The notes beneath the pieces were generated by a model. The model made no database searches, had not been told where the DNA came from, and saw nothing but the letters and a program-made list of their open reading frames with translations. Positions 1 through 64,000 of a stretch of DNA of 64,000 nt are shown here, piece after piece. The position numbers and the translations under genes were made by a program. Origin of the DNA: Limnohabitans sp. B9-3 (GTDB lineage: Bacteria; Pseudomonadota; Gammaproteobacteria; Burkholderiales; Burkholderiaceae_C); the NCBI RefSeq assembly GCF_002778325.1, contig NZ_NESI01000001.1, forward strand, positions 248,001 through 312,000, in the 5' to 3' direction. Within the stretch, counting starts at the first letter, position 1, and each line of letters opens with the position of its first letter.

Positions 1-1
1 C

Positions 2-235
2 CAAGACCTGACCCCACTCCAAGAAACCCCAACCGGACTCTACCGCCACTACAAAGGCGGCCTGTACGAGGTGATTGGCACCGCCAGACACAGCGAAACC
101 CTAGAGGTGATGACGGTTTACCGTGCTCTCTACGGCGAACATGGCCTGTGGGTGCGCCCCGCCGCCATGTTCACCGAGCAAGTGACGATTGAAGGCGTGT
201 TGCAACCACGCTTTCAAAAAACCGCCACCGCCTAG
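2..235 (+). CDS. DUF1653-family protein, C-terminal part
   Basis: An open frame runs in from the left edge and stops with TAG at 233-235, giving 77 residues. The sequence Q-D-L-T-P-L-Q...GLYRHYKGGLYEV and the later LYGEHGLWVRPAAMF match the small DUF1653 family, proteins of about 70-80 residues or fused domains whose function is not established. The true start lies outside the window, so it cannot be told whether this is a stand-alone protein or the tail of a longer one. It converges on the acyl-CoA dehydrogenase gene that ends 6 bases further on. Confidence 0.75.
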   Translation, partial: QDLTPLQETPTGLYRHYKGGLYEVIGTARHSETLEVMTVYRALYGEHGLWVRPAAMFTEQVTIEGVLQPRFQKTATA

Positions 236-241
236 AAACGC

Positions 242-1357
242 TTAAGCAAACACCCCTGCGGTGTCTTGCATGTACGCCGACACTTCGCCCAAGTGGTGCA
301 AGGTGTCTCCAAAGGTCATTTCAAGTTGCGTGAGCTTCTTGAAATAGTGGCTGACGATGTACTCGTCGGTCACCCCAATGCCACCGTGCAACTGCACCGC
401 TTGTTGGCCCACAAAACGCATGGACACGCCCAATTGGTACTTGGCGCGGCTCATGGCGCGACGACGCTCGAGCGCGGGGTCATTGAGCTTCAAGGTGGCG
501 TAGTAGCTCATGGAGCGGGCCAACTCAAGCTGCATCTTCATGTCGGCCAAGCGATGGCGCAGGGCTTGGAAACTGCTGATGGCCACACCAAACTGCTTGC
601 GCATGTTCATGTAATCAATCGTGATGGTCACGGTTTTATCCATCACGCCCACGGCTTCAGCGCACAAAGCAGCAACGCCAATATCCACAGCATGCTCCAA
701 GGCGGTTTGGCCATCGGCCGTCACCAGCTGCGCAGAAGCGTTGTTCAAATGCAGTTCTGCCGCGCGGCTGCCGTCTTGCGACACATAGCCCTTGGCCGAC
801 ACGCCAGCGGACGCGCGCGCCACGATGAACAACGCCAATTTGCCGTTGGCCACCGCAGGCACCAAATACGCATCGGCCATGTCACCTGCGGGCACCACGC
901 TCTTGGCACCCGTCAACGTCCAGCCCGTGCCCACTGGCGTGGCTTGTGTTTTACAAGCTGCCAAGTTGTAGCGCCCTGCGCGCTCTTGCTGCGCCAGCAC
1001 CACCAAAGCTTCGCCGGAGGCCACTTTGCCGCACCACTCGGCTTGTACGTCAGCAGGCGCATAACCCGTCAACACCGCGCCCGCAATCAGGGTGTGTGCC
1101 AGAGGTTCAAGCACGATGCCGCGCCCCAACTCCTCCATCACCACCATGCCCTCGACAGGACCCATGCCCAAACCGCCCAGCTCTTCAGAGACATACAAGC
1201 CGCCCAAGCCCAGCTCGGTCAACTCGGTATAGGCCTCGCGCGAAAAGCCGCCCGCAGCCACGATGCCACGGCGACGCTCGAAGTCGTAGCCTTTATCCAC
1301 CCATTTGCGCACCGCATCGCGCAGTTGTTCTTGGTCGTCAGAAAAATTGAAATCCAT
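242..1357 (-). CDS. Acyl-CoA dehydrogenase, small-subunit type (PimD-like)
   Basis: A 371-residue flavoprotein of the acyl-CoA dehydrogenase family, expected to introduce a trans-2,3 double bond into a CoA thioester and pass electrons to ETF. It opens with the usual N-terminal helical domain (FSDDQEQLRDAVRKW) and ends with the C-terminal helical domain containing QLHGGIGVTDEY. The start is supported by AAGGA six bases upstream of the ATG. It lies 15 bases downstream of a second, longer acyl-CoA dehydrogenase on the same strand; such large/small pairs resemble the pimeloyl-CoA dehydrogenase PimC/PimD arrangement of dicarboxylate degradation. The family is certain; the dicarboxyl-CoA substrate is an inference from the pairing. 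Confidence 0.9.
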   Translation of the reverse strand: MDFNFSDDQEQLRDAVRKWVDKGYDFERRRGIVAAGGFSREAYTELTELGLGGLYVSEELGGLGMGPVEGMVVMEELGRGIVLEPLAHTLIAGAVLTGYAPADVQAEWCGKVASGEALVVLAQQERAGRYNLAACKTQATPVGTGWTLTGAKSVVPAGDMADAYLVPAVANGKLALFIVARASAGVSAKGYVSQDGSRAAELHLNNASAQLVTADGQTALEHAVDIGVAALCAEAVGVMDKTVTITIDYMNMRKQFGVAISSFQALRHRLADMKMQLELARSMSYYATLKLNDPALERRRAMSRAKYQLGVSMRFVGQQAVQLHGGIGVTDEYIVSHYFKKLTQLEMTFGDTLHHLGEVSAYMQDTAGVFA

Positions 1358-1372
1358 GATGAATCCTTGTGT

Positions 1373-2593
1373 TTAGCCCAGCACCACTTGCGCCACGATG
1401 TTGCGTTGCACCTCGTTAGAGCCGCCGTAAATGGTGGTTTTACGCATATTGAAGTAGGTCGACGCCAAAGGCGCGCTGCCCATGTCGCCGTTGGGCCACA
1501 AGCTGCTGAGCGCTTGATCGCCTTGGTAACCGGCTTGCATGGCCTCTTCAATGAACGGCACGCTGGCAGGGCCAGCCGCCAACATCATCAACTCGCTGTA
1601 ACGCTGCTGAATTTCGCTGCCCTTGATTTTGAGCAAGCCCGCGATGTCCAGCGACTGCTTGCCTGACTTCTCGGCCGACAGCACACGCAGCACCAGCATT
1701 TCCAGCGCCACCACATCCACCTCCAGCTTGGCCACTTCGTCGCGGAAGCGTTGAGCTTCTGCACCACCCGTGGCGGGGTCGTACACGCCCTCGGCCTTGG
1801 CAATGCGCTTCAAACGCTCCAACTCGCGCTTGGCGCGGTTCACGTCGGCAATGTTGGTGCGCTCGTGCGCCAGCAAATGCTTGGCATACGTCCAACCCTT
1901 GTTCTCTTCGCCCACCAAGTTTTCGACGGGTACTTCGACGTTGTCGAACCACACCTCGTTCACCTCACACTCGCCGTCGAGCAGCTTGATGGGTCGCACG
2001 CTCACGCCGGGAGACTTCATGTCGATCAGCAAAAACGAAATGCCGGTCTGGGGCTTGCCCTCGTTGCTGGTGCGTACCAAGCAAAAAATCCACTCGCCAA
2101 ACTGGCCCAAGGTGGTCCACGTTTTTTGGCCGTTCACGATGTACTTGTCACCCACGCGCTCGGCGCGGGTTTTGACCGAGGCCAGGTCAGAGCCCGAACC
2201 CGGCTCGCTGTAGCCTTGGCTCCACCACACATCGCCGCTGGCGATGCCAGGCAAGAAGCGCTGTTGTTGCTCGGCATTGCCAAACGCCATGATCACAGGC
2301 GCCACCATCACGGGGCCAAACGGCACGATGCGCGGGGCACCGGCCAACGCGCACTCTTCTTCGAACAAATGCTTTTGCACCGCTGTCCAACCGGGGCCGC
2401 CAAACTGCGTGGGCCAACCGTAGCCCAACCAGTTTTTAGCGCCCAAAATCTTGGCCCAACGCTGCATGTCTTCACGCGTCAGACGCAGCGCGTTGTGCAC
2501 CTTGTGCGACAAATCTTTGGGCAAATTGGCGTGCACCCAAGCACGCACTTCTTGGCGAAAAGCCTCTTCTTCCGGGGTGAAGGCCAAATCCAT
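1373..2593 (-). CDS. Acyl-CoA dehydrogenase, large-subunit type (PimC-like)
   Basis: A 406-residue acyl-CoA dehydrogenase. Visible landmarks are the N-terminal FTPEEEAFRQEVRAWVH helix, the FAD/substrate beta-domain signature QGYSEPGSGSDLASVKT followed by GQKTWTT, and the C-terminal IYGGSNEVQRNIVA. The start ATG has GGA about eight bases upstream. It is the first gene of a two-gene unit with the shorter dehydrogenase downstream, and probably forms a hetero-oligomer with it. It is divergent from purN, with 107 bases between that must hold both promoters. Closest recognisable type is PimC (pimeloyl-CoA dehydrogenase large subunit), but assignment to a given acyl-CoA is not possible from sequence alone. 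Confidence 0.9.
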   Translation of the reverse strand: MDLAFTPEEEAFRQEVRAWVHANLPKDLSHKVHNALRLTREDMQRWAKILGAKNWLGYGWPTQFGGPGWTAVQKHLFEEECALAGAPRIVPFGPVMVAPVIMAFGNAEQQQRFLPGIASGDVWWSQGYSEPGSGSDLASVKTRAERVGDKYIVNGQKTWTTLGQFGEWIFCLVRTSNEGKPQTGISFLLIDMKSPGVSVRPIKLLDGECEVNEVWFDNVEVPVENLVGEENKGWTYAKHLLAHERTNIADVNRAKRELERLKRIAKAEGVYDPATGGAEAQRFRDEVAKLEVDVVALEMLVLRVLSAEKSGKQSLDIAGLLKIKGSEIQQRYSELMMLAAGPASVPFIEEAMQAGYQGDQALSSLWPNGDMGSAPLASTYFNMRKTTIYGGSNEVQRNIVAQVVLG

Positions 2594-2700
2594 GACGGGT
2601 TCCTTTAGTTTGACGAATGCGATGTTTTAGCACGACCGTGCTCTTTTTCTTGTCCAGACCACGACAAACGAGGGCAAACCCTGATTGATAATTTACCCAC

Positions 2701-3291
2701 ATGAAAAATATCGTGATCTTGATTTCTGGCGCTGGCTCCAACATGGCCGCCATCGTGCGCACCGCAGAAAAGCAAAACTGGACCCAACGCCTCAACGCCC
2801 GTGTCAGCGCCATCATCAGCAACAAAGCGGACACAGAAGGCTTGGTGTTTGCCAAAGAACACGGCATTGCCACCGTTGTGGTGGACCACAAAGCCTTCGC
2901 TGGCGAACCACAACCCCGCGAAGCCTTTGACGCTGCGCTGATGGCCGAAATCGACAAACACCAGCCCCACCTTTTGGTTCTGGCCGGATTCATGCGCATC
3001 CTCACCCCAGGCTTTGTGGCGCACTACGAGGGTAGGCTCATCAATATCCACCCCTCACTGTTGCCTGCCTTCACAGGTTTAAACACCCACGCACGCGCCA
3101 TCGAAGCCGGCTGTAAATTTGCGGGAGCTACTGTGCACCGCGTCACCGACCAGCTCGACCATGGCGACATACTGGCCCAAGCCGTGGTGCCCGTGCTGGA
3201 TGACGACACCGCAGACACACTGGCTGCCCGGGTGTTGACGCAGGAGCATTTGATTTATCCGAAGGCCGTGGCGGCGTTGTTAGCCCATTAA
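2701..3291 (+). CDS. purN: Phosphoribosylglycinamide formyltransferase (GART)
   Basis: 196 residues, the normal length for PurN, which transfers a formyl group from 10-formyl-THF to GAR in step three of purine synthesis in the cytosol. The N-terminal phosphate-binding loop ISGAGSNM is present. The catalytic Asn and His sit in INIHPSLLP (N115, H117) and the catalytic Asp in TDQLDHGD (D153), matching the E. coli N106/H108/D144 triad by alignment. The gene stands alone on the plus strand, divergent from the acyl-CoA dehydrogenases, and is followed by an 18-bp inverted repeat. Confidence 0.96.
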   Translation: MKNIVILISGAGSNMAAIVRTAEKQNWTQRLNARVSAIISNKADTEGLVFAKEHGIATVVVDHKAFAGEPQPREAFDAALMAEIDKHQPHLLVLAGFMRILTPGFVAHYEGRLINIHPSLLPAFTGLNTHARAIEAGCKFAGATVHRVTDQLDHGDILAQAVVPVLDDDTADTLAARVLTQEHLIYPKAVAALLAH

Positions 3292-3320
3292 CAAAGGTCG
3301 AGTGAAGAAACTCGCAGCTG

Positions 3321-3384
3321 AGAGTGGTATGGCCAGCTGACGATTTTTGGTACCCCAGCATGAGGAAGCTGGCCATACCACTCT
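3321..3384. repeat. Perfect 18-bp inverted repeat between convergent genes
   Basis: The arms are 3321-3338 (AGAGTGGTATGGCCAGCT) and 3367-3384 (its exact reverse complement), separated by 28 bases. Pairing continues outward for three more bases after one mismatch. The element lies between the convergent genes purN and the HNH nuclease, but neither side carries a T-run, so it is not a classical intrinsic terminator. It could be a REP-like palindrome, a miniature transposon remnant or a factor-independent pausing hairpin. Confidence 0.7.
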
Positions 3385-3425
3385 AAGCGGAGCAACAGCC
3401 CACAGGCCGGAGCTAACGCAAAAAC

Positions 3426-3983
3426 CTAAGCCATCAGCCGAGAACTTTTAGGCACATGCGCCATCAAAAACTCCATCTGGTCCGCCAAGATACGGCGGTT
3501 ACGCAAGATGAAGTCTTCCCACAACGATGGCTCGTAAGGCGTGTACAACAACGGCATGCGCGCTTGCTCAGGGGTGCGATTGCCCTTGCGGTGGTTGCAC
3601 GATTTGCACGCTGTCACCACGTTCATCCACACATTGGGGCCGCCTTGGCCGACGGGACGAATGTGTTCGCGGGTGAGTTCTGATTCGTGAAAGTGGTCAC
3701 CACAATAAGCGCAGACGTTGCGGTCACGGCTGAAGAGCTTGTCGTTGCTCAGGCCGGACTTCAAATCAAACGGGTTGATATTGGGCACGCCTTTGGTGCC
3801 GATGATGCTGTTGACCGTGATGATCGATTGCTCACCCGTGATGGCGTTGGTGCCGCCATGAAACACCGCCACCTCGCCGCCAGATTCCCAGCGCACTTCG
3901 TCGGCCGCGTAATGGAGGACCGCTTCTTCCAGCGATATCCACGACTGCGGCAGCCCTTGGGCAGACAGTTTCAAGACTTTCAC
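3426..3983 (-). CDS. HNH endonuclease-domain protein
   Basis: 185 residues. The C-terminal half carries a zinc-type HNH fold: CAYCG and CKSCN supply the four zinc cysteines around residues 92-95 and 127-130, and REHIRP carries the catalytic-type histidine. HNH proteins nick or cut DNA; this one belongs to a single-domain type frequently seen as a housekeeping-looking gene in Comamonadaceae, and its physiological role is unknown. It is divergent from ribF. No toxin, restriction or phage genes flank it, so a defence role is not indicated by context. Confidence 0.85.
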   Translation of the reverse strand: MKVLKLSAQGLPQSWISLEEAVLHYAADEVRWESGGEVAVFHGGTNAITGEQSIITVNSIIGTKGVPNINPFDLKSGLSNDKLFSRDRNVCAYCGDHFHESELTREHIRPVGQGGPNVWMNVVTACKSCNHRKGNRTPEQARMPLLYTPYEPSLWEDFILRNRRILADQMEFLMAHVPKSSRLMA

Positions 3984-4093
3984 ACCTCACCTCCATTCGC
4001 TTGCAAAAACGACCGTTTGGGAATGCACATCTATCGCTGACAATATACCTTTATTGGGTGACAGTTTCATGTTCGTCGCCCCACACTCAAATC

Positions 4094-5068
4094 ATGCAAA
4101 TTTTTCGAGGCTTCCATCACCCGCAATTGGCCAAAGCCTGTGCTTTGACCATCGGTAACTTTGACGGCGTGCACCGTGGTCACCAAGCCATGCTGGCCCT
4201 GCTCAACAGCGAAGCGCGCCACCGTGGCGTGCCCAGTTGTGTGATGACGTTTGAGCCGCATCCGCGCGACTTCTTTGCTTCAAAGCTGAGCCAACCCGAC
4301 TTGGCACCTGCCCGCATCGCCACGCTGCGCGACAAGTTCAATGAGCTCAGCGCCTGCGGTGTTGATCAATGTGTGGTGTTGCCGTTCAACCACGCCTTTG
4401 CCTCGCAACAGCCGCAAGCCTTCATCGAAGAGGTGTTGGTCAAAGGCTTGGGCGTGAAATACGTGCTGGTGGGGGACGACTTCCGCTTTGGGGCTAAACG
4501 CGCGGGCGATTACGCCATGCTCGATGCGGCAGGCACCGCGCAAGGCTTCGATGTAGCCCGTATGAACAGCTACGAAGTCCGCGGCCTGCGTGTGTCAAGT
4601 TCTGCCGTTCGCGAGGCCATGGGCCGTGGCGCCATGCAAGAGGTGGCGCAGCTGCTGGGTCGCCCCTACGCCATCTCGGGCCATGTGGTGCATGGCCGCA
4701 AGTTGGGCCGCGAGCTGGACTGCCGCACACTCAACTTGCGCTTCACCCACTGGAAGCCCGCCGCCAGCGGCATCTTCGTGGTGCAGGTACACGGTTTGGC
4801 CGAACAGCCCCTCGCAGGCGTGGCCAATTTGGGCATTCGCCCCTCGCTTGACCCGACCGATGTGAACGGTGGCCGCGTGCTGCTTGAAACCCATTGCCTC
4901 GACTGGCCCGCCCACCTAGGCGCTGAGGGGGGCTACGGTAAAATCATCCGTGTGGAACTGCTGCACAAATTACACGACGAGCTGAAGTACGACGGTCTGG
5001 ACGCCTTGATGCAAGGCATACACAAAGACTGCAACGACGCACGCGCTTGGCTCGCAGCCCGAATTTGA
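4094..5068 (+). CDS. ribF: Bifunctional riboflavin kinase / FAD synthetase
   Basis: 324 residues from the ATG at 4094; the reading frame is open further upstream but the family begins near MQIFRGF. RibF phosphorylates riboflavin to FMN and then adenylates FMN to FAD. The N-terminal nucleotidyltransferase domain shows [12 protein letters not shown] at about residues 19-30, and [10 protein letters not shown] follows in the linker to the kinase domain, where [11 protein letters not shown] and LGIRPS are recognisable. It stands 127 bases upstream of ileS on the same strand, the common ribF-ileS-lspA order of Proteobacteria. No FMN riboswitch was recognised upstream. Confidence 0.95.
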
Positions 5069-5195
5069 CGGGGCGTGCAGCCCCTTCCGCTGCACATTGC
5101 CCCGCGCCTTTTTTTCCTCGTCTGCCCAGATGCCGCCCTTTAAACGCGGATCTCACAGACACCGCCCAGATTTAAGCCTCCGACCTGAGACAGCC

Positions 5196-8120
5196 ATGAC
5201 CGACAAAGCCACTCCCGCATCCACCGACTACCGCGCCACCCTCAACATGATGGACACCCCGTTCCCCATGCGAGGCGACTTGCCTAAACGCGAACCCGCT
5301 TGGGCCAAACAATGGAACGAAGAAGGGTTGTACAAAAAACTGCGCGTGGCCCGCCAAGGCGCACCGCTGTTTGTGTTGCACGACGGCCCGCCCTACGCCA
5401 ACGGCAAGCTGCACATCGGCCACGCGCTGAACAAAGTGCTGAAGGACATGATCGTCAAGTCCAAGCAACTCGCTGGCTTTGACGCGCAATACATCCCCGG
5501 TTGGGACTGCCACGGTTTGCCCATCGAGAACGCCATCGAAAAACTGCACGGCCGCAAACTCAGCCGCGATGACATGCAAGCCAAGAGCCGCGCATTCGCC
5601 ACCGAGCAAATTGACCAACAGCGCGAAGACTTCAAACGCTTGGGCGTCTTGGGTGACTGGGAGCGCCCCTACCGCACCATGGACCCCGCCAACGAAGCCG
5701 GCCAACTGCGCGCCTTCAAACGCGTGATGGAACGCGGCTTTGTGTACCGTGGCTTGAAGCCCGTTTACTGGTGCTTTGACTGCGGCTCGTCACTCGCTGA
5801 GTTTGAAATTGAATACGCCGACAAAAAGAGCGACACCTTGGACGTGGCCTTTTTGTGCGCCCAGCCCGAGAAACTGGCTTCTGCGTTTGGTTTACCCAAA
5901 CTCGACAAAGAAGCCTTTGCAGTCATCTGGACCACCACCGCGTGGACCATCCCTGCCAACCAAGCGCTCAACATGAAGGCAGACATTACCTACGCGTTGG
6001 TCGACACCGAGCGTGGTTTGTTGATGTGCGCGGCCTCGTTGGTCGAGAAATGTTTGGCGCGTTGGAAGCTCGAGGGCACGGTCGTTGCCACAGCCACGGG
6101 CGACAAGCTGGGCCTGATTGAATTCAACCACCCACTGTCACACGTGGACGCTGGCTACCAACGCACCGCCCCCGTGTTCTTGGCCGACTACGTGGGCGAA
6201 GGCGACGGCACAGGCATCGTGCACAGCGCGCCTGCCTACGGCGTGGATGACTTCAACTCATGCATGGCCAACGGCATGAAGTACACCGACATCTTGAACC
6301 CCGTGCAAGGCAACGGCGCCTACGCGGCGGACTTCCCGCTGTTCGGTGGCCAGCACATCTGGAAGGCTGTGCCCGTCATTCTGGAAGCGCTACAAAACGC
6401 AGACCGCTTGATGGCCACACAAACCATCACGCACAGCTACCCACACTGCTGGCGTCATAAAACGCCCGTCATCTACCGCGCTGCGGCGCAGTGGTTCATC
6501 CGCATGGATGCGTTTGACAGCACCACCGAAAAAACCACCGGCAAGTTCATCACCGACAAGTCGTCGCATTCATTGCGTGAACTGGCGTTGAACGCGATTG
6601 ATAAAACGCACTTCTACCCAGAAAACGGCCGCGCACGTTTGCGCGACATGATTGCCAACCGTCCCGATTGGTGCATCTCGCGCCAACGCAGCTGGGGCGT
6701 GCCCGTGCCGTTCTTCTTGCACAAGGACAGCGGCGAGTTGCACCCACGCACCATGGCCATCATGGACCAAGCGGCCGACATCGTCGAAAAAGGCGGCATC
6801 GAGGCATGGAGCCGCGTGACAGTGGAAGACATCCTCAACCAGCCCGGCGACGACGCAGCCAGTTACACCAAGAGCACCGACATCTTGGAGGTGTGGTTTG
6901 ACTCAGGCTCCACCTTCCAACACGTGCTGCGTGGCAGCCACAAAGATGCCTATAACTTTGGCGTGAACCACCGTGCGCCCTTCCACGCCTCGGCTGACAA
7001 CTCAACCCCTGAAGCCGATTTGTATTTAGAAGGCCACGACCAACACCGCGGCTGGTTCCACAGCTCCTTGTTGCTCGGCTGCGCCTTGTACGACCGCGCC
7101 CCCTACAAAGGCCTGCTGACCCACGGCTTTGCCACCGACGGCCAAGGCCGCAAGATGAGCAAGAGCTTGGGCAACACGGTCGCGCCACAAGAAGTGAGCG
7201 ACAAGATGGGCGCTGAAATCGTGCGCTTGTGGGTGGCATCGACCGACTACTCGGGCGACTTGAACATCGACGACAAAATCTTGGCCCGCGTGGTCGACGC
7301 GTACCGCCGCATCCGCAACACCCTGCGTTTCTTGCTCGCCAACGTGAGCGACTTTGACCCAGCGACAGACGGCGTGGCGTTTGATGACTTGTTGGAAATC
7401 GACAAGGTCGCGCTGTCCCGCGCCGCCCAAGTGCAAGCCGACATTCGCGCGCACTTTGATGCGTATGAGTTCCACCCTGTGGTGTCGAAGTTACAGCTGT
7501 ATTGTTCAGAAGATTTGGGCGCGTTCTATTTGGACGTGCTCAAAGACCGCTTGTACACCACAGCGCCAAAATCACTCGCTCGTCGCAGCGCACAAACCGC
7601 GTTGCACCAAATCACCCAGGCCATGCTGCGCTGGATGGCGCCGTTCCTCAGCTTCACGGCTGAAGAGGCGTGGACGACATTTGGTACGTCGGAATCAATC
7701 TTCTTGGAGACTTTCACCCACTTCGGCGAAGTCAATGCCGAGCTGATGCACAAGTGGCGCACCGTGCAACAGGTGCGCGAGTTGGCTAACAAAGAAATCG
7801 AAAATAAACGCACCGAAGGTTTGGTGGGGGCATCGCTGCAAGCCGAGTTGGTCATCCACTGCGATGGCGCAACCTATGACGCGCTGGCCTCGCTGGGCGA
7901 GGACTTGAAGTTTGTGTTCATCACCTCCAAGGTCGCACTCGTCAAAGGCGAAGGCTTGACGGTTGAAGTCAAAGCAAGCGTTGCCACCAAGTGTGACCGC
8001 TGCTGGCATTACAGCGACGATGTGGGCGAAAACGTGGCGGTTAACCCCGCTCACCCCACCCTGTGCGGCCGTTGCGACAGCAACTTGCATGGCAGCGGTG
8101 AAGTGCGTCACTTCGCTTAA
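5196..8120 (+). CDS. ileS: Isoleucine-tRNA ligase
   Basis: 974 residues from the ATG at 5196; an in-frame 33-codon extension upstream is not conserved in the family and was dropped. It charges tRNA-Ile with isoleucine in the cytosol. The class I signatures are present: [11 protein letters not shown] (HIGH at 73-76) and KMSKS at 653-657. The tail carries the zinc ribbon CDRCW...CGRC typical of the bacterial type 1 enzyme, so it is not the mupirocin-resistant eukaryote-like form. The next gene, lspA, starts 57 bases downstream and is probably co-transcribed. Confidence 0.98.
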
Positions 8121-8177
8121 ACCTTGGTGCTTCAACACTGACGCCTTCACCCTGAACTCCACACCTCAAAGGCCCCT

Positions 8178-8687
8178 ATGGCACGCCCCTCCCTCGTTCG
8201 CAAAGGCAACAGCCACACGTCTTACTGGCTGTGGCTGGGTTTGGCCTTGGTGGTGTTGCTCGCCGATCAGTTCACCAAGGTGTTGATCGTCAGCACCTAC
8301 AGTTTGGGTGAAGGCTTTCCAGTCACCAGCTTCTTCAACATCGTGCGGGTCCACAACACGGGCGCAGCCTTCTCGTTCCTCGCTTCAGCGGGTGGTTGGC
8401 AACGTTGGTTCTTCACGGGGTTAGGCTTGGTCGCAGCCACAGTGATGGTGTGGATGCTCAAGAAGCACCCCAACCAAAAGCTGTTTGGCTTTGCCATTGG
8501 CTGCGTTTTAGGCGGGGCCATTGGCAACGTGATCGACCGCTTGCTTTACGGTTATGTGGTGGACTTTCTTGACTTCCATTACGCGGGAATCCACTTCCCA
8601 GCGTTCAACGTGGCTGACAGTGCCATCACGGTAGGCGCGGCGTGTTTGATCTTGGATGAAATTTTGCGCGTGAGGCGCGGTCACTGA
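8178..8687 (+). CDS. lspA: Lipoprotein signal peptidase II
   Basis: 169 residues, normal for LspA, an inner-membrane aspartic protease that removes signal peptides from diacylglyceryl-modified prolipoproteins. Four hydrophobic segments can be seen. The two catalytic aspartates are in GNVIDR (D120) and FNVADS (D147), and the conserved [10 protein letters not shown] motif is at about 58-67. It closes the ribF-ileS-lspA run and is followed within 35 bases by a strong terminator hairpin. Confidence 0.97.
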
Positions 8688-8721
8688 GGCTGACACGGGC
8701 CATCCAACTGACTTAGAAACG

Positions 8722-8754
8722 AAAAAGCCTTGCTGAATTTCAGCAAGGCTTTTT
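8722..8754. terminator. Bidirectional intrinsic terminator
   Basis: A 15-bp perfect stem, AAAAAGCCTTGCTGA / TCAGCAAGGCTTTTT, with a three-base ATT loop. It has a T-run on the plus strand and, by symmetry, on the minus strand. It sits between the convergent genes lspA and the quinone oxidoreductase and can end transcripts from both sides. Confidence 0.93.
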
Positions 8755-8828
8755 TAGTCTGATCCACCCTACGCCACATCACCTGTGGCGCAGGGTTGCG
8801 AGGTCGAAGCGCAAGCTCCGACGCAAGT

Positions 8829-9812
8829 TCACAACGTGATGATGGTGCAGCCCGTGGTCTTGCGAGCTTCCAAATCACGGTGCGCTTGGGCAATGTCGGC
8901 CAAGGGATAGGTTTGGTCGATGTGAATCTTCACCTTGCCGCTGGTGACGGCTTCAAACAAATCGTCGGCCATCTCTTGTGTGCTCTCACGCGTGGTGATG
9001 TGGCTGAACAAGGTTTGACGGGTGAGGTAGATCGAGCCCTTGGGGCCCAAGATGCCGGGGGAGATCGGGGCGGGTGCGCCAGAGGCGTTGCCAAAGCTCG
9101 CCATCAACCCAAACGGTGCCAAGCAGTCGAGCGACTTGTCCCACGTGTCTTTGCCCACCGAGTCGTACACCACTTTCACACCCTTGCCGCCTGTGATTTC
9201 TTTCACACGCGCCAAGAAGTCTTCGGTGTTGTAGTTGATGGCGTGTGAGGCGCCGTTGGCCAAGGCCAATTGGCACTTGGCATCGCTGCCTGCGGTGCCG
9301 ATCAAGTTGTAACCCAGCGCCTTGGCCCATTGGCAAGCGATCAAGCCCACGCCACCGGCAGCGGCATGGAACAAGATGAAGTCACCCGCTTTCAAGCCGC
9401 CTTGAGGCAAGGTGCGCTTGAGCAAATACTGGGCGGTCAAGCCCTTGAGCATCATGGCGGCACCGGTCTCGAACGAGATGGCATCAGGCAATTTGCACAC
9501 GCACTTGGCGGGCATCACACGCTCTTCGCAGTAGCTGCCGGGAGGCTGGCTGGCGTAAGCAGCGCGGTCGCCCACTTTCAAATGGGTCACCCCCTCACCC
9601 ACGGCTTCCACCACGCCCGAGGCCTCCATACCCAAGCGCAAAGGCATGGGCAAGGCATACAAACCACTGCGTTGGTACACGTCAATGAAGTTCAAGCCGA
9701 CGGCCTTGTGGCGGATGCGAATTTCGCCGGGACCGGGTTGACCGACTGTGACGTCGACGAGCTTGAGTTCTTCAGGGCCGCCGTTTTTTTCGATGATGAC
9801 TGCTTTGGTCAT
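8829..9812 (-). CDS. NADPH:quinone oxidoreductase, zinc-less MDR family
   Basis: 327 residues from the ATG at 9812, chosen because GGAG lies nine bases upstream; an in-frame ATG 15 bases earlier has no such site. It belongs to the medium-chain dehydrogenase/reductase family: GroES-like domain first (GLNFIDVYQRSGLY, GMEASGVVEAVGEGV), then a Rossmann domain with AAAGGVGLIACQWA. The structural and catalytic zinc cysteines of alcohol dehydrogenases are absent, as in QOR/CurA-type NADPH-dependent quinone or enone reductases. It is convergent with lspA and divergent from the exporter gene at 9940. The natural substrate cannot be read from sequence. Confidence 0.92.
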   Translation of the reverse strand: MTKAVIIEKNGGPEELKLVDVTVGQPGPGEIRIRHKAVGLNFIDVYQRSGLYALPMPLRLGMEASGVVEAVGEGVTHLKVGDRAAYASQPPGSYCEERVMPAKCVCKLPDAISFETGAAMMLKGLTAQYLLKRTLPQGGLKAGDFILFHAAAGGVGLIACQWAKALGYNLIGTAGSDAKCQLALANGASHAINYNTEDFLARVKEITGGKGVKVVYDSVGKDTWDKSLDCLAPFGLMASFGNASGAPAPISPGILGPKGSIYLTRQTLFSHITTRESTQEMADDLFEAVTSGKVKIHIDQTYPLADIAQAHRDLEARKTTGCTIITL

Positions 9813-9939
9813 GGTGATGTGCTCCAAGGTTTGTAAAGGTGATTCTGGTTTTCAAGACGATGAATCCTGCCATGAATTTGGTCCCCCACATGTCACTTGG
9901 GTTATCTGGCGACGTGTGGCTCAGGTAGAGTCAAACCCT

Positions 9940-10860
9940 ATGTCTTTTGCCCCTCTTGCCTTGACGCCGCGCACTGCGGCGTTGTTGTTAATTCCACCAC
10001 TTTTGTGGGCCGGCAACGCCATCGTCGGCCGCTTGGTTCACGAGCTGATTCCGCCGCTCACGCTCAACTTTTTTCGTTGGGTATTGGCGTTTGTCTTGCT
10101 ACTGCCCATCGCCAACCAAGCCTTGCGTGCCAGCAGCCCACTCTGGTCGCATTGGCGGCGATACGCCTTGCTCGGGCTGCTGGGCGTGGGCGGCTACAAC
10201 AGCCTGCAGTACTTGGCCTTGCAAACCTCCACGCCCATCAACGTGACCTTGGTGGCATCGAGCACACCGGTGTTCATGCTGGTATTGGGTGCCCTGTTTT
10301 TCAAACAAACCATTCGCAAACGGCAAATTTTCGGCGCGGTGCTGTCCATTGCCGGCGTGCTGTTGGTGCTGTGCCGTGGCCAGTGGCAAGCCTTGACCCA
10401 AGTACAGCTGGTGCTGGGTGATGTGTTTGTGTTGATCGCCACCGCCTGCTGGGCTTGGTACAGCTGGCTGTTGGCGCAAACCACTGAGCCCACCGAGGTG
10501 CGCGGCAACTGGGCTTATTTTTTGATGGCACAAATGGCCTTTGGCCTGAGTTGGTCGGGCTTGTTCACGGCTGCCGAGTGGACGGGCTTCACAGGCCTCA
10601 CCGACGCGCACATCGTGTGGGGATGGCCGCTGGTGGCCGCGCTGGTCTACGTGGCTGTCGGGCCTGCTTTATTGGCCTACCGCTGCTGGGGCTTGGGCGT
10701 GCAACGCGTGGGCCCCAACATCGCTGGCTTCTTTGCCAACCTCACCCCCGTGTTTGCCGCCACGATGTCCGCGTTGGCCTTGGGTGAGTTGCCTCAGATT
10801 TACCACGCGGCCGCCTTTGTGATGATCATTGGCGGCATCGTGGTGTCCTCGCGGAAGTAA
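9940..10860 (+). CDS. EamA-family (DMT) transporter
   Basis: 306 residues from the ATG at 9940 (MSFAPLALTP); the frame extends upstream but without membrane character. About ten hydrophobic segments in two EamA repeats are visible, beginning LLLIPPLLWAGNAIVGR. Members of the drug/metabolite transporter superfamily export or import small metabolites such as amino acids; this one has no diagnostic substrate feature. It is one of four EamA genes in this window, two of them close by at 11.7 and 14.5 kb. Confidence 0.9.
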   Translation: MSFAPLALTPRTAALLLIPPLLWAGNAIVGRLVHELIPPLTLNFFRWVLAFVLLLPIANQALRASSPLWSHWRRYALLGLLGVGGYNSLQYLALQTSTPINVTLVASSTPVFMLVLGALFFKQTIRKRQIFGAVLSIAGVLLVLCRGQWQALTQVQLVLGDVFVLIATACWAWYSWLLAQTTEPTEVRGNWAYFLMAQMAFGLSWSGLFTAAEWTGFTGLTDAHIVWGWPLVAALVYVAVGPALLAYRCWGLGVQRVGPNIAGFFANLTPVFAATMSALALGELPQIYHAAAFVMIIGGIVVSSRK

Positions 10861-10889
10861 CCCACACGACGGATTAAGTTGTGAGGGTT
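10859..10889. terminator. Possible weak terminator hairpin
   Basis: AACCCACACGA can pair with TTGTGAGGGTT (one mismatch and a G-T pair), with a nine-base loop, directly after the stop codon of the EamA gene and before the end of the convergent SDR gene. There is no clear T-run, so its role as a terminator is uncertain. Confidence 0.35.
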
Positions 10890-10909
10890 AATTCCCGAGG
10901 GCTGAGGTT

Positions 10910-11704
10910 TTAGTAAGTGCCTGAGTAAGCACCACCGTCGGTCAAGATGTTTTGACCGGTGATGTAGCTCGCTTGGGCGGAACACAAAAATGCGCAGGTG
11001 TCGCCAAACTCTTGCGGATTGCCAAAGCGCAATGCAGGAATGGTTTTCTTGCGGGCTTCGGCAATGGTTTCAATCGACTGACCTGTTTTCTCAGACGCGC
11101 CCTTCATGGTGCCCTTCAAGCGGTCGGTGTCGAACGCGCCGGGCAACAGGTTGTTGATGGTGACGTTGTTCGAAGCCAGTTTTTGCGTGCGTGCCACGCC
11201 CGCCACAAAACCCGTCAAGCCCGAGCGTGCGCCGTTGGACAGACCCAAGATGTCGATGGGTGCCTTCACTGCGCTGGACGTGATGTTGATCACACGACCA
11301 AAGCCGCGATCGGCCATACCGTCCACGGTGGCTTTGATGAGCTCAATCGGGGTGAGCATATTGGCGTCGACCGCCTTGATCCACGCGTCACGGTCCCAGG
11401 TACGGAAGTCGCCAGGGGGCGGACCACCGGCGTTGGTCACCACGATGTCGAAGTTTTTACCGGGGCCACCCGCGACCGACCAAATGGCCTCTCGCCCTTC
11501 GACCGTGGTGATGTCCACCGCCACCGCAAGAATCGTGGTGCCCAACTTACGCAGCTCCACCGCCGCAGCCTCCAAGGCCTCAGCGCCGCGCGCCACGATG
11601 ACCACGTTGGCACCCTCACGCGCCAACGAATGCGCACAGCCCAAACCGAGGCCCTTGCTTGCGCCGCCCACCAATGCCCATTTACCTTTGATTCCTAAAT
11701 CCAT
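10910..11704 (-). CDS. Atypical short-chain dehydrogenase/reductase
   Basis: 264 residues from the ATG at 11704, which overlaps the stop of the upstream gene by one base (TGATG), suggesting translational coupling. The nucleotide-binding glycine motif is GGASKGLGLG and the NAG motif is present as TNAGGPPPGD. However, the place of the catalytic YxxxK reads S-N-G-A-R (in LGLSNGARSGL), so both the tyrosine and the lysine are replaced, while the upstream serine (ITSSAV) remains. This matches a known atypical FabG-like SDR subgroup of uncertain activity. It is the second gene of a pair with an EamA transporter. Confidence 0.88.
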   Translation of the reverse strand: MDLGIKGKWALVGGASKGLGLGCAHSLAREGANVVIVARGAEALEAAAVELRKLGTTILAVAVDITTVEGREAIWSVAGGPGKNFDIVVTNAGGPPPGDFRTWDRDAWIKAVDANMLTPIELIKATVDGMADRGFGRVINITSSAVKAPIDILGLSNGARSGLTGFVAGVARTQKLASNNVTINNLLPGAFDTDRLKGTMKGASEKTGQSIETIAEARKKTIPALRFGNPQEFGDTCAFLCSAQASYITGQNILTDGGAYSGTY

Positions 11705-12612
11705 CACTTCGCTCCATACTTTGAAACAACAAACACACCACCCAACACCAGCAGGGTTCCCACCCCGATCCATGCGTTGAGTGGCTCACCCAAAACCCAC
11801 ACGCCAAGCGCGATGGTGGCCATTGGCCCAATCATGCCTGTTTGCGCCGTCAAGGCCGCACCAATGCGCTCAATGGCCATCATGACCATCAGGACAGGCG
11901 CCACGGTACAAGCCACCGCATTCAACGCGGCCAACCACAGAACCTCCTGTGGCACATCGGCGGCCGACAAAGGCCGCAACAACAAAAACTGAACAATACA
12001 ACAGACACACGCCACGCTGGTGGTCCAGCCCACCAAACGCATGGCCCCAATGCGCTGCACCAATTGGCCGCTGTAAATCAAGTAGATGGCGTAAGTCAAC
12101 GCACTGGCCAGCACCAGCGAACCACCCAAAACCACATCCGTCCCCGCCACGTTGAGCTCATGCGAAAACACCAACAACACACCGCTGTAGCTCAAGCCCA
12201 TGGCCCACATACGCAGGGGCTGAATGGGTTTCTTGAAAAACAACCAACCGAGCACCACCACCATCGTGGGGTTGAGATACAGAATGAGCCGCTCCAAGCT
12301 GGCCGTGATGTATTGCAGCCCCAAAAAATCCAAAAAGCTCGACAGGTAATAACCCACAAACCCCAACGCCATGATGCTCACCGCATCGCGCCGCGTCAGC
12401 GGGTTGGCCTTGGCGTGCGCTTGGCGCTCCGCCCATAACCCCAAGCCCACAAAAAACGGCAACGCAATCAACATGCGCAGCATCACCACGGTCACGGCGT
12501 CGACACCATATCGGTAAGACAGTTTGACGATGATGGCCTTGCCACTGAAGGCGATGGCACCTGCCGCAGCGAGTAACAACCCCGAAAAAACGGGACGCGA
12601 AGAAAAGGTCAT
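11704..12612 (-). CDS. EamA-family (DMT) transporter
   Basis: 302 residues with about ten membrane segments in two EamA repeats, starting LLLAAAGAIAFSGKAIIVKLSYRYG. The first repeat contains the family's typical ALPFFVGLGLW. It is the promoter-proximal gene of a two-gene unit with the atypical SDR and is divergent from the KefB-like antiporter. The linkage to an oxidoreductase suggests a shared small-molecule substrate, but nothing identifies it. Confidence 0.88.
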   Translation of the reverse strand: MTFSSRPVFSGLLLAAAGAIAFSGKAIIVKLSYRYGVDAVTVVMLRMLIALPFFVGLGLWAERQAHAKANPLTRRDAVSIMALGFVGYYLSSFLDFLGLQYITASLERLILYLNPTMVVVLGWLFFKKPIQPLRMWAMGLSYSGVLLVFSHELNVAGTDVVLGGSLVLASALTYAIYLIYSGQLVQRIGAMRLVGWTTSVACVCCIVQFLLLRPLSAADVPQEVLWLAALNAVACTVAPVLMVMMAIERIGAALTAQTGMIGPMATIALGVWVLGEPLNAWIGVGTLLVLGGVFVVSKYGAK

Positions 12613-12698
12613 GAAGGACGCAAAGGTCTAGGGTAAATCTGGAGTTTATGTGAGGGCAATCCAGAGCCTTGTCGCAAACGCTCGGTACCATTGGAAAC

Positions 12699-14459
12699 AT
12701 GTCATCGTTAGAACTCACCCTCCTCTATTTATGCGCTGCGGTTGTCAGCGTGGTGGGTTGCCGACTGATGCATTTGCCTGCCATGTTGGGCTACTTATTT
12801 GCTGGCGTGGTGATCGGCCCGAACGCCTTGGCGCTGGCCAAAGACTCGGTAGCGGTCGAGCATTTGGCAGAGTTTGGCGTGGTATTTTTGATGTTCGTCA
12901 TCGGCTTGGAGTTCAACCTGCCCAAGCTCATGCGCATGCGCAAGCTGGTGTTTGGTTTGGGGCTGGGCCAAGTGGTGTTGACCCTGATCGGTGCGCTGTT
13001 GTTGAACATCGCGATCGGTCTGGCCATTCGACAGTTCGGGCAAAGTTGGCAGGTCAGTTGGCAAACCGCATTGGCCTTGGGCAGTGCCATGGCCATGTCG
13101 AGCACGGCGATTGTGGTCAAACTCATGTCCGACCGCATCGAGATGGAATCACCGCACGGCCAACGCGTGATGGGCGTGTTGCTGTTTCAAGATTTGGCCG
13201 TGGTGCCGCTGCTGGTGTTGATTCCTGCCTTGGCCGACATGGCCGACAACAACCTCTGGCGCGTGCTGGGCATCGCCCTGCTCAAAGCAAGCGTGTTGGT
13301 AGGCTTGCTGCTTTGGGGCGGCCAGCGGGTGATGCGCAAATGGCTCAACTTGGTGGCACGACGCAAGAGCGACGAGCTGTTCATGCTCAACCTCTTGTTC
13401 ATGACCTTGGGCTTGGCTTGGCTGACCGAACTGGCCGGCTTATCCCTCGCCATGGGCGCGTTCTTGGCCGGCATGTTGATTGCCGAAACCGATTTCAAGC
13501 ATCAAGTGGAAGCCGACATTCGACCTTTCCACGACGTGCTGCTGGGCCTGTTCTTCATCACCATCGGCATGAAGTTGGACTGGGAAGTGATTCACGACAG
13601 CTGGGGCTGGGTGCTGCTGCTCAGCGTGGTGCCGGTGTTGCTCAAAGCAGGCTTGGTATTTGGCTTAGCGCGTCTGCAAGGGGCGGCGGCGGGTGTGAGT
13701 TTGCGCACGGCCATCTATTTGGCACAAGCTGGCGAGTTTGGCTTTGTGCTGCTGTCCTTGAGTGCGCAAAACGCGTTGATTCCTGCTGAGTGGATGAGCC
13801 CTATCTTGGCCTCGATGGTGCTCTCGATGATTGCCACGCCATTTTTGGTGATGAATGCCGACCGCATCGTCAACCGCCTCATCAGCAACGATTGGCTCAT
13901 GCAGTCCCTCGCGCTCACGGGCATGGCGCAGCGCACATTAAAAACAGAAAACCACGTCATCGTCTGCGGCTATGGTCGTTGCGGCCACAGCTTGGTGGAC
14001 TTGTTCAAATCTGAGGGCATCGCTTACGTGGCCCTCGACTCCGACCCCGACAAAGTGCAGGCGGGTCGCAGCGCAGGCAACCTCGTTGAGTTTGGCGACG
14101 CCACGCGTCTGGCCAGCCTGATGTCTGCCGGTCTGGTGCGTGCCTCGGCCGTGGTGGTGACTTACCCCGACACGCCCTCGGCCCTGAAAGTGCTGGCCTG
14201 GGCCACTGAGCACGCGCCGCAAGTGCCTGTGATTGTGCGCACCCACGACGACCACGACTTAGAGCGACTGCGCGCCGCAGGGGCGGCCGAAGTGGTCCCC
14301 GAGGTGCTGGAAGGCAGCCTGATGCTGGCGAGCCAAACTTTGGCCCATATTGGCATTCCGCTCAAACGTGTGATCCGCTTGGTCCAAGGCCAGCGTATGA
14401 CGCGCTACGCCATGATGCGCGACGCCGTTCCCCCCGCAGACGACGCACCTGCACCTTGA
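12699..14459 (+). CDS. KefB/KefC-type cation:proton antiporter (CPA2)
   Basis: 586 residues from the ATG at 12699; a TTG start 30 bases upstream is possible. The first ~380 residues form about twelve membrane segments of a CPA2 exchanger (MLGYLFAGVVIGPNALAL, VFLMFVIGLEF). A cytoplasmic TrkA-N Rossmann domain follows with VIVCGYGRCGHSLVDLF and VALDSDPDKV. Such proteins exchange K+ (or Na+) for H+ and are gated by nucleotide or glutathione adducts. No separate KefF/KefG ancillary subunit is adjacent. The gene stands alone, divergent from the EamA/SDR pair. Confidence 0.93.
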   Translation: MSSLELTLLYLCAAVVSVVGCRLMHLPAMLGYLFAGVVIGPNALALAKDSVAVEHLAEFGVVFLMFVIGLEFNLPKLMRMRKLVFGLGLGQVVLTLIGALLLNIAIGLAIRQFGQSWQVSWQTALALGSAMAMSSTAIVVKLMSDRIEMESPHGQRVMGVLLFQDLAVVPLLVLIPALADMADNNLWRVLGIALLKASVLVGLLLWGGQRVMRKWLNLVARRKSDELFMLNLLFMTLGLAWLTELAGLSLAMGAFLAGMLIAETDFKHQVEADIRPFHDVLLGLFFITIGMKLDWEVIHDSWGWVLLLSVVPVLLKAGLVFGLARLQGAAAGVSLRTAIYLAQAGEFGFVLLSLSAQNALIPAEWMSPILASMVLSMIATPFLVMNADRIVNRLISNDWLMQSLALTGMAQRTLKTENHVIVCGYGRCGHSLVDLFKSEGIAYVALDSDPDKVQAGRSAGNLVEFGDATRLASLMSAGLVRASAVVVTYPDTPSALKVLAWATEHAPQVPVIVRTHDDHDLERLRAAGAAEVVPEVLEGSLMLASQTLAHIGIPLKRVIRLVQGQRMTRYAMMRDAVPPADDAPAP

Positions 14460-14546
14460 GCGTCCAGTTTGAACGCCATGTGTTGCAAACACTGGCGTAA
14501 CACAAGCGACTGCCCCCGCCAGCCCGCTGACTTAAAGTGGTCAGCA

Positions 14547-15500
14547 ATGAAGATTTCTTTCTTGCGACGCCTGACGTGGGCCAAGCACCAAACCCACCGC
14601 AAAGCGCAGCGCCTGCCTGCGGCATGGCAAGGCATGTGGTGGATGGCCCTAGGCGGCTTGATGTTCTCGCTGCTCAACACCATCGCCCGTGCCATCGCCC
14701 TGGAGATGGACCCCTTCCAAACCCAGTTTCTGCGCTACCTCTTTGGTTTGCTGGTCATGCTGCCCTTCGTCTGGCGGGCGGGCTTCAAAGCCTATTGGCC
14801 CAAAGACATGAAGGGTCAGTTCTGGCGCGGCGGCGTGCACACCTTAGGCCTGATGTTGTGGTTCATCGCCCTGCCACGCATTCCGCTGGCCGACATGACG
14901 GCCATCGGCTTCACCGGACCGATCTTCATCATGATCGGTGCGGGTTTGTTTTTGGGCGAGTCCATGCACCGCGACCGATGGGTGGCATCGCTGATTGGCT
15001 TTGCGGGTGTGCTGGTGGTGGTACTGCCCAAACTCTCAGGCGAAGGCGGCTGGTACCACTTGGTCATGCTGGCTTCGGCGCCGGTGTTTGCCGCGTCCTT
15101 CTTGATCACCAAAGCTCTGACCCGGTATGAAAACGCGGGCGTGATCGTGCTGTGGCAAGCCTTGACCGTCACCCTGCTGAGCTTTCCCCTCGCATTGCCG
15201 CACTGGCAAGACCCCAGTGCGTGGCAATGGGTGGGCTTTTTTGTCGCGGGCATTTTGGGCACCACGGGCCATTACTGCCTCACGCGGGCTTTTGCAATGG
15301 CCGATATTTCAGCCACCCAATCACTGCGTTTTCTCGACTTGGTGTGGGCCTCCATCATGGGATGGCTGGTGTTTGCCGACGTGCCCAGTCAATCCACCTG
15401 GCTGGGTGCCTTGGTGATTTTGATGGCCACGGTTTGGATTGCGCGGCGCGAAGGTCGCCGCCCGGTCAAGCAGACTAACCCAAAAACGCCTGCCACTTGA
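14547..15500 (+). CDS. EamA-family (DMT) transporter
   Basis: 317 residues from the ATG at 14547 (MKISFLRRLTW); the upstream open stretch is rich in Cys/Arg/Pro and does not look coding. Ten membrane segments, with GMWWMALGGLMFSLLNTIAR at the start and FVAGILGTTGHYCLTRAFA in the second repeat, typical of RhaT/EamA-like permeases. It starts 87 bases downstream of the antiporter gene on the same strand and ends in a 26-base tail-to-tail overlap with the acidic-protein gene. Substrate unknown. Confidence 0.9.
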   Translation: MKISFLRRLTWAKHQTHRKAQRLPAAWQGMWWMALGGLMFSLLNTIARAIALEMDPFQTQFLRYLFGLLVMLPFVWRAGFKAYWPKDMKGQFWRGGVHTLGLMLWFIALPRIPLADMTAIGFTGPIFIMIGAGLFLGESMHRDRWVASLIGFAGVLVVVLPKLSGEGGWYHLVMLASAPVFAASFLITKALTRYENAGVIVLWQALTVTLLSFPLALPHWQDPSAWQWVGFFVAGILGTTGHYCLTRAFAMADISATQSLRFLDLVWASIMGWLVFADVPSQSTWLGALVILMATVWIARREGRRPVKQTNPKTPAT

Positions 15501-15882
15501 GCAGCGCGTCTTTCACGACGGCCAAGCTGAAACGGCCCTCGGGTTGGTCCCACCAGTCGGTGTCTTCAGGGCCGATATTGCTGGCATTGAACTGAACACC
15601 CTCTGGGGTGAGGTTCACACACCACGCATCGCCATCGGCAAACCACTGCGGGCAAGTACCTGCTTCTAAATCAGCCACCGCCTCCACGATTTCTTGGCAA
15701 CGCTCAGGGTCATCCACATCGCTGGCGAGCCAACTGCAGATGAAGCGGTTCATCGGGTGCGATTCATCCACCGTTGCATCGGGTTGGTCGTCGGGCGTCC
15801 ATTCGCAAAAGGGATAAAACACGCTGGCGGCAGAGCTGCCAGGAACGGGCAATTGTTCGGCGTCAAAAAAATGAAAAGGCAT
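15475..15882 (-). CDS. Acidic protein of unknown function, candidate partner of the EndoU RNase
   Basis: 135 residues from the ATG at 15882, which has AGGA about seven bases upstream; a longer frame exists but lacks such a site. The protein is strikingly acidic: 25 Asp/Glu against 5 Lys/Arg, with no signal peptide or membrane segment. The C-terminal part (FADGDAWCVNLTPEGVQF ... VVKDALLKWQAFL) has the look of small UPF0231/YacL-like or immunity-type folds, but I cannot place it. It begins 16 bases after the stop of a predicted secreted EndoU nuclease, so a role as its cytosolic inhibitor is an inference from position and charge. Confidence 0.75.
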   Translation of the reverse strand: MPFHFFDAEQLPVPGSSAASVFYPFCEWTPDDQPDATVDESHPMNRFICSWLASDVDDPERCQEIVEAVADLEAGTCPQWFADGDAWCVNLTPEGVQFNASNIGPEDTDWWDQPEGRFSLAVVKDALLKWQAFLG

Positions 15883-15898
15883 GGTGCGTCCTGTCGCG

Positions 15899-16408
15899 TT
15901 ATTGACGTTTGCTGTAAACGGGGTAAGCCGTGACGCGTGGGGCCAAGTAGCCCTCCACACGCACGCCGCTGGGGGTCAAAGCGCTCCACTTCTCCCCTTT
16001 TTGGGTTTTGGTCGGGCTGTTCCAAGCGGCATCTAACTCGGTGGTGATGCGCTCAGCCGTCCAGTCCTTGGGAAACATGGTGTTGAGCATGGGCTGACCG
16101 TTGCGGTCGTTTTTGGTCAGCCATTGACCGGGCTTCTTGGGATCGGCCATTTGCACATGGGCGCGGTACACGCCGGTGGCATCGGGGGCCGACTCGCTGC
16201 CGGGCACGATGCGCACATCGCCTTTCAGCAAACTGTGGCCGCCGGTGGGCTCACCCGTGCGACGGTTGAAGTCGGCGCCAATGATGTGCGCCATGTCAAT
16301 CGGGCTGTTGGGGCTGAATGCCAACGCGGGGCTGAGGACGCCCAAGCCCATCAGGCCCAAAACGGCGGCGAGCGTCAACTGACGTCCCCATGAATGCAGC
16401 AATGCCAT
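15899..16408 (-). CDS. Predicted secreted EndoU-type ribonuclease
   Basis: 169 residues with a Sec signal peptide (hydrophobic stretch 11-30, likely cleavage ALA|FS). The mature part reads like a bacterial EndoU domain: MAHIIGADFNRRTGEPTGGHSLLKGD supplies two histidines (H41, H58) in EndoU-like spacing, MFPKDWTAERITTEL is the family's FPxxW motif, and the end has the TAYP motif. EndoU enzymes cleave RNA at uridines by metal-independent chemistry and are best known as toxin domains of CdiA and similar exported proteins. Here the domain is stand-alone with its own export signal. It lies 78 bases downstream of ggt and 16 bases upstream of the acidic protein. Domain call is moderately firm; toxin use is inference. 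Confidence 0.78.
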   Translation of the reverse strand: MALLHSWGRQLTLAAVLGLMGLGVLSPALAFSPNSPIDMAHIIGADFNRRTGEPTGGHSLLKGDVRIVPGSESAPDATGVYRAHVQMADPKKPGQWLTKNDRNGQPMLNTMFPKDWTAERITTELDAAWNSPTKTQKGEKWSALTPSGVRVEGYLAPRVTAYPVYSKRQ

Positions 16409-16486
16409 CGCTTACCTTTGAATGTGTGAATGAAGAGGCACTGAGTTTAGGTGACAGACGCAACACAATCTGGTCGGACACCGCGC

Positions 16487-18406
16487 TCATTCGCCCAAAG
16501 CCACACCTTCGCGCCGTGGGTCGGCCGCACCGATCCACACCGAGCGGCCATCACGCTGCTGACGCATCACCACATGCACGCCGCTGGTCAGCGCTTGGGT
16601 GCGCACCTCGGTGCCGCGTGCACGCAAAGCGTCGACCGCGCTAGCGCTGAATCGCCCAGACTCCAGCACCAAGGGTCCGCCCAGCGAGCCGAAATTGGGG
16701 CTATCTAACGCCGCTTGGGGCGACCAGCCTTGTTGCAACACACCCAACAAGGTTTTGGTGGTGAAGTGAATGATCATCGGGCCACCGGGGCTACCCAAAC
16801 TCATGCGTAACTGGCCCGTGGATTTGTCAAAGACCAAGGTCGGCGACATCGAAGAACGCGGGCGCTTGCCGGGCTGCACACGGTTAGCCACCAGACGTCC
16901 TTGGGCGTCGCGTGGCACAAAGCTGAAGTCGGTCAATTCGTTGTTGAGCAAAAAGCCTTTCACCATTTGCCGAGCCCCAAAGGCGTCTTCGATGGTTGTG
17001 GTCATGGCCACCGCGCGGCCCTGTGCATCCACGATGCTGAGGTGAGACGTGCCCACTTCGGGTTGCTCAACCATCGAGGAGAAGTCTTGCCCAGCACGGG
17101 GCACGGGCTCGCCGGGGGCCACTTGCGCAGCGGCCACGGGCTTGATCAATTGGGCACGCGACTTCAAATAATCAGGCTGCAACAAGCTCTGCCAGTCGCC
17201 GCCCGGTGGGGTGACAAAATCAGGATCGGCCACGTAGTGGGCTCGGTCGGCAAAGGCCAGGCGCGAGGCCTCGTTGTAAGCGTAAATCCAAGAGACATCC
17301 GGCCCGCTCGCTGACCAAGACTGTCCCGCCAAGGCGGTATGAGGCAACATGCCCAAGATTTGCGCCATCACGAGCGTGCCCGAACTTGGAGGCGGCGCGC
17401 CGCAGATGCGGTACTGAACTGCAGCGCTAGGCAAAAGGCGGCTGATGATGCCAGCTTGAACTGTGGCTGTGGCTGTGGCTGTGGCTGTGGCTTGAGCTGC
17501 GCCAGTGCCAGTGAGGTCTGCGGATAGGTCAAAGCACAAAGGGACCCGCAATTTGGTTTGGTAGTTCGCCAAATCCCTCAACTGCAAACGCCCAGGATTG
17601 CTGGGGTGCTGCTGCACTTTGTCCACGATGGCTTGCGCCACCTCGCCGGTATAAAACGCGGACACGCCCTCCGTGGCGATGCGCTGCAAGACATCTGCCA
17701 ATTCAGGATTTCGCAATACATAGCCAACAGGATGAGGATCCAACGGGGCTTGCGCTTGGTAAAAATAAGCACGGGCCACGGGGTCCAAGCGCAAATAAGC
17801 ATCGGCCTTGAGTTGCTCATGCAGGCGTGGGCTGATGGCAAAGCCTTGGCGAGCCAAACGAATGGCAGGCTCAAACAATCGCGGCCACGGCAAAACGCCA
17901 TGCTGCCGATGCGCCTGCGCCAGCATGTGCAACACACCCGGTGTGCCCACAGAGCGCCCGCCCACCACAGCCTTGTGAAAGGCCAAGGGCCGACCGGCAT
18001 CGTCGAGCAAAGCATCTTCAGTCACCGCAGCTGGCGCGGTTTCGCGGCCATCAAACACTTGCACGTTGGCGCCTGCCGCGTGAACCAAAAATGCACCGCC
18101 CCCTATCCCGCTAGACTGCGGCTCCACCAAGCCCAACACCATTTGCACAGCCACGGCCGCATCAACCGCCGAGCCACCGGCTTGCAGCATCTCTAAGCCG
18201 GCTTGGGTGGCCAAGGGATGTGCGGCAGCAACGGCAAAGCGCTGGCTGACCACCTCGGTTTTGGGCGTGTAGCCAGTGGCGATTTCTGGCTGCAACGGTG
18301 CCGATGATGCGGCCGCAACAGAGCTTCGTTCAGACGGCAGAGACCACGCCTGGCACCCCATCAACACCAGCAGCGCCAAAACAGAGGCGATGCGCGACAC
18401 GTGCAT
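16487..18406 (-). CDS. ggt: Gamma-glutamyltransferase, lipoprotein type
   Basis: 639 residues. GGT autocleaves at a threonine and hydrolyses or transfers the gamma-glutamyl group of glutathione and related peptides. The N-terminus has a lipobox (LVLMGC, Cys18), so it is probably anchored in the envelope. The propeptide part ends at the catalytic Thr in VGTSHLSIVD, followed by NNELTDFSF, RSSMSPTLVF and GSPGGP, all family motifs. Before the cleavage site a tandem hexamer encodes an Ala-Thr repeat. Its start codon overlaps the stop of the next gene upstream by one base, so the two GGTs are translated from one transcript. Confidence 0.93.
   Translation of the reverse strand: MHVSRIASVLALLVLMGCQAWSLPSERSSVAAASSAPLQPEIATGYTPKTEVVSQRFAVAAAHPLATQAGLEMLQAGGSAVDAAVAVQMVLGLVEPQSSGIGGGAFLVHAAGANVQVFDGRETAPAAVTEDALLDDAGRPLAFHKAVVGGRSVGTPGVLHMLAQAHRQHGVLPWPRLFEPAIRLARQGFAISPRLHEQLKADAYLRLDPVARAYFYQAQAPLDPHPVGYVLRNPELADVLQRIATEGVSAFYTGEVAQAIVDKVQQHPSNPGRLQLRDLANYQTKLRVPLCFDLSADLTGTGAAQATATATATATVQAGIISRLLPSAAVQYRICGAPPPSSGTLVMAQILGMLPHTALAGQSWSASGPDVSWIYAYNEASRLAFADRAHYVADPDFVTPPGGDWQSLLQPDYLKSRAQLIKPVAAAQVAPGEPVPRAGQDFSSMVEQPEVGTSHLSIVDAQGRAVAMTTTIEDAFGARQMVKGFLLNNELTDFSFVPRDAQGRLVANRVQPGKRPRSSMSPTLVFDKSTGQLRMSLGSPGGPMIIHFTTKTLLGVLQQGWSPQAALDSPNFGSLGGPLVLESGRFSASAVDALRARGTEVRTQALTSGVHVVMRQQRDGRSVWIGAADPRREGVALGE
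17461..17490. repeat. Tandem hexanucleotide repeat inside ggt
   Basis: Five exact copies of CTGTGG on the plus strand, read on the minus strand as alternating Ala-Thr codons in the gamma-glutamyltransferase. Hexamers keep frame, so slippage would only lengthen or shorten the Ala-Thr tract, which lies in the large subunit before the catalytic threonine. Confidence 0.9.
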
Positions 18407-20028
18407 CAGAAGCCTGCCACCAACCCATCACGACGCGCATCGCTGGCAGCCACATAACCTTCGACCTTGGGATCACCCGCGCGCCAGATGAATTGGCCTG
18501 CGCCGAAGTCTTGGTAGCTGTCGTTGATGACGCCCACTTGGTGACCACGGGCCTGCAAGCCCGAGGCCGTCTCGGCGTTCAAGCTGGCTTCGACGTTGAT
18601 CTCCATGCCCGCGTTGTAGCGCCAACGCGGTGCGTCGCACGCGGCTTGTGGGTTTTGACCGTAATCCAGCATGCGCACCAAGGTTTGCATGTGGCCTTGT
18701 GGTTGCATGTTGGCCCCCATCACGCCGTAGCTCATGACCGGTTGGCCGTCTTTGCTGAGGAAGGCGGGAATGATGGTGTGGAACGGGCGCTTGCCCGGTG
18801 CCACCAAGTTGGCAGGGTTGAGCCCCTTGGCATCCAAGCTGAAGCCGTGACCCCGGTTTTGCAAACTCACGCCAAACGTGGGCTCCACGCAGCCCGAGCC
18901 AAAGCCCATGTAATTGCTTTGGATGAAGCTCACCATCATGCCGTTTTCGTCGGCGGTGGTGAGGTAGATGGTGCCGCCCTTGACGGGATTGCCCGCGCCA
19001 AAGTCTTGAGCTTTACGCAGGTCGATCAATTGCGCACGACCCTTCAAATAAGCGGGGTCTAACATTTGCGCGGGCGTGACTTCCATGGCGCTGGGCTCGG
19101 CCACATAGCGGTACACGTCGGCAAAGGCGAGCTTCATAGCTTCGATTTGCAAATGCTGCGAGTCCACACCGTCCACAGCCAAGCTGGCCAAGTCGAAGTT
19201 TTCCAAAATGCCCAACGCGATCAAGGCCGCGATACCTTGGCCATTGGGCGGAATTTCGTGCAAGGTGTAGCCACGGTAGTTTTGCGCAATGGGTGTGACC
19301 CACTCCGCTTTGTAGTTGGCAAAGTCACGCGCCGTGATGCTGCCACCATGTTCAGCGGAAAACTTCTCGATGGCCTGCGCGATCTCGCCGCCGTAAAACG
19401 CTTGGCCTTTGGTTTTGGCAATCGCACGCAAACCCCGCGCTGCGCCCGGGAACTTGAACAACTCGCCCACGGCAGGCGCACGCCCCCAAGGCAAAAAGCT
19501 TTCTGCAAATCCCGGTTGGCTTTGCAGCTCAGGCGTGGCAGCGGCCCACTTTTGTTGCACCACCACGGGCAGCAAGTAGCCGCGCTCGGCAATTTCGATG
19601 GCGGGCTGCATCAGGTCTTCAAAAGGCAACTCGCCAAAGCGCTCGCTCAATGCCACCCAGCTGCCCACGGCACCAGGCACGGTGACCGAATCCATACCGC
19701 GCTTGGGCGGTGTCTTGGCGCCGTCCCCGTATTTGCGGTGAAAGTAATCGGCCGTCCACGTTTGCGGAGCTTGGCCGGAGGCATTGAGGCCATGCAGTTC
19801 TTTGCCATCCCACAAAATACAAAACGCGTCCGAGCCCAAGCCGTTGCTCACGGGCTCGGTCAGCGTCAACGCTGCCGCAGCGGCGATGGCGGCGTCGACC
19901 GCATTGCCGCCTTGCCACAGCATGCGCAAACCCGCTTGCGCGGCCAAAGGGTGCGAGGTGGATACCACGTTGCGCGCGAACACGGGCAAACGGGTGGAGG
20001 TGTAGGGATTGTTGAAATTGAAATTCAT
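18406..20028 (-). CDS. Gamma-glutamyltransferase-family protein, cytoplasmic type
   Basis: 540 residues with no signal peptide. It has the Ntn-hydrolase GGT layout: STSHPLAAQAGLRMLWQGGNAVDAA at the N-terminus, and the presumed autocleavage threonine in KGGTIYLTTAD at roughly residue 357. The motif after it (GFGSGCVEPTFGVSLQNRG) is of the YwrD/acylase-like branch rather than classical GGT, so gamma-glutamyl or another amide may be the substrate. It overlaps the upstream DUF3422 gene by four bases (ATGA) and the downstream ggt by one base. Confidence 0.9.
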   Translation of the reverse strand: MNFNFNNPYTSTRLPVFARNVVSTSHPLAAQAGLRMLWQGGNAVDAAIAAAAALTLTEPVSNGLGSDAFCILWDGKELHGLNASGQAPQTWTADYFHRKYGDGAKTPPKRGMDSVTVPGAVGSWVALSERFGELPFEDLMQPAIEIAERGYLLPVVVQQKWAAATPELQSQPGFAESFLPWGRAPAVGELFKFPGAARGLRAIAKTKGQAFYGGEIAQAIEKFSAEHGGSITARDFANYKAEWVTPIAQNYRGYTLHEIPPNGQGIAALIALGILENFDLASLAVDGVDSQHLQIEAMKLAFADVYRYVAEPSAMEVTPAQMLDPAYLKGRAQLIDLRKAQDFGAGNPVKGGTIYLTTADENGMMVSFIQSNYMGFGSGCVEPTFGVSLQNRGHGFSLDAKGLNPANLVAPGKRPFHTIIPAFLSKDGQPVMSYGVMGANMQPQGHMQTLVRMLDYGQNPQAACDAPRWRYNAGMEINVEASLNAETASGLQARGHQVGVINDSYQDFGAGQFIWRAGDPKVEGYVAASDARRDGLVAGF

Positions 20029-21299
20029 TTTTTAAACACTTTGTTGTGCAGACGTCGCATGAACCACCAGACCAAGAGGCCCACAAAAGGCAAAGCACAG
20101 GCTGCCGTCAAGTCGGCAGCAAACGGCCACCCGACCAACTGAGCGCCCTTGGCCAAATAACTCACCAAACCCGTGAAGTAATAGGTGATGGCTGCCACCG
20201 ACAAGCCTTCCACTGTGGACTGCAGCTTGAGCTGCAGATCTTGGCGTTGGTTCATTGTGGCGAGTAGTTGTTGGCTGCTGAGTTGTTGCTCAAAGTCCAC
20301 GCGCGTTCGCAACAAATTGCTCATGCGCGAGACACGTTCAGACAGCGCGGTTTGGCGGCGCGCCGCCCAATCGCAGGTACTGCGTGCCGGTGAGAGGCGC
20401 CTTTCCATGAACTCGCCAATGGTCTGCATGCCAGGCATGCGCGACTCAGCGATGTCGCGGATACGGCGATCGACCAATTCAAAGTAGGCCCGTGTGGCCG
20501 AAAAGCGCGAATGGGTGGCGGCGTATTGCCCCTCCACCTCGCCTGCCAAACGGGTCAAACGGTCTAACAACCCCGCTTCATCAGCGCGTGCCGCGCTGCG
20601 AATGGCCTGTGCCAAGGCCGCCAATTCGCGTTCGGCATCGGCCAACACCTGCGACGCTTCGCGGGCCGCTGGCAAGCCCAAAGAGGCAGCCATACGGTAG
20701 GTCTCAATTTCGAGCAGTTGCTGCACCAAGCGGCCTTGGCGACGCGGCGAGAGTGAACCCGTCATCAACAACACCCGCGAGTAACCATCGGGGTGCAACT
20801 GAAAATCGGTGTACACCTCACCATGCCCCTCAGCCACAGTGGACGCCACCAAGGTGTCCTCGTGCAACACATGGGGCAATACGGTATGAATGTCAACGCG
20901 ACTTGCGGCCAAGAGCCACACATGCAAGCGCGCCAAACACGCACCCGGCAGCTGCGCGAGCCAAGCTTGTGGAACGGCTTGGACGGCGGTCATGGGCTGC
21001 ACCATGGCCATGGCGGGGTCGCTCACAGGCCGGATGAAGGTCCACGAGACAAATTCGGTGTGCAGCTCCCAACGCAATCGAAACGCACCAAAGTCCACAC
21101 GCACATGGTTGGTGTGGTCGTCAGGCGCGGGCAAGTGGTGGTCTAAAAGCAAACGCGACAAATGCGCGCGACTGGCTTGTGCGCTGTCACGGTCAACCCA
21201 CATCACCACATGTGAGATCACCAAGGGGCTTTGCATCGGCTCGGGGGGGCGGGCGTGCACTTCGTTGTACAAAGCCTGGCTTTGGGGGTGCTCAATCAT
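20025..21299 (-). CDS. DUF3422-family membrane-anchored protein
   Basis: 424 residues from the ATG at 21299, chosen because AAGG lies six bases upstream and the family begins at about HPQSQALYNEVHARPPE; 13 further codons upstream are open. The middle is long helical/coiled (residues ~220-370, many Arg/Leu/Glu), and the C-terminus has two membrane segments (YYFTGLVSYLA and LPFVGLLVWWF). Function of the family is unknown. It heads the three-gene unit with the two gamma-glutamyltransferases, which links it to peptide or glutathione metabolism only by position. Confidence 0.88.
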   Translation of the reverse strand: MIEHPQSQALYNEVHARPPEPMQSPLVISHVVMWVDRDSAQASRAHLSRLLLDHHLPAPDDHTNHVRVDFGAFRLRWELHTEFVSWTFIRPVSDPAMAMVQPMTAVQAVPQAWLAQLPGACLARLHVWLLAASRVDIHTVLPHVLHEDTLVASTVAEGHGEVYTDFQLHPDGYSRVLLMTGSLSPRRQGRLVQQLLEIETYRMAASLGLPAAREASQVLADAERELAALAQAIRSAARADEAGLLDRLTRLAGEVEGQYAATHSRFSATRAYFELVDRRIRDIAESRMPGMQTIGEFMERRLSPARSTCDWAARRQTALSERVSRMSNLLRTRVDFEQQLSSQQLLATMNQRQDLQLKLQSTVEGLSVAAITYYFTGLVSYLAKGAQLVGWPFAADLTAACALPFVGLLVWWFMRRLHNKVFKK

Positions 21300-21356
21300 C
21301 AACGGCCTTTCAGTCAGTGTCCACAGATTGTGGCCCATCCAGGGTCGCCAACATGC

Positions 21357-21382
21357 AAAACGGCACCCGAAGGTGCCGTTTT
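21357..21382 (-). terminator. Intrinsic terminator with TTCG tetraloop
   Basis: AAAACGGCACC / GGTGCCGTTTT, an 11-bp perfect stem with a four-base loop. Read on the minus strand the loop is TTCG, a very stable tetraloop, followed by TTTT. It lies just downstream of tctA and 57 bases upstream of the DUF3422 start, so it separates the tct transcript from the ggt unit. Confidence 0.88.
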
Positions 21383-21407
21383 AAAAGTCAAAACTGAATG
21401 AACAGAA

Positions 21408-22919
21408 TCAATCTTCCACGAAGGCCTCTTCGCGCTTGGACTTGATGGACGGCAGGAGCACGATCACCAAGAGCAAGGCCGCAGCCGCCAGCAAACCAGC
21501 AGACAGAGGACGGGTACCAAACACGGTCCAGTCACCACGCGACAGCAACAAGGCACGACGCAGGTTCTCTTCCATCATGGGGCCCAAGATGAAGCCCAGC
21601 AACAAAGGCGCAGGCTCCACACCCAGCTTGACGAACAAATAGCCCACAAAGCCAAAGGCCGCGACCATCCAGATGTCAAAGGTGTTGTTGTTGGTTGAGT
21701 ACACACCAATCGCGCAGAACAGCACGATGGCAGGGAACAGAAAACGGTAAGGCACAGATAACAACTTGATCCACATGCCAATCAAAGGCAAGTTCAAGAT
21801 GACGAGCATCAAGTTACCAATCCACATCGAGGCGATCAGACCCCAGAACAACTCGGGGTTGCTGGTCATCACCTGTGGGCCGGGCTGGATGTTGTGGATG
21901 GTCATCGCACCCACCATCAAAGCCATCACGGCGTTAGGTGGAATACCCAAAGTGAGCAAGGGGATGAACGAGGTTTGTGCACCGGCGTTATTGGCCGCTT
22001 CAGGAGCAGCAACGCCACGGATGTTGCCTTGACCAAATGGAACTTCGCCAGGACGCAACTTGGTTTTCTTCTCGATGGTGTAAGCCGCAAACGCAGCCAA
22101 CAACGCACCGCCACCAGGCAGCACGCCCAGCAATGAACCGAGCGCTGTACCGCGAAGCACAGCAGGCATCATGTTGACGAAATCTTCCTTGGTGGGGAAC
22201 AAACCTTCCACCTTGGCCGTGAACACTTCGCGCTCATCTTCGGGACGCGACAAGTTCGAAATGATCTCGCCGTAACCGAACACGCCCATCGCCACCACCA
22301 CAAAGCCCACACCGTCGGTGAGTTCAGGGATGTCAAAGCTGAATCGCGCGACACCAGAGTTCACGTCGGTACCGATCAAGCCCATCAAGAGGCCCAACAC
22401 GATCATGGCAATCGCTTTGAGCAAAGAGCCCGAAGCCAACACCACCGCGCCGACCAAGCCCAAGATCATGAGGGAGAAGTATTCGGCAGGGCCGAACTTG
22501 AACGCGAGTTCTGTCAGAGGCGGCGCGAAGGCAGCCAAGATCAAGGTACCCACCGAACCGGCGAAGAACGAACCCAAGCCAGCAGCCGCCAAAGCGGGGC
22601 CTGCTCGACCTTTGCGGGCCATTTGGTAGCCGTCAATGGTGGTGACCACCGACGACGATTCACCCGGCAAGTTCACCAAAATCGCGGTGGTGGAGCCACC
22701 GTATTGGGCGCCGTAGTAAATACCGGCCAACATGATCAGCGCCGACACAGGGGGCAGCGCGTAAGTGGCGGGCAGCAACATGGCGATGGTCGCCACGGGG
22801 CCAATGCCTGGCAACACGCCAATGAGCGTGCCCAAGATACAGCCGACCAAGGCATACATGAGGTTGATGGGCGTGAACGCCACACCAAAACCCAATGAGA
22901 GGTTTGAAAGCAAATCCAT
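21408..22919 (-). CDS. tctA: Tripartite tricarboxylate transporter, large permease (TctA)
   Basis: 503 residues with about twelve membrane segments. The family signature is clear: GTLIGVLPGIGPVATIAMLLP near the N-terminus, GIYYGAQYGGSTTAILVNLPGE, and the second repeat GSLLGVLPGGGALLAAF. TctA is the main pore of a sodium- or proton-coupled importer of carboxylates. tctB lies 16 bases upstream. No tctC binding-protein gene is adjacent; the only one in the window is 34 kb away, so this permease probably takes its binding protein from elsewhere. Confidence 0.95.
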   Translation of the reverse strand: MDLLSNLSLGFGVAFTPINLMYALVGCILGTLIGVLPGIGPVATIAMLLPATYALPPVSALIMLAGIYYGAQYGGSTTAILVNLPGESSSVVTTIDGYQMARKGRAGPALAAAGLGSFFAGSVGTLILAAFAPPLTELAFKFGPAEYFSLMILGLVGAVVLASGSLLKAIAMIVLGLLMGLIGTDVNSGVARFSFDIPELTDGVGFVVVAMGVFGYGEIISNLSRPEDEREVFTAKVEGLFPTKEDFVNMMPAVLRGTALGSLLGVLPGGGALLAAFAAYTIEKKTKLRPGEVPFGQGNIRGVAAPEAANNAGAQTSFIPLLTLGIPPNAVMALMVGAMTIHNIQPGPQVMTSNPELFWGLIASMWIGNLMLVILNLPLIGMWIKLLSVPYRFLFPAIVLFCAIGVYSTNNNTFDIWMVAAFGFVGYLFVKLGVEPAPLLLGFILGPMMEENLRRALLLSRGDWTVFGTRPLSAGLLAAAALLLVIVLLPSIKSKREEAFVED

Positions 22920-22935
22920 TTTTTTACTCCTGAGC

Positions 22936-23421
22936 TCAGCCAGTGATGAAAGTAGGCCACACGGGCATCTGCAATTTCAGCAGCATGATGAAAGCCAAGT
23001 AGCTACCGACTGACAAGATCGTGGCCAAAATCAGCGCTTCCTTCAGCGAAAAGGTGTCGCCGGCTTTGCTGGCAATGATGACCAAGGCATAAATCGCCAA
23101 GATCAAACCCATCGATGGCACGCCAAAGCGGGGTAAACCGCCCAACAAAATACCAAAGGCCACGTTGGCACCCAGCACGAACACAATGGGTTTCCAAGCG
23201 AACTTGCCCACTTTGTCGCCGTCTTTTGTGTGCTCGACGAACGAGTAAAACATGATGAAGGCACCCAATACAGCCAAACAAACGCCCAGCAATAGGGGGA
23301 AGTAGCCAGGGCCCATGCGAGCACCGGTACCGACCGTGTAACTGGTGGCGCCCCAGGCAAAGCCACCACCGACCAATGCGAACATCAGGCCGGAGAAAAA
23401 GTCTTTTTGACTTTTGATCAT
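22936..23421 (-). CDS. tctB: Tripartite tricarboxylate transporter, small permease (TctB)
   Basis: 161 residues with four membrane segments (FFSGLMFALVGGGFAWGA, PLLLGVCLAVLGAFIMF, VFVLGANVAFGILL, AFIMLLKLQM region), matching the small TctB subunit. The start ATG has a strong GAGGAG site. It is the first gene of a tctBA unit; the 115 bases upstream should contain the promoter and include a GGGTAAACCC palindrome at 23523-23532. Substrate class (carboxylate) follows from the family only. Confidence 0.92.
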   Translation of the reverse strand: MIKSQKDFFSGLMFALVGGGFAWGATSYTVGTGARMGPGYFPLLLGVCLAVLGAFIMFYSFVEHTKDGDKVGKFAWKPIVFVLGANVAFGILLGGLPRFGVPSMGLILAIYALVIIASKAGDTFSLKEALILATILSVGSYLAFIMLLKLQMPVWPTFITG

Positions 23422-23536
23422 TTCGTCTCCTCAAACAAAACTGCGAAAGTGCGCAAATTGTGAGGGGCTAAAGCCAGACGGGAGATGTGGGTTACACCTA
23501 CTTTTGAAACCTGAGCGACAAGGGGTAAACCCTAGA

Positions 23537-24301
23537 TCATGTGGGCTTCAAGGGTTTGAAAACCCGCAACCACTTGGTCGCTGGCAGGCTAGGCCAACGG
23601 GCTTGAATCGCCTCGGCACGGTCCATCAATTCAGCGCGTTTGACCGATGTGGGCGAGCGTTGCGCCAACACAATGGTGTTGCCCTCACGCGTGGGTTTGA
23701 AGGCCCAGAGCGCATCTGCACCAAAAGCAGCCGCCATCTTTTCCACGCTCTGGTCAAAGCTGGAACTGCGGCCAAACAGGTTGACGGTCATGCAACCGTC
23801 ATCGGTCAAGAGTTGACGGCAATCGGCGTAAAACTCGGCACTGTCGAGCACGGGCGAGGCAGCGTCATGGTCGTACAAATCGACCTGCAAGGCATCAATC
23901 TGGCCGCGCCAGTGGTCGTGTTTGGCCACCTCGGCGGCGTCGCCCAACACCACTTGCAGCTTGGCGCTGTCGGCGGGTAGCTTGAACCACAGGCGGCACG
24001 CGGCCACGACTTGCGGGTTGATCTCGATCGCCGTGGTTTTCATGCGCAATTGCTTGAACGAAAACTTGGTCAACGCCGCCGAGCCCAAGCCAAGCTGCAT
24101 GGCGTGGCGCTTGCCCACTTGGTCGATGTCCACAAACAACAGCCACGCCATCATGCGTTGCACGTATTCCAGATCAATGTCAAAAGGCTTGTCAATGTTC
24201 ATCGAGCCTTGTACCCACGGGGTGCCCAAATGCAGATAACGGGTGTCGCCGTAATCGGAGAAATTGACTTCGGGGAGTTGGAGTTTTTTCTTGGTCGCCA
24301 T
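23537..24301 (-). CDS. Spermidine synthase-like methyltransferase-fold protein
   Basis: 254 residues with a Rossmann fold of the spermidine synthase family: LGLGSAALTKF is the nucleotide-binding loop, TTAIEINPQVV ends with the acidic residue that would hold the ribose, and DALQVDLYDHDAASP holds the active-site-like acidic motif. The full polyamine-binding set of SpeE is not obvious, so it may be one of the many spermidine-synthase-like proteins with other roles. It lies 12 bases downstream of recJ on the same strand, possibly co-transcribed. Confidence 0.82.
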   Translation of the reverse strand: MATKKKLQLPEVNFSDYGDTRYLHLGTPWVQGSMNIDKPFDIDLEYVQRMMAWLLFVDIDQVGKRHAMQLGLGSAALTKFSFKQLRMKTTAIEINPQVVAACRLWFKLPADSAKLQVVLGDAAEVAKHDHWRGQIDALQVDLYDHDAASPVLDSAEFYADCRQLLTDDGCMTVNLFGRSSSFDQSVEKMAAAFGADALWAFKPTREGNTIVLAQRSPTSVKRAELMDRAEAIQARWPSLPATKWLRVFKPLKPT

Positions 24302-24313
24302 GTGGTTCTTTCT

Positions 24314-26023
24314 TTACTCGGCCATGCCTTCAATCACAAAGCGCACGCGCTTGTTGCCTTGCCATTCGTCGGCTTCAAGACGGAAGGCCAAGTGCGCCAC
24401 GGCAGGCAGCGGGTCCACGCGACCAAACCAAATGCCATCCACGGGCTGACCTTGGTGGCGCAGCTTCAACGCCAAATGTTTCTCGCCCACCAAGCGCTGG
24501 CTCAACACCTCAATGTTTTCGCTGAAGGTGGGCGGCGCAAAGCCTTGGCCCCACACCTCGCGGGCCAGTGTGTCGGCCAGCTCTGGTCGGCGGTACTCGG
24601 CCAACAAGGGGCCATCGGTTTCTAAGCGACGTTGCAAGGTGGCCGCGTCCAGCCACTCAGCGGCGACTTGCTGCAAGGCTTCTTCAAAGGTGGCGAGGTT
24701 GTCCTCTTCCAAGGTGCAGCCTGCGGCCATGGCGTGCCCGCCAAAACGCAGCAACACGCCTGGGTGACGCTTGGCCACCAAGTCGAGGGCATCGCGCAAA
24801 TGAAAGCCCGGAATCGAGCGCCCAGACCCTTTGAGCTCATGCCCCTTGCCGGCAGCTTGACTGGGCGCGAACACAAACGTGGGGCGGTGGTGCAAATCTT
24901 TGAGCTTGGAGGCCACGATGCCGACCACGCCTTCGTGAAAGTCGGGGTCGAACACGCACAGGGCCGAGGGTGGCTCCTCTTCGGGGTCGAGCATGTCTTG
25001 TGCGAGTTCAAGCGCTTGCTCGCGCATGTCGCCTTCAATCTCGCGACGCTCGCGGTTGATGCGGTCAAGCTGGGTGGCCAATTCGGTGGCACGGCCCACA
25101 TCGTCGGTGGTGAGGCACTCAATGCCCAGCGTCATGTCGGACAAGCGGCCTGCGGCATTGATGCGTGGGCCCAAAGCGAAACCAAAGTCTTGCGACGTGC
25201 AAGTCGCGCTTTGACGGCCTGAGGCGACAAACAAAGCGCTCATGCCAGCGGGCATTTGCCCCTTGCGCACACGCGCCAAACCTTGCGCCACCAAACGGCG
25301 GTTGTTCGCGTCGAGCTTGACCACATCGGCCACGGTGCCCAAAGCCACCAAGGGCAACAAGGTGTCGAGCTTGGGCTGCTGTTCGGCGGTGAACACACCG
25401 CGCTTGCGCAACTCCGCACGCAACACCAGCAGCACATAAAACATGACGCCCACACCGGCGAGCGACTTGCTCTCGAAGGTGCAACCGGGCTGGTTGGGGT
25501 TGACGATGGCGTCGGCCTCGGGCATCACGGCGGCAGGCAAATGGTGATCGGTCACCAGCACTTGCAAGCACAAGGCTCGGGCCGTGGCCACGCCGTCGAC
25601 GCTGGCGATGCCGTTGTCCACGGTGATAAGCACATCCGCGCCGCTGGCTTTGACGCGCTCGGCAATCGGGGGCGTGAGGCCGTAGCCGTCAACCACGCGG
25701 TCGGGCACGATGTAGCTCACCTGACGTGCGCCCAGCAAGCGCAGGCCACGCACGGCAACGGCGCAGGCGGTGGCGCCATCGCAGTCATAGTCGGCCACGA
25801 TGCAGAGCTTTTTGTCGGCGGCCATGGCATCGGCCAGCAACACGGCGGCGGCTTCGATGCCCTTCAAGCTGGTGGGGGGCAGCAAATGCGCCAGCGCCAC
25901 GTCAAGGGTGGTGGCTTGGCTGATGCCACGCGCTGCATACAAACGCGCCAGCAAGGGGTGCACACCCGCTTGCTCAAGGGCCCAAATGCTGCGTGGCGGC
26001 ATGTCACGGGGAATGAATTGCAT
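24314..26023 (-). CDS. recJ: Single-stranded-DNA-specific 5'-3' exonuclease RecJ
   Basis: 569 residues from the ATG at 26023; the open stretch upstream lies inside the neighbouring gene. RecJ degrades single-stranded DNA from the 5' end in RecF-pathway recombination and mismatch repair. DHH-family motifs are visible in order: VADYDCDGATAC, ITVDNGIAS, VTDHHLP, NPNQPGC and GPRINAAGRL, then the DHHA1 motif RFGGHAMAAG and a C-terminal OB domain. The start lies five bases after the stop of the rpfE-like gene, the same order as in Xanthomonas and many Burkholderiales. Confidence 0.96.
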   Translation of the reverse strand: MQFIPRDMPPRSIWALEQAGVHPLLARLYAARGISQATTLDVALAHLLPPTSLKGIEAAAVLLADAMAADKKLCIVADYDCDGATACAVAVRGLRLLGARQVSYIVPDRVVDGYGLTPPIAERVKASGADVLITVDNGIASVDGVATARALCLQVLVTDHHLPAAVMPEADAIVNPNQPGCTFESKSLAGVGVMFYVLLVLRAELRKRGVFTAEQQPKLDTLLPLVALGTVADVVKLDANNRRLVAQGLARVRKGQMPAGMSALFVASGRQSATCTSQDFGFALGPRINAAGRLSDMTLGIECLTTDDVGRATELATQLDRINRERREIEGDMREQALELAQDMLDPEEEPPSALCVFDPDFHEGVVGIVASKLKDLHHRPTFVFAPSQAAGKGHELKGSGRSIPGFHLRDALDLVAKRHPGVLLRFGGHAMAAGCTLEEDNLATFEEALQQVAAEWLDAATLQRRLETDGPLLAEYRRPELADTLAREVWGQGFAPPTFSENIEVLSQRLVGEKHLALKLRHQGQPVDGIWFGRVDPLPAVAHLAFRLEADEWQGNKRVRFVIEGMAE

Positions 26024-26028
26024 GGGGC

Positions 26029-27102
26029 TTAGTCTTTCAAGGGCGCAACGGCCAACACAGTGTCTAAAGAAATCGGGGCGAAGCGCTGGCGCACGCGTTG
26101 CCAAAGGCTGGGTGCGGCGCTGTCGAACACCTGAAATTTTTGTTCGCCGCACAGCACCAAACGCTGGGGCTCACCCGCTGCCACGCGCGCCAACAAGGGG
26201 GCGATGACCTCGGCATCCACCGATTGCCACGCTTCCAGCCAACCGATGAAGTCTTGCTGCAAGGCGCTGCTGCGCAGGGTCTGAACCACGTTGGGCGCGT
26301 GACGCACAAGCTTTGCATCTGGAAAAGCACCCGTGCCGTGCACCCAAAAGGAGTTGATGGTCAAACGGCGGTTGTCGTTGACGGGGTGGGTGTAGAGCAA
26401 CATTTGCATTTCGTTTTGTAAACGACGCACCAGCTGTGCCGCGGGGCTCAAACGCTCAACCCCTGTTTCGCAGCCCACCAACCACGGGTCGATATTGCGG
26501 CCAATCACGCGATCCAAACTCGCCGTGCGCAGCTCTTCAAATAAGGGAGATCGCGCCAGCCATTGGCCGGGTTTGTAGGGAAAGAGCTCAATGCCGTCTT
26601 CCGCAAAAAACGGCTGCATGGCCTTGAACAAGAGGGCATCGGTGTCGGCGTCTAGCGCCAAATGCGCGGGGTCGCCCAAGGTCACTTGGCCGTTGCTGAC
26701 GTGCCAATTGCACAGGCTGATGAAGGCCCAAGCAGAAGGCGACACGGGCGATGCCTCATGGGTGTGAGTCTCTGGGGCTTGATATGCAGCGCCTGAGTGG
26801 GCGTGGGTTGCAGCCAAAACCTGCTTTGCCGCCGCACGCGCGGCCCAAGGCAACCCGCCATCCACCATCGGCCAACCCAAAAGCTGCCCCCAAGCCCGCT
26901 CATGCGGGGGCGTCAAGGTGGCGAGCAAGGGTTCAGCAGGCGCGTCAACCGCCACCGCCACGCGTTGGGACAACGTCAGCCATTGACGCAGGTGGGGCAG
27001 CGCTTGCTGGGCCAAGACACCCGCTTCGGGGCCTTGGGCCGACCAAAGCGAGAACGGCAGCAGCGTGGTGGGGCGCGGGGAATCAAAAATCTCAAGGGGC
27101 AT
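26029..27102 (-). CDS. RpfE-family protein (phosphoglycerate-mutase-like)
   Basis: 357 residues from the ATG at 27102 (MPLEIFDSPRP). The sequence, with INSFWVHGTGAFP and QNEMQMLLYTHPVNDNRR, resembles the RpfE-type proteins annotated as cofactor-independent phosphoglycerate mutase-like and found next to recJ. The biochemical role is not settled; the rpf name comes from Xanthomonas pathogenicity-factor regulation. There is no membrane segment or signal peptide. It is the promoter-proximal gene of the unit with recJ and is divergent from lolC. Confidence 0.82.
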   Translation of the reverse strand: MPLEIFDSPRPTTLLPFSLWSAQGPEAGVLAQQALPHLRQWLTLSQRVAVAVDAPAEPLLATLTPPHERAWGQLLGWPMVDGGLPWAARAAAKQVLAATHAHSGAAYQAPETHTHEASPVSPSAWAFISLCNWHVSNGQVTLGDPAHLALDADTDALLFKAMQPFFAEDGIELFPYKPGQWLARSPLFEELRTASLDRVIGRNIDPWLVGCETGVERLSPAAQLVRRLQNEMQMLLYTHPVNDNRRLTINSFWVHGTGAFPDAKLVRHAPNVVQTLRSSALQQDFIGWLEAWQSVDAEVIAPLLARVAAGEPQRLVLCGEQKFQVFDSAAPSLWQRVRQRFAPISLDTVLAVAPLKD

Positions 27103-27204
27103 GGGCCTGATTGTCCGTGATGGACAGCCCAGCGAGGTTGGTCGACACCCGCGCATGCGGTGCGCCATGGGAGCAATCAGCCCAGTGACACAATGACGCT
27201 CGTC

Positions 27205-28476
27205 ATGAACAGCACCTCCTCCAAACTCCCCTACGAACTTCTCATCGGCTGGCGCTACACGCGTGCGGGCCGAGTGGCTGGACGCAATGGCTTTATTTCC
27301 TTCATCTCCGGCGTGTCCATGCTGGGCATCGCGCTAGGCGTGGCAGCCCTCATCATCGTGTTGAGCGTGATGAACGGCTTTCAAAAAGAGGTGCGCGACC
27401 GCATGCTGGCCGTGGTGGCCCACATTGAATTGCTCTCGACGGGTGGCGAAGGCTTTGCCGATGTGAATGCGGTCATGGCCCAAGCCAATCGCAACGCATC
27501 GGTCGTAGCCGCCGCACCATTTGTGGCGCAGCAAGCCTTGATGGCGCGTGGCGACGACATGCGCGGTGCCTTGGTGCGCGGCATTGAGCCCGAACTCGAA
27601 ACCCAAGTGACCGACTTCACCCTGCAATTGCCCCCAGACGTTCGAAGCGCCTTGACGGCGGGCAGCTTCAACGTGGTGCTGGGCGGCGAACTGGCCCATG
27701 CCTTGGGCGTGCGCGTGGGCGACCGCGTGACGTTGGTGGCACCCGGCGGTCAAGTGACACCTGCGGGCGTGATGCCACGATTGAAACAATTGAATGTGGC
27801 CGGTCTGTTCGACTCCGGCCATTACGAATACGACGCCACCTTGGTGCTGATGCACATCGAGGACGCGCAGCGCATCTTCCGCCTTGAAGCGCCCAGCGGC
27901 GTGCGCCTCAAACTCAAAGACGGCCAACAAGCGCGCAGCGTGGCCAGTGAATTGGCCGTGAGCTTCGGCCCAGACGTGATCGTGCGCGATTGGACCCGCC
28001 AAAACCGCACCTGGTTTGCAGCGGTACAGGTTGAAAAACGCATGATGTTCATCATCCTCACCCTGATCGTGGCGGTGGCGGCGTTCAACCTCGTCACCAC
28101 CTTGGTCATGACGGTGACCGACAAACGCGCCGACATCGCCATCTTGCGCACTTTGGGTGCCAGCCCGCGCAGCATCATGGCCATTTTTGTGGTCCAAGGC
28201 GCAACCGTTGGCGTGCTGGGCACCTTGGGTGGATTGCTGATGGGCTGGGGCGTGGCCTGCAACATCGACGTCATCGTGCCCGCCATTGAAAACGCGCTGG
28301 GTGCGAGCTTTTTGCCGCGTGACATTTACCTCATCAGCCGCATGCCCAGCGACCCACAAGCCGCCGACATTTGGCCCATCGCCTTAATTTCGTTGGCGAT
28401 GGCTTTTGTGGCCACGATTTACCCGAGCTGGCGCGCCAGCCGCATCAACCCCGCACAGGCGCTGCGCTATGAATAA
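27205..28476 (+). CDS. lolC: Lipoprotein-releasing ABC transporter permease LolC/E
   Basis: 423 residues from the ATG at 27205; ATG at 27193 is an equally possible start. LolC/E-type permeases extract lipoproteins from the inner membrane for delivery to LolA. There is one N-terminal membrane segment ([28 protein letters not shown], a hallmark), a large periplasmic domain, and three C-terminal membrane segments ([23 protein letters not shown] onwards, with [13 protein letters not shown]). Only one permease gene is present, suggesting a single LolF-like or paired homodimeric permease. The ATPase gene lolD overlaps its end by eight bases. Confidence 0.94.
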
Positions 28477-29185
28477 CGAACCCAGCGCCATGAACCACGC
28501 CATGTCTGCCACCCCACCCGTGTTGACTGCCCGCAACCTGAGCCGCCGTTTCACGGAAGGCCCTCTGGATGTGACGGTGCTGCAAAACATTCACCTCGAC
28601 ATTCACGCAGGCGAAACCGTGGCCATCGTCGGCACCTCGGGCTCGGGCAAAAGCACGCTGCTGCATGTGTTGGGCGGCTTGGACACGCCCAGCACCGGAC
28701 GCGTGTCGCTCATGGGCCGCGATTTGCAGGGCCTGAGCGCCACCGAGCTGGGCGATTTGCGCAACCAGCATTTGGGCTTTGTTTACCAGTTTCATCACCT
28801 CTTACCCGAATTCACCGCGCTCGACAACGTGGCGATGCCGCTGTGGATCCGCCGAATGGACCGCGCAGCCGCCAGCGCGCAAGCGCAAGCCATGTTGGAG
28901 GCTGTGGGCTTGGGCGCACGCCTGCACCACCGCCCCTCCGAGTTGTCGGGTGGCGAACGTCAACGCGTGGCCATTGCGCGCGCCTTGGTCACCCGCCCAG
29001 CGTGTGTGCTGGCCGACGAGCCCACAGGCAACCTCGACCGGCACACCGCCGACCAAGTGTTCGCCCTAATGCTGCAACTGGCCCGTGACCAAGGCACCGC
29101 CTTTGTGCTGGTCACCCACGACGCCAGCTTGGCCGCCCGCTGTGACCGGCAGCTACAACTCAGCCTCGGCCAACTGTCGCAATGA
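28469..29185 (+). CDS. lolD: Lipoprotein-releasing ABC transporter ATPase LolD
   Basis: 238 residues from the ATG at 28469, overlapping the lolC stop. It powers lipoprotein release from the inner membrane. Walker A is GTSGSGKST, the Q-loop region [16 protein letters not shown] has the LolD-type FHHLLPEF sequence, the ABC signature is [15 protein letters not shown] and Walker B is [11 protein letters not shown]. The gene order lolC-lolD with overlap implies a single transcript. Confidence 0.96.
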
Positions 29186-29215
29186 AACAACAAAGTTAAC
29201 AATTTCAATTAAATT

Positions 29216-29230
29216 TACTACTTAGTAGTA
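29216..29230. promoter_or_regulatory. Small palindrome upstream of the J-domain gene
   Basis: TACTAC-TTA-GTAGTA, two six-base arms with a three-base centre, 33 bases upstream of the J-domain start in an AT-rich 77-base intergenic stretch. It could be an operator overlapping the promoter; no regulator is identified. Confidence 0.35.
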
Positions 29231-29262
29231 CTTTGTAGCGTTTTTAGTGTCTAATTCGTTAC

Positions 29263-29607
29263 ATGGACGGATTTAAAGACTTTTACGCAGTGCTGGGCGT
29301 GGCCCCCGCGGCAGCCCCCGAGGTGATTCGGGCGGCCTACCGTGCATTGGCATTGCGTCACCACCCCGATCGCCAAGCGCACCGCGCGATGGACGGTTCG
29401 GTGATGGCCGGTCTGAACAAAGCCTACGAAATCTTGTCGTGCCCCGAACGCCGCCGCACCTACGACCAATGGCGTCACAGCGTGCACATCCAGTTCGCGG
29501 CTGAGCGCATCAACGCCTACCAAAGCCAAATTGGGCCCGCACACCGCACAGCGCCGGTGGTGTTGACCACGTACGACCGACGCGGTCGTTTGCACGCTTA
29601 CGCTTAA
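29263..29607 (+). CDS. Small J-domain protein (DnaJ-like)
   Basis: 114 residues. The J domain fills residues ~5-70: DFYAVLGVAPAAAPEVIRAAYRALALRHHPDR with the HPD tripeptide needed to stimulate DnaK ATPase, then NKAYEILSCPERRRTYDQW. There is no G/F region, zinc domain or client-binding C-terminal domain, so it is a class III J-protein that may recruit DnaK to a specific partner. It is convergent with nhaR and separated from lolD by 77 bases. Confidence 0.9.
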   Translation: MDGFKDFYAVLGVAPAAAPEVIRAAYRALALRHHPDRQAHRAMDGSVMAGLNKAYEILSCPERRRTYDQWRHSVHIQFAAERINAYQSQIGPAHRTAPVVLTTYDRRGRLHAYA

Positions 29608-29631
29608 AACACTGCGTCGCGGGACACTGGA

Positions 29632-30528
29632 TTAGCCATTGAACAAACGCCCACGCGCGTTTTGCGTAATGGCCGCCACACACGGGTGGCTGATGCGTCG
29701 CTCCACCGACACCGCAAAAAACTCCTCCACCAACTCGTCGCTACGGCCCAGCACCTCCACGCCGTAATGCGCCACGGTTTCATCTTCCAAGATCGTGGGT
29801 GACATGAACACACCGCGGCCTTCACGCCCAAAAGCGGTCATCAACGCTCCGTCGTCAAACTCGCCCACCACCCGAGGGTGCAGGTGGTGCTTGGCCAGCC
29901 AGCCCTCTAACTGCTGACGCACCGAGGAGGCAGCGCCCTGAATCAGCATGGGGGCGTTGTGCAAGCATTGTGGAAACTCCCCTTGCAACGACGCTTTGAG
30001 GGCGGGTGTGCAGAAAAAGCTCATGGGCGTGGTGCCCAAGGCATGGTTGAAGGCTTTCACACTGATACGCCGTGACAGCGGCTCATCGGCAATCACCAAG
30101 TCAAGGCGGTGCAGGGCCAACTGGGCCAAAAGATCAGGAAACTTACCCTCGCTGCCAATCAAGCGCACGGGCTGTGCCATCGACATGGCAGGTTCCAACA
30201 AGCGGTACGCGACTGACTTGGCCACAGAATCGGCCACACCGACCCGAAAATCTAAGATTTGGGTCTCATTGTTGGCTTGGCGCATGGCATTTTGAAGCTC
30301 CGCGCCTAAGTTAAAAATACCATCGGCGTAGCCCAACGCGGTCCGCCCAGCGTCGGTCAACTCCAATTGGCGGCCATTTTTTCGAAACAACTGCCGGCCT
30401 AAGCTGTCCTCCAGCAATTTGATTTGACCTGACAGGGTTTGGGGGGTGGTGTGCAGCTGCTCGCCGGCACGCATCACGCCGCCGGCACGGGCCGTGACCC
30501 AAAAATAGTAGAGGTGCTTGAAATTCAT
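29632..30528 (-). CDS. nhaR: LysR-family transcriptional activator NhaR
   Basis: 298 residues. The N-terminal winged helix (MNFKHLYYFWVTARAGGVMRAGEQLH...TPQTLSGQIKLLE) and the whole-length style match NhaR, the LysR-type activator of the Na+/H+ antiporter gene nhaA and, in E. coli, of pgaABCD. The effector-binding domain follows. Neither nhaA nor pga genes are in the window, so its targets here are unknown. A T-N11-A palindrome lies 18 bases upstream of the start, consistent with autoregulation. It is divergent from the IscR-like gene. Confidence 0.88.
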   Translation of the reverse strand: MNFKHLYYFWVTARAGGVMRAGEQLHTTPQTLSGQIKLLEDSLGRQLFRKNGRQLELTDAGRTALGYADGIFNLGAELQNAMRQANNETQILDFRVGVADSVAKSVAYRLLEPAMSMAQPVRLIGSEGKFPDLLAQLALHRLDLVIADEPLSRRISVKAFNHALGTTPMSFFCTPALKASLQGEFPQCLHNAPMLIQGAASSVRQQLEGWLAKHHLHPRVVGEFDDGALMTAFGREGRGVFMSPTILEDETVAHYGVEVLGRSDELVEEFFAVSVERRISHPCVAAITQNARGRLFNG

Positions 30529-30545
30529 CGCTAATGTGCTGATTG

Positions 30546-30560
30546 TTCGTTTTTAACGAA
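30546..30560. promoter_or_regulatory. LysR-box-like palindrome upstream of nhaR
   Basis: TTCGTT-TTT-AACGAA, perfect six-base arms with the T-N11-A spacing of LysR-type binding sites. It lies in the 129-base interval between nhaR and the divergent IscR-like gene, so NhaR could control both. Confidence 0.5.
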
Positions 30561-30657
30561 GCTATTAAATCAAAAATACGAATTTACACGAAGTGTTTTC
30601 CAGCTTAAAGTTCGTCCATCAAGCATTTTTGGCTTGTATCGAACAAAGGAGTTTGAG

Positions 30658-31188
30658 ATGCGTTTAAGTACCAAAAGCAGATTTGCCGTCACCGCCATGA
30701 TCGATGTGGCATTGCGCGAGACCCAAGGTCCCGTGGCCTTGGCCGCCATCAGCGCACGTCAACACATCTCGCTGTCTTACTTGGAACAGCTGTTCAGCAA
30801 ATTGCGCAAAGCTTCGCTCGTCGAAAGCACCCGCGGCCCAGGAGGCGGCTACACCTTAGCCCGACACGCCCAAGCGGTCACCGTGGCCGACATCATCGGC
30901 GCAGTGGATGCAGATGGCAGCAGCAAACCCTACCAACAAGAGGGCGTCGATGGCAGCAGTTTGCTGACCCACGATCTTTGGGACAACCTGAACCAAAAAA
31001 TGGTGGATCACCTGTCGTCCATTACGTTGCACCAGCTGATGCAAGAAACGCTGGCCAAAGGGGCAAATGTCGAACTTCGCCCTGCCAACAAACGCGGCAT
31101 TTTTACGCAACGCGACAAGGCAACGTTCAAAGTCAATGCACCGAACTCGGTGTTCGCCTTGGGCGGCAACTGGGTACCGTCGCGTTAA
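30658..31188 (+). CDS. Rrf2/IscR-like transcription factor without cysteines
   Basis: 176 residues from the ATG at 30658, preceded by AAAGGAG. The N-terminal winged helix (MRLSTKSRFAVTAMIDVAL ... ISLSYLEQLFSKLR ... STRGPGGGY) is nearly that of IscR. IscR holds a [2Fe-2S] cluster with three Cys and one His; here the loop at residues 84-105 has no cysteine and the protein has none at all, while the equivalent His (H105 in LTHDLW) is kept. It must therefore act without an iron-sulfur cluster, like the apo form of IscR, which still binds type 2 sites. No isc/suf genes are nearby. Confidence 0.92.
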   Translation: MRLSTKSRFAVTAMIDVALRETQGPVALAAISARQHISLSYLEQLFSKLRKASLVESTRGPGGGYTLARHAQAVTVADIIGAVDADGSSKPYQQEGVDGSSLLTHDLWDNLNQKMVDHLSSITLHQLMQETLAKGANVELRPANKRGIFTQRDKATFKVNAPNSVFALGGNWVPSR

Positions 31189-31245
31189 CTCACCTCAGCG
31201 CCGTCACGGCTGGCGCGCCTTCTCGGGTTTGGTACGCTGTGCCTC

Positions 31246-32076
31246 ATGCCTTGGATTGACACGCACTGCCACCTAGACGCCGCCGAGTTTGACCCTGACC
31301 GTAGCGCCATGCGCCAACGCGCTCGCGCAGCTGGGGTTGCGCATTGCGTGATCCCCGCTGTTGCGGCGGGCAATTTTGAAACCGTACGCGACTTGGCCCA
31401 TGCCCAAGATGACCATTACGCCTTGGGCATTCACCCGCTGTTCACCCCGCAAGCCACGACGGAGCATTTAGCCCAACTCGACGCTGCTTTGCACGCCAAC
31501 AAAGACGACCCCCGTTTGGTCGCGGTGGGCGAAATTGGCTTGGATGGCTTTGTGCCCAGCCTCAACACCCCCGATGCCTTAGCGCAACAACGGCGTTTTT
31601 ACACCGCACAACTCAAACTCGCACAACGCCACCAACTGCCCGTGATCCTGCATGTGCGCCGCTCTGCCGACTGGCTCCTGCAAGGCTTGCGTCAAACCCG
31701 TGTGGTGGGCGGCATTGCCCATGCGTTCAACGGCAGCTTGCAGCAGGCGCAGGCCTTCATCGCCTTGGGCTTCAAGCTGGGGTTTGGCGGCGCATTGACG
31801 TACGAGCGCGCCTTGCAATTGCGACGCTTGGCCACAGAACTGCCGCTGTCTGCGCTGGTGCTCGAAACCGATGCCCCCGACATTCCCCCACATTGGCTCT
31901 ACGCCACGGCCGAGCAACGCGCGGCCGGCACGCCCCAAGGCCGCAACGAGCCGGCAGAGTTGCCACGCATCGCCCAAGTGTTGGCTGATTTGCGTGGCAT
32001 TTCGCTGACCGAGCTGGCCGCTGTCACCACCGCGAATGCACGTTCCGCCTTGCCGCGCCTACAATTGAAACCGTGA
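31246..32076 (+). CDS. TatD-family metal-dependent hydrolase
   Basis: 276 residues. The TIM-barrel amidohydrolase metal ligands are visible: DTHCH (H7, H9), GEIGLD, LHVRRS, AHAF and LETDAPDI. TatD proteins are magnesium-dependent 3'-5' DNases/RNases; some act in DNA repair or quality control. It starts a tightly packed run with a PHP phosphatase, an EamA transporter and yciO; its stop overlaps the next start by four bases (GTGA). Confidence 0.93.
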   Translation: MPWIDTHCHLDAAEFDPDRSAMRQRARAAGVAHCVIPAVAAGNFETVRDLAHAQDDHYALGIHPLFTPQATTEHLAQLDAALHANKDDPRLVAVGEIGLDGFVPSLNTPDALAQQRRFYTAQLKLAQRHQLPVILHVRRSADWLLQGLRQTRVVGGIAHAFNGSLQQAQAFIALGFKLGFGGALTYERALQLRRLATELPLSALVLETDAPDIPPHWLYATAEQRAAGTPQGRNEPAELPRIAQVLADLRGISLTELAAVTTANARSALPRLQLKP

Positions 32077-32930
32077 GCACTTCTATCCTGAACGCCGATC
32101 TGCACTGTCACTCCGTGATGTCGGACGGCACCCTGACCCCCGAGCAACTCGCCGCGCGTGCCAAGGCCAACGGCGTCGAGTTGTGGTCTTTGACCGACCA
32201 TGACGAAATCAGTGGCCAAGCTCGCGCCATTGCGGCGGCACAGGCGCAGGGCATGAAATACCTCACTGGCACTGAAATTTCCGTCACGTTTGCCAACAAG
32301 ACCGTGCATATCGTCGGCTTGGGCTTTGACCACACCAACGCGGCCTTGATCCAAGGCCTGCACAACACACGCGGCGGACGCAGCGAACGCGCCCAAGAAA
32401 TGGCTGAAGGCTTGGCCAAAGTCGGTATCCATGGTGCCTTTGAAGGCGCGCTCAAATTTGTGGGCAACCCCGAGCTCATTTCGCGCACCCACTTTGCGCG
32501 TTTCTTGGTCGAAAGCGGCGCCTGCCAAGACACCCATGAGGTGTTTCGCAATTACCTGACCGAAGGCAAACCGGGCTTTGTGCCGCACCGCTGGGCCACG
32601 CTCAAAAACGCGGTGCAATGGATCACCGAGGCCCAAGGGATTGCGGTGATCGCCCACCCCGGACGTTACGACTTCACGGCCAACGAAGAGTACGCCTTGT
32701 TCACCGAGTTCAAAGCCCACGGCGGCCAAGGTGTCGAAGTGGTGACCGGCAGCCACACCGTGCCCGAATACGTGGAATACGCGGACATGGCCCGTGAGTT
32801 CAATTTACTCGCATCCCGCGGCAGCGATTTTCACAGCCCTGATGAGAGTCGCATCGACTTGGGCACCTTGCCTTGGTTGCCAGGGCAGCTCACCCCCGTG
32901 TGGGATGCGCTGGCCCACCGCATCCAGTGA
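32073..32930 (+). CDS. PHP-domain nucleotide phosphatase (RNase AM/TrpH type)
   Basis: 285 residues, GTG start overlapping the tatD stop. The PHP fold is clear: ADLHCHSVMSDGTL, LTDHDEISG, GTEISV, AHPGRY and GSDFHSP supply metal-binding His/Asp residues. The closest characterised type is the 3',5'-nucleoside bisphosphate phosphatase / 5'-3' exoribonuclease RNase AM (yciV, earlier trpH) of E. coli, which dephosphorylates pAp and trims RNA 5' ends. Its pairing with yciO, as in enterobacteria (yciV-yciO), supports this. Confidence 0.9.
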   Translation: MSTSILNADLHCHSVMSDGTLTPEQLAARAKANGVELWSLTDHDEISGQARAIAAAQAQGMKYLTGTEISVTFANKTVHIVGLGFDHTNAALIQGLHNTRGGRSERAQEMAEGLAKVGIHGAFEGALKFVGNPELISRTHFARFLVESGACQDTHEVFRNYLTEGKPGFVPHRWATLKNAVQWITEAQGIAVIAHPGRYDFTANEEYALFTEFKAHGGQGVEVVTGSHTVPEYVEYADMAREFNLLASRGSDFHSPDESRIDLGTLPWLPGQLTPVWDALAHRIQ

Positions 32931-33817
32931 TGAAACCACCCGCTCCCGGCGCTTTCGCTGGCATGACCTACGCCGTGATTGCCATGGCGTGCTTTGCGGT
33001 ACTGGACACCACCAATAAGTTTTTGATCGCCAGCGTGCCCTTGCTGATGGTGCTGTGGTTTCGCTACACCTTCCAAGCCGTGGCCACCACGGCCGTGATG
33101 TGGCCACGTCGTGGCCTTCGCATGTTTCACACGGCCAGCTTCAAATTGCAAATGCTGCGGGGGCTGCTACTGCTCATTTGCAGCGTGCTCGGCTTTGCCA
33201 GTTTGCAGCGCATGCCTGTGGCCGAGTTCAGTGCCATCGCCATGCTGACCCCGCTGGCCGTCACGTTTTTGGCCCGATTTGTGATGAAAGAACATGTCTC
33301 GCGTTGGCGCTGGCTGTTTGTGATGGGCGGCTTGGGCGGCGCACTGCTGATCGTGCGTCCCGGCGGCAGCATGGACACCAGCGCGGCTTGGCTACCGCTG
33401 ACCATGGTGGTCGCCTATGCCAGCTTTCAAACGCTGACCAGCTACATGGCCAAGACCGAAAGCCCCGTCACCATGCACATCTACACCGGCTGGGTGGGCT
33501 TTGCCATCGCCTCGGTCTTGGTACTCAGCGCATGGACGACCGACCTCACCCGCACGCAATGGCTGCTGATGTGCTTGATTGGCTTTGCCGGCACTTTGGG
33601 GCATTATTTGTTGATCGTCGCTTTCTCAAAGGCACCTGCAGCCAACGTCACACCATTTTTGTACAGCAGCATTGGCTTTGCCACGTTGGGCGGCTGGTGG
33701 GTGTTCGGCGATGTGCCCGACCGCATTGCCATGGTGGGTATGCTGCTGATTGCTCTGTGCGGCTTAGGCGCAGGCTGGCTCACCCAACGCGAAAACCAAA
33801 AGGCCCAACGGGTGTGA
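32930..33817 (+). CDS. EamA-family (DMT) transporter
   Basis: 295 residues from the ATG at 32930, which overlaps the PHP stop by one base (TGATG). Ten membrane segments in two repeats, with FAVLDTTNKFLI and LWFRYTFQ in the first repeat. It belongs to the RhaT/S-adenosylmethionine-uptake-like branch of DMT permeases by appearance, but the substrate is unknown. It is embedded in the tatD-PHP-yciO unit and clearly co-translated. Confidence 0.88.
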   Translation: MKPPAPGAFAGMTYAVIAMACFAVLDTTNKFLIASVPLLMVLWFRYTFQAVATTAVMWPRRGLRMFHTASFKLQMLRGLLLLICSVLGFASLQRMPVAEFSAIAMLTPLAVTFLARFVMKEHVSRWRWLFVMGGLGGALLIVRPGGSMDTSAAWLPLTMVVAYASFQTLTSYMAKTESPVTMHIYTGWVGFAIASVLVLSAWTTDLTRTQWLLMCLIGFAGTLGHYLLIVAFSKAPAANVTPFLYSSIGFATLGGWWVFGDVPDRIAMVGMLLIALCGLGAGWLTQRENQKAQRV

Positions 33818-33823
33818 GTTGGT

Positions 33824-34459
33824 ATGGCCCAGTTTCTCCAAGTGCACCCCGATAACCCGCAGCCCCGCTTGCTCAAGCAGGCCGTTGCGTTGCTCGAGCG
33901 CGGCGGTGTGCTGGCCGTGCCCACCGACTCCAGCTATGCCTTGGTCTGCCACTTGGACGACAAAGCGGCGGTGGAGCACATGCGCCGCATTCGCCAAGTC
34001 GATGACAAACATCACCTGACCTTGATGTGTCGCGACCTGTCTGAGCTGGCGAATTACGCCAAGGTCGACAACCGGCAATACCGCTTGCTCAAAGCCGCCA
34101 CGCCTGGTGCCTACACCTTCATTTTGGAAGCCACCAAAGAAGTGCCGAGGCGTGTCAGCCACCCGCAGCGCAAAACCATTGGGCTGCGCGTGCCTCTGAA
34201 CCGCACCTTGCTCGACCTTCTGGCACTACACGGCGCGCCCCTCTTGGCCACCACCTTGATTCCGCCCGACGAGACGGAGCCCTTGAACGACGCCGAAGAA
34301 ATTCGCGACCGCTTTGAACACGAACTGGCCGCCGTCATCGACGCGGGTGCCTGTGCGCTGGCGCCCACCACCGTGGTTGATTTAACGCCGATGTCCAGCG
34401 GAGGCGACCCTGAAGTGATTCGCCAAGGACGTGGCCCGCTCGACATTTTGGGATTTTGA
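33824..34459 (+). CDS. yciO: YciO-type Sua5/YrdC-family protein
   Basis: 211 residues. Over most of its length the sequence follows E. coli YciO (HPDNPQPRLLKQAV, PTDSSYALVCHLDDK, RIRQVDDKHHLTLMCRDLSELANYA, KTIGLRVP). The family shares the YrdC fold with TsaC, which makes threonylcarbamoyl-AMP for t6A in tRNA; YciO lacks the canonical TsaC signature and does not simply replace it, so its role is RNA- or nucleotide-related but unsettled. It ends the tatD-PHP-EamA-yciO unit. Confidence 0.92.
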   Translation: MAQFLQVHPDNPQPRLLKQAVALLERGGVLAVPTDSSYALVCHLDDKAAVEHMRRIRQVDDKHHLTLMCRDLSELANYAKVDNRQYRLLKAATPGAYTFILEATKEVPRRVSHPQRKTIGLRVPLNRTLLDLLALHGAPLLATTLIPPDETEPLNDAEEIRDRFEHELAAVIDAGACALAPTTVVDLTPMSSGGDPEVIRQGRGPLDILGF

Positions 34460-34498
34460 GCGTTAAATGGTTGGCTGATATTCCAGAGGAACCCAGCC

Positions 34499-35461
34499 AT
34501 GACGATCTGCCAAGGCTTACGCCTCTTTCTACTTTCACTGAGTTTTGCGGCCAGCTCAACTTGGGCGCAAACCACAACCCACCTGTGGCCCACCGTGCTC
34601 TTCATCAAAGGCCAAGACCTGTGCCAATACGAGGATGCCTACGCCAGCAGTCGTAGCGCACAAGTCAGCGAAATCACCTCTCAGCTCAAAGACCTCATGC
34701 GCATGGGCGCCTCGACGCCCGAGGGCTTAGACGCTTTGCTCGCCATTGACAGCCTGGTAGACAAAAACCGCAGCTTGGCCACGACCGGCACGCGCATGGA
34801 CATCACCTTGGAAGCCAGCTTGAAGGCTTACTTGGACCGCATGTACCTGGGCTTCAGCCCCAAAGACATTCGCTTGCAATTCTTCAATCCAGCGCCACTG
34901 AACGAGGTGCTCAAAACACTGCGAGAAAACCCGCGCAATGGCGTCATCAGCAACCAGCAGTTGGCAGCGTTGTCGGGCTTTGTGTGGGGCACCTACGCTT
35001 ACGGCCCGGGCTGCAAAGGCGATTTGGTGGTGACCGTGCACGTGGAGATTCATGGCGGCAACTCGGTGAGCTTTCAGGCCCAAGGCAAGCCCGAGAACGT
35101 GATGTCCTTGATCGCAGCTGAGATGGTTCGGCACTTTCAGCGCACCACCTTTCCAACGGCTGTGGTCATGGGTGAAAAAACCTTGGTCTTGATCGGCACG
35201 GCGGGCTCGCCCATCAACAAGGCGCCCACACCACAGATCGCAGAACGCTCTTGTACCTTGATCAAAGCGCGGCTACCCACCCAAGATGAGTATGAATTCT
35301 TGTCCATCATGGGCGATTGGAACAACGGCGTTTCGCTGGACCACAAGGTGTGGGCCATGTCCAGCAACCGTGTACTGGCACCCGACATGCGCAACCCAAG
35401 CCCTGTGCGGGGTCACGTCGACGTGAATTACGAAGAGGTGTATTTCTACTGCGTGCGCTAG
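34499..35461 (+). CDS. Predicted periplasmic protein of unknown function
   Basis: 320 residues, start supported by GAGGA eight bases upstream. A Sec signal peptide (about residues 1-23, ending TWA|Q) leads a soluble domain without recognised motif to about 240. The tail (from about 254) carries ARLPTQDEYEFL, GDWNNGVSLDHKVWA and RNPSPVRGHVDVN, a pattern reminiscent of the C-type-lectin-like ends of FGE/SUMF1 or DUF1566-type proteins, but without the FGE catalytic cysteines visible. I cannot assign a function. It lies between yciO and an M50 protease on the same strand. Confidence 0.8.
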   Translation: MTICQGLRLFLLSLSFAASSTWAQTTTHLWPTVLFIKGQDLCQYEDAYASSRSAQVSEITSQLKDLMRMGASTPEGLDALLAIDSLVDKNRSLATTGTRMDITLEASLKAYLDRMYLGFSPKDIRLQFFNPAPLNEVLKTLRENPRNGVISNQQLAALSGFVWGTYAYGPGCKGDLVVTVHVEIHGGNSVSFQAQGKPENVMSLIAAEMVRHFQRTTFPTAVVMGEKTLVLIGTAGSPINKAPTPQIAERSCTLIKARLPTQDEYEFLSIMGDWNNGVSLDHKVWAMSSNRVLAPDMRNPSPVRGHVDVNYEEVYFYCVR

Positions 35462-35507
35462 GCCCCGTCCAGAGGGGGCTAAGGGCTTTCAATGCGACAA
35501 TTGTTGG

Positions 35508-36179
35508 GTGAATTTTCCTGACCTGATTCAAACCATTTTGATTTATGCCTTGCCCGTGGTGTTTGCCATCACGTTGCACGAGGCGGCGCATGGTTACGTG
35601 GCGCACCGCTTAGGTGACAACACCGCGTGGATGATGGGCCGTGTCACCCTCAACCCCTTGCCGCACATCGACCCCATGGGCACCTTGGTGATGCCTGTGG
35701 TTCTGTTTTTAGCCACGGGCGGTAACTTTTTGTTTGGCTATGCCCGCCCCGTGCCCGTGCGCTTTGGCAACTTGAACCACCCCAAACGCGACATGATTTG
35801 GGTCGCGTTGGCTGGCCCTGTGTCCAATTTATTGCAAGCGCTGATGTGGGGTGTAGTGATTTACGCCTTGGCAGGCGCAGGGGTGCAAGAGCGCTTCTTT
35901 TTAGAAGTCGCCAAAGCGGGCATCAAAGTCAATGCCGTCATGTTCGCCTTCAACCTGTTTCCTTTGCCCCCGCTCGATGGCGGGCGCATCTTGGTCGGCC
36001 TGCTGCCTTGGAAACAGGCCGTGTGGCTGTCCAAAGTAGAGCCTTGGGGCTTTTACATCGTCATGGCCTTGGTGGTGATGGGCTTCATCAACACCTTTTG
36101 GATGGCGCCCCTGATGGCGGTGACCTTTGAACTGTTGCGCTTGCTGCTCAGCCCCCTTGAATTTTTACTGAAGTCCTGA
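35508..36179 (+). CDS. Site-2 protease family (M50) membrane metallopeptidase
   Basis: 223 residues, GTG start. The zinc motif HEAAH (in ITLHEAAHGYVAHRLGD) lies in the first membrane region, and the third zinc ligand Asp is in LPPLDGGRI. About six hydrophobic segments. Short M50 proteases of this class, lacking a PDZ domain, are widely conserved with trpS in Burkholderiales; their clients are mostly unknown. trpS begins three bases after its stop. Confidence 0.93.
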   Translation: MNFPDLIQTILIYALPVVFAITLHEAAHGYVAHRLGDNTAWMMGRVTLNPLPHIDPMGTLVMPVVLFLATGGNFLFGYARPVPVRFGNLNHPKRDMIWVALAGPVSNLLQALMWGVVIYALAGAGVQERFFLEVAKAGIKVNAVMFAFNLFPLPPLDGGRILVGLLPWKQAVWLSKVEPWGFYIVMALVVMGFINTFWMAPLMAVTFELLRLLLSPLEFLLKS

Positions 36180-36182
36180 CAT

Positions 36183-37379
36183 ATGAAAGAACGCGTTCTC
36201 TCCGGCATGCGCCCTACTGGCGCGCTGCACTTGGGCCATTACCACGGCGCTCTGAAAAACTGGGTACGCCTGCAGTCCGAGATGGATTGCTACTACTTTG
36301 TCGCTGACTGGCACGCCCTGACCACGCATTATGAAAGCCGCGAGGTGATCGAGAAAAACGTGTACGAGATGGTCATCGACTGGCTAGCCGTGGGCCTAGA
36401 CCCCAACCAATGCACCATCTTTTTACAAAGCCGCTTGCCCGAGCATGCCGAGTTGTTCACCCTCTTGGCCATGGGCACACCGCTGGGCTGGTTGGAGCGC
36501 GTGCCCACCTACAAAGACCAGCAAGAAAAGCTCAAGGACAAAGACTTGTCCACTTACGGCTTTTTGGGCTACCCCCTGCTGCAAGCCGCCGACATTCTGA
36601 TGTACAAGGCCAAGTACGTGCCGGTAGGTGAAGACCAGTCCAGCCACGTAGAGTTGACCCGCGAAGCCGCGCGCCGTTTCAACCACCTCTACGGCCGTGA
36701 AACCAACGCCGAAGCCAAAGTGCAGACCAGCTTGGCCAAACTGCCCAAAGACAGCGTCAAACGCTTCGAAAAAGCACGCAAAACTTACCAAGAAACGGGT
36801 GACGCCAAGGCCGCAGAAGGCGCTTTGGGCTATTTGGCAAGCGCCGTCGAACTCGACAGCCAAGACCGCGAGCGCTTAGAAGGCTATTTCAAAGGCACCG
36901 GCAAAGTCATCTTGCCCGAGCCACAAGCCTTGTTGACCGAAGCCAGTAAGTTACCAGGCTTGGACGGCGCCAAGATGAGCAAAAGCTACAACAACGCGAT
37001 TGCCATCCGCGAAGACCGCGCCACGCTGGAGCACAAAGTCAAGCGCATGCCCACCGACCCCGCTCGCGTCAAACGCACCGACGTGGGCAACCCTGACAAA
37101 TGCCCCGTGTGGCAATTTCACATGGTTTATTCGGACGAGAACCAGCGCCAATGGGTGACCCAAGGCTGCAAAACAGCGGGTATTGGTTGCTTAGAATGTA
37201 AGCAACCCATCATTGACGCCATGCTGCGCGAGCAACAGCCCATGCTGGAACGTGCCGAACCCTTCATCGCTAATCCTAAAATCGTTCGTGATATCGTCGA
37301 CGCAGGTACAGAAAAAGCACGCATCACTGCGCGCGAGACCATGCGCGATGTACGCGACGCCATGGGGCTAAACTACTAA
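36183..37379 (+). CDS. trpS: Tryptophan-tRNA ligase
   Basis: 398 residues, longer than the ~335 of E. coli because of an insertion at about residues 195-265, as in other betaproteobacterial enzymes. It charges tRNA-Trp. Class I signatures are GMRPTGALHLGHYHG near the N-terminus and KMSKSYNNAI at about 265. It follows the M50 protease by three bases and precedes a response regulator by 23 bases, so all three may share a transcript. Confidence 0.97.
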   Translation: MKERVLSGMRPTGALHLGHYHGALKNWVRLQSEMDCYYFVADWHALTTHYESREVIEKNVYEMVIDWLAVGLDPNQCTIFLQSRLPEHAELFTLLAMGTPLGWLERVPTYKDQQEKLKDKDLSTYGFLGYPLLQAADILMYKAKYVPVGEDQSSHVELTREAARRFNHLYGRETNAEAKVQTSLAKLPKDSVKRFEKARKTYQETGDAKAAEGALGYLASAVELDSQDRERLEGYFKGTGKVILPEPQALLTEASKLPGLDGAKMSKSYNNAIAIREDRATLEHKVKRMPTDPARVKRTDVGNPDKCPVWQFHMVYSDENQRQWVTQGCKTAGIGCLECKQPIIDAMLREQQPMLERAEPFIANPKIVRDIVDAGTEKARITARETMRDVRDAMGLNY

Positions 37380-37402
37380 GATATTTGTTGGAGTAATAAA
37401 AA

Positions 37403-37993
37403 ATGAGTTTGTACATCATCGATGACCATCCTTTGGTACGCCAAGCGATCGCCATGTTGCTGCGTCGCATGCGCCCTGCGGCCAAGGTCGTTGAACTAGA
37501 AAAATTCAGTGAACTGCAGGCAGCCATCATTAAGAATGGTGACCCAGAGTTGTTTGTGCTCGATTTGTTATTGCCTGGCGTCAAAGGCACAAGCGCCGTG
37601 CGCGAAGTCAAAACCATGTATGGCGAAGTTCCGCTGGTCGTGATCTCCTCCATGCCCGCTGGCGAAGCCGAAGAAACGTGCATCGAAGCCGGTGCCGATC
37701 TGTACCTCGAAAAATCAACACCTGCCCCCGAAATTTCGTCGGCTATTCAAGGTTTGTTTGCGGCTGAAGGCGGCGACGAAGAAACCGTGGTGGTGGGTGA
37801 AACCAAGTTGTCCAAGCGTCAAAAGCAACTCATCGTCATGCTTGACCGTGGGTTGAGCAACCGCGACATTGCCGCCGAACTCGACATCAGCGAGCACACG
37901 GTCAAGGTTCACCTGTGGCGGCTGTTCCGTCGTTTGGATGTGAAAAGCCGCACCCAAACCTTGCACTTTGCGCGTCAACACGGTCTGCTGTAA
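37403..37993 (+). CDS. LuxR/NarL-type response regulator, orphan
   Basis: 196 residues; GGAG ten bases upstream of the ATG. The receiver domain has the acidic pair D7/D8, phospho-acceptor D54 (FVLDLLLPG), Ser82/83 and Lys104 (YLEKS). A linker leads to a LuxR-type HTH at about 136-190 (LSKRQKQLIVMLDRGLSNRDIAAELDISEHTVKVHLWRLFRRL, in which VKVHLWRLF is typical). No histidine kinase gene is adjacent. Position downstream of trpS suggests co-transcription with a housekeeping gene, an unusual setting for a regulator. Confidence 0.93.
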   Translation: MSLYIIDDHPLVRQAIAMLLRRMRPAAKVVELEKFSELQAAIIKNGDPELFVLDLLLPGVKGTSAVREVKTMYGEVPLVVISSMPAGEAEETCIEAGADLYLEKSTPAPEISSAIQGLFAAEGGDEETVVVGETKLSKRQKQLIVMLDRGLSNRDIAAELDISEHTVKVHLWRLFRRLDVKSRTQTLHFARQHGLL

Positions 37994-38032
37994 GGCCCTG
38001 TTCGTCAGGACTGAGGGAACTTACCTCAGGTC

Positions 38033-38074
38033 AAAAAAATCCCCGCTACGGCTTTCGCCTAGCGGGGATTTTTT
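38033..38074. terminator. Bidirectional intrinsic terminator
   Basis: AAAAAATCCCCGCTA pairs perfectly with TAGCGGGGATTTTTT around an eleven-base loop. It has T-runs in both directions and sits between the response regulator (plus) and ccmI (minus). A smaller hairpin, CTGAGG/CCTCAG at 38011-38029, precedes it on the plus-strand side. Confidence 0.93.
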
Positions 38075-38148
38075 ATGGGCAGCGCGATCTAAACCTGGGG
38101 CTCAGATTCGATCCTGATCAGACCCGGGCCGCATGGCAGCGTGTGCCA

Positions 38149-39441
38149 TCAAGGCTGTACGTCTTTGACGATCAAACTCAGGTTGCTGCTGCCGAGCTTG
38201 ACGGGGCTCACACTGCCTGTCAGATCGCCCGGTTGCGGCACAGCTTGGCCGCTCTTGGACACACGCACCCGCACGGTCACCTCACCCATGCTGGAAAGCT
38301 TGGCGCTGGGGTTCATCGCCGTGCTGTCGTCCAACACAAAATCAAATGGCAATGCTGCGGCCGTGGTGCGCACAATCGCCACAGGCATGCGGGAGCCGCT
38401 GACCGCGGTGGCATACACAAACACGGTGTCTTGAGGCCCCACCTTGCCCACCCACTCAGGACCCAAACTCACGCGACCACGAATTTGAGCTTCAGGGGCA
38501 GCCTTCACAGCGGGACTGGAAACGCTTGGCGTGCTGGGCGAGAGTCCTAACTTAGAGCGAGCCTCCGAGATCGCACGTTCCAGTTCAGGTGCATCGGGCG
38601 AATCGGCGTTCACCCCCTCGCGGGCGCGCTCCCAAAAACTCAAAGCGTCCCCGTAGTTGGATTCGCTGTACGACGCACTGCCAGCCAAAAACAAACCATT
38701 GAGATGACGCGGGTCGGCCTTGAGCACGCGCCGAATGATGGCCCATGGCTCGCCGGCAAAGTCACCCCCGTTTTGCTGCGCCAGCGCTTCAGCCAGATCA
38801 ATGGCCAAGTTGTCGTCTTGACTCAAGGCCAGCGCTTTGCGCAACGATTGGCTGGTGAGCGCGTATTGCCCCAGCGCGCGCTGAACGCGCGCCAGCATGA
38901 CCCAGCCATCCACGTTGTTGGGTTCGTCTTCCAAACGACGCGACAAAGAAGCAGCCATGGTGGCGAGTTTTTCGGGTGTCACCTGTTCCTCATTGCCGAG
39001 GCCCTGCTTCAAGGCCAACGGGTCTAAGGCTTCTGGTTGGCCGATGAGGCTGTACATCGCCAACGACAGCACCGGCACCAAAACAATGATCGAAGTCAAC
39101 AAGACCCAAGGTTGACGCGGCGCTGCCACGACCAACTTGCGATGCGGCTGCTCAAGCTCAGCGGGACCCAAGTCGTCGAGCAAACGTTGGCTCAACTCGT
39201 CGCGGGCGATTTGCAGTTCTTGGTCATTCAAATTGCCTAAGGCGTGCTCGCGCTCTAAATCGACCAACTGGTCACGGTACACAGCGGCGTTGGCGAGTGC
39301 GGGGTTGTCGCGGGCAGCATCACGCGCTTGGGCGGCTAGCGCACCGGCTTGTGCGCCACGCCACAGCGCCACACACAGCACCCCCAGCACGATGGCAATC
39401 AGGCCAACGGCCAAGACAATAAAGGTCAAAGCAGGGTTCAC
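38149..39441 (-). CDS. ccmI: Cytochrome c maturation protein CcmI (CycH)
   Basis: 430 residues, GTG start. Two N-terminal membrane segments (IVLAVGLIAIVLGVLCVALW and LLTSIIVLVPVLSLAMYSLIG) flank a cytoplasmic loop containing EREHALGNLNDQELQIARDEL, followed by a periplasmic TPR domain (~150-290) and a C-terminal beta domain. CcmI holds apocytochrome c tails and passes them to the heme lyase CcmFH. It is the last gene of the ccm operon; its start is one base beyond the ccmH stop. Confidence 0.94.
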   Translation of the reverse strand: MNPALTFIVLAVGLIAIVLGVLCVALWRGAQAGALAAQARDAARDNPALANAAVYRDQLVDLEREHALGNLNDQELQIARDELSQRLLDDLGPAELEQPHRKLVVAAPRQPWVLLTSIIVLVPVLSLAMYSLIGQPEALDPLALKQGLGNEEQVTPEKLATMAASLSRRLEDEPNNVDGWVMLARVQRALGQYALTSQSLRKALALSQDDNLAIDLAEALAQQNGGDFAGEPWAIIRRVLKADPRHLNGLFLAGSASYSESNYGDALSFWERAREGVNADSPDAPELERAISEARSKLGLSPSTPSVSSPAVKAAPEAQIRGRVSLGPEWVGKVGPQDTVFVYATAVSGSRMPVAIVRTTAAALPFDFVLDDSTAMNPSAKLSSMGEVTVRVRVSKSGQAVPQPGDLTGSVSPVKLGSSNLSLIVKDVQP

Positions 39442-39442
39442 A

Positions 39443-39964
39443 TCAAGCCTTCAAAATTTTCTGCGCACGGGCGCGATCTGCCTCACTCAAGGGCGCAGGC
39501 TGCACCTGCTGGCGACGCTGGCGTAAATAAACACCCATCAGCACAGCGGCCACCAACAGCAATACAAACGGGCCAAACCACAGCACCCAAGTCAAGGGTT
39601 TGACTTCGGGCCGATACAACACAAAGTCGCCGTAGCGGGCCACCAAAAAGTCTTTCACTTCTTGGTCGGTATTGCCTTGGCGAATCAAGTCGCGCACTTC
39701 GCGGCGCAAATCTTGGGCGAGTTCCGCATTCGATGCTGCCAAGGACTCGTTTTGGCACACCAAACAACGCAGTTCTTGGGAAATATCGACCAAGCGGGCT
39801 TCCAATTTGGGGTCATCGGCCATCGGTGCGGCTTCACGGACTTGACCCGTCGCTGGCACAGCCATTGGCATTTGAGGCGAAGCCACCTGAGCCGACACTG
39901 TGAAAGCACACATCGCAAGAACAGCCAAAACCCACCCACGCCTCAAAGAATAAACGTAGCTCAT
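39443..39964 (-). CDS. ccmH: Cytochrome c maturation protein CcmH (CcmL)
   Basis: 173 residues. A signal peptide precedes the thiol-redox motif RCLVCQ (with LRCLVCQNESLAAS context), which reduces apocytochrome CXXCH cysteines for heme ligation. A C-terminal membrane segment (WVLWFGPFVLLLVAAVLMGVYL) anchors it. It is the short form, with the CcmI-like part encoded separately downstream. The start overlaps the ccmG stop by four bases. Confidence 0.95.
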   Translation of the reverse strand: MSYVYSLRRGWVLAVLAMCAFTVSAQVASPQMPMAVPATGQVREAAPMADDPKLEARLVDISQELRCLVCQNESLAASNAELAQDLRREVRDLIRQGNTDQEVKDFLVARYGDFVLYRPEVKPLTWVLWFGPFVLLLVAAVLMGVYLRQRRQQVQPAPLSEADRARAQKILKA

Positions 39965-40539
39965 GATTTGTTCAGCACCTCGATCAAGGGCAAGATTTTG
40001 TCAGCCAACAGTTGCGGCGTGACCACGCCCACGCGCTTGTAGCGAATCACGCCTTGTTTGTCGATGATGTAAGTCTCAGGCACGCCGTAAACACCGTAGT
40101 TGATGCCCACACGACCGTCCAAATCCATCACAGAGGTGACGTAGGGGTTGCCATGACGCTTGAGCCAAACCACGCTGCGTTCACGCGCCAGTTGCAGCTT
40201 CACATCGTCAGAGGCTTTGGCGGCCGCGTCTTGGGGCTGGATTTCTTTGTAGCTCAGGCCCACAATGGGCAGGCTGTTTTTCTGCGCAAAAGCGACCAGC
40301 ACTGGGTGCTCTTCACGACACGCCACACACCAAGTGGCCCACACGTTGAACATCCACACCTGACCCAGCATGTCTTTGGGCGAGAACGTGGCGTCCCCCG
40401 ACAACGTGGGCAAGCTGAATTCAGGTGCGGGTTTGTTGACCAATGGGGAGGGGATTTCGCGGGGGTCTAATTTCAAACCGACCGCCAAAAACACCACCAA
40501 ACCCAAGAACAATCCCAAAGGAATCAGAAATTTTTTCAT
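39961..40539 (-). CDS. ccmG: Thiol:disulfide oxidoreductase CcmG/DsbE
   Basis: 192 residues. An N-terminal membrane anchor (LIPLGLFLGLVVFLAVGLKL) is followed by a periplasmic thioredoxin fold with active site WCVAC in NVWATWCVACREEHP, and the cis-proline loop GVPETYIID. It keeps apocytochrome and CcmH cysteines reduced, using electrons from a DsbD/CcdA-type protein not seen in this window. Confidence 0.96.
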   Translation of the reverse strand: MKKFLIPLGLFLGLVVFLAVGLKLDPREIPSPLVNKPAPEFSLPTLSGDATFSPKDMLGQVWMFNVWATWCVACREEHPVLVAFAQKNSLPIVGLSYKEIQPQDAAAKASDDVKLQLARERSVVWLKRHGNPYVTSVMDLDGRVGINYGVYGVPETYIIDKQGVIRYKRVGVVTPQLLADKILPLIEVLNKS

Positions 40540-40564
40540 AACAATACGATGTGAAATCTGCGAC

Positions 40565-42484
40565 TTATTTGCGGTACCGACGGTCCACCGCCGCCAACAC
40601 GCCGCCCAACACCATCAGCAACACCCCTGCCCATAGCCAGGGCACAAACGGCTTGAAGTACACGCGCACACTCCACTCGGTGCGGGCCTCGTTCAAAGGT
40701 TCACCCAAGGACACATACAAGTCGCGCATGAAGCCTGAATCAATGGCTGCCTCAGTCATGGGCATGGCCGACGAAAAGTAGCGGCGCTTTTCAGGTTGCA
40801 ACACTTCCAACAACTGACCATCGCGCAACACTTCCACGTCAGCACGGGTGGCTTTGTAGTTCGGGCCCATGACGTCATCGAGCGACTTCAAACGGAAGGT
40901 GTAAGGCGCGATGGTGACCACGTCGTCCACATGCATGCGCACATCGCGTTCGACTTCGTAAGACTTCACGCCGGTCACGCCCACCACCAGCACAGCCATG
41001 CCAAAGTGCGCAATTTGCTGACCCCAGAACGACGCGCCAATGCGCCCTGGCTTGCGCAGTCGTTCAAGTACTTGTTGCATGGTGCCCAAGGCCACCCACG
41101 CGCCGAGGGACAAGCCCAAAGCGGATCCCCAAGACCATGTGCCCAGCAAGAAGGGTAAGCCAATGCCCAGCGACAAGGCACCCAAGGCGGTCCAGCGCAA
41201 TTTGTGGGCGATCTCAGCCACCTTGGCATCACGCCAACGCGCCACCGAGCCCGGAATCATCAAAAAGATGGCCGGCACCAGCAGCGGTGCAAACACCGCG
41301 TTGAAATAAGGGGGTCCCACGGACAATTTACCCAGATTCAAGGCATCAATGATGAGCGGGTAAATCGTGCCCAACAACACGGCCCCTGTGGCCACCACCA
41401 TCAACACGCTGTTGGCCAACAAAAACGACTCACGCGACACCAACTCCAAGCGGCCACCCAAGGTGACGCGCGGTGCACGCCAAGCAAACAGCGTGAGCGA
41501 CGTGCCCACCACCACGGCTAAAAACAGCAACACAAACACACCCCGTTTGGGGTCGGTCGCAAAAGCATGCACTGAGGTCAACACACCCGAGCGAACCAAG
41601 AACGTGCCCAGCAAGGACAGCGAAAACGCCGCAATCGCCAATAACACCGTCCACGCTTTGAAGCTGCCGCGCTTTTCAGTGGCCATCAAAGAATGGATCA
41701 AGGCTGTGGACACGAGCCAAGGCATGAGCGAGGCGTTTTCAACCGGGTCCCAAAACCACCAACCGCCCCAGCCAAGTTCGTAATAGGCCCACCATGAGCC
41801 CAAACCAATGCCAAAGGTCAAAAAGGCCCAAGCAATCACCGTCCAAGGACGTGACCAGCGGGCCCAAGCGGCGTCCAAACGTCCGCTCAACAAAGCGGCT
41901 ACCGCGAAGGCAAACGCCACCGACATGCCCACATAGCCCATGTAGAGCATGGGCGGGTGGATCACCAAACCAGGGTCTTGCAGCAAGGGGTTCAAGTCGC
42001 GCCCATCGGGTGCCGCAGGCAGCAAACGCTCAAAGGGGTTAGAGGTGGCCAAGATGAACAGCAAAAAGCCCACTGAAATCAGGCCCAACACGCCCAACAC
42101 ACGGGCCACCATGTCCAGTGGCAAGCTGCGCGAGAACAAGGCCACCGCCACCGACCACAGCGCGAGCATGAAGACCCACAGCAAGAGCGAGCCTTCATGA
42201 CCGCCCCACACAGCCGCAAACTGATAGGGTTTGGGCAGCAGCGAATTGGAATGCTGAGAGACGTAAAGTACTGAAAAATCGTTGCTCAAAAATGACGTCG
42301 CCAGAGCGCCAAACGCAAAGGCCACCAGCGCAAATTGCAAGGCCGCCGCAGGGCGGGCCAAGGATTGCAAGGTGATTTGGGTTTGTGGGTTGGCGACCAA
42401 GGTGCCAGTGAGCGGCAAAATGCCCTGCCCCAAGGCCATCACCGTGGCCAACATCAATGCGAAATTACCTAGCTCTGGAATCAT
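40565..42484 (-). CDS. ccmF: Heme lyase subunit CcmF
   Basis: 639 residues from the ATG at 42484 (MIPELGNFALML); the longer frame upstream is a shadow of ccmE. About fifteen membrane segments and the tryptophan-rich heme-handling motif WGGWWFWDPVENASLMPWL typical of HemI proteins. It receives heme from holo-CcmE and ligates it to cytochrome c together with CcmH. Its start is eight bases after the ccmE stop. Confidence 0.97.
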   Translation of the reverse strand: MIPELGNFALMLATVMALGQGILPLTGTLVANPQTQITLQSLARPAAALQFALVAFAFGALATSFLSNDFSVLYVSQHSNSLLPKPYQFAAVWGGHEGSLLLWVFMLALWSVAVALFSRSLPLDMVARVLGVLGLISVGFLLFILATSNPFERLLPAAPDGRDLNPLLQDPGLVIHPPMLYMGYVGMSVAFAFAVAALLSGRLDAAWARWSRPWTVIAWAFLTFGIGLGSWWAYYELGWGGWWFWDPVENASLMPWLVSTALIHSLMATEKRGSFKAWTVLLAIAAFSLSLLGTFLVRSGVLTSVHAFATDPKRGVFVLLFLAVVVGTSLTLFAWRAPRVTLGGRLELVSRESFLLANSVLMVVATGAVLLGTIYPLIIDALNLGKLSVGPPYFNAVFAPLLVPAIFLMIPGSVARWRDAKVAEIAHKLRWTALGALSLGIGLPFLLGTWSWGSALGLSLGAWVALGTMQQVLERLRKPGRIGASFWGQQIAHFGMAVLVVGVTGVKSYEVERDVRMHVDDVVTIAPYTFRLKSLDDVMGPNYKATRADVEVLRDGQLLEVLQPEKRRYFSSAMPMTEAAIDSGFMRDLYVSLGEPLNEARTEWSVRVYFKPFVPWLWAGVLLMVLGGVLAAVDRRYRK

Positions 42485-42491
42485 GGTGGGC

Positions 42492-42944
42492 TCACGGGTT
42501 GGTTTTGAGCGACTGGGCGGCTTTGGCAGCAGCCGCTTGGTCGAGGGCGTGCTTGGCCTCTGGAGGCATGTAATTTTCATCGTGCTTGGCCAGCACTTCG
42601 CTGGCCACAAATACACCGTCATCGCCCAGTTTGCCTTGTGACACCACGCCACGGCCTTCTTTGAACAAATCGGGTAACAGGCCCACAAACGTGACTGGCA
42701 TTTCTTTTTCGGTGTCGGTGATGACAAAACGGACCGTGTTGCCCTCACGCACCAAGCTGCCTTCCTTCACCATGCCGCCCGCACGGAAAGTGCGGCCCTT
42801 GGGCGCCTCACCGTTGCTGACTTGTGTCGGGGTGAAGAAAAAAACCAAATTGCTTTGGAAGGCATTCAGCACAAAAAACGCTGCAGCGCAGAGCACCACA
42901 ATGCCGCCCGCAATCCACGCCAAGCGTTTGGTTCTGGGTTTCAT
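42492..42944 (-). CDS. ccmE: Heme chaperone CcmE
   Basis: 150 residues from the ATG at 42944, which overlaps the ccmD stop by one base. One N-terminal membrane anchor and a periplasmic OB fold. The covalent heme-binding histidine is in the conserved KHDENYMP motif. CcmE takes heme from CcmABCD and delivers it to CcmF. Confidence 0.97.
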   Translation of the reverse strand: MKPRTKRLAWIAGGIVVLCAAAFFVLNAFQSNLVFFFTPTQVSNGEAPKGRTFRAGGMVKEGSLVREGNTVRFVITDTEKEMPVTFVGLLPDLFKEGRGVVSQGKLGDDGVFVASEVLAKHDENYMPPEAKHALDQAAAAKAAQSLKTNP

Positions 42945-43135
42945 CACATCAACTCCTCAACAGGCAACTGGGCCACCGCTTGCTCATCACGCAATTGCGC
43001 CAACACGGCACGGCGCGCCGCGCCTGCTTGCCAAACTTCAAACGCCATCAGCAAGGCGGTCACGCCCACGCTGCCCCACACATAAACGGCATAGCCGCCC
43101 ATGGCCCAAAACTGCGACCAACTTTCCCACCTCAT
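42944..43135 (-). CDS. ccmD: Heme exporter small subunit CcmD
   Basis: 63 residues from the ATG at 43135 (MRWESWSQFWAMGGYAVYVWGS), overlapping ccmC by four bases. A single membrane segment with the YAVYVW motif of CcmD, and a charged cytoplasmic tail. It helps release holo-CcmE from the CcmABC complex. Confidence 0.92.
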   Translation of the reverse strand: MRWESWSQFWAMGGYAVYVWGSVGVTALLMAFEVWQAGAARRAVLAQLRDEQAVAQLPVEELM

Positions 43136-43905
43136 GCTGCGGCTCCGGTTGTTGGCTTGACTTCGGACAAGGCCTGCACCCAAGCCGTGTGGCCCTCACG
43201 CTGCAAGATCAGCGTGCGCACGCGGTACAGCACCAAGGCCACGGTGTAAGCCCAAAACGCCAAGGCCATCAGCAGCATGCCCCACAACATGGTTTGGGCC
43301 ATGCTGGGCGCTTGCGTGAGCGACACCGACGCACCTTGGTGCAAGGTGTTCCACCACTTCACCGAGAAGTAAATGATGGGCACGTTGATGGCACCCACAA
43401 TGGCGATCAATGCGCCAGCACGGTCGCTACGACGGGTGTCATCAATGGCGGAGGTCAAGGCGATGTAGCCCAAATACAAGAAGAAAAGGATCAACTCCGA
43501 GGTGAGTCGGGCATCCCACACCCACCAAGCGCCCCACATGGGCTTGCCCCACAAGGCCCCTGTCCAGAGCGATAAAAAGGCGAACAAAGCGCCCGTGGGT
43601 GCCAAAGCGCGGGTCATCATGCCAGCCAAACGGGTGTTGAAGGTGAGCCCCAAGATGCTCCAAAACGCCATGGCCAAGTAAACGACCATCGACATCCAAG
43701 AAACAGGCACATGCACAAAGATGATGCGGTAGCCCTCGCCTTGCTGAAAGTCGGTAGGGGCCACAGCAAAGCCCAGCCACAAGCCCGCCAACCCCAACAA
43801 CGACCCCAAGGCCGCGCACCAAGGCCAAAGCTTGGCAGCCAGGCCGTAAAAGTTTTGCGGTGCTGCGTAATAAAACCAGTTGATGCTGGTGCGGGAGGTC
43901 GTCAT
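43132..43905 (-). CDS. ccmC: Heme exporter protein CcmC
   Basis: 257 residues from the ATG at 43905. Six membrane segments and the WWD-type heme motif WGAWWVWDARLTSELILF. CcmC loads heme onto CcmE. It starts eight bases after the ccmB stop and overlaps ccmD. Confidence 0.96.
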   Translation of the reverse strand: MTTSRTSINWFYYAAPQNFYGLAAKLWPWCAALGSLLGLAGLWLGFAVAPTDFQQGEGYRIIFVHVPVSWMSMVVYLAMAFWSILGLTFNTRLAGMMTRALAPTGALFAFLSLWTGALWGKPMWGAWWVWDARLTSELILFFLYLGYIALTSAIDDTRRSDRAGALIAIVGAINVPIIYFSVKWWNTLHQGASVSLTQAPSMAQTMLWGMLLMALAFWAYTVALVLYRVRTLILQREGHTAWVQALSEVKPTTGAAA

Positions 43906-43913
43906 GTCAAAAA

Positions 43914-44585
43914 TTATTCCAGCGCAATGCGCAAAGCTGCCGAGCACGCCCAAGGACTGAAAAACACGGCGGGTAACAACATGGCCATCAAAATCGAAAA
44001 ATGCGCTTGTGAACCCAAGCCACTGGTTTGCGCCTCAACAGCCCCAGCCCCAAAGACCAACACGGGCACAAACAGAGGCAAAACCAGCAACGACAACAAC
44101 ACGCCACCACCGCGCACGCCCAAGGTCAAAGCGGCACCGATGCCACCCACCAACGACAAAATAGGCGTACCGATCAACAGCGCCACCGTCAAGGTGAACA
44201 AGGCGTCTGACGACAAATCAAATTGCAAGCCCAACACGGGTGCCAATAATACCAACGGCACCCCTGCCACCAGCCAATGGGCCAGCATTTTTGCCCCAAC
44301 CAGTAAGGGCATTGAAGCAGGGGACAGAGCCATTTGCTCCAAGGTGCCGTCTCGGTAATCGGCTTCAAACAAGCGCTGCAGCGCCAGCATGCTTGACAAC
44401 AAAGCGCCCACCCACAACACACCCGGCGCAACCAAGCGCAAGGTATTCAATTCAGGGCCAATGCCCAGTGGGAACAAAGCGGCCACCACCACAAAGAAAA
44501 ACACGGCCGTCAACACCTCGCTCTTGCGGCGCAGGGCCAACAACAAGTCGCGGCGCAACACAGCTAAAAAGGCTTGGCGGTTCAT
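43914..44585 (-). CDS. ccmB: Heme exporter permease CcmB
   Basis: 223 residues from the ATG at 44585 (MNRQAFLAVLRRDLLLALRR); the long upstream extension is a shadow of ccmA. Six membrane segments; EADYRDGTLEQMALSP is a CcmB hallmark. It pairs with the ATPase CcmA to release holo-CcmE. Its start overlaps the ccmA stop by four bases. Confidence 0.96.
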   Translation of the reverse strand: MNRQAFLAVLRRDLLLALRRKSEVLTAVFFFVVVAALFPLGIGPELNTLRLVAPGVLWVGALLSSMLALQRLFEADYRDGTLEQMALSPASMPLLVGAKMLAHWLVAGVPLVLLAPVLGLQFDLSSDALFTLTVALLIGTPILSLVGGIGAALTLGVRGGGVLLSLLVLPLFVPVLVFGAGAVEAQTSGLGSQAHFSILMAMLLPAVFFSPWACSAALRIALE

Positions 44586-45268
44586 GGCTGCACTTTCTGG
44601 GGAACGGATGGCGCCATCGGCTGCAATCGGTAATGCTGCACATCCAAAACGGAGCCATCCAAGCGCTGTAAAGTGACGGCCTGGTGGCTGGTGAAAAGGA
44701 CCATGCCACCCTGTGCCACATGGTCGGCCAACACACGGCGCAAACCATCCACAGCCTTCGCATCGAGCGCCACAAAGGGCTCGTCCAACACCCACAACGG
44801 CGCTTGGCTGGCCAACAAACGGGCCAAAGCCGTCCGACGTTTTTGACCTTGCGACATCACACGCAACTGCAGGTGCTCACGCCCTCTCAAGCCCATGCGG
44901 GCCAAAGCCGTCAAGGCTTGTGCATGCGTCAAGGTGCGTCCCGCCACGGTGGCATCGGCCTGCAAATTTTCAAGCGCGCTGAGTTCTTCTTTGAGCGACA
45001 GGTTATGGCCCAAATAAAACAAGGCCGAACGAAAGGCGCTCGGGTCGGTTTGCACCAATTGACCCTGCCAAAACACCTCGCCCGAATCAGCTGGCGACAA
45101 ACCACACACGATGCGCAACAGGCTGGTTTTACCCACGCCGTTGTCGCCTTCTAGATGTAAGGCTTGACCGGGTTTCACGGAGAAGCTGACGTTCTCAAAC
45201 AACGGTTGATTGCCACGGCTACACGCCAAATTTTTCACCTCAAACATGGGGTTGTTGCGTGCGTCCAT
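44582..45268 (-). CDS. ccmA: Heme exporter ATPase CcmA
   Basis: 228 residues. Walker A GDNGVGKTS, ABC signature variant MSQGQKRRTALARL and Walker B LWVLDEPFVALD, all as in CcmA. The start chosen overlaps the stop of the FemAB-like gene by one base; ATG at 45247 (MFEVKNLACSRG) is an alternative. It is the first ccm gene of the operon. Confidence 0.95.
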   Translation of the reverse strand: MDARNNPMFEVKNLACSRGNQPLFENVSFSVKPGQALHLEGDNGVGKTSLLRIVCGLSPADSGEVFWQGQLVQTDPSAFRSALFYLGHNLSLKEELSALENLQADATVAGRTLTHAQALTALARMGLRGREHLQLRVMSQGQKRRTALARLLASQAPLWVLDEPFVALDAKAVDGLRRVLADHVAQGGMVLFTSHQAVTLQRLDGSVLDVQHYRLQPMAPSVPQKVQP

Positions 45269-46194
45269 CAGATAAAGGTACCCGCGCAGGTCAACACCTG
45301 TCCACCTGTGCTCATCTTGAAGCGCGCAATACCGGCGCTGCGGGTGGTGTTGACGCCACCCAAATCAAGTCGGCGTACGCCGCGCTCGCGCAGGGCTTCG
45401 ATGCCACGCCACAAAATCAAGTTGTGGGCATGCAAATCACGACCCGCGTCGCTGTTCCAGCCCACTTGGTAGGTGGCAGCTTCACCGTGGATCAAAAACA
45501 TCATGCCGGCCACGCGATCACGGCCCACATCGGCACGCAGCGTCAAAATGGTTTGTGATGGCTGCTTACGCGATGGGACATACAAATCAAAAAATTGCAG
45601 GGGCAACCCGTGTAAACCGCGCTGCTCACGCTGCTGCATCTCAGCCTCTAGCAACCACCTGTATTGGCCCGCATTGGTGCCCACCCGATGCACCGTCAAC
45701 TCAGACGCTTCAGCCCCACCCAAACGGTGACGCCAACGCTTGTCGAGTTGAGCCCGTAAATCGGCCATCGAGGGCGTGATGTCCAGCATGACCGTGCTGT
45801 GCCCCGTCATGACACGGCGCAGCCGAGACAAGCCCAGTTCGGGGCCTTGCGGCTCCTCAGGCGTGACGGCAACAAAGCGCAAATTTTTGAGGGGAATGCT
45901 GCGCTTCAAGGCTTTGTAAACAGACGCCTTGTCAGAGCCGGACAGGGGCTGTAACCACACGGGGCCCAAGGAACACAAGGCCACACAGGCCAGTTCACCT
46001 AAAAAACGTCGAAGGATGAATTGGGCCAAAGCCACGGGAGCGCCGTCTTGTTCCACGTAGGCACGCAGCACGCCCACGCCCATGGCTTTCATGCAAGCGC
46101 CATAGGCCCAGTCTTGCTGCAACGCGGCGGCAGCACGGGCGTGGTGTGCGTCCCACGTTGCAACGTCTAGCGTGTCCCAAGTGACCTTCATCAT
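45268..46194 (-). CDS. FemAB/GNAT-type peptidoglycan-bridge-like transferase
   Basis: 308 residues made of two GNAT-like halves, recognisable by ALQQDWAYGACMKAMG at the start, the SLGPVWLQP motif, RWRHRLGGAE and YQVGWNSDAGRDLHAHNLILWRGIEALRERGVRRLDLGG near the end, all typical of the lipid II:glycine glycyltransferase (FemX) superfamily. Most Gram-negative members have unknown aminoacyl- or acyl-transfer roles. It is the first gene of the transcript that continues into ccmA (one-base overlap), an unexpected partner for cytochrome c maturation. Confidence 0.86.
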   Translation of the reverse strand: MMKVTWDTLDVATWDAHHARAAAALQQDWAYGACMKAMGVGVLRAYVEQDGAPVALAQFILRRFLGELACVALCSLGPVWLQPLSGSDKASVYKALKRSIPLKNLRFVAVTPEEPQGPELGLSRLRRVMTGHSTVMLDITPSMADLRAQLDKRWRHRLGGAEASELTVHRVGTNAGQYRWLLEAEMQQREQRGLHGLPLQFFDLYVPSRKQPSQTILTLRADVGRDRVAGMMFLIHGEAATYQVGWNSDAGRDLHAHNLILWRGIEALRERGVRRLDLGGVNTTRSAGIARFKMSTGGQVLTCAGTFI

Positions 46195-46232
46195 GCCCCT
46201 AAAATCCTCTGATCTTTGTGAACCACATTCCC

Positions 46233-46430
46233 ATGCTCAACAAACTCCGACTGCGTCGAAAAAACGAAACCGTCATGGGCTACCGTTTGAAAGAACCGAG
46301 ATTCACCGCCATGGCCGTCATTTGGTTGCTGGTCTATGGCGTTCTGCCGGTCGTGGCTGTTGGCAGTTTGCTGGACTTGTTGGTGCAGCAAATCACAGGT
46401 CAATGCATGGGTTTTTGGTGTTGGTTCTGA
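46233..46430 (+). CDS. Small single-span membrane protein
   Basis: 65 residues from the ATG at 46233; a GTG at 46218 and an ATG at 46275 (51 residues) are possible. A basic N-terminus (LNKLRLRRKNE) and GYRLKEPRFTAM precede one hydrophobic segment (VIWLLVYGVLPVVAVGSLLDLLV), and it ends QCMGFWCWF. No function recognised. It is divergent from the FemAB-ccm operon and lacks an obvious Shine-Dalgarno sequence, so expression is not assured. Confidence 0.55.
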   Translation: MLNKLRLRRKNETVMGYRLKEPRFTAMAVIWLLVYGVLPVVAVGSLLDLLVQQITGQCMGFWCWF

Positions 46431-46465
46431 TTTAAAAACAGTCCAATGATCGCACACACACCCTC

Positions 46466-46921
46466 TCAAGGCGTGAACGTGCAAGGCCCATCCACATGCA
46501 CACGCGTGATTTTTCCGTAATAGCTCACATCATGAAAAGCGTGAAGCATGATGGGCTCGCGCTGCAAGCGGATTTCTGACTCCAAGCCCGTTTTACGGTG
46601 CTTTTTATAAGCGCCCATTTCTTTGGCGGTGGTGAGGTTTTTGCCATCGAACTCTTCGGTGGTCAAACTGGTGACTTGCACTTGGTACAGCTTAGGGCCA
46701 TTGATTTTTAAAAACACGTTTTTGCCCAAGGACTGAATCTCGACCACCACTTTTGCTGCGTCTAATTTGCGGTCGTCTAAGGAAGGAATGGTGCCCTCCA
46801 CGTCGCAAGGCATTTTGAACGTTTGCGCCCACGCAGAGCCGCTCAGCCCAGGGACCAAACAGACGTATGCCAAAACGCAAACCTTGGCGAGCCAACGGAT
46901 CACACCAACAACTGGGTTCAT
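46466..46921 (-). CDS. Predicted periplasmic protein of unknown function
   Basis: 151 residues from the ATG at 46921, with GAGGT four bases upstream. A Sec signal peptide (about 1-33, ending SAWA|Q) and a small beta-rich mature domain with two cysteines (in MPCDVEG and DGPCTF) that could form a disulfide bracketing the domain. No family recognised. It is convergent with the small membrane protein. Confidence 0.75.
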   Translation of the reverse strand: MNPVVGVIRWLAKVCVLAYVCLVPGLSGSAWAQTFKMPCDVEGTIPSLDDRKLDAAKVVVEIQSLGKNVFLKINGPKLYQVQVTSLTTEEFDGKNLTTAKEMGAYKKHRKTGLESEIRLQREPIMLHAFHDVSYYGKITRVHVDGPCTFTP

Positions 46922-47008
46922 AAACACCTCAACTTCAGTACACGTATTCTAGGAAGGACGACGCCGAAGCCTTCCGACCGCGCGCGTCACATGAAGGGCG
47001 GATGTGCT

Positions 47009-48241
47009 CTAAATTTTGGGCCACTTCACATGACCCGCACGCTGTGCGCGGTAAATACCTGAATGGCCAGAGCACCCATAACTGGTCGTGCAAGCGAGCG
47101 CCGCAAACACCCCCACTTCAACCCCAAACAACTCCATCGCCATCAGCGTCGACGCCAAAGGCGCGTTGGCCGCACCTGCAAACACGGCCACAAAACCCAC
47201 CGCGGCCAACAACGCAAAAGGCGCTTGCAGCAGCGGAGCCAAGGCATTGCCCAAGGTGGCCCCGATATAGAACAAAGGCGTCACCTCACCGCCTTTGAAG
47301 CCCGTTCCTAATGACGCGATGGTGAAGGCCATCTTGCCCAAAAAGTCTGTCGCAGGCAGGGGCTGCGTGAAGGCATCCAGCATCACCGGAATGCCCAAAC
47401 CGATGTACCGGTCTGCGCCAAAGGTCAGCACAGCACAGGCCACCACCGCACCGCCCAGCATGGGGCGCAATGGCGCGTAGGCCACCCGCTGTTTCATCCA
47501 CGAACTGAGTGCATGGGTACTGGCAGCAAACGTGCGGCCTGCTAAACCAAAAACCACCCCTGCCAACACCATGGCCAGCAGCAGCCATGGCGTGATGTGG
47601 GGCACGGACCCCAACACGTAGGCGGTGTGCTGCACGCCCCACCACAAGCCCACTTGATCAGCCACCACGGCAGCGATGACACACGGCAACAAAGCTTCAT
47701 AGCGGATTCGCCCCGTGGCTAATACTTCTAAGGCAAACACCGCGCCCGCTAAGGGCGTGCCAAACACCGAGGCAAAGCCTGCGCTGATGCCCGCCATCAA
47801 CAACAAGCGGCGGTCTTCGTGTTTGAGTTTGAACAGGGGGGTGAGCTGGTCAGCCAAAGCGCCGCCCATTTGCACGGCCGTCCCTTCTCGCCCCACGGAG
47901 GCGCCAAACAGGTGCGAAATCACCGTGCCAGCCAACACCAAAGGTGCCATCCGCAGAGGCACTATTTTTTTCGGATCGTGAATCTCGTCAATCAGCAGGT
48001 TGTTACCCGCCTCCACCTGACGGCCCAGCTTGAGGTAGATCCAACCCACCGCAAAACCCGCGAATGGCAAGCCCCACAGCAGCCAGCGGTTGGCCTCGCG
48101 GGTGCTTGTCGCCCAGTCGAGCGCAAACAAAAACAGGGCAGACGCCGAGCCTGCCAACACCGCCACCACGATCACCAACAACGTCCACTTCAACCCGTTG
48201 GCCAACAGGGCTGCATTGACAAAAAGTGAACGTAAATTCAT
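47009..48241 (-). CDS. CLC-family anion/proton antiporter, fluoride (CLC-F) type
   Basis: 410 residues from the ATG at 48241. About ten or more membrane helices of the CLC fold. The chloride-type motif GSGIP is replaced by GNNLL (79-83), the second motif is GREGT with gating Glu119 rather than GREGP, and the third is GFKGGEVTPLF. These replacements are those of the CLC-F branch, which exports fluoride in exchange for protons. The gene lies 13 bases downstream of the ferredoxin gene and may be the end of the aromatic-oxygenase operon. No fluoride riboswitch fits in this gap. Confidence 0.82.
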   Translation of the reverse strand: MNLRSLFVNAALLANGLKWTLLVIVVAVLAGSASALFLFALDWATSTREANRWLLWGLPFAGFAVGWIYLKLGRQVEAGNNLLIDEIHDPKKIVPLRMAPLVLAGTVISHLFGASVGREGTAVQMGGALADQLTPLFKLKHEDRRLLLMAGISAGFASVFGTPLAGAVFALEVLATGRIRYEALLPCVIAAVVADQVGLWWGVQHTAYVLGSVPHITPWLLLAMVLAGVVFGLAGRTFAASTHALSSWMKQRVAYAPLRPMLGGAVVACAVLTFGADRYIGLGIPVMLDAFTQPLPATDFLGKMAFTIASLGTGFKGGEVTPLFYIGATLGNALAPLLQAPFALLAAVGFVAVFAGAANAPLASTLMAMELFGVEVGVFAALACTTSYGCSGHSGIYRAQRAGHVKWPKI

Positions 48242-48254
48242 CAGCCGTTTTAGC

Positions 48255-48569
48255 TCAAAGATCGAGCCTGAGAACCGCCGTTTTACTGCGCGAACAACAC
48301 GGCGTGAACTGGTCATTCGCATCTTGCTCTTCGCCACTCAAATACATGTCGCGATGATCTGGTACCCCGCCCAGCACACGCGTCAAACACGTGCCGCAGA
48401 TGCCTTGGCCACACGACATGGGCACATCGTGCCCAGCGGCCTCCAAGACTTGCAAGGCCGTTTGATCAGCAGCCACTTCCAGGCGTTGGCCTGACTTCAC
48501 CAGCTCCAAGGTGAACACCCCGTCGCTGCCCACGGGCGTGTCGATGCCCCCATTCATGTTGTCGCTCAT
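48255..48569 (-). CDS. Stand-alone plant-type [2Fe-2S] ferredoxin
   Basis: 104 residues. The cluster ligands are C53, C58 and C61 (MSCGQGICGTC) and C91 (or the adjacent C92), followed by the GVPDHRDMYLS motif. This sequence style belongs to the C-terminal ferredoxin domain of VanB/phthalate-dioxygenase-type reductases, but the FMN- and NAD-binding domains are missing, so another reductase must reduce it. It overlaps the end of the Rieske oxygenase by four bases and is the likely direct electron donor to it. Confidence 0.9.
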   Translation of the reverse strand: MSDNMNGGIDTPVGSDGVFTLELVKSGQRLEVAADQTALQVLEAAGHDVPMSCGQGICGTCLTRVLGGVPDHRDMYLSGEEQDANDQFTPCCSRSKTAVLRLDL

Positions 48570-49606
48570 GCTGTTGTTCCTGTGTTTTCTTTGGCTAAAA
48601 GGCGCTCAATCACGCGGCGCGATTGCACGCCGCCTGCATCGATGTTGAGCATCAGCAAATTGCGCTCGGGGTACTTGCTCAAGTTGCGTTGCTGAGATTC
48701 CAACATCTCCAAATCTTCAGAAAAAATCTTGCCTTGACCTTCGCGAATCTGCGCAGTCAAGGCAGCGTTTTCAGGCTGAAATTGACGGGCCATGCCCCAA
48801 AAATAAAGAATCGACGTTTCGGTTTCGGGGGTGATGAAGTCCACCACCACGCTCGACACTTTGTCGTCTTGAGGCGCGTCGTAACCGCCCTTGCCCGCAT
48901 GCGCCACTCCCACTTCAATCATCACATGGCTGGGTGGCGTGAAGTGGCAAATCTGCCAGCGGTCCACAGGCACATCATCGGCCAAGTTGTTGCCGCGCAA
49001 AGCCATCTTCCAAAACGGCGGTGCTTCAATGTTTTCCATGAAGCGGCTGGTGATGACGTGGTCGCCCTCCACCTTGGTGGTGCACGGCACTTCGTCGATT
49101 TCTTTCTGGCCGATGCTGGTCGAGTGCACATAGGTTTCGTGCGTCAGGTCCATCAAGTTGTCCACCATCAACTGGTAGTTGCATTGGATGTGATACAGCC
49201 CGCCACCATAGGCCCACGCTGGGTTGTCGAAGAACTCAAACACAGGCATGGCAGCTTCGTCAGCCAACGCCACGTCGCCCGGCCACACCCAAATGAAACC
49301 GTAGCGCTCCACCACCGCAAAGCTGCGGATGGCCGGAAAGCCGCGCACACGCTGACCCGGCATGGCCACCGTTTTGCCATCACAACCCATTTCTAAGCCG
49401 TGGTAGCCACACACCAAGTTGCCATTGCACACCTTACCCAGCGACAAAGGTGCGCCACGGTGAGGGCAAAAATCTTCCAGCGCCGACACCTTACCGCCAT
49501 CGCCTCGGTAGAACACCATGGACTCGCCGCAAATTTTGCGACCCAAGGGCTTGTCTTGCACATCGGCTGAGGTGGCAGCCACATACCAAGTGTTTTTCAA
49601 AAACAT
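48566..49606 (-). CDS. Rieske non-heme iron oxygenase, VanA-like
   Basis: 346 residues from the ATG at 49606 (MFLKNTWYVA, the usual VanA start). The Rieske cluster is bound by CPHRG (C47, H49) and CGYHG (C66, H69). The catalytic iron site shows DNLMDLTHETYVH with H156 and H161. VanA-type enzymes remove the O-methyl group of vanillate or hydroxylate related aromatic acids. It lies directly after livF in the GntR-controlled import operon, so the imported compound is probably its substrate. Vanillate itself is only one option. Confidence 0.9.
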   Translation of the reverse strand: MFLKNTWYVAATSADVQDKPLGRKICGESMVFYRGDGGKVSALEDFCPHRGAPLSLGKVCNGNLVCGYHGLEMGCDGKTVAMPGQRVRGFPAIRSFAVVERYGFIWVWPGDVALADEAAMPVFEFFDNPAWAYGGGLYHIQCNYQLMVDNLMDLTHETYVHSTSIGQKEIDEVPCTTKVEGDHVITSRFMENIEAPPFWKMALRGNNLADDVPVDRWQICHFTPPSHVMIEVGVAHAGKGGYDAPQDDKVSSVVVDFITPETETSILYFWGMARQFQPENAALTAQIREGQGKIFSEDLEMLESQQRNLSKYPERNLLMLNIDAGGVQSRRVIERLLAKENTGTTA

Positions 49607-49626
49607 ACGTGCTTCTTTCTCGCTGT

Positions 49627-50364
49627 TCAATCGACGCGGGCCACGCCCAAAAGCTGGTCCAGCCGTTCGGGTTGGTCCAACAAATCTTGTGCGCTGCCGC
49701 TGTGCACCACCGTGCCGTGGTCGAGCACCACGGCTTGGTGGCTGATTTTCAAAATCGCTTGCGGGTGCTGCTCAACGATGATGGCGCTCAAGCCCTCTTC
49801 GCGGGTGATGCGTGCAATCGCACGCAGCAGCTCTTCCACAATGATGGGCGCCAAACCTTCCAAAGGCTCGTCCAACAACAACAAACGCGGGTTGAGCACC
49901 AAGGCACGGCCCACCGCCAACATTTGCTGCTCACCGCCCGAGAGTTGGGTACCCAAGTTGTCTTGGCGCTCGGCAAGGCGGGGGAACATCTCGTACACAC
50001 GCTCGGGCGTCCAAGCACGGTGGTTAACGTCGCGCGCACCACGCGCCACGGCCGTGAGATTTTCATGCACGGTGAGCGACTTGAAAATGTTGCGCTCTTG
50101 TGGCACCCAGCCAATGCCCGCTGCAGCGCGGTCGTGCGGGGCCATGCGATGCAGTGCAACACCACCCAATTGAATCGTGCCGCCGTGCTGCGTGGTCACG
50201 CCCACCAAGGTGTCCATCAGCGTGGTTTTACCGGTGCCGTTGCGGCCGAGCAAAGCCAAGGTTTCGCCCTCGTTCACGCTGAGTGAAATGTCGTGCAACA
50301 CCACAGCTTCGCCATAGCCTGCGCTCAAGCCGTCGATGCGCAAAAGTTCGGTGGCCTTAGTCAT
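49627..50364 (-). CDS. livF: Branched-chain/aromatic ABC importer ATPase (LivF type)
   Basis: 245 residues from the ATG at 50364. Walker A GRNGTGKTT, LivF-type GWVPQERNIFKSLTV, signature LSGGEQQMLAVGRAL and Walker B LLLDEPLEG. It is one of two ATPases of a HAAT-family importer that can serve amino acids, urea or aromatic acids. The start overlaps the end of livG by eight bases. Confidence 0.93.
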   Translation of the reverse strand: MTKATELLRIDGLSAGYGEAVVLHDISLSVNEGETLALLGRNGTGKTTLMDTLVGVTTQHGGTIQLGGVALHRMAPHDRAAAGIGWVPQERNIFKSLTVHENLTAVARGARDVNHRAWTPERVYEMFPRLAERQDNLGTQLSGGEQQMLAVGRALVLNPRLLLLDEPLEGLAPIIVEELLRAIARITREEGLSAIIVEQHPQAILKISHQAVVLDHGTVVHSGSAQDLLDQPERLDQLLGVARVD

Positions 50365-51157
50365 GGCTGGTCCCCAAGTACACGGCTTTGACTTGCGGGT
50401 CATGCGCAATCTCTTGCGGCGTGCCCTCGGTCAACACCGCGCCGTTGACCAGCACCGTGATGCAGTCGGCAAAGTTAAACACCAAGTCCATGTCGTGCTC
50501 AATCAACACAATGGACACATCGCTGGGCAACGCCGCCACGGTTTGCAGCAACTCGTCGCGTTCGCCGGCGGGCACACCCGCCGCAGGCTCGTCGAGCAAC
50601 AACACGCGTGGCTCGCAGGCCAAAGCAACCGCCATTTCTAACAAGCGACGCTTGCCGTAGGCCATGTGCTCGGTGCGCTGATGCATCACATCGGTGAGGT
50701 GAAACTGCTCTAGCAATTGTTCAGCCCGCTCGGTGATGGCCGCGCTGTGGCCCAACGGTTGCCACCAACGGGCACCCTCACCGCGGTGCTGCGTGACCAC
50801 CATGGCCAGCGTCTCCAAAGGCGTGAGCGAGTTGAAAAGCTGGTTGATTTGAAACGTACGCACCATGCCGCGTGCCACACGCTGATGCGGAGGCAAACTG
50901 GAAATGTCTTCGCCCTGCAACACAATGCGGCCTTCGGTCGCGGGCAGCACGCCGGTCATCAAGTTGATGAGCGTGGTTTTGCCTGCGCCGTTGGGACCAA
51001 TCAAGGCGTGGCGTGCGCCGCGTGCGATGTTGAGGTTGACGTGGTCGGTGGCGGTGATGCCGCCGAAACGCTTGACCAGCCCTTGCGTTTGCAAGGCGTA
51101 ACCATGGAGGTTGGCGCTGTCACTGTCAATGGGTTTGATCGATGGCACCGCACTCAT
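50357..51157 (-). CDS. livG: Branched-chain/aromatic ABC importer ATPase (LivG type)
   Basis: 266 residues from the ATG at 51157. Walker A GPNGAGKTT, LivG-type RTFQINQLFNSLTPLE, signature variant MAYGKRRLLEMAVAL and Walker B LLLDEPAAG. Overlaps the livM stop by four bases. It works as a heterodimer with LivF. Confidence 0.93.
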   Translation of the reverse strand: MSAVPSIKPIDSDSANLHGYALQTQGLVKRFGGITATDHVNLNIARGARHALIGPNGAGKTTLINLMTGVLPATEGRIVLQGEDISSLPPHQRVARGMVRTFQINQLFNSLTPLETLAMVVTQHRGEGARWWQPLGHSAAITERAEQLLEQFHLTDVMHQRTEHMAYGKRRLLEMAVALACEPRVLLLDEPAAGVPAGERDELLQTVAALPSDVSIVLIEHDMDLVFNFADCITVLVNGAVLTEGTPQEIAHDPQVKAVYLGTSHD

Positions 51158-52128
51158 GGCTTCCCCTCTTTGCGTGGCGCAGAAAACCAAGTCCAGGGGC
51201 GAATCAACCGTTCACGCCCGACCAACACCAACACCACCAAAAACAACCCCATCCAAAACGTCCAGTACTGCGGGGTGATGCTGGCAATCACGTCGTACAT
51301 CAGCTTGAAGGCCACAGCCCCAGCGATGCCGCCATACAACCAACCCACACCACCAATGGCCAACATCAACATGAGATCGGCAGAACGCTCCAGCGCAAAC
51401 ACATCCAGCGACGCAAAGCCTGTGGTCTGTGCCATCAAAGCGCCCGCCGCACCGGCAATGCCAGCGGCCACGGTGTAGACCACCGCCAATCGCGTGGTGA
51501 CCGGAATGCCAATGGCCATGGCGCGCAAACGGTTGTCACGAACAGCTTTGAGCGTGGCGCCCAAAGGGGCGTGCACCAAGCGTCGCGCCAGCACAAACAG
51601 CAGCAGCAGCACCGACAAGGAATACCAAGCCGAAGCTTGCCCCATCAGGTCAAACTCAAACCGGCCCAGCAGCGGCCCCATCATGACGCCTTGCAAACCA
51701 TCGGCCCCGCCCGTCAAATCGCTGAACTTATTCGCTAACTCCAGCAAGATCAGCGCGGTGCCCAAGGTCACCATCAAGCGCGTCAAATCGCTGCCACGCA
51801 TGATGGTTAGGGAACACAACGCGCCCAGCAACGTAGCAGCCGCCATGCCCACCATCAAGCCCAACACGGGGTCGGGGTGGATGTGCTTGGCAAACAAGGC
51901 CGCCGAGTAAGCACCAAAGCCCAAAAACGCCGCATGCCCCAACGACACAATGCCGGTGTAGCCCAGCACCAAGTCCAGCGACACCGCAAACAAAGCCACG
52001 ATGGCAATCTCGTTGATGATGAGCGAATGCTGCGCCAGCACCCAGGGCGAGGCAAACGCCAGCGCCCAAAACACCAGCTCCAAAGGCTGCCAACGCGCCG
52101 CGCGCAACAAAGACGTGCGGGCGTTCAT
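51154..52128 (-). CDS. livM: Branched-chain/aromatic ABC importer permease (LivM type)
   Basis: 324 residues from the ATG at 52128, which overlaps the livH stop by four bases. Eight or more membrane segments and the LivM motif SLDLVLGYTGIVSLGHAAFLGFGAY. Second permease of the importer. Confidence 0.94.
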   Translation of the reverse strand: MNARTSLLRAARWQPLELVFWALAFASPWVLAQHSLIINEIAIVALFAVSLDLVLGYTGIVSLGHAAFLGFGAYSAALFAKHIHPDPVLGLMVGMAAATLLGALCSLTIMRGSDLTRLMVTLGTALILLELANKFSDLTGGADGLQGVMMGPLLGRFEFDLMGQASAWYSLSVLLLLFVLARRLVHAPLGATLKAVRDNRLRAMAIGIPVTTRLAVVYTVAAGIAGAAGALMAQTTGFASLDVFALERSADLMLMLAIGGVGWLYGGIAGAVAFKLMYDVIASITPQYWTFWMGLFLVVLVLVGRERLIRPWTWFSAPRKEGKP

Positions 52129-53003
52129 GACTTGCCTCCTTGGCGCACGAAGAGGCCTTGTGGACGCCAAATCAAAATCGCAATCATCAACGCGTACACA
52201 ATGAACGCGCCCAATTTAGGGATGTAGTACTTGCCCGCCACATCGGCAATGCCCAGCAGCAACGCGGCCAGCAAAGGCCCCGTGATGGAGGTGGTGCCGC
52301 CCACGGCCACCACAATCAAAAAGTACACCATGAATTTCAAAGGAAAGGTGGGGTCCAAGCCCAGCACCTCAGCGCCCAAGGCACCGCCCAAACCGGCCAA
52401 GCCAGAGCCCACGGCAAACGTGGTCGCAAACACCACGTTCACGTTGATGCCCAAGCCCGAGGCGGCGCGCGCATCGTCCACACTGGCGCGCAAGCGGCTG
52501 CCAAAACGCGTGGCCGACAACACATATTGCAACGCCACCGTCAACGCCGCGCAGACGGCAATGATGAACAAACGGTAGTGGCCCATGCCCAACACAAACG
52601 GCGTGTCGGCAAACAACTCGGTGCGGCCACGCAGCCAATCGGGCAGCTGCATGATTTGCTGCTGCGAGCCCATCAGATAGTCGGCCGAAGCCACGGCCAT
52701 AAAGGCCAAGCCAATCGAGAACAGCACTTGGTCCAAGTGCGGTTTTTTATACAGAGGCCGGTACAGCGTGCGCTCCAGCACCACGCCTACCGCCGCCGAG
52801 GCCAAAAAGGCCAAAGGCAAACACACCAAAAACGGCACGCCGTGACGCTGCATCAGCGCCACGGTGACGTAGCCGCCCAGCATGGCAAACGCGCCATGCG
52901 CGAGGTTGATGAAGTTCATCAACCCCATGGTCACGCACAAGCCCACTGCCAGAATAAACAGCAGCATGCCGTACGCAACCCCGTCGAACAACAGCGTGAG
53001 CAT
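52125..53003 (-). CDS. livH: Branched-chain/aromatic ABC importer permease (LivH type)
   Basis: 292 residues with about eight membrane segments. LivH hallmarks are GLMNFINLAHGAFAMLGGY near the start and the cytoplasmic coupling loop around TRFGSRLRASVDDARAASGLGI. The start overlaps the livK stop by one base. Confidence 0.94.
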   Translation of the reverse strand: MLTLLFDGVAYGMLLFILAVGLCVTMGLMNFINLAHGAFAMLGGYVTVALMQRHGVPFLVCLPLAFLASAAVGVVLERTLYRPLYKKPHLDQVLFSIGLAFMAVASADYLMGSQQQIMQLPDWLRGRTELFADTPFVLGMGHYRLFIIAVCAALTVALQYVLSATRFGSRLRASVDDARAASGLGINVNVVFATTFAVGSGLAGLGGALGAEVLGLDPTFPLKFMVYFLIVVAVGGTTSITGPLLAALLLGIADVAGKYYIPKLGAFIVYALMIAILIWRPQGLFVRQGGKS

Positions 53004-54169
53004 TACTTGTTTTTACCTGGGTCTTTGACGTCAGTGATGGTGCTGAACTCTTGGTTGAAGAGTTGACCGCCCACCTTCTCGACCTTGCGGATGTAGATGT
53101 TGTGCACCACATCACGCGTTTGCGCGTCGATGAACATGGGACCGCGAGGGCTCTCAAACAACTGGCCTTTCATGGCGTTGAGCAAGGCCTCGCCGCTGCC
53201 ACCCTTGGTGGTCTTGGCCGCTTCGTAAATCACGCGCATGCCGTCATAGCCGCCCACGGCCATGAAGTTGGGGCGCAAGCCCGCATTGGCTTTTTCAAAC
53301 GCAGCAACAAACTTCTTGTTCAACGGTGAGTTGTGCGACGCCGAGTAATGGTGCGAGGTGACCACGCCATTGGCCACATCGCCCATGCTGTTCAAGATGT
53401 CGTCGTCGGTGATGTCGCCCGTTCCAATCAGCTTGATGCCAGCTTTGTCCATGCCGCGCTCAGCGAACTGCTTCATCAACGCTGCGCCTGCGCCCGAGGG
53501 CACAAAAACAAACAAAGCGTCTGGCTTTAAATCACGCACTTTTTGCAAGAACGGAGCGAAGTCGGGGTTGCGCATGGGCACGCGCAAGGTGTCTGTCACT
53601 TCGCCGCCATTGAAGAGCATGCGGTCTTTGAAAAACTTTTCAGCGTCAATGCCAGGGCCGTAGTCGGACACCAGGGTCACCACTTTTTTGATGCCGTTGT
53701 TAGGGGCCCAATCGGCCATGGCCACTGCGGCCTGCGGCAGCGTGAAGCTGGTACGCACGACGAAGGGCGAGGCTTGCGTGATGCTGGAGGTGGCAGCGGC
53801 CATCACCACCATCGGCGTTTTAGATTGCGTGGCGAGCGGCGCTGTGGCCAAGGCCAAAGGTGTCAAGCCGAAACCAGCCAACACGTTGACCTTCTCATTC
53901 ACCACCAATTCTTGGGCAATACGCTTGGTCACGTCGGGCGCGCTGGTGTCGTCTTTGACGATCAGCTCCACTTTTTTGCCACCTACGGTGTCGCCGTTTT
54001 GCGCCATGTAGAGGCGGGCAGCGGCTTCAATTTGTTTGCCGGTCGAGGCAAACGGGCCGGTCATGGGCAAGATCAAACCGATCTTGAATTTCTCTTGGGC
54101 CAAGGCGGTGCCCGCATGAGCGGCCAACAAACCAAGCGCCACAGCGCTGAGGAAAAAACGTTTTTGCAT
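53003..54169 (-). CDS. livK: ABC importer periplasmic substrate-binding protein (LivK type)
   Basis: 388 residues with a Sec signal peptide (about 1-24, ALA|QEK). Mature protein has the two-lobed peripla_BP_6 pattern: KIGLILPMTGPFASTGKQIEAAARLY, VIGF-like VLAGFGLTPLALA and GYDGMRVIYEA. In this family such proteins bind amino acids or aromatic acids; the neighbouring Rieske oxygenase argues for an aromatic acid. It lies 30 bases downstream of the GntR gene. Confidence 0.92.
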   Translation of the reverse strand: MQKRFFLSAVALGLLAAHAGTALAQEKFKIGLILPMTGPFASTGKQIEAAARLYMAQNGDTVGGKKVELIVKDDTSAPDVTKRIAQELVVNEKVNVLAGFGLTPLALATAPLATQSKTPMVVMAAATSSITQASPFVVRTSFTLPQAAVAMADWAPNNGIKKVVTLVSDYGPGIDAEKFFKDRMLFNGGEVTDTLRVPMRNPDFAPFLQKVRDLKPDALFVFVPSGAGAALMKQFAERGMDKAGIKLIGTGDITDDDILNSMGDVANGVVTSHHYSASHNSPLNKKFVAAFEKANAGLRPNFMAVGGYDGMRVIYEAAKTTKGGSGEALLNAMKGQLFESPRGPMFIDAQTRDVVHNIYIRKVEKVGGQLFNQEFSTITDVKDPGKNK

Positions 54170-54199
54170 CAGGGTCTCCTTTGAATGAATCGAAAAAAA

Positions 54200-54991
54200 T
54201 CAATTGGGGCGAATCAAGCGCATGCCCACAGGGTTGGTGGGGGTCTCGGGGCTGCGCACCGCATCACGCAAGTTACGCTGCGCCAAACGCGAGTGTTCGC
54301 GCATGATGGCTTCAGCACGCGCACCTTCGCGTCGCTCCACCGCATCCAGCACTTGGCGATGCTGGTCCTGCGCGACCACCAACATGTCACGGGCTTGCGG
54401 CGAGTTAGCTTGCGCCACCACAAACCCAGACGGCGAAGCGAAAGGCAAACTGCCCACACGCTCTAACTCACGTTGCAGCATGGCTGAACCCGACAGCTGG
54501 CCCAACAAGCCGTGAAAATGCGCATTCAAACGCACATAACTAGAAAACGCCTCGTCATTGAGCGTCAGCGCTTGCAACAACTGGTCAATGCCTGCCAAAC
54601 ACTGCTTGGCCTGCTCTAGAACCGCAGCAACCACGCCGCGCTCTGCGGCCACGCGGGCGGCCAAACCTTCGAGCGTGCCGCGCAACTCAATGGCATCAGC
54701 CACGTCGGATTCAGAAAACGTGCGCACCGCAAAACCACCGCTGGGCCAAGGCTGCAACAAGCCCTCTTGTTCTAAGCGAATCAACGCCGCACGAATGGGC
54801 GTGCGAGACACCCCCAAACGCTCCACCACGGCCAGCTCAGTCAGGCGCGCGCCGGCTTGCAACTCACCCGAAAAAATCATTTCTCGCAGTTTAAGTTGCA
54901 CTTTTACAGTTTGCGAACTGCCCTCTTCCGGGACATCGGTTTTGATATCGGACATTGATGGGGCCATGCTCATGGGCAAAATTGTATACAT
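54200..54991 (-). CDS. GntR-family (FCD) transcriptional regulator
   Basis: 263 residues. The N-terminal winged helix covers about 28-95 (LKLREMIFSGELQAGARLTELAVVERLGVSRTPIRAAL, in which ELAVVERLGVSRTPIR is diagnostic) and the rest is the helical FCD ligand-binding domain. The ATG at 54991 has AAGGA close upstream; in-frame ATGs at 54973, 54967 and 54955 are alternatives. A TGTATACA palindrome overlaps this first start codon. It is the first gene of the import/oxygenase operon and probably represses it until the aromatic ligand binds. Confidence 0.9.
   Translation of the reverse strand: MYTILPMSMAPSMSDIKTDVPEEGSSQTVKVQLKLREMIFSGELQAGARLTELAVVERLGVSRTPIRAALIRLEQEGLLQPWPSGGFAVRTFSESDVADAIELRGTLEGLAARVAAERGVVAAVLEQAKQCLAGIDQLLQALTLNDEAFSSYVRLNAHFHGLLGQLSGSAMLQRELERVGSLPFASPSGFVVAQANSPQARDMLVVAQDQHRQVLDAVERREGARAEAIMREHSRLAQRNLRDAVRSPETPTNPVGMRLIRPN
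54983..54990. promoter_or_regulatory. GntR-type operator overlapping the regulator's start
   Basis: TGTATACA, a perfect palindrome with the GTA-TAC core of FadR-subfamily operators, inside TTGTATACAT. It covers the first codons of the GntR gene, so binding would block the regulator and, through the shared transcript, the whole operon. Confidence 0.55.
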
Positions 54992-55186
54992 TGATCCTTA
55001 ATGAAACACAATCAAAGGCTAATTTCAGGATTTTTATCAATTTCTTGTATCCAATGTCATCGTCTGAATGCGATCAACTTGGGCACCTTGGAAGGCGCGT
55101 TCGTCAAAGACAATGTCTCTGACTGTCGCAGATGCTGGCGCGCGTAGGACGCTGAATCTGCCAAGACCTATTGAAAGTACCCACCC

Positions 55187-55549
55187 ATGAGCCAAGAAGC
55201 CCTTAACGTCCTCGGAACGCCCCTGGTTCCTTGCTCCTACGACCCACTCACGGGCTACTACAGAGACGGTTGCTGCAACACCGACGAACACGACCAAGGC
55301 AGCCATGTGGTGTGCGCCAAGGTGACGCCAGAATTTTTGGCTTTTTCACTGTCCCGTGGCAATGACCTCATCACCCCAAGACCTGACTACCGATTTGCCG
55401 GCTTGAAGCCTGGCGACCGTTGGTGCTTATGCGCCCTGCGGTGGCGGGAAGCGTTTGAGGCAGGCGTGGCGCCGCGCGTGGTGCTCGACAGCACTCACGT
55501 CAAGGCGCTTGAATTTGTCACGCTGGAACAGCTGCAGTCTTGCGCATGA
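55187..55549 (+). CDS. DUF2237-family protein
   Basis: 120 residues, matching the DUF2237 family in length and motifs: LGTPLVPCSYDPLTGYYRDGCC, DQGSHVVCA, SRGNDLITPRP and GDRWCLCALRW. Several conserved cysteines (17, 29, 30, 44) suggest metal or redox use, but the function is unknown. It is divergent from the GntR operon and overlaps the following small gene by four bases (ATGA). Confidence 0.9.
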   Translation: MSQEALNVLGTPLVPCSYDPLTGYYRDGCCNTDEHDQGSHVVCAKVTPEFLAFSLSRGNDLITPRPDYRFAGLKPGDRWCLCALRWREAFEAGVAPRVVLDSTHVKALEFVTLEQLQSCA

Positions 55550-56061
55550 AAAAGCGGGTGTCATTGGCGGTGTTAGGCCTGGTCTTGGCCGGCGTGGCGG
55601 CATCTCACCTGTCTTGGGAAGAAAAAGACAACGGTTATTTGTTGGTGATCGATGGCCGCGAAGTAGACGTTTTGGGCCAACTGCGCAATGACTGGAACCG
55701 TGCCTTGAGAAACTGTACACGCGTGAGTTTTCTGAGCGCACAAGACCCACGCTACTTACAAGCAAAAGCGACCATTCAGGCCTACAGCCCACCCCAATCT
55801 AGCTCCGCCCAACTGGCAGGGGTCTGGGCGGCAGGGGACTGGACCTTGGCGGAAGTCGAGTTTGCGCAATTGTTGCCCGCCGTGGTGCTGATGCACACGG
55901 TCAACGGCGCCACGGCCATCGTGCCTAGCGCGGTCTGGAGCGGCTACACGCAGCCTTGGAAAGCGGCACCGCACATTCGCCGTTACCTAAGTCAGCAAGG
56001 CGGCGCAGCACCGCCTGACTTGTTCGAATGCTTTGAACCCCAATCTGCGTCTTTTCACTGA
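55546..56061 (+). CDS. Membrane-anchored or exported protein of unknown function
   Basis: 171 residues from the ATG at 55546, overlapping the DUF2237 stop. A hydrophobic N-terminus (VSLAVLGLVLAGVAASHL) is a signal peptide or anchor; the rest is soluble with two cysteines. No family recognised. It is followed after one base by the LysR start, so DUF2237, this gene and lysR are probably co-transcribed. Confidence 0.75.
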   Translation: MKKRVSLAVLGLVLAGVAASHLSWEEKDNGYLLVIDGREVDVLGQLRNDWNRALRNCTRVSFLSAQDPRYLQAKATIQAYSPPQSSSAQLAGVWAAGDWTLAEVEFAQLLPAVVLMHTVNGATAIVPSAVWSGYTQPWKAAPHIRRYLSQQGGAAPPDLFECFEPQSASFH

Positions 56062-56062
56062 C

Positions 56063-57007
56063 ATGACTTCGCCACTCTCTATCGACCAATGGCAATTGTT
56101 TCTTCAAATTGCGGAATGCGGCAGTTTGACAGACACAGCGGCCGCACGCGATGTCGCCCAATCGGCGATCAGCCGCCAGTTGGGGGCGATCGAACGGGCC
56201 TGTGATGGCAAGCTCTTCGAGCGAACAGCTCGCGGCGTACGCCTGAACGAAGTGGGTCAACGCCTTTACCCTCGTGTCAAGGCTTGGGTGCAGGCAGGAC
56301 AACGCCTGACGGAGGATGCAACCGTGATGCATCAGGAACCGGCAGGACTTGTTCGCACTGGCATCATCGACTCTCTGGCCGACGCTTTGTGTGGCCCTAT
56401 CTATGAAGAGCTAGAGCGCACCTTTCCGAAGGTCAGGCTGCACTTGGTCACGGGTATGAGCGGGCGTGTGTCCGCATGCCTTGAACGTGGCGAGCTAGAC
56501 ATTGCTCTTTTTTCCGAGAACACACGGGGCCGCAGTGGCAAGGGGGACGGCATCGCGACAATGCCCCATGTTCTGATCGGCGCACCCGGTGACCGACTCA
56601 CGTCGCAAGCGTCGATCCCATTCGACCTGTTGCACGACATTCCCTTGGTGGTGCCTGGACGACCCTATGCGTTTCACCATGTCCTCGAGCATTGGGCCAG
56701 CCGTCGGGGCATTCATCTGAACATCAAGCTCGAATGCGACAGCCTCCACCTCCAGAAAAAACTCGTTGCCGCAGGCGGTATTTACGCCATCGTCGGCATG
56801 AGTGCCGTCAGCGCTGAAGTGGCACAGCACGCGCTGCAGGCTACCCGCATCGTTCAACCGAGCTTGGACCGCAACATCGTGCTGCGGCTTTCGCCACACG
56901 CGGCACCCACAGAGGCCTGCCAGGTCGTTCACGCCGTCATACGCCGGCATGTCGAGCAAGCCTTTCCCTCACTGGCCCAAGGTTTGCCCTTAAGCGCTCG
57001 GCCTTGA
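56063..57007 (+). CDS. LysR-family transcriptional regulator
   Basis: 314 residues from the ATG at 56063. The winged helix (WQLFLQIAECGSLTDTAAARDVAQSAISRQLGAIE) is followed by a LysR substrate-binding domain (~90-300) with LERGELDIALF. It lies upstream of tctC and a sulfatase on the same strand and likely controls them, with a sulfated aromatic or its breakdown product as inducer. Ligand not identifiable. Confidence 0.92.
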   Translation: MTSPLSIDQWQLFLQIAECGSLTDTAAARDVAQSAISRQLGAIERACDGKLFERTARGVRLNEVGQRLYPRVKAWVQAGQRLTEDATVMHQEPAGLVRTGIIDSLADALCGPIYEELERTFPKVRLHLVTGMSGRVSACLERGELDIALFSENTRGRSGKGDGIATMPHVLIGAPGDRLTSQASIPFDLLHDIPLVVPGRPYAFHHVLEHWASRRGIHLNIKLECDSLHLQKKLVAAGGIYAIVGMSAVSAEVAQHALQATRIVQPSLDRNIVLRLSPHAAPTEACQVVHAVIRRHVEQAFPSLAQGLPLSARP

Positions 57008-57175
57008 CGCAAATCGATGGATCGGCCGTGGAAAGGCATATCTCCAAAAGCATGGATCTCCTGCTTGTGGAGGCCCTAGCTCAGTGAAAAACCCAACCTA
57101 AGATGGCCGAAGTGCCAAACAAAGTGCTAAGAAATGTGCGTCCTTTTTCGGCACATCCATCACGGAGACACCCCC

Positions 57176-58204
57176 ATGAAATTCGTCACTGGCCCATCGC
57201 TGTGTGTGAGCGAGGGCTTCACCGAAGTCGCTTTCAAGCGTCGCACGCTACTCGGCGCGGCATCTTTAGGCGTGACTGCCGCGTTGTTGCCCGTAGCAGT
57301 TCGCTCGGAGTCTGCCTATCCGAGCAAAGCCGTCACGCTGATTGTTCCGAATCCACCCGGTGGCAACACAGACATCTTGGCCCGTATTTTTTCAGTGCCA
57401 TTGGCCAAGGCCCTCGGTCAGCCTGTGGTCGTTGAAAACCGCGCTGGTGCAGGAGGCGTGATTGGGATGACAGCTGCTGCCCGCGCCCCCGCTGATGGCC
57501 ATACGCTCGGGCTTGGCAATTTGAGCGATCTGGTCGTCAGCCGATACGCGCAGCCCAACGTTCCCTACGATCCCGCCAAAGACTTTGTTTCAGTGGCAAC
57601 CTTGGCCAAGGTCTCCATCGTCGTGACGTGCCTGCCTTCTTTTCCTGCAAAATCGTTCCAAGAATTTTTGGCAATGGCCAAGGCCAACCCCGGCAAATAC
57701 AAGTGCGGCACGGCGGGCAACGGCACCATGGGTCACCTCTGCCTCGAAGCGTTGCAGGCGGCGGCGGGTCTGGACATCGTCCACGTCCCTTACCGCGGGG
57801 GTGCGCCGGCGCTCAATGACTTGCTCGGTGGGCATATCGACTTGTTGATTGACGGCAGCGCCCTGTCACAGGTCAAGGCGGGCAAGCTCAAAGCGCTGGC
57901 CGTGACCGCTGAACGCATTCCTGTGCTGCCGAATGTGCCGACGATCGGTGAATCAGGCGTACCCGGGTTCTCGTTTGGCAACTACTGGGGCTTGCTGATG
58001 CCGGCCGGCTCGCCTGCCGCTGCCGTCAATCGGGTCAACGCAGAAATCAAACGGCTGTTGGAACAACCTGAAATTCGCCAACAGCTCGAAAGCGCTGGCT
58101 TCGCGCCACTTGCATCGACGCCAGTGGAGTATGGCCAAGCCCTGCAAAAGTCGTACGACCAAATGGGTCAAATCGTCAAAAAGGCCAAGATTACCTTCGA
58201 CTGA
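57176..58204 (+). CDS. TctC/Bug-family substrate-binding protein with Tat-like signal
   Basis: 342 residues from the ATG at 57176, with GGAG nine bases upstream. The N-terminus carries a twin-arginine motif (KRRTLLGAASLG) and a hydrophobic stretch, so export may be through Tat. The mature part shows Bug motifs YPSKAVTLIVPNPPGGNTDILAR, GQPVVVENRAGAGG and GHIDLLIDG. Bug proteins bind carboxylates and other anions for TctAB permeases, and no permease is adjacent. It precedes a sulfatase gene by 51 bases. Confidence 0.92.
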   Translation: MKFVTGPSLCVSEGFTEVAFKRRTLLGAASLGVTAALLPVAVRSESAYPSKAVTLIVPNPPGGNTDILARIFSVPLAKALGQPVVVENRAGAGGVIGMTAAARAPADGHTLGLGNLSDLVVSRYAQPNVPYDPAKDFVSVATLAKVSIVVTCLPSFPAKSFQEFLAMAKANPGKYKCGTAGNGTMGHLCLEALQAAAGLDIVHVPYRGGAPALNDLLGGHIDLLIDGSALSQVKAGKLKALAVTAERIPVLPNVPTIGESGVPGFSFGNYWGLLMPAGSPAAAVNRVNAEIKRLLEQPEIRQQLESAGFAPLASTPVEYGQALQKSYDQMGQIVKKAKITFD

Positions 58205-58255
58205 TCTGGGACACCCCGCGGTGCCTATTCGAGTTGCCTATTGAATCCAAGACCC

Positions 58256-59869
58256 ATGACCAGCAAACCCAACGTACTCCTGATCCTGGCCGATGACATG
58301 GGGTTCTCCGACATCGGTTGTTACGGCAGCGAAATTGACACCCCACACATCGACCGGCTGGCGGCCGCGGGTGTGCGCTTCTCTCAGTTCTACAACACCG
58401 CCCGTTGCAGCCCTTCCAGGGCGTCGATGCTGACGGGTCTGCACCCGCACCAAACGGGCATCGGCATCCTCACGAAGGACGATCGACCGCACGGCTACCC
58501 AGGCTCTCTCAATGACCGCTGTGTCACCGTTGCCGAAATTTTGTCTGCAGCCGGGTATGCGACGTCGCTGGTTGGAAAGTGGCATCTGGCCTCGAACATT
58601 CGGCAGCCCAACGATGCGTGGCCCACGCGACGCGGGTTCGATCACTTTTATGGAACGCTCGCAGGTTCGTGCTCGTACTTTCAGCCCGCATCCCTCACCC
58701 GCGGGGAGCGCAATGTAGAAGCCGAAGCCACCGAAAAGTCTGATTACTACTACACGGACGCGATCTCGCAGGAAGCCTGCACCTTTGTGCGTGAACAGTC
58801 ACACGCCCAAAAGCCGTTCTTCATGTACGTCGCCTACACCGCGCCACATTGGCCGCTCCAAGCGAACGAAGAGGACATCGCCAAATACCGTGGTCGTTAC
58901 GATGAAGGCTGGGATGTGCTGCGTGAACGACGGATGCAGCGATTGCGTGAATCAGGCTTGCTGGCGGACGCCGTGCAGGATTGCGAGCGCGATCCCGAGG
59001 AACCCGCCTGGGAACAGGCAGAACACAAAGCTTGGGAAGCGCGACGCATGGAGGTCTATGCAGCCCAAGTGCACCGAATGGATCAGGGCATTGGCGAACT
59101 GCTGGCCACGCTTAAACAAACAGGACAACTTGAAAACACGCTGATCTTTTTCTTGTCTGACAACGGGGCCTGCGCCGAAGTTCTTCCGCTGGACGGTAGC
59201 GCTGAAGCGTTCAAGAAGCGCAGGCCAGACCTCGATCGCCTGAAGCCACGCCATGGGGGCGATTTGCAGGTCGGCAACGAGCCTTCCATCGTTCCGGGAT
59301 CGGAAGACACCTATGCCAGCTACGGCCGCGCTTGGGCTAATTTGTCCAACACGCCATTTCGGCTCTACAAGCGCTGGACACATGAGGGCGGCATCGCCAC
59401 ACCCTTGATCGTGCATTGGCCTGCAGGCGGACTGAATAACGGCGCCATCGTTCGAGCACCCTTTCAACTGACCGACATATTGCCAACCATCTTGGAGGCC
59501 ACGCAGGTTTTGTTGCCTGAGCACGGCAACAACCGAGACATTCCAAAAGGCGAAGGCTGCAGTTTCCTACCTGTTCTGCGTGGCGGCCAGCCGACCGACC
59601 ACACCTTGTATTGGGAGCACACCGGCAACGCTGCTATCCGGCGCGGTCGCTGGAAATTGGTGCGCGAATACCCCAAACCTTGGGAGCTTTATGACATGGA
59701 CACCGATCGGGCAGAAAAGACAGACTTAGCCCTGTCGAACCGGGAGGTCGTTCGTGAACTGGTCGCGCAATGGGAGGCATGGGCCGACCGTGTCGGGGTG
59801 GTGCCTTGGGATCACGTACTTGCAGGGTACCGCGCAGAGGGCAAGAGCGAGGCAGACGCAGCTGGGTGA
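58256..59869 (+). CDS. Type I (formylglycine) arylsulfatase
   Basis: 537 residues from the ATG at 58256. Sulfatase landmarks: calcium-binding Asp pair D13/D14 in LILADDMG, and CSPSRASMLTG with C51, the residue converted to formylglycine; GKWHLA and the C-terminal DNGA region supply further active-site residues. It hydrolyses sulfate esters. There is no signal peptide, so it is cytoplasmic, which fits a scheme where the substrate is imported first. The maturase FGE is not in this window. Its last 58 bases are antisense to the end of the histidine-kinase gene. Confidence 0.93.
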   Translation: MTSKPNVLLILADDMGFSDIGCYGSEIDTPHIDRLAAAGVRFSQFYNTARCSPSRASMLTGLHPHQTGIGILTKDDRPHGYPGSLNDRCVTVAEILSAAGYATSLVGKWHLASNIRQPNDAWPTRRGFDHFYGTLAGSCSYFQPASLTRGERNVEAEATEKSDYYYTDAISQEACTFVREQSHAQKPFFMYVAYTAPHWPLQANEEDIAKYRGRYDEGWDVLRERRMQRLRESGLLADAVQDCERDPEEPAWEQAEHKAWEARRMEVYAAQVHRMDQGIGELLATLKQTGQLENTLIFFLSDNGACAEVLPLDGSAEAFKKRRPDLDRLKPRHGGDLQVGNEPSIVPGSEDTYASYGRAWANLSNTPFRLYKRWTHEGGIATPLIVHWPAGGLNNGAIVRAPFQLTDILPTILEATQVLLPEHGNNRDIPKGEGCSFLPVLRGGQPTDHTLYWEHTGNAAIRRGRWKLVREYPKPWELYDMDTDRAEKTDLALSNREVVRELVAQWEAWADRVGVVPWDHVLAGYRAEGKSEADAAG

Positions 59870-61257
59870 TCCCGCAATGGGACGGTCAACTTCACCACCA
59901 CCGTTTGACGTTCGGTCACGACCAAAGTCAAAGTGCCTTCATGCACTTTGGCAATTTCCAAAGAAATACTTAAGCCTAAGCCGACACCATCAATCTTTCG
60001 TGTGTGGGATATGTCACCACGGTAAAAGCGGTCAAAAGCATGGGCAGATAAATCAGAGGGTATTTCTACAACTGGGTTTTCAATGGACAACTGAAAATGG
60101 CTTGCTGTGCGAATCAACTTGCAATCGACCCACCCTGACCGTTGGTTGAACTTGACCGCATTCGAAAAAAGATTGGTCATCAACTGAGTCATGAGCGTCT
60201 TGTCGCAACGCCAGTGGATGCCAGGCTCAATGGAACTAGAGATTTTCAATCCCGATCTGAAATTGAGCGAATCACCCAACAAGTACGTTAAAAACTCACT
60301 TAAATCGACATCGGTCAATTCCTTCGCCAATGAGTTTGAATCGGCGCGTGAAAGAAGTAAAAGTTTTTCAGTAATTTCAATCAGGCGCTCGACCTCATCC
60401 GACACATTGCGCATACGGACTTGTACTTCTGACCCAGCTGGTAATTCACCAATCATTTGTTCAACATTGCCCCTCAGAATGGCAAGCGGTGTGCGCAATT
60501 CATGAGATGCATCTGAAGAAAATCGGCGAGCTCTTAAAAAACTATCGCTTAAACGAATCCGTAGATCTTCATAAACTTGAATTAATCCCGCAAATTCTTT
60601 AAATGGAACATTCAACGCCACAGAATTATCAAGGTTTTGGGCTGTTAGCTGAGAAATATTATCTTGGATTGAAATAATGGGACGCATCATCACACTAACC
60701 AAATACCAGGTTAGCAGCATCAGCATAAACAATATGGATGGCACAACAAACATTGTAAAACGATCACGGATTTTCCACAAACGCTCCATCATTACATTAA
60801 TTTTTTCACGTTCAAGCCAAATTTCTTTGTTCTTTTGATGGTCTTGAAATTTCACGCCAAGCCAATACTTTCCATCAACCAATCCACTAGAAAGAATTAA
60901 ATCATTGTTAGTTATGGCATTTTCATTCAACCAAAATGACTGGTTCTTTAAAAATTTGTAGCACAATGAAGATTTAGCAGCATCAGTAGAAATCTGATTG
61001 TCATCACAAAGAATATAAAAATCAGATATTGAATTTAAAATTCCACCTAATTCCATACTTTTAAAACAACTTATAAAACTATCTTGCGGATAAAACTCAT
61101 TTGCGCAAGATTTCAACGCAACTCCCATCTTTTGATGTATATCTTTCTCTAACTCATTGGTTAACAAAGATTGCGCGATCATCCGATTGGTAAAAATAAT
61201 TACTACCGTGATTAAAAATACATTTAAAAATATACGTATTTTAAAAGAGTTTTTCAT
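59812..61257 (-). CDS. Sensor histidine kinase
   Basis: 481 residues. TM1 at about 9-28, a periplasmic sensor with four cysteines (C51, C64, C84, C99), TM2 at about 169-188, HAMP, then DASHELRTPLAI with phospho-accepting H252, N-box NLFSNAVKFN and G-box GVGLGLS. It pairs with the OmpR-type regulator three bases upstream. The last ~18 residues (RDHPAASASLLPS...) are read from the antisense of the sulfatase end, a sign that the original 3' end was replaced. The gene is much more AT-rich than its neighbours on the left. Confidence 0.93.
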   Translation of the reverse strand: MKNSFKIRIFLNVFLITVVIIFTNRMIAQSLLTNELEKDIHQKMGVALKSCANEFYPQDSFISCFKSMELGGILNSISDFYILCDDNQISTDAAKSSLCYKFLKNQSFWLNENAITNNDLILSSGLVDGKYWLGVKFQDHQKNKEIWLEREKINVMMERLWKIRDRFTMFVVPSILFMLMLLTWYLVSVMMRPIISIQDNISQLTAQNLDNSVALNVPFKEFAGLIQVYEDLRIRLSDSFLRARRFSSDASHELRTPLAILRGNVEQMIGELPAGSEVQVRMRNVSDEVERLIEITEKLLLLSRADSNSLAKELTDVDLSEFLTYLLGDSLNFRSGLKISSSIEPGIHWRCDKTLMTQLMTNLFSNAVKFNQRSGWVDCKLIRTASHFQLSIENPVVEIPSDLSAHAFDRFYRGDISHTRKIDGVGLGLSISLEIAKVHEGTLTLVVTERQTVVVKLTVPLRDHPAASASLLPSARYPAST

Positions 61258-61260
61258 AAA

Positions 61261-61941
61261 TCACTCCTGAACACGCAATCTGTAACCGACGCCACGCACC
61301 GACTCAATAGGGGATGGAATGCCAACGGTCGAACTCTCCAGCTTTTGCTTAATTCGACGGACATAAACATCCACCACATTCGTTTCTGGATCGAAGTTAA
61401 TTTCCCAAACGTTCTTAAGAATTTGCTGCCTAGAGAATATATGACCTGGCGATCGCATTAAAAATGCCAACAAGTTAAATTCGCGCTGACTCAGCACTGC
61501 TGTGACGTCAAACCACTTAGCTTTGTGAGTGACCACATCTAAGCTGAGATGACCAACCGCTATGAGCTTCACAGTGTCAGGCATCTTGCGATTCATCACA
61601 GCCTTGATGCGCGCAATTAACTCTTCAACAAAAAATGGTTTTGGCAAATAATCATCTGCACCCATTTCAAAGCCCCTCAAACGATCCGTCAGATCAACTT
61701 TGGCACTCAGGATGATGATGGGCGTTGTGTTTCCCTCAGATTTCGCGCGCTTCAAAACATCAAACCCATTGAGCTTAGGCAACATCAAGTCTAATATCAC
61801 CAAATCATATTCATTGGTCATGATGGCAACCAGGCCAAGCTCTCCATCCTCTACAAGGCTCACCTCATAACCTGCAGAAACCAAGCCCTTGACAACGAAT
61901 TCAGCAATTTTGCTTTCATCTTCAATCAGTAAAATTTTCAA
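61261..61941 (-). CDS. OmpR/PhoB-family response regulator
   Basis: 226 residues, TTG start with AAGGG about nine bases upstream. Receiver domain: E7/D8, phospho-acceptor D51 (LVILDLMLP), Lys101 (YLPKPF). C-terminal winged helix at about 130-225 (LSQREFNLLAFLMRSPGHIFSRQQIL ... VDVYVRRIKQKLE). Sequence style is CusR/PcoR-like. It precedes the kinase gene and follows the 61-residue peptide gene by 37 bases, so all may be one transcript. Confidence 0.94.
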   Translation of the reverse strand: MKILLIEDESKIAEFVVKGLVSAGYEVSLVEDGELGLVAIMTNEYDLVILDLMLPKLNGFDVLKRAKSEGNTTPIIILSAKVDLTDRLRGFEMGADDYLPKPFFVEELIARIKAVMNRKMPDTVKLIAVGHLSLDVVTHKAKWFDVTAVLSQREFNLLAFLMRSPGHIFSRQQILKNVWEINFDPETNVVDVYVRRIKQKLESSTVGIPSPIESVRGVGYRLRVQE

Positions 61942-61978
61942 AATTTTTATCCCTTACTGCGTTAGATCAAGCATGGTG

Positions 61979-62164
61979 TTAGTTGCTATCTTTGTTCGAA
62001 ATTGAATGACGATAAAGTAGGTCAGGTGTGGCTGTTGAACAAAGGAATCCGTTTTCTTGGTCTTTGGTGTGAAAGCAATGCAAACTCCCACAAACACCAT
62101 ACATCCCTACAATGAGTGTGCAGATGGCAACTAATTGAAGGGCTATTTTAATATTGACTTTCAT
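61979..62164 (-). CDS. Small membrane or exported cysteine-containing peptide
   Basis: 61 residues. A hydrophobic segment (about 7-24) is followed by a hydrophilic tail with cysteines at 25, 30 and 42 besides C16. It overlaps the upstream 282-residue gene by 17 bases, and GGCGAG lies shortly before the ATG. No family recognised. It sits between an H-NS-like gene pair and a two-component pair. Confidence 0.55.
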   Translation of the reverse strand: MKVNIKIALQLVAICTLIVGMYGVCGSLHCFHTKDQENGFLCSTATPDLLYRHSISNKDSN

Positions 62165-62996
62165 TCATCTCGCCGCTTTTAAATGCTGCACCATTATCCG
62201 CAACGATGATTTTGTCTAGCTCGTAACTAAAGAAAAATAAAAAATTATCAAAAAGTCTGAGTGGCACCCCATCTTTGAAATCTATCTTGTGGTGCGTCAA
62301 TGCAAAATTATCGCCCTCATCTGAAATCAACTTCCATTTCAATGGGGAAAAACTTTCCATATATTCATTGAAGTTGAATTTAATTTGGCTATTTGCCCAA
62401 TCAATAAATTTCATAGCTAATGCATTTTCATCCTTCAAAAAATCAAGGCGACCGATGAGATTCATCACTTTATCTTTTTTATTTACCATGATCATAATTG
62501 GATGGGGAAGTCCTTCAACGACATGGATCAAATCACCCTCCTCAAGGAGGACTCGATACCGCTTCCTTTTCAAGTAAACCTCGAGAAATTCAGATGTGAA
62601 ATCTTTACTTCCAATCAATGAGGGGGCCATCTCATCTTTTAGGCTTCTTATCTCCTCTGTGAGATACAACAAGTCATGCATGATCTTGTCGCCCACTTGG
62701 GCCTTGTAACCGTGTTTTTTCAAACACTGCAAGAAGCAACTACAAACCTCATCAAATTGATGCACACTAATTTTGGCGGAATCAATAGCTGTGCGAACTG
62801 GGTTTAATCTGTAATCTGATGCTTGCTTTGGGAAAATATATTGTGAATATTTGCATATTCCGTCAATAAACACTTCTTTTCTGGTGAACTTTAGATAGTG
62901 ACTCGCATACTCATTGCTGCATACTTTGTCATGCATTTCACCCAAAATTAATTTGAATTTCGGATTGTTCAGAAAATCGTGTGTGGGAAGTTGCAT
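62148..62996 (-). CDS. Protein of unknown function, YbjN-like C-terminal region
   Basis: 282 residues, AT-rich, no signal peptide. The N-terminal half is helical with scattered cysteines. The C-terminal ~110 residues, from RVLLEEGDLIHVVEG through FIDWANSQIKFNFNEYMES to FDNFLFFFSYELDKI, have the hydrophobic pattern of the YbjN/type-III-chaperone-like fold, but the match is weak. Its ATG follows the stop of the H-NS-like gene with no gap. Function unknown. Confidence 0.7.
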   Translation of the reverse strand: MQLPTHDFLNNPKFKLILGEMHDKVCSNEYASHYLKFTRKEVFIDGICKYSQYIFPKQASDYRLNPVRTAIDSAKISVHQFDEVCSCFLQCLKKHGYKAQVGDKIMHDLLYLTEEIRSLKDEMAPSLIGSKDFTSEFLEVYLKRKRYRVLLEEGDLIHVVEGLPHPIMIMVNKKDKVMNLIGRLDFLKDENALAMKFIDWANSQIKFNFNEYMESFSPLKWKLISDEGDNFALTHHKIDFKDGVPLRLFDNFLFFFSYELDKIIVADNGAAFKSGEMNESQY

Positions 62997-63251
62997 TTAA
63001 TTTGACAACCACTTGCTGACTTTGGTGGACTTTTTTTGGTCTACAGGTATATTGATCGCTTCCTCAGAGTAGCGAGCAGATGTGAGTTTATCTTGAAAAT
63101 CTTTGATCGTAAATTTATGCATGATGCATAATTTCTTGATCAAATCTAAATCAGCACTGCGTTTTTCAGAAAGCTTCTTGTTTATTATTTGGCTAAGTTC
63201 AGCTTGCTGACGTAACAACTCATCCATCTCATCTATTTTTGAATTTTCCAT
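62997..63251 (-). CDS. Truncated H-NS-like protein
   Basis: 84 residues from the ATG at 63251, which has AAGGA seven bases upstream; a GTG-started frame 37 codons longer lacks such a site. The first 55 residues (MDELLRQQAELSQIINKKLSEKR ... LCIMHKFTIKDF) resemble the N-terminal coiled-coil oligomerisation domain of betaproteobacterial H-NS. The C-terminal DNA-binding motif with GRGxxPKW is not present; only a short KKSTKVSKWLSN end remains. It could act by mixing with full-length H-NS. Confidence 0.62.
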   Translation of the reverse strand: MENSKIDEMDELLRQQAELSQIINKKLSEKRSADLDLIKKLCIMHKFTIKDFQDKLTSARYSEEAINIPVDQKKSTKVSKWLSN

Positions 63252-63432
63252 AGCGAGTCCTTGAAGTTTTCTACAGGTTCTCACTCTATCTTTTTCAACG
63301 TTTTGAAAAATTAATTTTCTTTCATCTGTCGGTTTATGAATATTCTTTAATTTTTTCACCAATTAAAAATTGAATTTTATTTAATTATTTAAATAGATGA
63401 TTAAATCTTATGCATTTTTAGAGACGAAAAAA

Positions 63433-63461
63433 AACCCTAAGAGATGTAATCACTTAGGGTT
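63433..63461 (-). terminator. Terminator-like hairpin with T-run on the minus strand
   Basis: AACCCTAAG / CTTAGGGTT, nine-base arms with an eleven-base loop. Read on the minus strand it is followed by eight T residues, so it would stop minus-strand transcription coming from the right (antisense to chrB). On the plus strand there is no T-run. Confidence 0.6.
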
Positions 63462-63481
63462 CTTGACTGGCGGAGCAGAAC

Positions 63482-63556
63482 ATGCTTCATCACAAACCGC
63501 CTAAGTTTCCCAAGGACAAGCCGATTAAGCACTTGGGGTTTAAGTCTGCATTCTAA
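63482..63556 (+). CDS. Possible 24-residue leader-type reading frame
   Basis: ATG at 63482 with GGAG six bases upstream, stop TAA at 63554-63556. It would make a very basic peptide (MLHHKPPKFPKDKPIKHLG...). It lies between a hairpin and the chrB promoter. A good ribosome site is the only positive evidence; it may be chance. Confidence 0.25.
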   Translation: MLHHKPPKFPKDKPIKHLGFKSAF

Positions 63557-63668
63557 ATGTTGAGACATCTTCTTGTTAAAAGAGTTTTCAGAACATCTGT
63601 GTTGAAGTTATCCAGAATTTGAAGCTGATAGGTCGCTCCACTGTGCCCTTTCGACCCAAAGCGGACGT

Positions 63669-63697
63669 TTGCTCATCCAATAAAAGTTTATTAATTT
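63669..63697 (+). promoter_or_regulatory. Sigma70-like promoter of chrB
   Basis: TTGCTC, 17-base spacer, TAATTT, about 57 bases upstream of the chrB ATG. The spacing is ideal and both hexamers are partial matches. Confidence 0.5.
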
Positions 63698-63727
63698 AAC
63701 CTCCAGTTTTTTGATGTGTATACCTCG

Positions 63728-63753
63728 AAGTTTGAGGCATATACTTCAAACTT
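63728..63753. promoter_or_regulatory. Inverted repeat abutting the chrB start codon
   Basis: AAGTTTGA (63728-63735) and TCAAACTT (63746-63753), eight-base perfect arms with a ten-base centre; the right arm ends at the base before ATG. A second imperfect repeat, GTATACCTC/GAGG..TATAC, overlaps on the left. Likely operator for ChrB, which is known as a chromate-responsive regulator of its own operon. Confidence 0.55.
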
Positions 63754-64000
63754 ATGTGGAGCGCTCTTTTTCTCACCCTGCCAACGCAACCGAAGGCAAT
63801 TCGCCTGCGCATTTGGCGTGCGCTCAAAACTCTTGGGTGCCCTTCATTGCGTGATGGCGTTTATTTGCTGCCTGAGTCTCACGCTGAATTGTTCGATCCG
63901 CTAGTTTCTGAGGTACGCGAGAACGGTGGTCAGGCGCATGTGCTGCAACTTTCAACTCATGACGAAGCAATGCGCACCGAAGTGCTAGCCTTGTTTGACC
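63754..64000 (+). CDS. chrB: Chromate resistance regulator ChrB, N-terminal part
   Basis: 82 codons, open at the right edge. The sequence LFLTLPTQPKAIRLRIWRALKTLGC and LRDGVYLLPE match the N-terminal domain of ChrB, the chromate-sensing regulator usually followed by the chromate exporter gene chrA. A stop in another frame shortens the neighbouring frame, but this one runs through. The rest of the operon lies outside the window. Confidence 0.85.
   Translation, partial: MWSALFLTLPTQPKAIRLRIWRALKTLGCPSLRDGVYLLPESHAELFDPLVSEVRENGGQAHVLQLSTHDEAMRTEVLALFD

Follow-up and report, generated by a model that had tools for sequence, protein, structure and literature searches.

A predicted pseudo-globin–YbjN protein next to a two-component pair in a tRNA-Ser(CGA) cassette of Limnohabitans sp. 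B9-3

An AT-rich block of minus-strand genes in the freshwater bacterium Limnohabitans sp. B9-3 encodes, next to an OmpR/PhoB-type two-component pair, a 282-residue protein (P282) that combines a pseudo-truncated-globin (residues ∼3–118) with a YbjN class I chaperone-like fold (residues ∼126–276). Sequence, predicted structure and analogy together favour the reading, to which we give a probability of roughly 0.4, that P282 serves as a non-haem globin/chaperone-like adaptor and tunes the neighbouring pair within a horizontally exchanged cassette. The composition of the block is now mostly resolved, and the five-gene module in which it had been framed by a sequence-only reading does not hold. 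Its features, numbered within the window (the whole stretch of 64,000 nucleotides analysed here), are as follows.

59812–61257, minus strand: kinase, 481-aa ORF (Pfam PF00512, 3.4e-12; PF02518, 1.2e-15)
59870–59877, no strand: left cassette junction; similarity to genome G062 stops at 59876
61261–61941, minus strand: OmpR/PhoB-type regulator, 226 aa, TTG start (Pfam Response_reg, 9.2e-26; Trans_reg_C, 1e-23)
61979–62164, minus strand: Cys peptide ORF, 61 aa, hydrophobic N-terminus, four Cys
62148–62996, minus strand: P282, characterized by family profile, AF2 model and fold searches
62169–62621, minus strand: P282 residues 126–276, YbjN/class I T3SS-chaperone-like fold
62643–62990, minus strand: P282 residues 3–118, group-1 truncated-haemoglobin fold without the F8 His
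62997–63251, minus strand: upstream gene from an internal ATG, 84 aa (previously labelled H-NS-like)
62997–63362, minus strand: longer ORF version of the upstream gene, TTG start
63430–63464, minus strand: palindrome (inverted repeat) with a minus-strand T-run after it, at the upstream border of the block
63468–63475, no strand: TGGCGGAG, an exact match to the 3' terminus of tRNA-Ser(cga); candidate attachment repeat

Layout and origin of the block

The sequence-only reading had described five minus-strand genes with gaps of 0, −17, 37 and 3 nt, visibly AT-rich and perhaps horizontally acquired. All the ORFs and coordinates were confirmed. GC content is 0.38–0.40 across 60001–64000 as against 0.53–0.65 in the remaining window, and GC3 is 0.35–0.49 in the five ORFs compared with 0.67 for two genes measured to the left of them. 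There is good support for horizontal acquisition from this GC shift, from a different cassette at the same place in genome G062 and from a kinase tail that is read from the sulfatase flank.

The block is placed between a sulfatase gene and tRNA-Ser(CGA), whose gene lies beyond the window (L003:11568–11657, equivalent to 68568–68657 in window numbering). At E 1e-100 or better the sulfatase gene was found in three of the 84 genomes, namely this one, G062 (96% identity) and G041 (87%). The DNA of G062 matches the window at 94% up to the left junction and, from the start of tRNA-Ser(cga) at 68567 onwards, matches again at 89%; between both flanks G062 carries a cassette consisting of a TerB-like protein (556 aa), a regulator and a 7TMR-DISM kinase. 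In G041 similarity stops at 59870 and is followed by an unrelated 600-aa ORF. The locus is thus a chromosomal spot where relatives bear different signalling cassettes. The window kinase runs past the end of its orthologues, ∼20 codons into the sulfatase flank; its own stop and whatever came after are lost at the junction. On the other side, a 48-nt stretch with a palindrome, next to the tRNA in G062 (L167), recurs at 63429–63475 of the window, where it ends in the eight bases listed above, and a chrB–chrA segment lies between this copy and the true tRNA. A second insertion at the tRNA would fit the 48-nt stretch, the eight-base repeat being too short as proof.

A promoter and terminator scan returned 9 promoter-like sites against 9.2 expected, and the palindrome at 63430 was not among its reports. 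No OmpR-type direct repeats were found in 61900–63800, and no Rfam match to a conserved RNA within 59500–64000.

The upstream gene had been called a truncated H-NS-like gene, a label we abandon: no H-NS model or structure matched in Pfam, NCBIfam, PHROGs or PDB sequences. With E values up to 1 allowed, neither the gene nor its two relatives hit an H-NS model in Pfam, and the gene hit no H-NS sequence from the PDB; NCBIfam gave no H-NS model for the gene either. These relatives are one weak partial match in G063 and one more ORF elsewhere in this genome. Since an AGGA lies a few bases 5' of 63251 and the weak homology to both begins close to that position, 63251 looks the better start than the TTG.

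The two folds of P282 and their distribution

Searches of Pfam and NCBIfam with P282 itself gave no match. The family profile found truncated-globin similarity for residues 3–118 in the PDB (1.1e-11), and the folds of the AF2 model (pLDDT 80) were supported by fold searches. The N-terminal half shares its 2-on-2 fold and sequence profile with the group 1 truncated haemoglobins (3aq5, 1dlw and M. tuberculosis HbN), from which P282 differs by the absent proximal F8 His, an Ile in the window copy, and by the added C-terminal YbjN domain. The C-terminal half has the YbjN/class I chaperone fold in the predicted structure; P282 is 9–13% identical to E. coli YbjN (6vu7), E. amylovora AmyR (5fr7) and D. 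radiodurans DR1245 (4h5b) and differs from them in that its YbjN domain is fused behind a globin-like domain. Pfam PF10722 (YbjN) matches 2 of 38 family members, the best at 2.9e-3, and not the window copy, which is itself very divergent (end branch of 4.33 changes per column in the P282 tree).

When 62 members were aligned to 3aq5, the F8 column held Pro in 45, Ile in 6, Ser in 4, Val and Thr in 2 each, Gln and Asn in 1 each and a gap in 1, so that the proximal His is missing in 61 of the 61 members with a letter there. As a control we aligned 17 truncated-globin proteins without a YbjN half, some of them fused to other domains, taken from 16 stretches that were fetched within the genus and beyond it. 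The column holds His in 13 of these; in two L173 rows and L171 a nearby His is shifted by the alignment, and L184 has a gap. Because the F8 His is never present in the family, conventional haem binding by P282 is unlikely on the alignment. Other globin positions are kept: B10 is Tyr or His in 50 of the 62 members, with 4 gaps, and all 58 members that have a letter at the KHFF position have His there.

Globin and YbjN halves were found together in one Comamonadaceae genus only. The P282 profile matches 55 of the 84 genomes of the genus; by reading of the match table about 52 carry family members proper, G043 and G008 having a short globin-type match only and G004 a 49-aa fragment. In wider samples, which overlap and are incomplete, matches came from 6 of 399 genomes of the family (3 outside the genus), 14 of 399 of the order (13 outside) and 23 of 398 of the phylum (22 outside), and those outside the genus never pass profile position 128, that is, they are to the globin only. 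Named records of relatives are mostly from Comamonadaceae and Burkholderiales bins, one labelled Limnohabitans; the window protein alone, used as a query of genome contigs, found no relative. Nor were phage, plasmid or viral carriers of the family found: none of 85 pattern hits in viral contigs was confirmed, the phage search gave no match, and the gene behind the single plasmid match carries the annotation group 1 truncated haemoglobin.

Two-component and cysteine-rich neighbours

In 16 of the 62 neighbourhoods fetched, both copies of this genome included, P282 has a kinase or regulator gene on its own strand no more than 700 nt away, which makes 15 of 61 besides the window. The background in the same loci, at >3 kb from P282, is 2 kinases in 269.5 kb, counted with a kinase model built from the kinases of these very loci. 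The other 46 neighbourhoods have no two-component gene nearby, although in 4 of these the upstream sequence is too short to tell; the family thus does not belong to such pairs exclusively, and many unlinked copies sit among genes that look metabolic by eye. The P282 gene is lower in GC than its surroundings in 60 of the 62 loci.

The 15 other linked loci all have the kinase upstream of P282, and 14 have the regulator before the kinase (L047 ends there); the window order, P282–Cys61–regulator–kinase, is unlike these. Across the genus, P282 is nonetheless associated with two-component pairs, often together with a Cys-rich protein. What survives of the proposed signalling unit is that accessories recur; the five-gene system falls away, the exact gene set having been found nowhere else. 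Likewise, neither the upstream gene nor the exact two-component lineage of the window recurs in this company, whereas P282 does recur with two-component pairs generally.

The kinase tree was built from 44 kinases gathered by their similarity to that of the window, rather than from all kinases of the genus. Two of the 16 linked loci, L047 and L063, have broken kinase ORFs, and the tree covers the remaining 14. P282-linked kinases occupy three places in it, a clade of 8, a clade of 5 and the window's own. As many of the linked loci are orthologous, they do not count as independent cases, and it is the three placements, not the 16 loci, that carry the argument.

The window pair, a HisKA and HATPase kinase adjoining a receiver and winged-helix regulator, has the architecture of OmpR/PhoB-type pairs with auxiliary proteins, the candidate auxiliaries here being the pseudo-globin/YbjN protein and the Cys-containing peptide. 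Full-length relatives of its kinase, at 45–56% identity, occur in 12 genomes, none beside P282. In 10 of the 12 the kinase is followed by a TerB-like protein, and in L141 and L142 the contig ends just after the kinase. These regulator–kinase–TerB-like loci of the same genus are the closest relatives of the pair, and their partner, instead of P282, is a TerB-like protein of 556–828 aa; that of L133 matches PF05099 at 1.9e-11 and adjoins a tsaD-like gene (named by eye). A search of 31 loci found such a protein in 17. The clade in which the window kinase nests has support 98/94 and lies inside one of 96/94; of its 14 other members, 11 have a homologous TerB-like protein, and the contigs of L141, L142 and L152 end at the kinase.

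Attention had been drawn to four Cys in the small peptide and four more in the kinase sensor. The ORF of the peptide is present and has its hydrophobic N-terminus, but an ORF alone is weak evidence for a gene: chance ORFs of ≥61 aa arose in 801 of 5000 Markov resamplings of the region. Against an HMM of the c24 proteins alone it scored 8.5 bits, reached by 2 of 5000 shuffles; in the three other models of the four tried, as many as 554 (c24 with c27), 3723 (c27) and 4215 (c10) of 5000 shuffles scored as high. The 61-aa ORF is thus a possible relative of the c24 Cys-rich proteins.

Small Cys-rich, apparently secreted proteins stand alongside P282 in 9 of the 15 other linked loci (c24 in L004, L057, L058 and L062; c10 in L038, L043, L044, L047 and L056), and six have none; they have hydrophobic starts, and signal peptides were judged by eye. 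Others lie beside P282 without a pair (c24 in L061; c27 in L076, L079, L084, L091 and L093). The four sensor Cys of the window kinase are real but not special to the block, being conserved across its wide clade of related kinases and in the P282-linked L049–L077 clade. A thiol link between sensor Cys and Cys-rich protein was considered and is not favoured: the P282-linked clade whose kinases stand beside c24 or c10 proteins lacks the sensor Cys, and the L049–L077 kinases that bear them have no Cys-rich neighbour. Since the two features do not go together, a simple thiol link is weakened.

Candidate roles for P282 and their meaning

We propose that the block represents a signalling cassette, exchanged horizontally next to tRNA-Ser(CGA), with the OmpR/PhoB-type pair, its catalytic domains intact, as the core. 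The kinase would read an extracytoplasmic signal. P282, presumably cytosolic and perhaps co-transcribed with the pair, would use its YbjN half to hold or release the regulator or some other partner, while its haem-less globin half, much like that of RsbR, could mediate dimerisation or non-haem sensing. If the small hydrophobic Cys peptide is real, it may be an envelope accessory. An adaptor is proposed because YbjN proteins are held to act by contact and RsbR is a non-haem signalling globin. YbjN proteins have a class I chaperone fold and are held to work via protein–protein contact, and AmyR may influence the Rcs phosphorelay, perhaps by acting on a response regulator (PMC5398634; PMC3445560). 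DR1245 binds DdrB (PMC3575483), and RsbR indicates that a non-haem globin can work in signalling (PMC6614362). The likeness to RsbR of the stressosome is conceptual, the shared idea being a globin-fold signalling domain without haem, and the partner domain is STAS in RsbR but YbjN in P282.

The partnership of P282 with the window pair may instead be an accident of cassette assembly, because the closest orthologues of the pair live with a TerB-like protein and no P282. Two unrelated fragments would then adjoin, a pair of the TerB-linked type whose TerB gene went missing at the left junction and a separately acquired P282/H-NS-like fragment, with no functional link. Nesting of the window kinase among TerB-linked kinases, loss of the kinase stop and anything following at the left junction, the 206 nt between P282 and the regulator and the lack of a strong TerB-like relative in this genome (best 1.4e-5) all speak for such an accident, which for the window we hold to be nearly as likely as the adaptor. 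It accounts less well for the linked relatives, where P282 adjoins pairs of two other kinase clades, and for the fact that both copies in this genome adjoin a pair.

That P282 is a general stress chaperone like YbjN, with a gene carried among metabolic as well as signalling genes and its nearness to pairs reflecting shared insertion spots, would suit the 46 neighbourhoods without a two-component gene, their many metabolic-looking genes and the low GC of P282 in nearly all loci; the kinase–(Cys protein)–P282 order, kept with tight spacing across diverged loci, speaks against this, and we rate it as somewhat less likely again. We consider it improbable that P282 is a true haem protein with another ligand, a gas or redox sensor feeding the pair: the globin fold and the retained B10 and KHFF-position residues would be expected of one, but the F8 His that most other truncated globins keep has gone from every member. 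An anti-phage or toxin–antitoxin type cassette is very improbable, for although the tRNA-side position and low GC are suggestive, P282, the Cys ORF and the upstream gene had no match better than E 0.005 in PADLOC and PHROGs, and many P282 relatives reside among metabolic-looking genes.

Returning to the adaptor, a broader version of it is a genus-specific class, haem-less globin plus YbjN, recruited separately by at least three kinase lineages and combining, on one regulator, an envelope cue with a cytosolic cue from the non-haem globin; in some lineages the envelope cue would involve a secreted Cys-rich partner. This we regard as unlikely, and the weakness of the thiol link makes both it and the adaptor explanation slightly less likely. 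Among the matches listed in literature searches on YbjN–haemoglobin, non-haem globins, truncated-haemoglobin architectures and Limnohabitans two-component systems, there was no description of the P282 family or of a pseudo-globin–YbjN fusion. Such a fusion would allow a test of the role of the globin fold once haem is gone and of the partners that YbjN-type proteins bind, since in the case of P282 the partner may be encoded next door.

Long relatives of P282, a gene that follows it in one clade and the small upstream gene

P282-family proteins, which pair a truncated-globin fold with a YbjN-like one, reach 541-605 residues at loci L059, L060, L076, L079, L081 and L093. The domain scan of these long members took in L076 alone, where coiled-coil models and the transposase domain PF05598 (1.7e-8) matched N-terminal to the globin-YbjN part. 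In one P282 clade (L049, L050, L063, L065, L067, L077) the P282 gene is followed by a gamma-glutamylcyclotransferase-like gene, that of L049 matching PF06094 (6.7e-22). The sole relatives found of the 84-residue gene upstream of P282 lie in L131 and L132, near ORFs that by eye resemble pieces of tyrosine recombinases.

The tRNA-Ser(cga) site

A repeat of the tRNA 3' end was located as follows:
window 63468-63475, eight bases that repeat the 3' end of tRNA-Ser(cga)
L003:11568-11657, tRNA-Ser(cga) itself

The same eight-base repeat flanks a chrB-chrA-metallo-hydrolase segment, which suggests that this segment is a separate insertion at tRNA-Ser(cga). At the site of the window block, the relative G062 encodes a kinase of the 7TMR-DISM type together with a regulator and a TerB-like protein (L167:6295-10862). 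A regulator-kinase-TerB-like locus recurs across many genomes of the genus (L133-L149), with TerB-like proteins of 595-828 residues.

Truncated haemoglobins

A 262-residue protein (L169:2339-3127) apparently joins a receiver domain, recognized by eye, to a truncated haemoglobin part that retains the proximal F8 histidine. Within the genus, the truncated haemoglobin at L179:620-1261 carries by eye a CxxC zinc-ribbon-like stretch N-terminal to its globin part, and several others also have an N-terminal extension.
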